The notes beneath the pieces are model-generated. The model did not search any database. It was not told the origin of the DNA and worked only from the letters and a program-made list of their open reading frames with translations. The position numbers and the translations under genes were made by a program. A stretch of 20,714 nucleotides of DNA from a virus. The stretch lies in IMG/VR virus record IMGVR_UViG_3300033571_003803, positions 1 to 20,714 of that record; one strand, 5' to 3'. Within the stretch, counting starts at the first letter, position 1. Each line of letters begins with the position of its first letter. Below are positions 1-20,714 of the stretch, piece after piece.

Positions 1-20
1 AGTGTTGTGTATGTTCGCAT
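1..20 (-). CDS. 5' end of a small early gene (partial)
   Basis: Only the first six codons (MRTYTT) fall in the window; the gene continues past the left edge. The start is supported by a GGAG-type ribosome site (complement of about 27-34) and by a sigma70 promoter at 53-81, the same upstream architecture as the other minus-strand genes. Nothing can be said about function. Confidence 0.5.
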
Positions 21-52
21 AGTTTTCGCTCCTAGTGCTTGTTTAAAAGTTT

Positions 53-81
53 ATTATAACATCAATCTACGTAGTAGTCAA
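53..81 (-). promoter_or_regulatory. Sigma70 promoter for the gene starting at 20
   Basis: On the minus strand TTGACT (76-81), 17 bp, TATAAT (53-58). The -35 lies inside the last codons of the upstream gene (62-220), so that gene end and this promoter overlap. Confidence 0.75.
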
Positions 82-220
82 CCGCTTGCTCTAGCTGCCC
101 CACGTATCCCATCACTTCGCTAAACACAAGGTCCACCTCTGCTAGCTGTCTGCCATCACATGTAGCCTCTGCCAGCATGTCGCCTATCTCTGCCAGCTTT
201 GCAAGTATCTCGTCTCTCAT
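62..220 (-). CDS. Small acidic hypothetical protein, 52 aa
   Basis: ATG at 220 is preceded by a strong AAGGAG ribosome site (complement of 228-233) and a promoter at 241-269; the stop is TGA at 62-64. The product (MRDEILAKLAEIGDM...) is acidic and mostly predicted helical, with no cysteine pairs or membrane segment. I do not recognise the family. It belongs to the run of individually promoted minus-strand early genes. The strong ribosome site and promoter make it a convincing gene despite its length. Confidence 0.7.
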   Translation of the reverse strand: MRDEILAKLAEIGDMLAEATCDGRQLAEVDLVFSEVMGYVGQLEQAVDYYVD

Positions 221-240
221 TGTGTGCTCCTTAAAAACTT

Positions 241-269
241 ATTATAACACACAAAGGGCTACAGCGCAA
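241..269 (-). promoter_or_regulatory. Sigma70 promoter for the 62-220 gene
   Basis: TATAAT at 241-246 and a weaker -35, TTGCGC, at 264-269 (17-bp spacing). The -35 lies in the loop of the inverted repeat at 250-285. Confidence 0.65.
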
Positions 270-285
270 GCAATAACCCTTTGTG
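250..285 (-). terminator. Hairpin after the 294-554 gene, enclosing a -35 box
   Basis: CACAAAGGG (250-258) pairs perfectly with CCCTTTGTG (277-285). A second pair, CTACAG (259-264) with CTGTAG (286-291), is interlocked, so two mutually exclusive folds are possible. There is no long U-tract, so termination efficiency is uncertain. The loop holds the -35 of the next promoter. Confidence 0.5.
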
Positions 286-293
286 CTGTAGGG

Positions 294-554
294 TTATACA
301 AATTCTATGTTGTCTGTACGCAGTTGTTTTTTAGCTTGTTGTAGTACATAAGCAGTATCTGCTTGTAGTGTTTCGTATGCTAAATCTCCGCTTACATAAT
401 TACATTTTGCTTGCGTAGGGAACAAATGTACTACTTCTCCATTATCTTTTACTTTTTGATGTACATTAAAAGCAATAACAATTTTGTAAGTGTCCTTGTT
501 TTTTACATACAGAAGTTTTGCTTTTGCTGTGTTTGCGCTATACACTTTAGACAT
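294..554 (-). CDS. Hypothetical early protein, 86 aa
   Basis: Soluble, lysine-rich protein beginning MSKVYSANTAKAKLLYVKN, with alternating hydrophobic residues suggesting a beta-rich N-terminal half and a helical C-terminus (about residues 60-80). It has a single cysteine and no recognisable motif. An AAAAGGAA ribosome site precedes ATG 554, and a 17-bp-spaced promoter at 583-611 drives it. It is a single-gene transcription unit between two hairpins. Family not recognised. Confidence 0.8.
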   Translation of the reverse strand: MSKVYSANTAKAKLLYVKNKDTYKIVIAFNVHQKVKDNGEVVHLFPTQAKCNYVSGDLAYETLQADTAYVLQQAKKQLRTDNIEFV

Positions 555-582
555 GCTGTTCCTTTTTGCTGTTTAAGTGTTT

Positions 583-611
583 ATTATAGCGCCTTTTGGC
601 TCGGCCGTCAA
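583..611 (-). promoter_or_regulatory. Sigma70 promoter for the 294-554 gene
   Basis: TTGACG (606-611), 17 bp, TATAAT (583-588) on the minus strand. It begins 1 bp past the terminator hairpin of the preceding gene. Confidence 0.8.
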
Positions 612-612
612 C

Positions 613-641
613 CAAAGACCCTGAGGCGAACAGGGTCTTTG
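613..641 (-). terminator. Hairpin terminator after the 648-1019 gene
   Basis: Perfect 11-bp inverted repeat CAAAGACCCTG (613-623) and CAGGGTCTTTG (631-641) with a 7-nt loop, starting 6 bp beyond the stop codon. The transcript side after the stem reads GGTTGACG, not a U-tract, so it may terminate weakly or protect the mRNA 3' end. Confidence 0.65.
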
Positions 642-647
642 TCTAGG

Positions 648-1019
648 TTACACCATCTCTCTGTCCACCATGTCGCTCAGCTCTGCGAACTTTTGCTTGT
701 ACTTGTAGACTTGACTCTTGGCTTCGTGTAGTGCTTCGCCGATACAGTCTTCGGCAGTGCCGTCTTTCAGTACTTCACGAGCGTCCTCATAGAGACAGCC
801 GCCCAAATAGTGCGAACCCATCTCAAGCTCTTCAACCATTACACGTACACGCAGCATGAACCAATCCAAGTCGCAGCGATCAACCTTGCGCTCCATGTCT
901 GCGATATCGTAGCAACTGTCATCAAAACAGTCACGCAGGGCAATGTCTTCCCAAGTCTTGTCCACGATGATAGTAAAGCCATCACGCTCGTATGTAGCCA
1001 GGTGGTAGTAATCTCGCAT
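648..1019 (-). CDS. Conserved phage hypothetical protein, 123 aa
   Basis: Acidic, cysteine-containing, mostly helical protein (MRDYYHLATYERDGF...). From memory it resembles a conserved small protein of tailed phages containing stretches like DCFDDS and LGGCLYED, but I know of no assigned function. GGAGCG ribosome site upstream of ATG 1019 and promoter at 1049-1077. It ends 6 bp before a perfect hairpin, so it is a monocistronic early unit. Coding status is confident; role unknown. Confidence 0.85.
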   Translation of the reverse strand: MRDYYHLATYERDGFTIIVDKTWEDIALRDCFDDSCYDIADMERKVDRCDLDWFMLRVRVMVEELEMGSHYLGGCLYEDAREVLKDGTAEDCIGEALHEAKSQVYKYKQKFAELSDMVDREMV

Positions 1020-1048
1020 TGTCGCTCCTTGTTACTGTTTAAGCCTTA

Positions 1049-1077
1049 ATTATAGCACCAAATAAAGACCCTGTCAA
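1049..1077 (-). promoter_or_regulatory. Consensus sigma70 promoter for the 648-1019 gene
   Basis: Perfect TTGACA (1072-1077), 17 bp, TATAAT (1049-1054) on the minus strand. The -35 sits at the edge of the loop of the hairpin at 1063-1091. Confidence 0.9.
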
Positions 1078-1091
1078 CCATAGGGTCTTTA
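1063..1091 (-). terminator. Hairpin after the 1089-1367 gene, nested with stop codon and -35
   Basis: TAAAGACCCT (1063-1072) pairs with AGGGTCTTTA (1082-1091), 9-nt loop. The stop codon TAA of the upstream gene (1089-1091) forms the base of the stem, and the next gene's -35 lies at the stem/loop edge. The transcript leaves the stem as UUUAUUU, a modest U-tract. Confidence 0.75.
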
Positions 1092-1367
1092 CATAGACCA
1101 GTAGAGTTCGCTAGATGGATCGCAACTACGGGGAGTGTCGTGTGCGATCTCCACTGCCGCGCCCGTCATCAAGTTCTTGACCCACTTGGTCGTGGGCACA
1201 TACTCAATGCGGAACTGGTTAAGAGGGTACAAGTATGCCAGCTCCCGCACTTCGCGATCCATTGTGGCTTCGTCCCTGTCCCGCCACACTGTAGTTGAGA
1301 ACAAGCGCTCGCCAGTCTTAGTACGACGGTCTGCCTTGTAGATGTACATGGTGTAGTCTTGCTTCAT
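1089..1367 (-). CDS. Conserved phage hypothetical protein, 92 aa
   Basis: Basic N-terminus (MKQDYTMYIYKADRRTKTGE) followed by a DRDEATMDREVREL helix and a C-terminal segment DTPRSCDPSSELYWSM. I recall similar C-termini in small tailed-phage proteins of unknown function. ATG 1367 overlaps the TGA of the upstream gene (1364-1648), so both are made from the promoter at 1681-1709. The stop codon is the base of a terminator stem. Confidence 0.85.
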   Translation of the reverse strand: MKQDYTMYIYKADRRTKTGERLFSTTVWRDRDEATMDREVRELAYLYPLNQFRIEYVPTTKWVKNLMTGAAVEIAHDTPRSCDPSSELYWSM

Positions 1368-1648
1368 ACAGTTGCTCCTTGTCGAAATGCTTGCTGAACG
1401 CGGGCCACTGCCAAGTTGCTCTTGCCACCGATGTGCCAGTGGTACATGCCTGTTGGAGTGCTATACTCTTTCCAGTCATAGATTGTGGCCACAGTGCCGT
1501 CTTCAAACTGTAAGCACCATTCGGCAGTTGTCTTGTCGCCGCTGTCTGTGGGCTCTCCAAACACTTCGACTAATTGGTCGAATCGTGCGGACAAGTAACC
1601 CTGCAGACTAGTACCATTAGCATCTGCGTCTGTTTTGAACTTTAGCAT
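1364..1648 (-). CDS. Conserved phage hypothetical protein, 94 aa
   Basis: The product has an N-terminal helix containing TSLQGYLSARFDQLVEVFG and a beta-rich core with EWCLQFEDGTVATIYDWK and YHWHIGGKS. This pattern recurs in phage hypothetical proteins that I recall, without known function. First gene of a two-gene unit with 1089-1367 (4-nt ATGA overlap). Promoter at 1681-1709; AGGAGCG ribosome site before ATG 1648. Confidence 0.85.
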   Translation of the reverse strand: MLKFKTDADANGTSLQGYLSARFDQLVEVFGEPTDSGDKTTAEWCLQFEDGTVATIYDWKEYSTPTGMYHWHIGGKSNLAVARVQQAFRQGATV

Positions 1649-1680
1649 AGTTTCGCTCCTATTGCGTTGTTGAAGTGTTT

Positions 1681-1709
1681 ATTATAACAGGTTTTTGTCA
1701 GCTTGTCAA
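1681..1709 (-). promoter_or_regulatory. Consensus sigma70 promoter for the 1364-1648 / 1089-1367 pair
   Basis: Perfect TTGACA (1704-1709), 17 bp, TATAAT (1681-1686) on the minus strand. The -35 overlaps the 3' end of the small gene 1698-1829. AAGACCC remains next to it but lacks an inverted partner. Confidence 0.9.
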
Positions 1710-1829
1710 GACCCTGCGGAGTGTCCAGCGAGCATCTATTCTGCTGGCGAACCAGCGGCTCAATGCCCTACTGTCGTCCTGTAAGAGTCCGGGCTCAGCA
1801 CCTGTCTTCCCGCCTCTAAGCATAGTCAT
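1698..1829 (-). CDS. Very small basic hypothetical protein, 43 aa
   Basis: Reads MTMLRGGKTGAEPGLLQDDS and ends in an arginine-rich helix (RWFASRIDARWTLRRVLTS). A GAGGAG ribosome site lies directly upstream, overlapping the stop codon of 1839-2072, which argues for translational coupling. Its last codons contain the -35 box of the next promoter. No family recognised; a second in-frame ATG lies two codons downstream. Moderate confidence because of its length. Confidence 0.5.
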   Translation of the reverse strand: MTMLRGGKTGAEPGLLQDDSRALSRWFASRIDARWTLRRVLTS

Positions 1830-1838
1830 ATCAGCTCC

Positions 1839-2072
1839 TCAATAGTGATGGCGTGAGCCTGGGTCGTTGAAGTCTGCGTTATCGGGAGTCCATTCCTCTT
1901 CGTCAGCTTCTTCGTCTTCGTCGTAGTCCTCGCCAATCAGCAAGTCGTTAGCAAGACACATGTCTTTGACGTCGTCTTCGCTCATGTAGGCCAAAGCCAT
2001 CTCTGCCACAGCTTCTGCTGAGATAAGACCTTCGTCCATCATGGCAATCAGTTTGCTAGTATATTCACGCAT
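1839..2072 (-). CDS. Acidic conserved phage hypothetical protein, 77 aa
   Basis: N-terminal helical part (MREYTSKLIAMMDEGLISAE...) with a stretch AYMSEDDVKDMCLANDL that I recall from other small phage proteins, then a very acidic tail (EDYDEDEEADEEEW). Such acidity can indicate nucleic-acid mimicry or a protein-protein decoy, but that is speculation. AAGGAGCG ribosome site, promoter at 2106-2134. Probably cotranscribed with 1698-1829. Confidence 0.85.
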   Translation of the reverse strand: MREYTSKLIAMMDEGLISAEAVAEMALAYMSEDDVKDMCLANDLLIGEDYDEDEEADEEEWTPDNADFNDPGSRHHY

Positions 2073-2105
2073 AAGTTTCGCTCCTTGTTTGTTACTGTAG
2101 CCTTA

Positions 2106-2134
2106 ATTATAGCAGGAATCAATGTCCCTGTCAA
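2106..2134 (-). promoter_or_regulatory. Consensus sigma70 promoter for the 1839-2072 gene
   Basis: Perfect TTGACA (2129-2134), 17 bp, TATAAT (2106-2111) on the minus strand. A reduced 4-bp version of the AGGG/CCCT hairpin flanks the -35, and the stop TAA of the upstream gene (2143-2145) abuts it. Confidence 0.9.
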
Positions 2135-2142
2135 CCAAAGGG

Positions 2143-2502
2143 TTATTCAACCCCAAAGCTCACATTGACCTCAATGTCTGTTACATCACCAGCCAGGTCG
2201 TACTTAATGCCCGTCACAGCCGCGCCGTAGTTAACAATGGCAAGCCGCTGTCTCAGCATACTTTCGAAATCGCTTACCATGTCGCCGATGAGGTCTTCAG
2301 TGCTTTCTTTAACGCCACGCAGGGTAGCATTAATGCCGTCACGCGACAAGTCCTCTTGCCCGTCCATGATCATTTCCAAAAAGCCCTCAGTCTGATTAAT
2401 CAGTGCTGCCTCTACCACAGCGTTAATCAGTTCCCGCTTAGACCACAGCACTTCGTGGGCTTTAAACAGTTGTTCGTTTGCTTTGTTAACTACCACAGTC
2501 AT
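2143..2502 (-). CDS. Hypothetical early protein, 119 aa
   Basis: The start at 2502 (MTVVVNKANEQLFKAHEVLW) has an AAGGAG ribosome site and a promoter at 2528-2556. A longer reading frame extends upstream but would run through that promoter and the neighbouring gene. The first 100 residues are mainly helical with alternating acidic and hydrophobic residues. The C-terminus (GIKYDLAGDVTDIEVNVSFG) is beta-like. No known motif; family not recognised. Confidence 0.8.
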   Translation of the reverse strand: MTVVVNKANEQLFKAHEVLWSKRELINAVVEAALINQTEGFLEMIMDGQEDLSRDGINATLRGVKESTEDLIGDMVSDFESMLRQRLAIVNYGAAVTGIKYDLAGDVTDIEVNVSFGVE

Positions 2503-2527
2503 ATCAGCTCCTTGTTGCGATGTCACT

Positions 2528-2556
2528 ATTATAGCACAATGTAAAGACCCTGTCAA
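2528..2556 (-). promoter_or_regulatory. Consensus sigma70 promoter for the 2143-2502 gene
   Basis: Perfect TTGACA (2551-2556), 17 bp, TATAAT (2528-2533) on the minus strand, with the -35 wholly inside the loop of the hairpin at 2540-2572. Confidence 0.9.
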
Positions 2557-2572
2557 CCAAAAGGTCTTTACA
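2540..2572 (-). terminator. Hairpin after the GIY-YIG gene, nested with stop codon and -35
   Basis: TGTAAAGACC (2540-2549) pairs with GGTCTTTACA (2563-2572), 10 bp. The stop TAA of 2568-2897 (2568-2570) is within the stem, and the 13-nt loop holds the TTGACA of the next promoter. Confidence 0.75.
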
Positions 2573-2897
2573 TGTACTGGTCGTTGAGCTCGGGCTCTAT
2601 CATTTTGACAAGCTCGCGCTCGTAGGCATAAGCCTCTTTGCGGCCACGTATAACGTCTATGACAGTGTGCGTCCAAGTCATGTCAAGTCCGCCTGTCTTT
2701 AAGTATACATAGAGAGCCCACATGCGATTCTCGTTGCGAGCACGGCTCTTGTGCTTGCGCCAGCGCTCTAGCACTGCCTTGTTGACAGTTAGAGAACCCT
2801 TGCGTGTCAAGCCCACGTATGAGTCCCCACGCTCACTGGTCATAGCGTAGATAACATAGTTGCTGTCGCTTCGTGCTGTTCGTTTTGTCTTTGTCAT
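2568..2897 (-). CDS. GIY-YIG-type small nuclease-like protein, 109 aa
   Basis: After a basic N-terminus the protein reads YVIYAM (about residues 14-19) and SYVGLT (about 26-31), the paired strands of a GIY-YIG domain. These are followed by basic residues in RWRKHKSRAR and a conserved glutamate in AYAYERELVKMIEP near the C-terminus, with N at the usual LN position. GIY-YIG domains cut DNA; phage copies act as homing or repair-type nucleases. There is no separate DNA-binding domain. The -10 ends 6 nt before ATG 2897, so the message is probably leaderless. A second GIY-YIG-like gene is at 14908. Confidence 0.75.
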   Translation of the reverse strand: MTKTKRTARSDSNYVIYAMTSERGDSYVGLTRKGSLTVNKAVLERWRKHKSRARNENRMWALYVYLKTGGLDMTWTHTVIDVIRGRKEAYAYERELVKMIEPELNDQYM

Positions 2898-2903
2898 GAG
2901 TGT

Positions 2904-2932
2904 ATTATAACGTCTTTTGAAAGACCCGTCAA
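2904..2932 (-). promoter_or_regulatory. Sigma70 promoter for the GIY-YIG gene, leaderless
   Basis: TTGACG (2927-2932), 17 bp, TATAAT (2904-2909) on the minus strand. Only 6 nt separate the -10 from the ATG, so transcription should begin at or next to the start codon. Confidence 0.85.
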
Positions 2933-2946
2933 GTCATAAGGTCTTT
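2920..2946 (-). terminator. Short hairpin enclosing a -35 box
   Basis: AAAGACC (2920-2926) pairs with GGTCTTT (2940-2946); the 13-nt loop starts with the -35 TTGACG. It is the same module as at 1063 and 2540, downstream of a stronger hairpin at 2958-2979. Confidence 0.5.
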
Positions 2947-2957
2947 GGCCGCACTCG

Positions 2958-2979
2958 ACTGTGGCTTTTCTGCCACAGT
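2958..2979 (-). terminator. Hairpin terminator after the 2986-3141 gene
   Basis: ACTGTGGC (2958-2965) and GCCACAGT (2972-2979) form a perfect 8-bp stem with a 6-nt loop, beginning 6 bp past the stop codon. No U-tract follows. Confidence 0.5.
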
Positions 2980-2985
2980 GTGTTG

Positions 2986-3141
2986 TTAACTTGCTACATA
3001 GTCTTCGGGCACTTCTTCGTCAATAGCGCAACACAAAGCATTAAAAGCGTCTTGTATTTTAGCGTTTTCTTCAAAGTCAGTGTCCACTAACATTTGCAGT
3101 TGATATAGCAATGTAAAAATGTGTTGTTTATCGTTTGACAT
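2986..3141 (-). CDS. Small acidic hypothetical protein, 51 aa
   Basis: Reads MSNDKQHIFTLLYQLQMLVD then an acidic helical half with a CC pair and the end EEVPEDYVAS. AAGGGAG (complement of 3147-3153) precedes ATG 3141 and a promoter lies at 3162-3190, so this is a complete early unit. The stop codon is followed by a perfect hairpin. Family not recognised. Confidence 0.7.
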   Translation of the reverse strand: MSNDKQHIFTLLYQLQMLVDTDFEENAKIQDAFNALCCAIDEEVPEDYVAS

Positions 3142-3161
3142 TTTAGCTCCCTTAAAAGCAT

Positions 3162-3190
3162 ATTATACTGCATTTTGGTGAAGTCGTCAA
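3162..3190 (-). promoter_or_regulatory. Sigma70 promoter for the 2986-3141 gene
   Basis: TTGACG (3185-3190), 17 bp, TATAAT (3162-3167) on the minus strand. AAAGACCC follows the -35 (about 3193) but has no perfect inverted partner. It is the rightmost of the nine minus-strand early promoters. Confidence 0.8.
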
Positions 3191-3230
3191 CTAAAGACCC
3201 GACAGCGTGAAGGGTTATCTGACAGCCCGT

Positions 3231-3259
3231 TTGACAAACTGCTCAAAAGGCGTTATAAT
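3231..3259 (+). promoter_or_regulatory. Perfect sigma70 promoter reading into the DnaA-box cluster
   Basis: TTGACA (3231-3236), 17 bp, TATAAT (3254-3259) on the plus strand, diverging from the minus-strand early genes. The predicted start point is about 3266, the first base of the palindrome ATGTTCGAACAT. The RNA would cross all the DnaA-box-like motifs, as expected of an origin-activating or primer transcript, or it could encode the 22-residue peptide at 3266. Confidence 0.85.
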
Positions 3260-3265
3260 TAACTC

Positions 3266-3277
3266 ATGTTCGAACAT
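3266..3277. promoter_or_regulatory. 12-bp perfect palindrome at the +1 of the 3231 promoter
   Basis: ATGTTCGAACAT is a perfect palindrome placed at +1 to +12 relative to the predicted start, a classical operator position. The core GTTCGAAC resembles dimeric repressor sites. The cognate repressor is unknown; the winged-helix-like protein at 13417 is one phage-encoded candidate. Confidence 0.5.
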
Positions 3278-3334
3278 AGTGGGGGTGGACGGCAAGGCTG
3301 GGCGCCGTTTGATCTGTGGACAAGCTGTGGATAA
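3266..3334 (+). CDS. Possible leaderless 22-residue peptide
   Basis: ATG 3266 lies 6 nt after the -10 of a perfect promoter, the same geometry as three longer genes here. It reads MFEHSGGGRQGWAPFDLWTS then CG, and its TAA stop is part of a DnaA-box-like 9-mer (3326-3334). No family recognised. It may be a real peptide or simply the 5' end of an untranslated origin transcript. Confidence 0.3.
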   Translation: MFEHSGGGRQGWAPFDLWTSCG

Positions 3335-3455
3335 CTTTTGAGTTTTGGTGCTGAAAAATCAGGCAGGACTTATCCACAGGTTGCTCACAGCTTGTCCACA
3401 TGTGAATAACTTTTGAATAAGCTGTGGACAACTATTATCCACAGAGTTATCCACA
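3315..3455. other. DnaA-box cluster, candidate replication origin
   Basis: Within 141 bp there are four TTATCCACA boxes (complement at 3326-3334; direct at 3370-3378, 3435-3443 and 3447-3455) and one TTATTCACA (complement, 3401-3409). Three TTGTCCACA near-boxes lie at 3315-3323 (complement), 3392-3400 (direct) and 3423-3431 (complement). TTATNCACA is the bacterial DnaA consensus. The cluster lies where gene polarity flips and beside phased repeats, all typical of an origin. Origin function is an inference. Confidence 0.75.
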
Positions 3456-3459
3456 TAGA

Positions 3460-3672
3460 TTACTCTGAATCCTCTACGAATCCCCAGCGCCATTTGGGAA
3501 GCGCCTCGAGAACATAATGACTGCCCGCGTCCCAATCCCCGGCCTCAAATACTTGATAATCACATTGGCGTTGATCGTACTTGAAACAGTGTATATGGCC
3601 CCTCTCTAGTTCCCTTGATAAGAATACCTGATGAGTGCTGTAAGTCAAGTGAGCAAGGCTTTCGAATTTCAT
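3460..3672 (-). CDS. Hypothetical protein inside the origin region, 70 aa
   Basis: Reads MKFESLAHLTYSTHQVFLSR and later FEAGDWDAGSHYVLEALPKW, ending WRWGFVEDSE; tryptophan-rich, acidic C-terminus, two cysteines. The start overlaps the first TATAGTG repeat: the complement is CACTATATG, with the ATG in it. I saw no clear sigma70 promoter or strong ribosome site. The stop lies 5 bp from the last DnaA box. Its place between two repeat arrays suggests a replication-linked role, but nothing in the sequence shows one. Confidence 0.6.
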   Translation of the reverse strand: MKFESLAHLTYSTHQVFLSRELERGHIHCFKYDQRQCDYQVFEAGDWDAGSHYVLEALPKWRWGFVEDSE

Positions 3673-3850
3673 ATAGTGTGTTCCATGAGTTGAAAGTGTA
3701 TAGTGTATATATCACAGTGTGCGTGAGTATTCTATATAGTGTGAAAGATCTATATAGTGACCACAGTGTGAATAGTCTATATAGTGATTCACTGTGTGCG
3801 GCGGTTGACTACTGTATAAGGCAGTTGAACACAGCGGACACCGTGCTCTA

Positions 3851-3897
3851 GAGTGAATTATGGTGAATTATAGTTGTCTATAGTGAATTATAGTGTA
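3851..3897 (+). repeat. Short GTGAATTAT repeats
   Basis: GTGAATTA followed by T occurs at 3853, 3863 and 3883, that is at 10-bp and 20-bp offsets, on one face of the helix. The third copy joins two TATAGTG motifs. Confidence 0.6.
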
Positions 3898-3950
3898 TCT
3901 AGAATAAGGTCACCTTGCGTATAGAGTCAACGAGTGCGGTCGATCAGACT

Positions 3951-3990
3951 AAAAAGTGTTGAAAAGTGTGATAAAGTGTGAAATTGTGTG
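3951..3990 (+). repeat. Four tandem 10-bp phased units
   Basis: AAAAAGTGTT, GAAAAGTGTG, ATAAAGTGTG and AAATTGTGTG follow one another without gaps. The exact 10-bp period with A-tracts suggests helically phased protein sites or intrinsic bending, as in origin iterons. Confidence 0.65.
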
Positions 3991-4110
3991 AGTGATTCTA
4001 GAATATGCGTCAGAATCAAGAATCAGGATACCGTGGCATAGCGTTGAAGATTTTGGTCAAGGGTGGGGCAGAGAGGCATAGTTCAAATACTCTCACAGTG
4101 CCACTACGCT

Positions 4111-4433
4111 ACTTGCTCGCAGCGGGGTCTCTTCCCGTATATAGTGTGTCTACCCTAGACCGCGCAGCGGGGTCTCTGTGCGTATAGTGTAGTTTTAGTC
4201 AAAACCTCACAGCGGGGTCTTTTCTATATAGTGTATATTGTGCTTGACTGTGTGCTAGGGTGCTCAAAAACGCTTTTTCACGCTGGCTGCTTCGCAGCCT
4301 CAGTGTGTTCAAGCGTGTACTCCGTGTATCTTCACACTATACGGATCACTACTACGTGAGTTCTCTACACTATATGAATTGCTACTATATAGATTACTAC
4401 TGTGTACGTTTGAACTTGCTCGCAGCGGGGTCT
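4111..4433 (+). repeat. Four AGCGGGGTCT repeats, two within a 20-bp direct repeat
   Basis: AGCGGGGTCT is found at 4121, 4166, 4211 and 4424; the first three are exactly 45 bp apart. The first and last copies are embedded in identical 20-mers, ACTTGCTCGCAGCGGGGTCT (4111-4130 and 4414-4433). Copies two and three begin CGC or CAC instead. Copies one to three are each followed by a TATAGTG motif. Confidence 0.75.
4285..4299. other. Small GC-rich hairpin
   Basis: GGCTGC (4285-4290), loop TTC, GCAGCC (4294-4299). It follows a short T-run, so it could terminate leftward transcription, or act as a structural element of the origin region. Confidence 0.4.
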
Positions 4434-4452
4434 ATTTGTAAATACTATTACT

Positions 4453-4656
4453 ATGCGTATATGTGTAACTGTTGCCAGTAACAATCCCGTTATTGATGAA
4501 ATCTATCATTATTGTCAAGTTAATTCAATTACTATGTGTCCTGGCCCCTATGTCTATGTGGGAGACAGCTATTGGACTTGGCGTATTGAGTGTGAGCCCT
4601 GTAGAGCTATAACTTGGCTCTTATTACGTTACAGCGACCATCTAGTCATTTATTGA
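4453..4656 (+). CDS. Small cysteine-containing hypothetical protein, 67 aa
   Basis: Begins MRICVTVASNNPVIDEIYHY; the centre has PYVYVGDSYWTWRIECEPC and the end is hydrophobic (ITWLLLRYSDHLVIY). Five cysteines including a CEPC pair could bind metal, though no known finger pattern is complete. No ribosome site is seen. It starts right after the last AGCGGGGTCT repeat and overlaps the end of the convergent gene 4646-4819 by 11 bp. Not recognised. Confidence 0.5.
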   Translation: MRICVTVASNNPVIDEIYHYCQVNSITMCPGPYVYVGDSYWTWRIECEPCRAITWLLLRYSDHLVIY

Positions 4657-4819
4657 TGTCTTCACTGCGGCGTCGGAGTTCTTGATATAGGTTGTAGTCG
4701 TTACGGCACAAGCGTACCAATATGCCCATGAGCAAGCCCAAAGTGTATATTCTGCCCTCTGTGTTCAATATTTTGAACAGATAGCCCTTGACTTCATCAT
4801 CTCTCTTTTGGTTGCTCAT
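4646..4819 (-). CDS. Small basic hypothetical protein, 57 aa
   Basis: From ATG 4819 it reads MSNQKRDDEVKGYLFKIL, then NTEGRIYTLGLLMGILVRL (a hydrophobic helix) and YQELRRRSEDINK. The reading frame is open to 4870, but that would cover the plus-strand promoter at 4834-4862. The internal start has TAAATA 4 nt upstream (complement of 4824-4829), like two other starts here. It is transcribed against its neighbours. Family not recognised. Confidence 0.6.
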   Translation of the reverse strand: MSNQKRDDEVKGYLFKILNTEGRIYTLGLLMGILVRLCRNDYNLYQELRRRSEDINK

Positions 4820-4823
4820 ACCA

Positions 4824-4829
4824 TATTTA
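4824..4829 (-). promoter_or_regulatory. T4-late-like TAAATA box before the 4819 start
   Basis: On the minus strand ATTAAATA, then TGGT, then ATG. The box-to-ATG distance (4 nt) is identical to those at 8447 and 19609. Confidence 0.4.
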
Positions 4830-4833
4830 ATGC

Positions 4834-4862
4834 TTGACAAACCATCATTGTATGTGTATAAT
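4834..4862 (+). promoter_or_regulatory. Perfect sigma70 promoter for the lipoprotein operon, leaderless
   Basis: TTGACA (4834-4839), 17 bp, TATAAT (4857-4862), with 6 nt to ATG 4869, so the transcript should start at the AUG. It heads the plus-strand run 4869-6679 and perhaps the radical SAM gene. Confidence 0.9.
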
Positions 4863-4868
4863 ATACGC

Positions 4869-5084
4869 ATGAGATACTTGTTTATTACTGCTGTTGTCTT
4901 TTTAACTGGGTGTGGATCCGTGGACTACTACTCAATCAAAAAGTCCTCCTTGGGTTATAAAAGCTATGATCCCTGCATTCGTTGCGGGGAAACATGGCAA
5001 CAAATACCCAACTTTGAGCATGAAGCACAGCGTAGAAATTCGTTATGCCGACAGGGCATTGACATTCGCAACAACTGTTATTGA
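4869..5084 (+). CDS. Small predicted lipoprotein, 71 aa
   Basis: MRYLFITAVVFLTGCGSVDY is a compact lipoprotein signal: a basic start, a hydrophobic stretch and a lipobox ending in Cys15. The mature part is polar and basic, with a CIRC pair at about residues 38-41 and two later cysteines. It would be lipid-anchored in the host envelope, possibly as an exclusion, lysis-control or outer-spanin-like factor. It is not obviously proline-rich as many outer spanins are, so no role is assigned. The ATG lies 6 nt from a perfect -10. Confidence 0.8.
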   Translation: MRYLFITAVVFLTGCGSVDYYSIKKSSLGYKSYDPCIRCGETWQQIPNFEHEAQRRNSLCRQGIDIRNNCY

Positions 5085-5092
5085 AAGCTATT

Positions 5093-5437
5093 ATGACAGC
5101 ACAGGCATTTAGAGAAACCACAGCGTGGGCGGAAGGTACAGCAGTCAATCATGTCTATTTGATTGATGGCGATAGCTTTTTGGCCTATATACGTGCGGGC
5201 ACTACAGAGCCATTTTGGTTCAAGAAGCCCATCAAGTTCAGCCGTACAGGGCGTCGTTTTCAAGCTGTCAACACAGATCCTTTTGGGTCTAGCCTACGTG
5301 TGCTCACACCTGTCAATACCCGTGAAGTAGCTGGTAGTGGGGGTAAAACCTATATCATCAATTTGGATGAGGGATCGTGTACCTGCCAGGGCTACACCTT
5401 TAGGGGTGTGTGTAAGCATGTCAAGGAGCTCACATGA
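5093..5437 (+). CDS. SWIM zinc-finger domain protein, 114 aa
   Basis: The C-terminus has CTC (residues 96-98) and GVCKHVKE (106-112), matching the CxC-xn-CxH signature of SWIM fingers, which bind zinc and usually mediate DNA or protein contacts. The N-terminal about 90 residues (MTAQAFRETTAWAEG..., with PFWFKKPIKFSRTGRRFQ) form a beta-rich domain of unknown function. An in-frame TTG at 5081 overlapping the previous stop is an alternative start. It is followed by a 4-nt overlap with the next gene. The molecular partner is unknown. Confidence 0.8.
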   Translation: MTAQAFRETTAWAEGTAVNHVYLIDGDSFLAYIRAGTTEPFWFKKPIKFSRTGRRFQAVNTDPFGSSLRVLTPVNTREVAGSGGKTYIINLDEGSCTCQGYTFRGVCKHVKELT

Positions 5438-5559
5438 CAGTGACCCGCATCCCCATGATACCGGGCTATCGCATGGCTCGCTTGGCCCTGGGCCAAAATA
5501 AGCATCGTTGGTTTGTACGCATTGATTTATGGTTTGTAGGCTATAGGATTACACAATGA
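5434..5559 (+). CDS. 41-residue basic hypothetical protein
   Basis: A perfect AAGGAG ribosome site (5423-5428) sits 5 nt before ATG 5434, and both ends overlap neighbours (ATGA at each junction), which strongly supports translation. It reads MTVTRIPMIPGYRMARLALG, then GQNKHRWFVRIDLWFVGYRI. Basic with aromatic-rich strands; no known family. Confidence 0.7.
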   Translation: MTVTRIPMIPGYRMARLALGQNKHRWFVRIDLWFVGYRITQ

Positions 5560-5789
5560 CACACAAAGATTTTTTGGGCAGACCTTTGGCTGTGGGTGAT
5601 AGGGTTATTATGATGGCACAGCACAGTCGTGAATTTCGTTTGGCACAGGTTATCAAGCTCACTCCCAAAAAGGTCAAGGTAGCTTGGGCTGAGTATGACT
5701 GGGCCACCTATACCACTGAAAGTGCTCGCTTTGTGCGTGTAGAGGGGCCGGACCTAACTTGGTACTTGTTAACCAACACTAAGGCATAA
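5556..5789 (+). CDS. Small SH3-like / KOW-like hypothetical protein, 77 aa
   Basis: MTHKDFLGRPLAVGDRVIMM followed by FRLAQVIKLTPKKVKVAW looks like the start of a small beta-barrel (G-D-x-V then a strand with K-V-x-V) as in KOW or SH3-like nucleic-acid-binding modules. The fold is inferred from pattern only. ATGA overlap with the upstream 41-aa gene; 1 nt before the next. It belongs to the overlapping small-gene operon from the promoter at 4834. Confidence 0.75.
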   Translation: MTHKDFLGRPLAVGDRVIMMAQHSREFRLAQVIKLTPKKVKVAWAEYDWATYTTESARFVRVEGPDLTWYLLTNTKA

Positions 5790-5790
5790 C

Positions 5791-5997
5791 ATGGCCACTA
5801 TACAAGAACTATTGGATCAAGAATGCGCTCTAGCCAATAAGGGCATGGGTCAGCATGAATTTAGAACTATCATCCTGGCTGAAATACGCAGTCGTCGTGG
5901 CACAGAGGCACCTGTGTGTTTTGGCGAGGATGACTGTTCAACTACTATACTAAGCCAATGTCCATGGCGTATGGACTGTGGAGGCAGCTATGACTGA
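5791..5997 (+). CDS. Cysteine-rich-tailed hypothetical protein, 68 aa
   Basis: N-terminal helical segment (MATIQELLDQECALANKGMG, then EFRTIILAEIRSRRG) and a C-terminal segment with cysteines in the order C-x5-C-x8-C-x5-C (VCFGEDDC through SQCPWRMDCG), which could coordinate a metal. I do not recognise it as a named finger. It overlaps the next small gene by 8 nt. Confidence 0.7.
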   Translation: MATIQELLDQECALANKGMGQHEFRTIILAEIRSRRGTEAPVCFGEDDCSTTILSQCPWRMDCGGSYD

Positions 5998-6145
5998 ATT
6001 TGAAATTGCGTTAATCTACATCTTGGGTGTGGCCCAGGGCATCACATGGGCCTATGTACGTTGGGCTCCTGACACAGCCTTCAAACGGGGTGTCATTGAT
6101 GGGCTAACCCTTAAATTTTTATGGAAACGTCATGACACTAAGTGA
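5990..6145 (+). CDS. Small membrane protein, 51 aa
   Basis: MTEFEIALIYILGVAQGITW continues AYVRWAP: one membrane-spanning helix at about residues 5-25 followed by a basic cytosolic-type tail (FKRGVIDG...KFLWKRHDTK). The ATG overlaps the upstream gene by 8 nt and the stop overlaps the downstream gene by 14 nt, the same packing as its neighbours. Size and topology fit accessory membrane peptides; not enough to call a holin. Confidence 0.65.
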   Translation: MTEFEIALIYILGVAQGITWAYVRWAPDTAFKRGVIDGLTLKFLWKRHDTK

Positions 6146-6371
6146 ATACTTTCAAGCCAATAGGCCCCTGCCCCGATATCAGTTTGGCGATAGGGTAGAG
6201 GGTGTATATCAGGGCATACCCTACGTGGGCACAGCCTATACAGACAACATGGTTAGTGAACTAGAGGGGCCCAGGGTCAGCATCCATTTGGATCTACCCA
6301 TGAAGATTGGCTCGGAATGGGTCAGCTATATCAGGGCTACATACAAAGACATCAAGGGGCTACGTAGATGA
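6132..6371 (+). CDS. Conserved phage hypothetical protein, 79 aa
   Basis: MTLSEYFQANRPLPRYQFGD leads into a small beta-barrel-like region (GDRVEGVYQGIPYVGTAYTD and LEGPRVSIHLDLPM). I recall very similar proteins in other phage genomes without a function. It overlaps both neighbours (14 nt upstream, 4 nt downstream). Confidence 0.8.
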   Translation: MTLSEYFQANRPLPRYQFGDRVEGVYQGIPYVGTAYTDNMVSELEGPRVSIHLDLPMKIGSEWVSYIRATYKDIKGLRR

Positions 6372-6679
6372 ACCTCTATATAGTCTATTGGGACACCTTG
6401 GGTTTTGAGTGTATTGAAAACCTCAGCGACTGGGACAAGCGAGAAATGTGGGCCACCCTGGGAGGCAGGCCCGCCCCACGACTGCCTGTACACTACTTGA
6501 TTATGCGGGCCAAGGCCAACCCACAACGTAGGCCTGAAATATGGACGGTGTGGAGCGAGCTTGATCAAGCGGCGCTAGTGGCCTATAGTAAGGAACAACC
6601 ACAAGAGTTAGCGGATGCCATTAGACGCTTGGGTGAACGAGTTTTTGTAACTGTAAAAGAAAAAGAATTGATAAAATAG
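6368..6679 (+). CDS. Hypothetical protein, 103 aa
   Basis: Tryptophan-rich: MNLYIVYWDTLGFECIENLS, WDKREMWATLGG, EIWTVWSELDQ. The N-terminal strand-helix arrangement and the closing helix (PQELADAIRRLGERVF) suggest a small alpha/beta protein. ATGA overlap with the upstream gene; 3 nt before the radical SAM gene. Not recognised. Confidence 0.75.
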   Translation: MNLYIVYWDTLGFECIENLSDWDKREMWATLGGRPAPRLPVHYLIMRAKANPQRRPEIWTVWSELDQAALVAYSKEQPQELADAIRRLGERVFVTVKEKELIK

Positions 6680-6682
6680 TTA

Positions 6683-7831
6683 ATGCTTTCAAAAAAAACT
6701 ATTTGCGCTTACCCTTGGCGATCAGCTGCCATACGACCCAACGGTGCCACCATACCCTGTTGTAGGTACCCTAACCTTTCCGATCCTGACACATTTGTAC
6801 ACAGTGCTGATCCACGTAACAGCGAACACTGGGTTAAACTAAGATCAGATATGTTGGCGGGACAGCCTGTAGAAGGATGTAACAGTTGTTATCGAGATGA
6901 AAATAGCGGGTTAACAAGTCTGCGCCAGCGTAGTCTTTCAAAGTTTGTTCCCATTAAAAATGAAATAGAGCCCTTGGAGCAATTAGAAGTTGCCTTGAGC
7001 AATTTATGTAATCTAGCCTGTGTTCATTGTAACAGTTACTTTTCCAGTAAATGGTACAGTGAAGATGTAATAGCAGGGAGAGCCGCCAAATCTGGCGTAA
7101 CTGAAAATGCCTTCAACTTTGATCATTGGGATTTATCTAACTTAACTGAGTTAAAAATCATTGGCGGTGAGCCGTTTATGGAACAAAAACGATTTATTGA
7201 CTTGTTAAAAAATCTAAATTTACCAAGCATTAAATTACACATCACTACCAACGGCACTGTATTACCTAATGAAGAACTAAAGACGTTAATCGAATCCTGT
7301 AAGACTGTTCATTTGTGCGTCAGCTTGGATGGATTGTACTCCACTAACGACTGGTATAGATGGCCAAGTAAATTCTCCCAAGTAGTTGATAATATGAAAT
7401 TATATGAATCTTGGTGGAGCAATTACAAAAACATTGTACCCATTGTTCACCATGTTGTCAATGCTGTAAACATTTTTGAACTTGAAGATTTTGTTAAATT
7501 TATGGCTAGAGATTTTCCCGTATGGAAAATGGAATGGGATTGGATTCGATGGCCTCATTGGCAGCAATTGTCAGTGTTGCCAACTTCTGTTAAAATGAAT
7601 TTAATTTCTAAATTTACAACATTAAACTCAGAATATGTAACTAATAACTTTATACCAAATCCTTATAAAGTATCAATTAACAGATTATTGGAACGCCCAA
7701 CTGATAATTGGTCAACACTAAAAGATCAAATAACAAAAATATCAGCAGAACGAAATTTGAATTTTTTAAAAATGGTGTCATCTTACGAACTAATATGGAA
7801 TCTAGACGTTGACAAGCCCACGCTTGTATAG
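6683..7831 (+). CDS. Radical SAM protein with N-terminal cysteine-rich region (twitch type), 382 aa
   Basis: The catalytic [4Fe-4S] motif CxxxCxxC is at C109, C113 and C116 (NLCNLACVHCNS), followed by GGEP at 161-164, a SAM-binding element. The N-terminus has C8, CC at 26-27 and CNSC at 66-69, like the auxiliary-cluster (SPASM/twitch) half of peptide-modifying radical SAM enzymes, here placed before the core. The substrate is unknown and no precursor peptide is obvious. The gene looks more AT-rich than its neighbours, has no clear ribosome site and sits between complete units, suggesting acquired cargo. The family is known from phages and marine bacteria; its function there is unresolved. Confidence 0.85.
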   Translation: MLSKKTICAYPWRSAAIRPNGATIPCCRYPNLSDPDTFVHSADPRNSEHWVKLRSDMLAGQPVEGCNSCYRDENSGLTSLRQRSLSKFVPIKNEIEPLEQLEVALSNLCNLACVHCNSYFSSKWYSEDVIAGRAAKSGVTENAFNFDHWDLSNLTELKIIGGEPFMEQKRFIDLLKNLNLPSIKLHITTNGTVLPNEELKTLIESCKTVHLCVSLDGLYSTNDWYRWPSKFSQVVDNMKLYESWWSNYKNIVPIVHHVVNAVNIFELEDFVKFMARDFPVWKMEWDWIRWPHWQQLSVLPTSVKMNLISKFTTLNSEYVTNNFIPNPYKVSINRLLERPTDNWSTLKDQITKISAERNLNFLKMVSSYELIWNLDVDKPTLV

Positions 7832-7837
7832 TATAAT
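7809..7837 (+). promoter_or_regulatory. Perfect sigma70 promoter for the 7894 gene
   Basis: TTGACA (7809-7814), 17 bp, TATAAT (7832-7837). The -35 lies inside the last codons of the radical SAM gene. The roughly 50-nt leader contains ATTTCA (7839-7844) and TGAAAT (7858-7863), a possible small hairpin, and an AAGGA ribosome site. Confidence 0.9.
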
Positions 7838-7893
7838 TATTTCACTGAGGGCATTACTGAAATGTCACTATAATAACCTTTTAAGGAAACAAC

Positions 7894-8439
7894 ATGATCT
7901 CATTGAAAGAATGGATGGAATTGGTTAACTACCGAATTACGGAAGGTAGCAACTATGGCTGGCAGTGCTATGGCAATGATGCCTATACATTAGACAGCTG
8001 GGACGGCGAACAAGAAGGCGCCAGCTTTACTGTTATCTTTGACAACAAAACACAGACTGTGTACGAAGTACAGGCACATGACTATGCCAATCAACGTGCC
8101 TATCGCAGGATCAACCCTGACTATCTTGAAGCATATACACAAGAAGCCAAACAACGTGCCAGTTGGATGAGCCAAGCATGGGACGATGTTGACTACGTGG
8201 ATTTGGAAACAGATGACGACTGGCTTGAAAAAGCAGAAGCAATCTTCAATCACGAAGACTACGATACCCGTGTACAGGTGCCAGTTGACTTCTCAGACGA
8301 AGATCTACTACAGTACATGAAGATGGCACATGACATGGACATTACCTTCAATCAGTTTGTAGAACGAGCACTGGTCAAGGCCATTGCGGATCACAATCTA
8401 GGTAAATTCTCAGAGGATTACGACGAATATATTGGTTAA
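7894..8439 (+). CDS. Acidic hypothetical protein with C-terminal helical motif, 181 aa
   Basis: The N-terminus (MISLKEWMELVNYRITEGSN) leads into a tryptophan/tyrosine-rich beta domain (about 20-75). A long acidic helical region follows (about 85-130; WDDVDYVDLETDDDW), then a C-terminal segment DLLQYMKMAHDMDITFNQFV. The last part resembles a helix-turn-helix segment that recurs in cyanophage-like proteins and recalls ribbon-helix-helix folds, but DNA binding is not shown. An AAGGA ribosome site and a perfect promoter indicate strong early expression. Function unknown. Confidence 0.8.
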   Translation: MISLKEWMELVNYRITEGSNYGWQCYGNDAYTLDSWDGEQEGASFTVIFDNKTQTVYEVQAHDYANQRAYRRINPDYLEAYTQEAKQRASWMSQAWDDVDYVDLETDDDWLEKAEAIFNHEDYDTRVQVPVDFSDEDLLQYMKMAHDMDITFNQFVERALVKAIADHNLGKFSEDYDEYIG

Positions 8440-8442
8440 ATA
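8437..8442 (+). promoter_or_regulatory. T4-late-like TAAATA box before the S11 peptidase
   Basis: GTTAAATA, then ACCT, then ATG 8447. The string GTTAAATA and the 4-nt gap are identical to those before ATG 19609. It overlaps the TAA stop of the upstream gene. Confidence 0.45.
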
Positions 8443-8446
8443 ACCT

Positions 8447-9214
8447 ATGCGTTATTTAATATTATTTTTAGCCCTCATCACCGGGTCTGTTCACGCAGAA
8501 CCCAGTGTTTTCGTTTTTAATCAAAGCAAACACACTGCCTTGGTTAATCAAAATACTGACCGAGTTAGGCCCATTGCCAGCATTACCAAGTTAATGACTG
8601 CTTTGGTAGCTGTGGAGTCTGGATTGAGTTTGGAAAGTAGAACACAGCTGATCAATCGATGGACTACTGTGTTGCCCAAACGTACCTACACTAGACTGGA
8701 ATTGCTAACAGCCATGTTAGTACGCAGTGATAACAGTGCCGCTGAAAGTCTAGCACATGATTATCCTGGAGGCAGAACAGCCTTCATTGCGGCCATGAAC
8801 ACTAGAGCCAGTCAATTGGGCATGACACATACTCGTTTTGAAGATGCTAGTGGGCTCAGTAATAATAATGTAAGTACTGCAAGGGATTTGGTTAACCTTC
8901 TTGAGCAGGTACACAGAGTTGACATTATTAAAGATATCAGCACTAGAACTCATAGCAGTGTCATAACGGAAAACAAAAAGCGAACCACAGAGATAGCCTT
9001 TAACAATACCAACAGGATTGTACTTACTGAATTCAAAAATATTCAAATCAGTAAGACTGGTTTGACTACTCCTGCAGGTTGGTGTGTCAGTATGGTGGTA
9101 GAAGAACTGGGCCAAACACACTACATTGTGGTTTTAGGCTATCAAACTAAACAGGCCAGGCTTGACAAAGTCAAATACATAATGTATAATCATATCATGG
9201 GTAAACTCTATTAA
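8447..9214 (+). CDS. D-alanyl-D-alanine carboxypeptidase/endopeptidase, S11 family, 255 aa
   Basis: Signal peptide MRYLILFLALITGSVHA with a likely cut after Ala17. All three penicillin-binding signatures are present in order: SxxK at 45-48 (SITK), SxN at 94-96 (SDN) and KTG at 203-205. About 255 aa matches the compact PBP7/PbpG-type enzymes without the C-terminal membrane anchor. It should act in the periplasm, trimming pentapeptides or cutting D,D-crosslinks, thereby loosening the wall at lysis or altering the wall of the infected cell. Preceded by a TAAATA box 4 nt from the ATG and by no clear ribosome site. The family call is confident; carboxy- versus endopeptidase is open. Confidence 0.92.
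   Translation: MRYLILFLALITGSVHAEPSVFVFNQSKHTALVNQNTDRVRPIASITKLMTALVAVESGLSLESRTQLINRWTTVLPKRTYTRLELLTAMLVRSDNSAAESLAHDYPGGRTAFIAAMNTRASQLGMTHTRFEDASGLSNNNVSTARDLVNLLEQVHRVDIIKDISTRTHSSVITENKKRTTEIAFNNTNRIVLTEFKNIQISKTGLTTPAGWCVSMVVEELGQTHYIVVLGYQTKQARLDKVKYIMYNHIMGKLY
9162..9190 (+). promoter_or_regulatory. Perfect sigma70 promoter for the 9223 gene and downstream array
   Basis: TTGACA (9162-9167), 17 bp, TATAAT (9185-9190), lying inside the 3' end of the S11 peptidase gene. The next promoter I see on this strand is at 12736, so this one may drive the whole small-gene array. Confidence 0.9.
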
Positions 9215-9222
9215 CATGAAGT

Positions 9223-9687
9223 ATGAAAAAAATCTATTACGAAAAAGTTGGACGCAGATATAAACCTGTTGCGGAATATGACAGCACCTACATGGATAGC
9301 TTTCCCAAAGGCAATCACCTTGTCATGTGCTATCCAGGCGGTACCAGTCGAAGATTTAACATTGAGCCAAACTATGCTGCCATGATTGCGGCTGGCCGTG
9401 TTGCTGAAGATGTAATCAGTAAGGCTGTGGTCAAGGCCAGTGAGATGCGCCCGCACAAAAAGCCTATCACTGAGAAACAACGCAAGGCTTGGGAAAACTT
9501 GGCCAAGGCCTTTGGTGACGAACGTTACTACGTTGAGATTCCCAGTGCTAGAGAAATTGCCGAGGAAGGTGTCAAGGCCATGATGGCGGAAGCTGAACAG
9601 CTACTAGAGAATCCAAGTGTGCGTAGAGCATTTGAACGTTTTCAATTAGTTTGTCAACTCACGCAGGATCACACGGTTGGCAGTTGA
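9223..9687 (+). CDS. Conserved phage hypothetical protein, 154 aa
   Basis: MKKIYYEKVGRRYKPVAEYD and FPKGNHLVMCYPGGTSRRFN, then a helical C-terminal half ending ENPSVRRAFERFQLVCQLT. I recall close look-alikes in aquatic T4-like phage genomes, unnamed. The tail (NPxVxxAFxxFQ) is shared with the products at 11333 and 12112 (PxxxxAxxxF...L), pointing to a common interaction helix. It overlaps the next gene by 11 nt. Confidence 0.85.
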   Translation: MKKIYYEKVGRRYKPVAEYDSTYMDSFPKGNHLVMCYPGGTSRRFNIEPNYAAMIAAGRVAEDVISKAVVKASEMRPHKKPITEKQRKAWENLAKAFGDERYYVEIPSAREIAEEGVKAMMAEAEQLLENPSVRRAFERFQLVCQLTQDHTVGS

Positions 9688-9898
9688 CATTGTTATTCTA
9701 AATAGAAAAGCAGACGATGTTATGAACATAGTGCGTTCATTAAGGGATCAAGGTTTGACACAGGGTGTTGACTTTGACTTTGCTTATAGGCAAGCAACCT
9801 TTGATCCTATCACTGGACATTCAGTTACGGATAGACATACTGTGTTTACCTTTTACACAGAAAAGTACGCCACATTATTTGCTTTAAAATGGTCATGA
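9677..9898 (+). CDS. First member of the LKW-tail family, 73 aa
   Basis: Start TTG 9677 is inferred: the product (DIVILNRKADDVMNIVRSLR...) needs its first strand, and no ATG lies before 9722. Strand-helix-strand order and the ending FTFYTEKYATLFALKWS look like a small ferredoxin-like fold. The terminal F-x-F-x5-A-x-x-F-x-LKWS motif is the family signature. The AAATGGTCATGA end supplies the ATG of the next gene. Function unknown. Confidence 0.75.
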   Translation: MAVDIVILNRKADDVMNIVRSLRDQGLTQGVDFDFAYRQATFDPITGHSVTDRHTVFTFYTEKYATLFALKWS

Positions 9899-10191
9899 CA
9901 ACACTAGAAAATCAAATGCTAGAACGGGCGTCATCAGAGATAGCCCGAGCAATAGATAAAGAATTATTAGATGACCTTATGATTGATGTATTAACTAAGG
10001 AAGGCTGGACAGTGACTACCATGAACCCGGCGTTTGAACCACCACTGACTCGGTTGAGTAATGGAGAGTGGTACAGTGAAACAGCAGAATGGATTCACAT
10101 CAATGCCAAGAGCGATTACAAATTGTTAAACGGCCAATGGGTGTTTAAAGATCCTAAAGATGCCATGTGGTTTACATTAAGGTGGAGTTAA
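9895..10191 (+). CDS. LKW-tail family protein, 98 aa
   Basis: Reads MTTLENQMLERASSEIARAI with a helical first half, a variable middle and the conserved ending WVFKDPKDAMWFTLRWS. An upstream in-frame ATG at 9889 would add two residues. It overlaps the previous stop (ATGA) and the next start (TAATG). Confidence 0.8.
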   Translation: MTTLENQMLERASSEIARAIDKELLDDLMIDVLTKEGWTVTTMNPAFEPPLTRLSNGEWYSETAEWIHINAKSDYKLLNGQWVFKDPKDAMWFTLRWS

Positions 10192-10511
10192 TGGAATACT
10201 TTTACAGCGGCGGAGGCAACAACCTTCCGGACTTTACCTATCGATTCTTAGTCAAGAAGATTACTGATGACATGTATGACTGGTGCGGTAACTATCCGTT
10301 AGACGGACCTTTTGAACGCTGGCACATTATACACAACTACTATGAAAGCTCCGCCTTGAGAGTCGATAGAGGAGACAGCCCTGAAACTCCGCTTATTCAG
10401 TTTGAAAGTCGCAAGGCAGCTTACATGTTTCGCATTGCCTTTAGTGAATACATTATAGAAAACAAAACATACAGCTTTGCCAAACAGCATCTTGAAGAAG
10501 GATTTAAATGA
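10191..10511 (+). CDS. Divergent member of the small-protein array, 106 aa
   Basis: MEYFYSGGGNNLPDFTYRFL, a central WHIIHNYYESSALRV region and then FESRKAAYMFRIAFSEYIIE. The last stretch aligns with the family tail but has IAF instead of LKW and continues about 26 residues. Its start shares one base with the upstream TAA. The next gene overlaps its stop by 4 nt and uses GAAGGA (inside this gene) as ribosome site. Confidence 0.75.
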   Translation: MEYFYSGGGNNLPDFTYRFLVKKITDDMYDWCGNYPLDGPFERWHIIHNYYESSALRVDRGDSPETPLIQFESRKAAYMFRIAFSEYIIENKTYSFAKQHLEEGFK

Positions 10512-10762
10512 AAACACGATTGAGAAAACTTGTAAGACAACACAACTGGCAAGTAGTCGAAGTGTCACGGACTAACTTGTATAACCTCTTTGAAAGCAAT
10601 GGCGGCGAATGGGGCGAAATGGCACAGTACAAAGAAGTGCGAGCTTGGTGTGCTAAAACATTTCCCAAAGGATCTTGGGAAGCCAGTTTAGGCAAGTACG
10701 GCAAGAAGTTTGTGTTCAAAGAAGACAAACATGCAATGCTATTCAAACTCAAATGGTCATGA
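10508..10762 (+). CDS. LKW-tail family protein, 84 aa
   Basis: Basic N-terminus MKTRLRKLVRQHNWQVVEVS, then VRAWCAKTFPKGSWEASLGK and the ending KFVFKEDKHAMLFKLKWS. The central element (xxWCxxxFxxGxW) recurs in the products at 10759, 11100 and 11725. So the shared module is about 50 residues: helix with WC, a glycine-tryptophan turn, strand, and a DA/RD-x-x-F-x-LKW helix. Confidence 0.85.
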   Translation: MKTRLRKLVRQHNWQVVEVSRTNLYNLFESNGGEWGEMAQYKEVRAWCAKTFPKGSWEASLGKYGKKFVFKEDKHAMLFKLKWS

Positions 10763-11109
10763 CCAATCACGAGCAAGAAGCATTTGAAGCTATGGTAAAT
10801 CAATACACAAACAAAGGCCGTAACGCCTACCAACGGCTTATAGACGACATACAACAACGTCCTGTTGAAGCATTAATCTGCTCCGAAGGCACAGTCTATG
10901 GCAGTAGATACTATACAGTACAGCCCGAAGGCGGCAACTGGTTAGACATGGAAGTATGGTGCTTGGATACGTTTGGTGAAACTGGTAGTATATGGAGTGA
11001 GACTAAGAATCTAACACCCGAGCCACTAAAGCGATGGTACATGAACAATCGTAAGTTTTGGTTTAAAGAACAAAAAGATCGTGATTGGTTTATACTAAAA
11101 TGGAACTAG
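10759..11109 (+). CDS. LKW-tail family protein, longest copy, 116 aa
   Basis: MTNHEQEAFEAMVNQYTNKG begins an extra N-terminal helical region of about 50 residues. Then come the shared module MEVWCLDTFGETGSIW and the tail KFWFKEQKDRDWFILKWN. ATG 10753, in frame, is an alternative start; reading further upstream would lie inside the previous gene. The last codons AAATGGAACTAG contain the next gene's ATG. Confidence 0.85.
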   Translation: MTNHEQEAFEAMVNQYTNKGRNAYQRLIDDIQQRPVEALICSEGTVYGSRYYTVQPEGGNWLDMEVWCLDTFGETGSIWSETKNLTPEPLKRWYMNNRKFWFKEQKDRDWFILKWN

Positions 11110-11333
11110 TGAACAACAATCGAATAACGTTTAATAATACACGATATCATCTTAACGGCATTATGGAACAGTGGTGTCGTGACACTATAGGTGAAGGCAA
11201 ATGGATAGGCGAGCCCTGCCCTAAAGACTGGACAGGCTTGCCCGACTGGACAATACACAGTATGTTTGGCAATACCACATTTGCTTTTAAACACGCAAGA
11301 CATTATACTTGGTTTATACTAAGGTGGAACTAA
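11100..11333 (+). CDS. LKW-tail family protein, 77 aa
   Basis: Starts at the ATG embedded in the K-W codons of the upstream gene (10-nt overlap). MELVNNNRITFNNTRYHLNG, shared module MEQWCRDTIGEGKWIG, tail TFAFKHARHYTWFILRWN. No separate ribosome site is seen, so translation is presumably coupled. Short N-terminal part compared with 10759. Confidence 0.8.
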   Translation: MELVNNNRITFNNTRYHLNGIMEQWCRDTIGEGKWIGEPCPKDWTGLPDWTIHSMFGNTTFAFKHARHYTWFILRWN

Positions 11334-11728
11334 TGGCCTACAACTACAAAGATTATCTACAACATCCGTATTTTTTGAAAGACGAGCATAACAGTGAAGA
11401 ATACTTTCAGAACAAGTTTGAATGCCGTATCGAAGACAGTAAAGAATATCGTCATTATGTAAGACAAATGCCTTACTATAAATGGGACGGCCGAGAACCA
11501 TACAACATAGAAACTCAAGTAGTGCCTATGAAGTCCATACACTTAACCAGTGATAATCTAAAAAGATTAATAGCAGAGCAAGAACACATGAAGTACCTTC
11601 AAAAAGATGCTGAAGAAGGCAAACGAGTATGGCAGCGAGAACGTGAAGACAGCGTCGTTCGTAGTCGAAATCCCGCAGTGGAAAAAGCATACCGCAACTA
11701 TCAGATGTTATTGGAGTTAGCACGATGA
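11333..11728 (+). CDS. Hypothetical protein within the array, 131 aa
   Basis: MAYNYKDYLQHPYFLKDEHN, tyrosine-rich first half, then a long charged helix (AEQEHMKYLQKDAEEGKRVW) and the end NPAVEKAYRNYQMLLELAR. That end matches the tail of the 9223 product and, loosely, the 12112 product. It lacks the LKW tail, so it is an interspersed non-member. TAATG start junction and ATGA end junction. Confidence 0.8.
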   Translation: MAYNYKDYLQHPYFLKDEHNSEEYFQNKFECRIEDSKEYRHYVRQMPYYKWDGREPYNIETQVVPMKSIHLTSDNLKRLIAEQEHMKYLQKDAEEGKRVWQREREDSVVRSRNPAVEKAYRNYQMLLELAR

Positions 11729-11943
11729 AAATGAAAACATGTGAAGTGGGAATGTTTAGACTTCCTGGTATAGTTATTGAAGCAGATGAAGATGAGACTA
11801 TTTCCGAAGAGCGATTAAAAGAAATGGAAGATTGGTGTAACAGCGAGTTTGGTAAAGGTATGCGTATGACTGAGAGACTGTTTAGTTTTCGTAAAGCTAG
11901 TCAACGAGATTGGTTTATTCTACGGTGGAGTGGCGAGGAATGA
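11725..11943 (+). CDS. LKW-tail family protein, 72 aa
   Basis: MKMKTCEVGMFRLPGIVIEA, acidic centre, shared module MEDWCNSEFGKGMRM and tail LFSFRKASQRDWFILRWS followed by GEE. ATGA overlaps at both ends. The GEE extension provides a GAGGA ribosome site for the next gene. Confidence 0.85.
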   Translation: MKMKTCEVGMFRLPGIVIEADEDETISEERLKEMEDWCNSEFGKGMRMTERLFSFRKASQRDWFILRWSGEE

Positions 11944-12110
11944 AAGTTGTAGATTTGACAAATATTCGTACCTACGAAACTCGCAAAGCAATTGATTGGT
12001 TGTCTAAAACATTTGGACCTCCAGGCAGTCGTTGGAAACTCAAAGCATTGGCACAGGTAGAGTTTACCAAAGACAGAGACGCAACATTATTTTTATTACA
12101 TTGGGGATGA
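11940..12110 (+). CDS. LKW-tail family protein, shortest copy, 56 aa
   Basis: MKVVDLTNIRTYETRKAIDW then SKTFGPPGSRWKLKALAQ and the end VEFTKDRDATLFLLHWG. The WC of the module is WL here and the tail is LHWG. This minimal copy delimits the conserved unit. GAGGA precedes the ATG. Confidence 0.8.
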   Translation: MKVVDLTNIRTYETRKAIDWLSKTFGPPGSRWKLKALAQVEFTKDRDATLFLLHWG

Positions 12111-12111
12111 T

Positions 12112-12477
12112 ATGATTAAAGGAATAACACCTAGTCGGTATATTACAGTAAGTGGCGGCAGTCCAAGTAATCCCTACATCAGCCCAGGTGCAGTAGGTTC
12201 AGGCATGATGCGATACAATGGCAACATGAACTGTATCGAAATCAATGATGGTAACATGTGGAAACAACTAGAGTCGAGTTATGCCACGGTTGAACTAAAT
12301 GTAGAAGCTCAGGCTATCTTAGATTGGGCAAAAAGGAAAATGGCAGAGGAACAACAACTAGATGAGTTATGTAAAAAATACCCAGGACTCGGCAAAGCTA
12401 GAGGCAATTTCGAAACCTTCAAGAGATTGGTTGAGTCTACAGAAAACTTACCCGAATCAGTTCAATCTAGTCCATGA
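12112..12477 (+). CDS. Conserved phage protein with a virion-protein-like repeat motif, 121 aa
   Basis: MIKGITPSRYITVSGGSPSN leads into GMMRYNGNMNCIEINDGNMW (about 35-54). This xxRYNxxxxxIExxDGxxW motif is common in phage tail and fibre-associated proteins. It is followed by a helical region (EAQAILDWAKRKMAEEQQLD) and a tail with PGLGKARGNFETFKRLVE, like those at 9223 and 11333. I recall related unnamed phage proteins. GGGGA lies upstream of the ATG. Confidence 0.8.
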   Translation: MIKGITPSRYITVSGGSPSNPYISPGAVGSGMMRYNGNMNCIEINDGNMWKQLESSYATVELNVEAQAILDWAKRKMAEEQQLDELCKKYPGLGKARGNFETFKRLVESTENLPESVQSSP

Positions 12478-12484
12478 TAAAGTT

Positions 12485-12739
12485 GTGGAAGTTAAGACTG
12501 TAGTCGTACACCGTTTTAAGATGGGCGATGTCGACGACCCAGATCTCTATGCCGCACAACCTTTATACGAGTGGGAACAAAGCGAAATGGGGCAATGGGT
12601 CATGAGTCATGCCGTAGATCAACCCGAGTGGCGCCGCAATATGAACATCAGTCTTTACGGTTATGAGTACGTCATTGTTGCCAAACTGACTGCTAGAGAT
12701 TATACATTTTGGCAGCTAAAATGGGGCAACGGACATTGA
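12485..12739 (+). CDS. Array member with divergent LKW tail, 84 aa
   Basis: The start is uncertain. GTG 12485 gives V(M)EVKTVVVHRFKMGDVDD; ATG 12522 is the alternative. The reading frame is open further left but would overlap most of the upstream gene. YEWEQSEMGQWVMSHAVDQ and YGYEYVIVAKLTARDYTFWQ precede LKWGNGH, so it keeps the ending with a short extension. I recall this EW-x-QSE-x-G pattern from other phages. No ribosome site. Confidence 0.7.
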   Translation: MEVKTVVVHRFKMGDVDDPDLYAAQPLYEWEQSEMGQWVMSHAVDQPEWRRNMNISLYGYEYVIVAKLTARDYTFWQLKWGNGH

Positions 12740-12764
12740 CATAGTATAGAATTGACAGTAAAAT
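12736..12764 (+). promoter_or_regulatory. Sigma70 promoter for the 12785 gene
   Basis: TTGACA (12736-12741), 17 bp, TAAAAT (12759-12764). It overlaps the TGA of the previous gene. A second TTGACA occurs at 12752-12757 without a suitably spaced -10. Confidence 0.75.
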
Positions 12765-12784
12765 AAATACTGAAAAGGACAATT

Positions 12785-12976
12785 ATGGAACAAGTTACAA
12801 TAGGATCAAAGTGGACTACCAGAGAAGGTAGTCATTTCGTAGTCAACGACATCGTAGTTGACCAACGAGGTACTTGGGTCCATTATAATCGCTACGGCTC
12901 AGATAGACAGTATAATTGTTTAATTGAAGCATTCATCAATCGTTTTGTTAAGGACATAAACAGTGGATATTATTGA
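12785..12976 (+). CDS. Small beta-rich hypothetical protein, 63 aa
   Basis: MEQVTIGSKWTTREGSHFVV, then DQRGTWVHYNRYGSDRQYNC and an ending helix IEAFINRFVKD. It looks like a small SH3-like barrel plus helix. AAAAGGA ribosome site before the ATG and its own promoter. It overlaps the next gene by 14 nt. Confidence 0.75.
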   Translation: MEQVTIGSKWTTREGSHFVVNDIVVDQRGTWVHYNRYGSDRQYNCLIEAFINRFVKDINSGYY

Positions 12977-13322
12977 AGTATTATTGTTGTGGGGTGGCGG
13001 CTTCATGCTGGGCTATTGGTTTGCCAATTACAGATTGATAGCTAGACTATTGAGTAATCCAGATGGTGTAATCAAACTACTGGAAAAATACAAACGAGAA
13101 GACTTGATGGCAGAAGAAGCAGACGAAGCAGGTGCTACACCACTTAGAGTTGAACGTCATGCCAACGTGCTTTATTTGTTTAATGCTGACACAAATGAAT
13201 TCCTTGCTCAGGGCACTACGTTACAAGAAGCCTTGGAAATAGTCAAAAAACGATTCCCCTATACTAACTTCAAAGGACACATGTCTAAAGAAGAAGCCGA
13301 TGCTTTGGGTGTTAAAATCTAA
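12963..13322 (+). CDS. Membrane-anchored hypothetical protein, 119 aa, GTG start
   Basis: The start GTG 12963 is chosen because AAGGA (12950-12954) sits 8 nt upstream. One N-terminal membrane helix (VLLLWGGGFMLGYWFANYRL), a charged helix to about residue 55, then a small alpha/beta domain (VLYLFNADTNEFLAQGTTLQ...). This suggests a cytosolic domain tethered to the inner membrane. Function unknown. Confidence 0.8.
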   Translation: MDIIEVLLLWGGGFMLGYWFANYRLIARLLSNPDGVIKLLEKYKREDLMAEEADEAGATPLRVERHANVLYLFNADTNEFLAQGTTLQEALEIVKKRFPYTNFKGHMSKEEADALGVKI

Positions 13323-13340
13323 ACTATTTTACCGTTTTGC

Positions 13341-13369
13341 TTGATTTGCTATTGTGTATAGTTTATACT
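13341..13369 (+). promoter_or_regulatory. Sigma70 promoter for the 13417 gene
   Basis: TTGATT (13341-13346), 17 bp, TATACT (13364-13369). The leader holds a 6-bp hairpin GTTAGC (13378-13383) / GCTAAC (13391-13396) and then AAGGA. Confidence 0.75.
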
Positions 13370-13416
13370 AGTAGAACGTTAGCGAGTAAAGCTAACACTA
13401 ACAAGGAAACTTAAAC

Positions 13417-13689
13417 ATGAAATTCATTAACAAAGAAACTAAGACATTCAAACTTTTCGACGCATTGTACAATGGCGAGAAGGTTACCCAATCAGACGCA
13501 ACCAAGCGTTTTGGTATCAAGAACATTGCTGCAGAAGCTAGCCGTATCCGTCACAATGGTTACGCAGTTTATGCCAAGAGCCGTGTTGCTGGTAACGGTG
13601 TTAAAGTTACTGAATATGAAATGGGCAAGCCAAGCCGTGAAATCGTTGCTCTTGGCTACAAAGCCAAGCAAATGGGTATCACACTTTAA
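13417..13689 (+). CDS. Winged-helix-like small DNA-binding protein, 90 aa
   Basis: MKFINKETKTFKLFDALYNG, then VTQSDATKRFGIKNIAAEAS (a helix-turn-helix-like segment, about 22-42) and a beta-wing region (YAVYAKSRVAGNGVKVTEYE). Very basic. I recall similar small proteins in aquatic phages. Codons are strongly biased to GGT, CGT, AAG and AAC, unlike the AGA/TTA-rich neighbours, suggesting high expression. Complete unit: promoter, leader hairpin, AAGGA site and intrinsic terminator. A nucleoid-type or regulatory role is inferred. Confidence 0.75.
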   Translation: MKFINKETKTFKLFDALYNGEKVTQSDATKRFGIKNIAAEASRIRHNGYAVYAKSRVAGNGVKVTEYEMGKPSREIVALGYKAKQMGITL

Positions 13690-13708
13690 TCGTTAAAGTT
13701 TGATAATC

Positions 13709-13733
13709 AAAGGCTACTTAGGTAGCCTTTTTT
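13709..13733 (+). terminator. Intrinsic terminator after the 13417 gene
   Basis: AAAGGCTAC (13709-13717), loop TTAG, GTAGCCTTT (13722-13730), running into six T residues (13728-13733). It is the only textbook rho-independent terminator I see in the window. Confidence 0.9.
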
Positions 13734-13734
13734 G

Positions 13735-13763
13735 TTGACTAAAATTCCTATAGACCGTATAAT
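13735..13763 (+). promoter_or_regulatory. Sigma70 promoter for the ParB-like gene
   Basis: TTGACT (13735-13740), 17 bp, TATAAT (13758-13763), starting 2 bp after the terminator T-run. The leader is about 55 nt, with AGGA at 13812-13815. Confidence 0.85.
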
Positions 13764-13822
13764 AGCCATATGCGAGATGGACTACGGTTCGTGTTGCTAA
13801 CTCAAACTTATAGGAAAAATTT

Positions 13823-14908
13823 ATGAAAATCAAAAATCAACGTGCCCTAACACGACTGTTGGGCAAGTATAAAATCGCATTCGACGCCAAACCAGGTTTT
13901 ATCGATATGCGTACAATGAGCAAGAACTTCACACATGGAGTCATTCCGTGGAAAGACATTGAAGATCTAAACAACGCTATCATTGGTTCAAGCCCAGTTA
14001 CTCCAAACACTGTCGATCCAAGAGCCACCAAAGGCTACACACTTGAATTAGGATGGGAACTGATGAGTCAGTTCGGTATCCTTAGCGAGATCCAACGAGA
14101 CTTAATCCCAGCACATATTTACGGAATCGAATTTGAATTTGACGCTAGAAAAATTAGTGTTATCCTAGCTATGGAAGATCCTGTAACAGGAATGATTTGT
14201 CCATTCGACGGACATCATACTGCTAGAGCAATTAGCCGACAAGGATGGACACATGCTCCTTGTTTTGTTCTTCGCGCACCTGCTGACATGATTAAAAAGG
14301 ATCCCATGGAAGCTCGTAAGTATCTTATGAGAATCGCAGGCGAAGCATTCCTTAGCATTAACCTTACACACAAGAAAGGTGTTTCTGGTTACGATGCGTT
14401 CACTATTAAAGTAAGTTACGGCGACCCTGCCGCTATTGCTGTAGACAACATTTTGACAGCTAATAACTGTAGGGCAGTACGCATTGCCAAAGACCCTGGC
14501 AACATCAGTCACTATCCTAATCTGTGGGGTTCATACGAACTGTTTGACAGCACTAAAAATAAAGGTCGCTACTTAGATTTAGCGTTAGACTTCCATACTG
14601 CCACTTGGCCTTTGGAACAAGTCTACGGTGCTACTATGATTGGTTTGGCTAACTTCTTTCACAAATGCGAAAAAGCCAAAGTCACACTGGATCAACAGTT
14701 CTTCGATGACCTTGGAACAGCACTTAAGAACACTTACAAACTTAGTAAGTTTACGCACGAAGGATACAAGGCCTGTTACGAACGTGCTCATCCTTACGGC
14801 AGCGCAGGCGACGACTTGATTGTTACCTGTGGTTTTGTACATACTTATAACAAACACGTAGGTAAAGTCACACTGTACACACCAGAACTTCAATTTAAGG
14901 TCAAGTGA
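13823..14908 (+). CDS. ParB/sulfiredoxin-fold-like protein, 361 aa
   Basis: The key motif is DGHHTARA at residues 129-136, followed by a G-W and a hydrophobic strand (HAPCFVLRA). This matches the (D)GHHR/GxxR element of the ParB/Srx nucleotide-binding fold. The first 120 residues include a strand segment (YGIEFEFDARKISVILAMED). The C-terminal 180 residues have no recognised domain. ParB-fold proteins in phages include nucleases, CTP-binding clamps and DNA-modification helpers. It shares TGATG with the next gene and starts a nuclease/modification-rich block. Confidence 0.65.
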   Translation: MKIKNQRALTRLLGKYKIAFDAKPGFIDMRTMSKNFTHGVIPWKDIEDLNNAIIGSSPVTPNTVDPRATKGYTLELGWELMSQFGILSEIQRDLIPAHIYGIEFEFDARKISVILAMEDPVTGMICPFDGHHTARAISRQGWTHAPCFVLRAPADMIKKDPMEARKYLMRIAGEAFLSINLTHKKGVSGYDAFTIKVSYGDPAAIAVDNILTANNCRAVRIAKDPGNISHYPNLWGSYELFDSTKNKGRYLDLALDFHTATWPLEQVYGATMIGLANFFHKCEKAKVTLDQQFFDDLGTALKNTYKLSKFTHEGYKACYERAHPYGSAGDDLIVTCGFVHTYNKHVGKVTLYTPELQFKVK

Positions 14909-15312
14909 TGATAGACTACGTATTTTATATTAAAGGCAGTCCTTTAGGCAATACTGCCTATAAGATTGGCATCAGTGCTCTTAAACATATTGGTAGCCGA
15001 CTTGGTACATATCAAAACACATATGGTCCAACATATGAAGAACGTTTTGAACAAGTGTGGGTTGGTACTGAACAAGAAGTACGTGAACTAGAAAGACTGC
15101 TTAAAATTAAATTTAGACACAACATGGCTGGCCGCACAAGAGGTTATACCGAATGGGTAAAGAATCTTTCCTATACTGAATTGTTTACCGAAGTAGAAGC
15201 TACAATTAAAGGACTAGGGCTTGACATTGTCATACCTGAAGGTGTTACCAAGTTGTTTGAACATGACATTGAAAAGCTAACGCAGACTTATCTTGTAGAA
15301 GCAGATAGTTGA
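14908..15312 (+). CDS. GIY-YIG superfamily (T5orf172/MUG113-like) protein, 134 aa
   Basis: MIDYVFYIKGSPLGNTAYKI gives the paired strands (VFYIKG and YKIGIS), then RLGTYQNTYG, a charged helix with the conserved glutamate in EQEVRELERLLKIKF and an aromatic C-terminal part (GYTEWVKNLSY). This matches the T5orf172-type GIY-YIG subgroup better than homing enzymes. ATG 14908 overlaps the upstream TGA; GTG 14905 is possible. Likely DNA-processing; substrate unknown. Confidence 0.7.
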   Translation: MIDYVFYIKGSPLGNTAYKIGISALKHIGSRLGTYQNTYGPTYEERFEQVWVGTEQEVRELERLLKIKFRHNMAGRTRGYTEWVKNLSYTELFTEVEATIKGLGLDIVIPEGVTKLFEHDIEKLTQTYLVEADS

Positions 15313-15336
15313 CAAATTACAAATTTATTGTATAAT
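15309..15336 (+). promoter_or_regulatory. Sigma70 promoter for the nuclease/methylase pair, leaderless
   Basis: TTGACA (15309-15314), 16 bp, TATAAT (15331-15336). The -35 overlaps the stop of the upstream gene. ATG 15344 lies 7 nt past the -10, so the mRNA probably begins at the start codon. Confidence 0.85.
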
Positions 15337-15343
15337 AGTTACT

Positions 15344-16180
15344 ATGGGCAAACACGAAAGAGACTGGGCTGAAGAAGCCGAACTAGCAGTTACTGATGGA
15401 CTTAATGGTCTGCCAGTATCTGTACACATACAACAGATTGTCGACGGCATTCGAAATAAGATAGCCGCAGACAATCCTAACGATCCGCTAGTCCGTGCTG
15501 AATGGAGCGGTGGCAATAACTACAAAGACCCTGGCGATGTTCATGTGATATTGGCTAGTGGTCGTAAAGAACGAGTTGAACTCAAGATGAGTAAGACTGG
15601 CGGTAGTGGCACAGCCAAGAACCTTGGAGCCAAGACTTTTTATAAAAGTGTGTCTAAAAACATACTGCCTTATCTAGAGTTTGAAGAGTCTTACAAGCTA
15701 CAACGCTACTCACTTATAGAATCCTTAATTGGACGCAAACTTAAGACCGCTACAGACTATTGTACTGAGCTTAGGAAGTTTCCAAGAAAAGGCGATGTAC
15801 ATACTCAAATAGCCAACATCACTAAGCCCGGCCAAACAGCCTACGCACAATATGCGGCTAAAGAATTGAACAACTATCTTACAGAAGTAAATAGTTTAGT
15901 GGGACGTATTCTAAATGTAACAGGTGCTGAAACACCTAAGCAAGATATATCCTACTGTGTAGTACAACATTTCGAAACTGATTATCAAACTGTTGAGTTT
16001 TACAACTTTGCTGACATGGATAGAACAATCGCCAAGATTGCGGCATCGGGTCAGAGTATTAAGTTTTACAATGCTAATGGTAAGGATGTAATTCGATTTA
16101 GTGTAACTTGGAAGAACATCTGTCAAGGAGGCGCTACAGCCTGCTTCAATGTTTTTATAGGCAACGCATTTATTAAATAA
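15344..16180 (+). CDS. PD-(D/E)xK-type nuclease candidate, 278 aa
   Basis: The candidate catalytic set is D65 in KDPGDVHV and E79-x-K81 in VELKMS, i.e. GD-x13-ExK, the PD-(D/E)xK layout. It is followed by an alternating polar region (SKTGGSGTAKNLGAKTFY). The C-terminal part has strands (YCVVQHFETDYQTVEFYNF) and ends FNVFIGNAFIK. Lying 9 nt before an adenine methylase, it looks like the restriction half of a type II pair, although phage PD-(D/E)xK proteins also serve recombination or host-DNA degradation. The probable leaderless mRNA would give low or conditional translation. Fold call moderate, function inferred. Confidence 0.65.
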   Translation: MGKHERDWAEEAELAVTDGLNGLPVSVHIQQIVDGIRNKIAADNPNDPLVRAEWSGGNNYKDPGDVHVILASGRKERVELKMSKTGGSGTAKNLGAKTFYKSVSKNILPYLEFEESYKLQRYSLIESLIGRKLKTATDYCTELRKFPRKGDVHTQIANITKPGQTAYAQYAAKELNNYLTEVNSLVGRILNVTGAETPKQDISYCVVQHFETDYQTVEFYNFADMDRTIAKIAASGQSIKFYNANGKDVIRFSVTWKNICQGGATACFNVFIGNAFIK

Positions 16181-16189
16181 GGCAAAATT

Positions 16190-17101
16190 ATGTTTCCATA
16201 TATCGGCGGCAAAGCGCATCATGTAGGTTGGATGGATCCATTGTTCCCACATCAGTTCGGCACGTTTGTTGAAGTGTTTGGTGGAGCAGGATGGGTCAGT
16301 GTAAAGAGTCCAAAAGTAGCAACAGCTACAACTAGAGTCTATAATGACTTTAATCCCCTGTTGGCTAATGTTTACGAATGTTTAAGAACAGACCCTGCGG
16401 CAGTACTGGCCAAGATGACTGCTACGCCTAAGAGTGATGTCGCATTGTATCGACAATACCAACAGGAACTGTTTGGTCAATTGGATTGGACTAAGGTTAC
16501 ACTAGGTGACATCGACTTGGCTGTAAAGTATTTGTATCTACAAACACAAGTGTTCGCAGGTACACCACTAAGCACAACTAATGTTCCTTACTTTACCGAA
16601 ACTAAAGCTGGAGGCAAGTATCCCAGCAAGTACGATACACTACGTAAGAAGTTAGCCAACGACACTATTACAGATAGACTTAAAGAGATTACAGGTGTTG
16701 AACAAATGGACTGTATTGACCTGATTAAGAAGTATGACAGTCCTGACACATTCTTTTATGTTGATCCTCCTTACTACAATATGGAGTTCTATTACAGTAA
16801 AGACTTTCCTAGAGAGAAGCACGAGGAACTAGCCAACACACTGGCCAATATCAAAGGCAAGTTTGCTCTTAGCTATTACGACTTTGATGACCTAAAAGTA
16901 TTCTATCCAGAAGATAAGTTTACTTGGCATAGACAAAGTGTCTATCGCAGTGCCGCAACTAGAAGCGGCAACAACAAAGATTACAAAACTAAAAGCAAAG
17001 GCACAGAAATTCTTATTATGAATTACACGCCTACACCTGCGATCAAACAACCGAAAGTAAAAAAGGTAGCACTACCTAAAGCATTGTTTACAACAGTATG
17101 A
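16190..17101 (+). CDS. DNA N6-adenine methyltransferase, D12 (Dam-like) class, 303 aa
   Basis: SAM-binding motif FVEVFGGAGW at 26-35 with the N-terminal PYIGGK element before it, YNDFN at 51-55 and the catalytic DPPYY at 192-196. This order is typical of alpha-type D12 methylases such as Dam and DpnM. Length (303) is slightly above Dam; the extra lies in a lysine-rich C-terminus. The recognition site cannot be read from sequence. GATC sites look frequent in this window, so a GATC enzyme would be protecting rather than compensating for avoidance. It pairs with the upstream nuclease; its stop overlaps the next ATG by 4 nt. Confidence 0.9.
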   Translation: MFPYIGGKAHHVGWMDPLFPHQFGTFVEVFGGAGWVSVKSPKVATATTRVYNDFNPLLANVYECLRTDPAAVLAKMTATPKSDVALYRQYQQELFGQLDWTKVTLGDIDLAVKYLYLQTQVFAGTPLSTTNVPYFTETKAGGKYPSKYDTLRKKLANDTITDRLKEITGVEQMDCIDLIKKYDSPDTFFYVDPPYYNMEFYYSKDFPREKHEELANTLANIKGKFALSYYDFDDLKVFYPEDKFTWHRQSVYRSAATRSGNNKDYKTKSKGTEILIMNYTPTPAIKQPKVKKVALPKALFTTV

Positions 17102-17919
17102 AAATCTTAGTAACGGGCCATGAAGGATTTATTGGCCGCAACATGATGAGTTGGTTACATCAGCAAGGACATGATGTAACAGGATGGGAATGGATTCACA
17201 ACGACTTTCCTGATGTCAAACCTTACGACTGGGTTGTACATCTTGGAGCAATAGCAGACGTTTCCAATACAGACGTTGACCTTGTACTAAAACAAAACTT
17301 TGAATTCAGTCAAGAGCTATTCACTGCCTGTCAGTACAATGGTGTAAACTTACAGTATGCCAGCAGTAGCACAGTCTACGGACAAACCAAAGACTTTAGT
17401 GAGTTTGCTCCTTGTCATCCACAAACTCCGTATGCTTGGAGCAAGTATCTATTTGACCGCTGGGTATTTCAGCAACAGCCCACTATCATGGTCCAGGGCT
17501 TTCGTTACTTCAATGTCTACGGCAAGTGGATGCACCTACGCGGCCGTCGTGCCAATGCTATCTACAAGTGGCGCCAACAAGCACGTAAAGAAGGCAAGAT
17601 CACTGTATGGGAAAATGCCGAACATGTCTACAGAGATTGGACATGGGTGGGCGATGTATGTAAACTACACACGGACTTTATGACCACTGTTAATGGTAGC
17701 GGCATCTGGAATGTGGGTAGCGGACTCCCGCACTCGTTTCTAGATATTGCCGAATACATCGCGGAACAAGAAGGTGTAGAGCTTGAATATGAGCCAGTTC
17801 CGCAACAAGAACTACAACGTTTTCGTAGCAAAACCTGTGCGGATCTTAAACATCTAAAAGAAACTATAGGTAAACGGCCTTGGCTAAATGTATATGAATG
17901 GCTTGATCTTGAAAGCTAA
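17098..17919 (+). CDS. NAD(P)-dependent sugar-nucleotide epimerase, heptose-epimerase-like, 273 aa
   Basis: Extended short-chain dehydrogenase fold: TGHEGFIG at 6-13 (GxxGxxG), SSSTVYG at 89-95 and the catalytic YxxxK at Y112-K116. The segments AIADVSNTD and YRDWTWVGDV resemble ADP-glycero-manno-heptose 6-epimerase (RfaD/HldD), but the protein is shorter than the bacterial enzyme (usually about 310). It would act in the cytosol on a nucleotide sugar, so likely roles are remodelling host LPS or making sugars for a phage glycan. No glycosyltransferase is seen nearby. Exact substrate uncertain. Confidence 0.8.
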   Translation: MKILVTGHEGFIGRNMMSWLHQQGHDVTGWEWIHNDFPDVKPYDWVVHLGAIADVSNTDVDLVLKQNFEFSQELFTACQYNGVNLQYASSSTVYGQTKDFSEFAPCHPQTPYAWSKYLFDRWVFQQQPTIMVQGFRYFNVYGKWMHLRGRRANAIYKWRQQARKEGKITVWENAEHVYRDWTWVGDVCKLHTDFMTTVNGSGIWNVGSGLPHSFLDIAEYIAEQEGVELEYEPVPQQELQRFRSKTCADLKHLKETIGKRPWLNVYEWLDLES

Positions 17920-17925
17920 TAAATA
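17920..17925 (+). promoter_or_regulatory. T4-late-like box TAATAAATA before the 17931 gene
   Basis: TAATAAATA (17917-17925), then CATAC, then ATG 17931. It differs from the T4 late -10 TATAAATA at one of eight aligned positions. There is no ribosome site between, so the late transcript would be nearly leaderless. Confidence 0.5.
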
Positions 17926-17930
17926 CATAC

Positions 17931-18182
17931 ATGAAAGTCCGTGATATAATAACAGAAAAAGCCAGCGAAGAACTATGTAAAAGTGCTAGATCTAACGCAG
18001 ATTTAGGTGCTAGCAATCTTGCCAGCTGTAAAAGCCAAGGCTGGAGATCCCGCGAAGGCAACAAAAGCCATTTGATAGGACATGGCAAAAGCAGTGTCCG
18101 CATTACTGTTGGCGGCAAAAAGATTAAAGGGAAAGCCTACGGTGGACCTTTGCCAGATTACGGCACAAGGAAAGGCCAATGA
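17931..18182 (+). CDS. Small basic protein, candidate internal head protein, 83 aa
   Basis: The N-terminus MKVRDIITE/KASEELCKSA fits a T4-type capsid-targeting sequence (T4 internal proteins start MKTYQEFIAE) ending in (I/L)-x-E, where the prohead protease cuts. The remaining protein is rich in K, R, G and S (about 17 basic against 7 acidic residues) with GKSSVRITVGGKKIKGKAYG, suiting a packaged DNA-associated protein injected into the host. It has a late-like box and a 4-nt overlap with the next gene, whose product shows the same kind of leader. Homology to any T4 internal protein beyond the leader is not visible. Confidence 0.55.
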   Translation: MKVRDIITEKASEELCKSARSNADLGASNLASCKSQGWRSREGNKSHLIGHGKSSVRITVGGKKIKGKAYGGPLPDYGTRKGQ

Positions 18183-19588
18183 GATTCAACGAATTCAAGG
18201 TAGTTCTTAAAGAAGACGCTGCTAAGTTTTATACTATAGGTGACAGTCATGCTGTAGCTGTGGCTACAGCAGGTGGCAAAGATTGGACTAACTTAGCCAT
18301 AGGCGGTAGAAGTAGTACTGATAGCGCCATGTTGGCAAATATTGCTAAAGTGCCAAAGGGTGCTACAGTATTGGTTTCGCAAGGCGCAAATGACACCGCT
18401 AATGCTGCTCGTGCTCATATGGACAGCCAAGGTAAAAGACCTTTAAGACCAGCTAAAGATATTGCTGCCAATGTTGCCAATGTAGTTAACAAAGTACAGG
18501 CGCAAGGCGCCACTGTAATTTTTATGCTGTTTCCAAACGGCCCTGGACGCGGTGCAGGCCTAGCCAAATATTACGGCGGCGACTATCAAGAAGAAGTTAG
18601 AGATGCTATCAAAGCTGCTATCGATGTTGAAATTATTGATATTAATGGCAAACCATTAACAGACGGTGTTCATGCCACAATGGGCGTGTATAAAGATGTT
18701 GCTAACCAAGTTAAAGCCAAAGCTGGTATCACACTCGGTCCTGCTGGTGCTACACCTGGCGCCCCAGCAACTAAAGACAAACAGGGTCAAGGTGCTAGTC
18801 CAACTGCTCTAGTATTAGATGTACCAACTAGTCGCCGTAGTCCTGCCGTTAGAGATGTACAACAGGCACTAATGGCACTGGGTTATCCGTTGCCTAAACA
18901 TGGAGCAGACGGTATCCGTGGTCCAGAGACACGAGCAGCCGTTGAAAAGTTTCAACGTGACAACAACTTAACAGTTGATGGCGATCCTGGACCTGAAACA
19001 GTTGGAAAACTAAATGCGATATTAAAGTCTAAACCAGAAGTGGCCAAGAAGATAACAAAGAGTACTACCGCTGATGTGAAACCAAGCAGACTAGCTAGTT
19101 CTGGAACTGGTGATGTTGGCGAGTTGTTAAAGAGTGATGATCCTAAGGTTCAAGAAGCAAGAAAGTCTGCTGAAAAATATCTCGGTAGAAAGATGTCTGA
19201 CGAAGAATGGACAGCTTTAATTAAAGTTACAGGCGCTGAAGAAGGATCAGTCGAAGGACTTGGTTGGGTAATGGCTGCTATTTTAAATCGTGTTAACAAG
19301 GGAACTTGGGGCGACACAGTAATGAGTGTAGTCGAAGCACCATTCCAGTTTGAGCCTGTTACAGGTCCTACAGGAAGAGGCGCTAGTAGATTAAGTAGTC
19401 TGCCTATTGTTCGACTTAACCAGATAGCAAACGCAGCGACGACTGTACTACCAAGTGTTCCAAAGAACATTGTTAATTTTACTTCTAACATTGATGCCGC
19501 ATACAAAGGCAGAAGCTCTATCAGTTATAGAGATAAACTGCTAGCAAGAGGCGGCGAAGTAAAAGGTCAGAGTGTGTTCTCTGCTTAA
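18179..19588 (+). CDS. Three-domain envelope enzyme: SGNH hydrolase, PG-binding, SleB-like cell-wall hydrolase, 469 aa
   Basis: After a leader MRFNEFKVVLKE (possible prohead-protease site L-K-E, residues 10-12) comes an SGNH/GDSL domain: GDSH at 21-24, Gly in AIGG at 40-43, GAND at 69-72 and D162-x-x-H165. Residues about 222-281 form a peptidoglycan-binding repeat (VRDVQQALMALGYPL, DGIRGPETRAAVEKFQ). Residues about 325-469 match the SleB/hydrolase-2 type (GAEEGSVEGLGWVMAAILNR, EAPFQFEP). It thus joins an esterase/lipase-type domain to a wall-cutting domain, and may be packaged and used at entry, or act at lysis. Domain calls good; order of action inferred. Confidence 0.85.
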   Translation: MRFNEFKVVLKEDAAKFYTIGDSHAVAVATAGGKDWTNLAIGGRSSTDSAMLANIAKVPKGATVLVSQGANDTANAARAHMDSQGKRPLRPAKDIAANVANVVNKVQAQGATVIFMLFPNGPGRGAGLAKYYGGDYQEEVRDAIKAAIDVEIIDINGKPLTDGVHATMGVYKDVANQVKAKAGITLGPAGATPGAPATKDKQGQGASPTALVLDVPTSRRSPAVRDVQQALMALGYPLPKHGADGIRGPETRAAVEKFQRDNNLTVDGDPGPETVGKLNAILKSKPEVAKKITKSTTADVKPSRLASSGTGDVGELLKSDDPKVQEARKSAEKYLGRKMSDEEWTALIKVTGAEEGSVEGLGWVMAAILNRVNKGTWGDTVMSVVEAPFQFEPVTGPTGRGASRLSSLPIVRLNQIANAATTVLPSVPKNIVNFTSNIDAAYKGRSSISYRDKLLARGGEVKGQSVFSA

Positions 19589-19598
19589 ACTAAAAAGT

Positions 19599-19604
19599 TA
19601 AATA
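19599..19604 (+). promoter_or_regulatory. T4-late-like TAAATA box before the YqgE/AlgH gene
   Basis: GTTAAATA, TTTC, ATG 19609: the same octamer and 4-nt gap as before ATG 8447. No ribosome site is seen. Confidence 0.45.
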
Positions 19605-19608
19605 TTTC

Positions 19609-20157
19609 ATGAACCTAACAGGTAATTTATTAATCGCGCCTCCTAAAGTACGTGGCAGCTTCTGGGAAAAATCTACTATATTTTTAACAGAACACCATGC
19701 CCGCGGAGCAGTGGGATTAGTGCTTAACAAGCCTAGCCAAATGTCTATATCAGAGTTTGCTAGTCAGCACAATGTTAACTTAGACGTCAAAGGCTTTGTT
19801 CATGTGGGCGGCCCGGTTAATGTTAAAGCATTAACTATGCTACATAGCAGTGAATGGAGTTGTAGTAATACACTGAGAGTGAATGAGCATTTCAGTTTGA
19901 GTTCAAGTGCTGATATATTAACCAATTTGGCCATGGGAAATGTGCCAAAACGTTGGCGTATGTTTGTAGGGCTGTGCGGTTGGACAGCCGGCCAATTGGA
20001 AAATGAACTACAGGGTAATCCTCCCTATAGACACGACAGCAGTTGGCTAATAGCTACAGCCAATCATGAAATAGTATTTGGTTTGGACAGCCAAACACAA
20101 TGGACCGAAGCAATTGAGCATTCAGGATCCGAATTCGCACAATCAATACTTGATTAA
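19609..20157 (+). CDS. YqgE/AlgH family (UPF0301) protein, 182 aa
   Basis: MNLTGNLLIAPPKVRGSFWE, the EHHARGAVGLVLNKP signature, HVGGPVNVKALTMLHSSEW, and the GLCGWTAGQLENELQG element followed by SWLIATANHEIVFG match the whole length of UPF0301 (usually about 185-190 aa). The bacterial family is broadly conserved in proteobacteria; AlgH is linked to alginate regulation but the biochemical function is unsettled. Finding it intact in a phage suggests a captured host regulator. TAAATA box upstream. Confidence 0.9.
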   Translation: MNLTGNLLIAPPKVRGSFWEKSTIFLTEHHARGAVGLVLNKPSQMSISEFASQHNVNLDVKGFVHVGGPVNVKALTMLHSSEWSCSNTLRVNEHFSLSSSADILTNLAMGNVPKRWRMFVGLCGWTAGQLENELQGNPPYRHDSSWLIATANHEIVFGLDSQTQWTEAIEHSGSEFAQSILD

Positions 20158-20178
20158 ATACAAAGAAGACTGTATAAT
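20150..20178 (+). promoter_or_regulatory. Sigma70 promoter for the HNH gene
   Basis: TTGATT (20150-20155), 17 bp, TATAAT (20173-20178). The -35 overlaps the stop codon of the YqgE/AlgH gene. The leader is about 27 nt with no strong ribosome site. Confidence 0.8.
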
Positions 20179-20211
20179 ACAGTATTCGCAACAACTTAAT
20201 GGATATTCAAA

Positions 20212-20714
20212 ATGTCAGACACGCTCGTACTCAACGCCGATGGCGCACCAGTCAGCTTTCTGCCAATTTCTACAGTAGACTGGCAGGAAGCCATTAGATA
20301 CATGGTCTTAGATAAGGCCCATGTACTAGCTTGGCACGACGATTGGATCGTACACAGTGCTAATTGGGAAACTCCTGTGCCTAGCATCATCATGTTGAAA
20401 GACTACATGAAGGCCAAGACTACTGTTAGATTCTCTAGAAGCAACGTGTATCTCCGTGACTCGTACATCTGTGCCTACTGTGAAAAACACTTACAGAAGA
20501 AAGACTGTACGTTGGACCACGTTATGCCCACCAGCAAAGGCGGTAAAACTACCTTTGATAATACTGTTACGGCTTGCGGAACTTGTAACGCCAACAAAGG
20601 CGCAAGTACCAAGATGAAGCCTAGATACAAGCCATACAAGCCAGACTTCTATGAACTGGTCAACAAGCGTAAGAAGTTGCCATTCAACGTCAAACACGAA
20701 AGTTGGTTGGAGTA
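20212..20714 (+). CDS. HNH endonuclease, cut by the window edge (167 codons seen)
   Basis: Zinc-ribbon HNH layout: CAYC at 87-90, LDHV at 101-104 with the catalytic His103, SKGG at 108-111, N117 and CGTC at 122-125 followed by NANKG. The N-terminal about 75 residues (MSDTLVLNADGAPVSFLPIS, then WQEAIRYMVLDKAHVLAW) match the usual front half of phage and bacterial stand-alone HNH nucleases. The C-terminus reads KHESWLE and the last two visible bases are TA, so the next codon may already be the stop. Free-standing HNH proteins in T4-like phages act in packaging or as homing-type nucleases; which applies here is unknown. Confidence 0.9.
   Translation, partial: MSDTLVLNADGAPVSFLPISTVDWQEAIRYMVLDKAHVLAWHDDWIVHSANWETPVPSIIMLKDYMKAKTTVRFSRSNVYLRDSYICAYCEKHLQKKDCTLDHVMPTSKGGKTTFDNTVTACGTCNANKGASTKMKPRYKPYKPDFYELVNKRKKLPFNVKHESWLE

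Follow-up and report, generated by a model that had tools for sequence, protein, structure and literature searches.

Plasmid and P1 origins contain DnaA-box clusters as accessory elements, which in some cases depend on the host, and E. coli possesses further multi-box DnaA sites outside oriC, namely datA and DARS. To our knowledge, the start of replication in giant T4-like phages, and the use or manipulation of host DnaA by phages that have their own replisome, are little explored. The origins described for T4 require a promoter and form R-loops, the oriE promoter being of the early mode, and DnaA does not occur in the review of these origins (PMC3016281). DnaA boxes are listed among the features of the injection-stop signal of phage T5 (PMC13250531). 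In E. coli, DnaA binds in vivo to pairs of boxes that are 2 or 3 bp apart, and altered spacing disrupts this binding (PMC11317965).

The window analysed here is a complete IMG/VR record of 20,714 bases (IMGVR_UViG_3300033571_003803) and a fragment of an uncultured jumbo T4-like phage. Protein comparisons connect it with IMGVR_UViG_3300042868_005134 (383,411 bp; hereafter the 383-kb relative) and with smaller contigs, and BLAST pairs most of the window with 68.6-90.4 kb of the 383-kb relative, on the opposite strand and at ~75-92% identity. This relative has a T4-type replisome, as it codes for a T4-type DNA polymerase B, a DnaB-like helicase, a UvsW-like helicase and a gp46/SbcC-like nuclease, and it also encodes a tail sheath and a baseplate hub. 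It further carries DnaK, a ClpA/ClpB-like ATPase and a CHASE2-cyclase protein (L148, L161, L166), which is unusual cargo for a phage. A phage-encoded DnaA was not detected, the 383-kb record giving no Bac_DnaA_C match. No isolated phage matches the window at the DNA level, a plasmid search returned a single short match, and no published description of the locus was found in the open-access literature, to which the search was confined (subscription papers lay outside it). Assigning a host through the 24-nt leader described below or through the box pair was given up, because the GTDB genomes gave no match. A genome end at the locus was rejected as inconsistent with the contig ends, which fall on both sides of it; no end repeat was found in the 383-kb contig.

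Architecture of the locus

Eight DnaA boxes in both orientations, five TTATNCACA and three TTGTCCACA, occupy 141 bp of the window (3315-3455), just as the sequence-only reading had reported when it counted five exact boxes and three near-boxes. On the minus strand these are 3315-3323 (TTGTCCACA, which reads TTATCCACA in the 383-kb relative), 3326-3334 (TTATCCACA), 3401-3409 (TTATTCACA) and 3423-3431 (TTGTCCACA). The plus-strand boxes are 3370-3378 (TTATCCACA), 3392-3400 (TTGTCCACA), 3435-3443 (TTATCCACA, which reads TTGTCCACA in the 383-kb relative) and 3447-3455 (TTATCCACA, 3 bp after the preceding box). Opposed boxes create a 26-nt inverted repeat (3315-3340 / 3375-3400) that would fold into a long hairpin if transcribed (z -4.5). 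The clustering far exceeds chance: dinucleotide-shuffled versions of the whole 20.7 kb contain 1.5 TTATNCACA on average, and the densest 141 bp in 1000 Markov-simulated windows held at most two TTATNCACA and at most one TTRTCCACA.

The sequence-only reading missed the larger locus to which the boxes belong, in which a sigma70 promoter is followed by an invariant 24-mer (GTTCGAACATAGTGGGGRTGGACG), the boxes and a convergent gene of ~70 aa. The promoter (3231-3259, plus strand) is TTGACA-17-TATAAT, matches the consensus at 12/12 positions and reads into the box cluster. The 24-mer lies at 3268-3291 on the same strand (GTTCGAACATAGTGGGGGTGGACG) and is the presumed transcript start, with a putative +1 at ~3266. 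A divergent early sigma70 promoter (TTGACG-17-TATAAT; 3162-3190, minus strand) serves the leftward array of small genes. In this array (1-3190), which we infer to be early from its sigma70 promoters, most small genes have a near-perfect sigma70 promoter of their own, and ~20 such promoters stand in the matching 11 kb in the 383-kb relative. The promoter at 3231-3259 is the first of the early array, and the layout is the same in other long relatives.

The convergent gene (3460-3672, minus strand; 70 aa) has a homologue in the corresponding position of at least 15 distinct relatives; in the family it is ~60-86 codons long and faces the leader from the opposite side. Its product is predicted to fold into four strands and a helix (pLDDT 89), a fold for which no convincing known relative was found. 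A weak PUR-alpha-like match obtained with a single-sequence model faded with a better model (E 0.66) and was discarded. The presence of this gene also qualifies the earlier claim that the cluster lies exactly where coding polarity changes: minus-strand genes do end at ~3141 and plus-strand genes do start near 4.8-5.1 kb, but a minus-strand gene stands directly behind the boxes.

Repeats had been claimed to adjoin the cluster, and a repeat-rich stretch does follow, with the ten TATAGTG copies of the window all located at 3672-4233 (plus strand). TATAGTG is enriched in the 383-kb relative and not in most others, and the motifs of the stretch behind the convergent gene are lineage-specific. The TATAGTG repeats were therefore rejected as general iterons. 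Four GCAGCGGGGTCT-type repeats, three of them spaced 45 bp, are present at 4111-4436, and similar CAGCGGGG repeats lie behind the locus in relatives L176, L186 and L189. Further downstream, the window encodes a radical SAM protein (6683-7831); a similar CxxPW-like motif opens several of the proteins predicted near 222-236 kb in the 383-kb relative. The window also has a run of small ORFs (9677-12739), apparently tandem paralogues, many of which end in a common F.L(K/R)W(S/N/G) motif.

An invariant leader and an exchangeable box array

The leader could be traced through viral contigs by its sequence. A scan for AACATAGTGGGGGTGGACGGC found 13 contigs, and scans for TATAATN{6,11}GTTCGAACATAG and for ACATAGTGGGGRTGGACG found an identical set of 23 other viral contigs, a count that leaves out L181, L188 and L191, which were judged chance matches to the leader pattern. 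As the two patterns overlap only in ACATAG, each half of the 24-mer predicts the other half. The 24-mer (window 3268-3291; L168-L193) has one copy per contig and starts 7-9 nt behind TATAAT, where transcription is expected to begin. It was found neither in the GTDB species genomes nor in any isolated phage. Counting the window, there are 20 distinct loci, and all 20 keep the -35 TTGAC, the -10 TATAAT and their position; the promoter spacer and the sequence downstream of the 24-mer vary freely. The leader does not form a small ORF (MFEHSGGGR), since the reading frame is not preserved, and no known RNA family was detected: no Rfam match reached the gathering score, the only matches being sub-threshold ones to miRNA hairpins.

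Boxes are less constant than the leader. Directly behind it, 12 of the 20 distinct loci have 2-8 boxes and the other eight have none, still keeping promoter and leader. The sequence-only reading is upheld in that a T4-like phage here carries a true cluster of DnaA boxes, which the closest relatives keep; conservation does not extend to the whole family. Because the boxes are facultative, this phage group cannot depend on them as an indispensable origin. Where they are present, they are nearly restricted to this place: the homologous 130 bp of the 383-kb relative (86,760-86,889) contain 7 of the 11 TTRTCCACA of that genome, a 149-kb relative has all six of its TTATCCACA inside 118 bp and a 108-kb relative has five of six in one cluster. 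A box-free relative of 356 kb has no box cluster anywhere in its genome.

Between the window and the 383-kb relative, the aligned boxes differ at 4 of 54 positions, all of them degenerate positions of the box, as against 39 of 101 positions outside; other pairwise alignments show the same trend, with in-box changes at degenerate positions only. Judged from these alignments, the boxes are under purifying selection. They are also gained and lost in place, as the boxes at 3370 and 3392 are missing from the 383-kb relative, which has one between, and box order varies among relatives. Counting gains and losses from a tree of box presence was dropped, since tree support was too weak.

Gaps between neighbouring boxes of the same orientation are mostly 2 bp (15 cases), 3 bp (5) or 13 bp (12), so that 20 of the 44 such neighbours family-wide have a gap of 2-3 bp. 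Over the first 140 nt from the leader, box starts keep an 11-bp phase (R 0.78). The agreement of this spacing with the preference of E. coli DnaA suggests that host DnaA would be the ligand and is the best evidence for it.

Possible roles of the array

According to the sequence-only reading, the cluster could be a host DnaA-dependent origin or a decoy for host DnaA, and either role is possible. A minimum of cumulative GC skew had been proposed as a check on the origin, and in the 383-kb relative the detrended minimum does fall at 86,590, 0.2-0.3 kb from the cluster. However, the minimum follows gene direction, and GC skew therefore supports no origin. With an origin placed here, leading- and lagging-strand genes of this genome do not differ in GC3 skew (rank 112 among 192 candidate origins), and in the 356-kb relative and other relatives the minimum lies elsewhere. 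The idea that GC skew proves an origin was accordingly rejected. An unwinding element of strong AT-richness was not seen adjoining the boxes, the most AT-rich 60-bp windows being situated away from them.

The reading that we tentatively favour is that the array gives host DnaA an accessory site on a replication origin with an early promoter, of the T4 oriE/oriF type. A conserved phage promoter, as at T4-type promoter/R-loop origins, is present at the locus. In favour of this reading we count the concentration of the boxes in one cluster per genome, the selection on them, their spacing and phasing, the constancy of promoter and leader, the T4-type replisome and the failure to detect a phage DnaA. 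Host RNA polymerase would start at the 3231-3259 promoter and transcribe into the box array, giving an RNA with an invariant, G-rich 5' end; this RNA may persist as an R-loop and so open the DNA, as happens at T4 oriF/oriG. The closely spaced boxes would be bound by host DnaA, which would aid duplex opening or helicase recruitment, so that the array could favour initiation in hosts where such help counts. That host DnaA helps to start virus DNA replication there would be the most likely reason why the boxes are kept intact. We hold this reading somewhat short of probable, because the boxes are facultative, skew gives no support and no clear unwinding element was seen; we also count against it that a T4-type replisome has no need of DnaA. 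A more specific version, which we consider conceivable but rather doubtful, is a hybrid origin, gated by the exchangeable host-DnaA array, at which the invariant transcript from the early promoter opens or primes the DNA. A virus with its own replisome would then read the initiation state of its host, and similar arrays of Vibrio phages of the KVP40 group would have arisen separately.

Bound DnaA might act on transcription instead. Array-bound host DnaA could form a roadblock or insulator that halts RNA polymerase and ends the leader RNA, the convergent 70-aa gene transcript or both, possibly tied to the host cell cycle, and would so replace an intrinsic terminator. The array indeed sits within the presumed transcript, between two convergent units, and strong intrinsic terminators were found at 8 of 10 box-poor loci versus 1 of 10 box-rich loci (Fisher 0.005), but the scan for terminators is rough and the contrast drops to Fisher 0.10 once near clades are collapsed. 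Since, in addition, relative L174 has eight boxes plus a terminator, the KVP40-group arrays stand between co-directional genes and eight boxes exceed the number that a roadblock should need, we regard this role as unlikely. Still less likely is a decoy that titrates host DnaA, or drives its datA-like inactivation, and thereby shuts down host initiation or alters the DnaA regulon. A facultative, fast-turning array with a conserved box number would suit a phage that brings its own replisome, and arrays recur among unrelated lytic phages. A single array per genome, however, titrates little until the phage replicates, and a decoy needs neither constant placement behind one special promoter nor phasing to that promoter.

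Control of DNA entry as by the T5 injection-stop signal, in which the array would mark the edge of an early region that enters first, appears improbable. The T5 signal holds DnaA-like boxes, and the cluster likewise borders an array of small genes with individual sigma70 promoters. Against this, several contigs extend tens of kb past the early array, no sign of two-step entry or of fixed ends was seen, T4-like genomes are usually circularly permuted and many relatives have no boxes. It is more improbable still that selection acts on a small phage RNA with a hairpin incidentally built from box sequences, rather than on DnaA binding. The 5' end is invariant, several relatives have strong hairpins and box-free relatives also show hairpins or terminators, but in-box changes are confined to DnaA-degenerate positions and box order differs between relatives. 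Moreover, relative L185 has two direct boxes that are unable to pair, and the stretch tested in L174 does not fold more than expected (z +0.9). The accessory origin site thus remains our preferred, if tentative, reading. If its hybrid form were true, a virus with its own replisome would sense host initiation state through an exchangeable DnaA array; the finding in any case supplies a precise conserved locus with a strictly invariant 24-nt transcript start.

Comparison with known systems

A host DnaA-dependent origin or decoy had been considered unusual for T4-like phages, a claim that needs qualification, since the giant T4-like Vibrio phages VS1, ValKK3, phi-ST2 and nt-1 have 4-7 boxes in ~70-110 bp at one conserved intergenic place. 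Their close relatives KVP40, PG216, phi-pp2 and VH1_2019 have no boxes at that place, so the module is facultative in the KVP40 group, as it is in the jumbo phages. The KVP40-group array differs in that it occupies another locus, has all boxes in one orientation, is flanked by co-directional genes and is not accompanied by the invariant 24-mer. With cultivable phages that have the array (nt-1, ValKK3) or lack it (KVP40), ordinary experiments can distinguish between an origin, a roadblock and a decoy. Arrays of TTATCCACA are also present in noncoding regions of Berlinviruses, a Klebsiella phage and Lactococcus phage AM4 (L226, L227, L228, L230), and at least 120 viral contigs share a 21-mer in which two boxes stand in tandem.

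The annotated T5 injection-stop signal (9140-10149) contains one exact and three one-mismatch boxes, arranged as two 12-bp-spaced pairs. It resembles the jumbo-phage locus as noncoding, repeat-rich sequence that borders a pre-early region and has DnaA-like boxes at 12-bp spacing; DnaA-like boxes also border the small-gene array here, which is presumably early, to judge by its sigma70 promoters. It differs in sitting in a terminal repeat and in having one exact box, and no homology was sought or seen beyond the boxes. The KVP40-group and T5 arrays are independent of the jumbo-phage array.

T4 oriE, oriF and oriG share with the locus a phage promoter at the origin and the T4-type replisome, but oriF and oriG combine middle promoters with an AT-rich unwinding element, the latter not seen here. 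Bacterial oriC and the DnaA-dependent plasmid and P1 origins have clustered TTATCCACA at DnaA-preferred spacing as well, whereas the jumbo-phage locus is facultative and comes without a detected dnaA gene or a clear unwinding element. E. coli datA and DARS are likewise multi-box DnaA sites, from which the jumbo-phage array is set apart by being phage-borne and by its position beside an early promoter.

What the first reader, a model, noticed from the sequence alone, without database searches (positions are those of the whole stretch)
9677..12739. Tandem array of eight small proteins ending in a shared F-x-L-(K/R)-W tail
Products at 9677, 9895, 10508, 10759, 11100, 11725, 11940 and 12485 end LKWS, LRWS, LKWS, LKWN, LRWN, LRWSGEE, LHWG and LKWGNGH, mostly preceded by F-x-F-K-(D/E)-x-x-(D/R)-(A/D)-x-x-F. 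Several also share xxWCxxxFxxGxW. The N-terminal parts differ in length and sequence, so one fold has been duplicated and diversified in place, as seen for anti-defence or host-takeover gene arrays. The rigid C-terminus suggests a common partner or a common degradation/assembly signal.
Basis: partly seen in the sequence, partly recalled or inferred. Interest (0 to 1): 0.75.

Follow-up and report, generated by a model that had tools for sequence, protein, structure and literature searches.

The report
Phage mini-protein array with capsid pieces
Large uncultured phages carry a run of tiny genes that share one small protein domain at their ends, while their front ends are swapped freely and in some copies are pieces of the phage's own capsid protein, which suggests a previously undescribed set of host-interacting proteins.

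Summary
In detail: eight + strand ORFs at 9677-12739 end in F-x-L-(K/R/H)-W or close to it. A tail profile found 746 such ORFs in 171 fetched viral loci, 0 in shuffled C-termini. Window members match no Pfam or PHROG family above cut-off. Arrays occur in T4-like (gp23-encoding) jumbo phages; nine named phages gave only one weak match. The tail is the last strand and helix of a predicted beta-alpha-beta-beta-alpha domain (pLDDT 93), so no degron is needed. Its DNA doubles as the next gene's ribosome-binding site: tail Arg is AGG in 137/242 versus 131/1707 elsewhere. Arrays lie between consensus sigma-70 promoters. N-terminal modules are swapped between cores. Some are fragments of major capsid protein gp23: four proteins pass Pfam's Gp23 cut-off; 21/304 family N-termini but 0/954 control genes match gp23. 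One aligns to T4 gp23 95-135, where I recall the EF-Tu-binding Gol region. Best guess: early host-directed effectors, some capsid decoys. Function is untested.

The parts
9162..9190 (+). Consensus sigma-70 promoter (TTGACA-17-TATAAT) upstream of the array operon
   Evidence: 12/12 match; same place in relatives L172, L173
9223..9687 (+). First gene after the promoter, 154 aa, ending in a different shared C-terminal motif (NPxVxxAxxxF)
   Evidence: homologues beside the arrays of G001, G004, G010
9677..9898 (+). Tail-family member 1, 73 aa, TTG start; predicted beta-alpha-beta-beta-alpha domain
   Evidence: 119 relatives in viral contigs
9895..10191 (+). Tail-family member 2, 98 aa (alternative ATG at 9889 inside the previous tail); N-terminal helix module related to gp23 179-213
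   Evidence: 249 relatives in viral contigs
10180..10185 (+). AGGTGG: tail codons Arg-Trp acting as Shine-Dalgarno for the gene at 10191
10191..10511 (+). Interspersed small gene, 106 aa; no significant tail
10508..10762 (+). Tail-family member 3, 84 aa, with WCAKTF helix
   Evidence: relative in G004, 44%
10759..11109 (+). Tail-family member 4, 116 aa; N-terminus aligns with the 'RQxGKS' module of relatives but lacks the P-loop
11100..11333 (+). Tail-family member 5, 77 aa; start ATG lies inside the previous LKW tail
11322..11327 (+). AGGTGG in tail of member 5, Shine-Dalgarno for the gene at 11333
11333..11728 (+). Interspersed gene, ends in the second motif (RNPAVEKAYRNYQMLLEL)
11725..11943 (+). 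Tail-family member 6, 72 aa, LRWSGEE
   Evidence: 96% identical in G001
11940..12110 (+). Tail-family member 7, 56 aa, LHWG
   Evidence: relative in G004, 51%
12112..12477 (+). Interspersed gene: weak structural-protein-like N-terminus (GMMRYN..EINDG) plus second C-terminal motif
   Evidence: (phrog_1325, unknown function, E 0.004)
12362..12739 (+).
   Evidence: 82% over 125 aa in G001
12736..12764 (+). Sigma-70 promoter whose -35 overlaps the stop codon of the last tail gene
   Evidence: 11/12; also in L173 and, 12/12, in L006

Best explanation
The array is one transcription unit of a T4-like jumbo phage. It makes a multigene family of small modular proteins (ATG-start length, median 82 aa). 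SHOWN: a constant C-terminal domain, predicted beta-alpha-beta-beta-alpha (ferredoxin-like), whose last strand and helix are the F-x-F...A..F-x-L-R/K-W tail; tail DNA that also supplies the Shine-Dalgarno or start of the next gene; consensus sigma-70 promoters before and after arrays and few inside; N-terminal modules exchanged between cores, some homologous to segments of major capsid protein gp23. INFERRED: early expression by host RNA polymerase. The constant domain is a stable scaffold and the variable N-terminus is the target-binding bait. Members with capsid pieces act as soluble mimics of gp23, occupying host factors or defence sensors that recognise newly made capsid protein; other members bind other host targets.
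For: Family and arrays. Fold. Tail as ribosome-binding site: (Arg AGG 137/242 in tails vs 131/1707 in bodies; AGG tails followed by a start at -4..+1 in 127/137, other Arg tails 57/105). Promoters at 11/12 or better in 106 non-redundant loci: 251 on the array strand, 40 on the other, 25 in a shuffle; 7 inside arrays. Module exchange: 45 pairs with alike N-termini but cores without a 40-column hit. Capsid pieces: Pfam Gp23 E 1.2e-14, 1.4e-8, 1.9e-8, 5.9e-9, all above cut-off; consecutive genes in L290 carry gp23 59-97 and 148-206; a third segment, about gp23 304-361, in L288; 21/304 family vs 0/954 control genes. Precedents: the gp23 Gol region binds EF-Tu and triggers Lit (PMC3014915, section 37 read); capsid protein activates CapRel (PMC9712102, passages read) and Thoeris (PMC11312562, abstract read).
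Against: No function, expression or binding was tested. Most members show no recognisable capsid piece: 283 of 304 N-termini tested had no gp23 hit. In the window only member 2 has such a module, and it is seen through its family profile (E 3.2e-6), not alone (no family). Capsid protein is made late, so an early decoy would have to persist. Short gp23 pieces may not fold like the capsid. Matches to any long protein also occur in control small genes (37/954 vs 26/304 family), many of them truncated ORFs. Promoter class was judged by consensus only.
Confidence: 0.4

Rival explanations
1. Gene nursery: the array is a recombination hot spot. Tandem copies of a small domain plus ready-made start signals keep capturing pieces of the phage's own genes as new N-termini, largely without selection for the piece itself.
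For: Patchwork N-termini, e.g. one protein with a Walker-A-like GRQTGKS and an 18-residue ribonucleotide-reductase match; four unrelated N-termini on one core; tail DNA carries the ribosome-binding site, so any upstream fusion is translated; presence/absence differences between close relatives.
Against: One gp23 module is kept across 249 confirmed loci with a conserved pattern. Captured pieces are biased to gp23, which drew most partial hits although it is 3 of 603 database proteins.
Confidence: 0.3
2. Capsid interference: gp23-derived members bind capsid protein, as dominant-negative blockers of competing phages or as regulators of the phage's own head assembly.
For: Three gp23 segments are used, and capsid segments are natural partners of capsid protein.
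Against: Arrays are driven by strong host-type promoters, not an obvious late class; most members have no capsid piece.
Confidence: 0.15
3. The tail is conserved only because its DNA is the ribosome-binding site of the next gene.
For: Strong AGG bias at the tail Arg and overlap with the next start.
Against: W persists in Lys tails, which lack AGG, and in 43 of 363 W tails with no downstream start within -16..+12. The F-x-F and A..F positions upstream are conserved at protein level.
Confidence: 0.05
4. One reading: the rigid C-terminus is a degradation or assembly signal, or a dock for one common partner.
For: It is C-terminal: the stop follows within 3 residues after the W position in 413 of 456.
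Against: It is modelled as the packed strand-helix end of the domain at high confidence, and its hydrophobic pattern fits packing of a terminal helix. A partner cannot be excluded.
Confidence: 0.1

Closest known systems
T4-type major capsid protein gp23 (Pfam PF07068) and its Gol region
   Same: N-terminal modules of some members are homologous to gp23 segments; four relatives pass the Pfam cut-off. One aligns to T4 gp23 95-135, where I recall the Gol region.
   Different: Only about 25-76 aligned residues of gp23, fused to an unrelated C-terminal domain. The tail profile has no relation to gp23 (probability 1.4%).
Ferredoxin-like small domains (RRM, ACT, MoaD-related)
   Same: Order of strands and helices; best Z 6.5-6.6.
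   Different: No sequence relation; ends after the last helix. Z below 8 may mean only a common arrangement.
Small accessory and host-takeover gene clusters of T4-like phages (recalled)
   Same: Runs of small uncharacterised genes in one direction behind strong host-type promoters.
   Different: Here one domain family with exchanged N-termini and capsid pieces; a tail profile found nothing in T4, P-SSM2, HTVC008M or S-SKS1.
Polymorphic toxin arrays (PMC3482391, seen in a search listing only)
   Same: Constant part plus swapped part, diversified by recombination.
   Different: There the C-terminal part varies; here the C-terminus is constant and the N-terminus varies. No toxin domain was found.
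Uncharacterised proteins of uncultured Caudovirales phages in BFVD (A0A6J5LU58, A0A6J5KVQ9, A0A6J5L8G4)
   Same: TM-scores 0.82-0.94 to the model of member 1: same family.
   Different: Deposited without description or function.

Membership tests
Gp23 (PF07068), as source of N-terminal modules in relatives | Score above Pfam's curated cut-off (24.4 bits) | tested here: met
   L290:1299-1721 55 bits; L181:5477-5833 36.2; L287:3950-4357 35.0; L288:3890-4375 34.6, each only over profile positions about 2-59 of 376
Gp23 (PF07068), window member 9895-10191 | Score above Pfam's curated cut-off | tested here: not met
   No family found. The related subfamily profile aligns to gp23 with E 3.2e-6, probability 88% over 35 columns; 7 of 43 subfamily members list Gp23 at E up to 0.1, best 0.0015.
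Complete major capsid protein | Full-length capsid protein | tested here: not met
   The capsid-module proteins are small (118-162 aa for the N-terminal-segment ones) and carry only partial gp23 segments
Gol peptide function | Binds EF-Tu / activates Lit | not testable with these tools
   Only sequence alignment to T4 gp23 95-135; the residue range of Gol is recalled
Ferredoxin-like fold | beta-alpha-beta-beta-alpha order of elements | tested here: met
   Models of members 1 and 2 (pLDDT 93 and 79). Both match lists hold 3rrk, 2k3i, 3i3w and Mesd/Boca entries.
RRM / ACT / MoaD superfamilies | Clear structural match to that family | tested here: inconclusive
   Z 6.6 at best for member 1 and 5.0 for member 2
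Terminase large subunit, for the 'RQxGKS' N-termini | Homology to the gp17-type ATPase region | tested here: inconclusive
   Profile comparison E 5.8e-4, probability 29%; single match E 8.4e-4 in a small database
Known phage anti-defence families | Match to a characterised anti-defence protein | not tested
   No anti-defence library was searched; Pfam and PHROGs gave nothing above cut-off for the window members

The most novel reading that the evidence does not exclude
Uncultured T4-like jumbo phages keep a 'shredded capsid' arsenal: an operon in which different pieces of their own major capsid protein (the Gol-region N-arm, the segment around residues 148-216, the C-terminal part) are each fused to a common small domain and sit behind host-type promoters. 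These chimeras saturate host factors and capsid-sensing immune proteins before real capsid is made. Paralogues with other N-termini do the same for other sensed phage proteins.
Probability: 0.2. Interest if true: 0.95.

Novelty: categorically new. Interest (0 to 1): 0.75.

Why it matters
It gives one description to hundreds of unannotated small genes in large environmental phages. It also shows an architecture that my searches found no report of: capsid-protein fragments fused to a shared domain in a gene array. If the fragments are decoys or baits, they point to which parts of capsid protein hosts recognise, making capsid sensing by bacterial immunity testable from the phage side. The tail that is both protein core and ribosome-binding site explains how such arrays can grow by fusion and still be translated. 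The fold and the operon logic on their own are ordinary.

Tried and rejected
Tail as degron or sorting signal: set aside after the structure model. Tail conserved only as ribosome-binding site: rejected because W persists in Lys tails and without a downstream start. The tail domain as a capsid derivative: rejected. 10191-10511 as a ninth member: rejected. Members in cultured phages: tblastn of window members 10759 and 11725 and of L018:2574 found nothing; 9677 gave S-SKS1 at E 0.8 and L101 gave a Xanthomonas phage at E 0.9. The tail profile found nothing in 8 of 9 named phage records and one weak match inside a 3367-aa frame of phage CBB. Bacterial genomes: 33 and 55 pattern matches, none confirmed. 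A DNA search of the region against phage records gave nothing. Hydrophobic positions on the far side of the last helix were considered as a partner surface, but packing against the first helix would explain them as well (inference). Paper searches that gave nothing on the family.

Rows dropped before counts: redundant loci L001, L002, L008, L012-L016 from the first tail set; the second A6 attempt kept 43 of 52 rows (L126 dropped for a stop codon, and L112, L127, L129, L143, L146, L148, L149, L168 left out by me); A10 used 53 of 65 selected tails; short N-termini were left out of the module searches (320 of 456 used, 304 of 456; 211 of 456).
Full report
What is there. The window is a 20,714-base fragment of a virus record, identical over the tested genes to part of a 41-kb contig. 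Eight small + strand ORFs between 9677 and 12739 end in the reported tail. Three other small genes are interspersed (10191-10511, 11333-11728, 12112-12477). The last tail gene most likely begins at 12362, because relatives keep the longer N-terminus.

Is it more than chance. A first search with the 116-aa member found 14 loci in viral contigs, up to 383 kb long. A 16-column tail profile scored >18 in 68 of 16,367 ORFs of ten contigs against 0 for shuffled C-termini; the profile came from those contigs, so this is partly circular. Two further subfamily searches confirmed 249 and 119 relatives, 80 loci kept each. Over 171 loci there were 746 tail ORFs (456 unique) against 0 shuffled, all members of a locus on one strand in 171 of 171; 7 of these loci hold only one member. 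The position after L-R/K is W in 363 of 456, otherwise mostly Y, C, F or T. In the 383-kb contig all 7 members lie within 3.2 kb. An 8.4-kb piece of another contig holds 16.

Whose genes. gp23 (Pfam PF07068) was found above cut-off in 3 of 11 and 6 of 12 contigs searched, so these are T4-like phages, several above 200 kb. A tail HMM found matches in 6 of 6 large environmental contigs. It found none in Atu_ph07, BcepSauron, two megaphages, P-SSM2, HTVC008M, T4 or S-SKS1, and one weak match inside a 3367-aa frame of phage CBB. Two scans of bacterial genomes gave no confirmed relative. The window members match no Pfam or PHROG family above cut-off. BFVD holds a few relatives as uncharacterised proteins of uncultured phages.

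Fold. Member 1 (9677) models at mean pLDDT 93 as strand-helix-strand-strand-helix, the tail being the last helix. Member 2 (9895) models at pLDDT 79 with the same order after two extra N-terminal helices. Structure matches are to ferredoxin-like domains (best Z 6.6 and 5.0) with several entries in both lists; this shows a common arrangement, not function. I could not superpose the two models directly. Profile comparisons link subfamilies only over the last 21-24 residues (E 2.3e-6 and 5e-7; 0.0024, probability 12%).

The tail DNA has a second job. Arg before the W is AGG in 137 of 242 tails against 131 of 1707 Arg codons elsewhere in the same ORFs. AGG-TGG resembles a Shine-Dalgarno sequence: 127 of 137 AGG tails have the next start at -4 to +1, other Arg tails 57 of 105. 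With an A-ending codon before TGG (such as AAA-TGG) the DNA itself contains an ATG, which is the only start offered in 56 of 363 tails. W is kept in 43 of 363 tails with no near start, so protein constraint remains. That overlapping gene pairs can be coupled and helped by internal SD motifs is established (PMC6728339, passages read).

Transcription. In 106 non-redundant array loci (1.02 Mb), sigma-70 sites matching 11 or 12 of 12 bases number 251 on the array strand, 40 on the other and 25 in a shuffle. Seven lie inside arrays, 35 within 1.5 kb upstream and 23 at the end, where the -35 box often overlaps the last stop codon. The window has one at 9162-9190 (12/12) and one at 12736-12764 (11/12). 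Recognition by unmodified host polymerase, hence early expression, is inferred.

Modular N-termini. One core occurs with four different N-termini (L177, L181, L213, L243). One N-terminal module occurs on unrelated cores: 45 pairs, for example E 3.7e-12 for the N-termini of L009:7962 and L116:5633.

Capsid pieces. N-terminal parts matched proteins of three large contigs in 48 alignments, and reversed proteins in none. Most hits are to gp23. Family N-termini with a gp23 hit: 21 of 304; control small genes of the same loci: 0 of 954 (Fisher 6.5e-14). For any long protein the contrast is smaller, 26 of 304 against 37 of 954, many control hits being truncated ORFs. Four relatives pass the Pfam Gp23 cut-off over profile positions about 2-59: L290 E 1.2e-14, L287 1.4e-8, L288 1.9e-8, L181 5.9e-9. 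L286 has 61% identity to gp23 over 41 residues. In L290, consecutive genes carry gp23 59-97 (64% identity) and 148-206 (41%). A third segment, about gp23 304-361, occurs in L288 with weaker support (E 3e-5 in a direct comparison). Window member 2 belongs to the subfamily whose N-terminal helix aligns to gp23 179-213 (E 3.2e-6), but alone it reaches no cut-off.

Weaker leads. Other N-termini resemble an endolysin motif (E 0.003; GH19-type is my recalled label), ribonucleotide reductase (E 0.0021), virion and tail-fibre proteins (E 1.2e-4 and 0.0064) and a terminase ATP-binding region (E 5.8e-4, probability 29%). These are leads, not claims.

What it probably does. The L181 fragment aligns to T4 gp23 95-135. 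A review (PMC3014915, section 37 read) says that a 29-residue region of gp23 defines Gol, that about 100 residues from the first quarter of gp23 bind EF-Tu more stably, that Gol is the most conserved part of gp23, and that it triggers the Lit protease; that Gol coincides with 95-135 is recalled. Capsid protein also activates CapRel (PMC9712102, passages read) and a staphylococcal Thoeris system (PMC11312562, abstract read). I therefore favour early host-directed proteins with exchangeable baits, the capsid-derived ones acting as capsid mimics. This is inference at 0.4. A neutral gene-nursery explanation (0.3) fits nearly as well; the conserved module across 249 loci and the bias to gp23 speak against it.

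Novelty. The fold and the overlapping-operon logic are ordinary. The family is undescribed in the libraries searched. Chimeras of capsid-protein pieces with a shared domain, laid out as an array, were not found in print in my searches (PubMed Central open papers only).

Noticed in passing
window 9223-9687, 11333-11728, 12112-12477: A second shared C-terminal motif (NPxVxxAxxxF/Y...L) ends the non-tail genes of the array; 34 ORFs in the held loci match a regex against 5 shuffled.
   Followed up: partly
L101:5690, L114:5591, L133:2, L134:2051: N-termini in which an endolysin-like 'YKGRGxIQLTGR' stretch runs into a P-loop-like 'GRQxGKS', as if two catalytic motifs had been spliced.
   Followed up: partly
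L177:3637-4110: One 158-aa protein with a P-loop-like GRQTGKS and an 18-residue ribonucleotide-reductase match (14 of 18 identical) before the tail domain.
   Followed up: partly
L287:1-8357: Sixteen tail-family ORFs in 8.4 kb, the densest array seen.
   Followed up: no
window 6683-7831: Radical SAM protein with a SPASM-like N-terminal stretch just upstream of the array.
   Followed up: no
window 8447-9214: D-alanyl-D-alanine carboxypeptidase (peptidase S11) encoded by the phage, next to the array promoter.
   Followed up: no
window 16190-17101: Adenine methylase-like protein whose closest matches among phage records are in 635-735 kb uncultured megaphages.
   Followed up: no
window 18179-19588: Protein combining a GDSL lipase-like part, a peptidoglycan-binding domain and a cell-wall hydrolase domain.
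   Followed up: no
window 7809-7837 and 13735-13763: Further near-perfect sigma-70 promoters (12/12 and 11/12).
   Followed up: no
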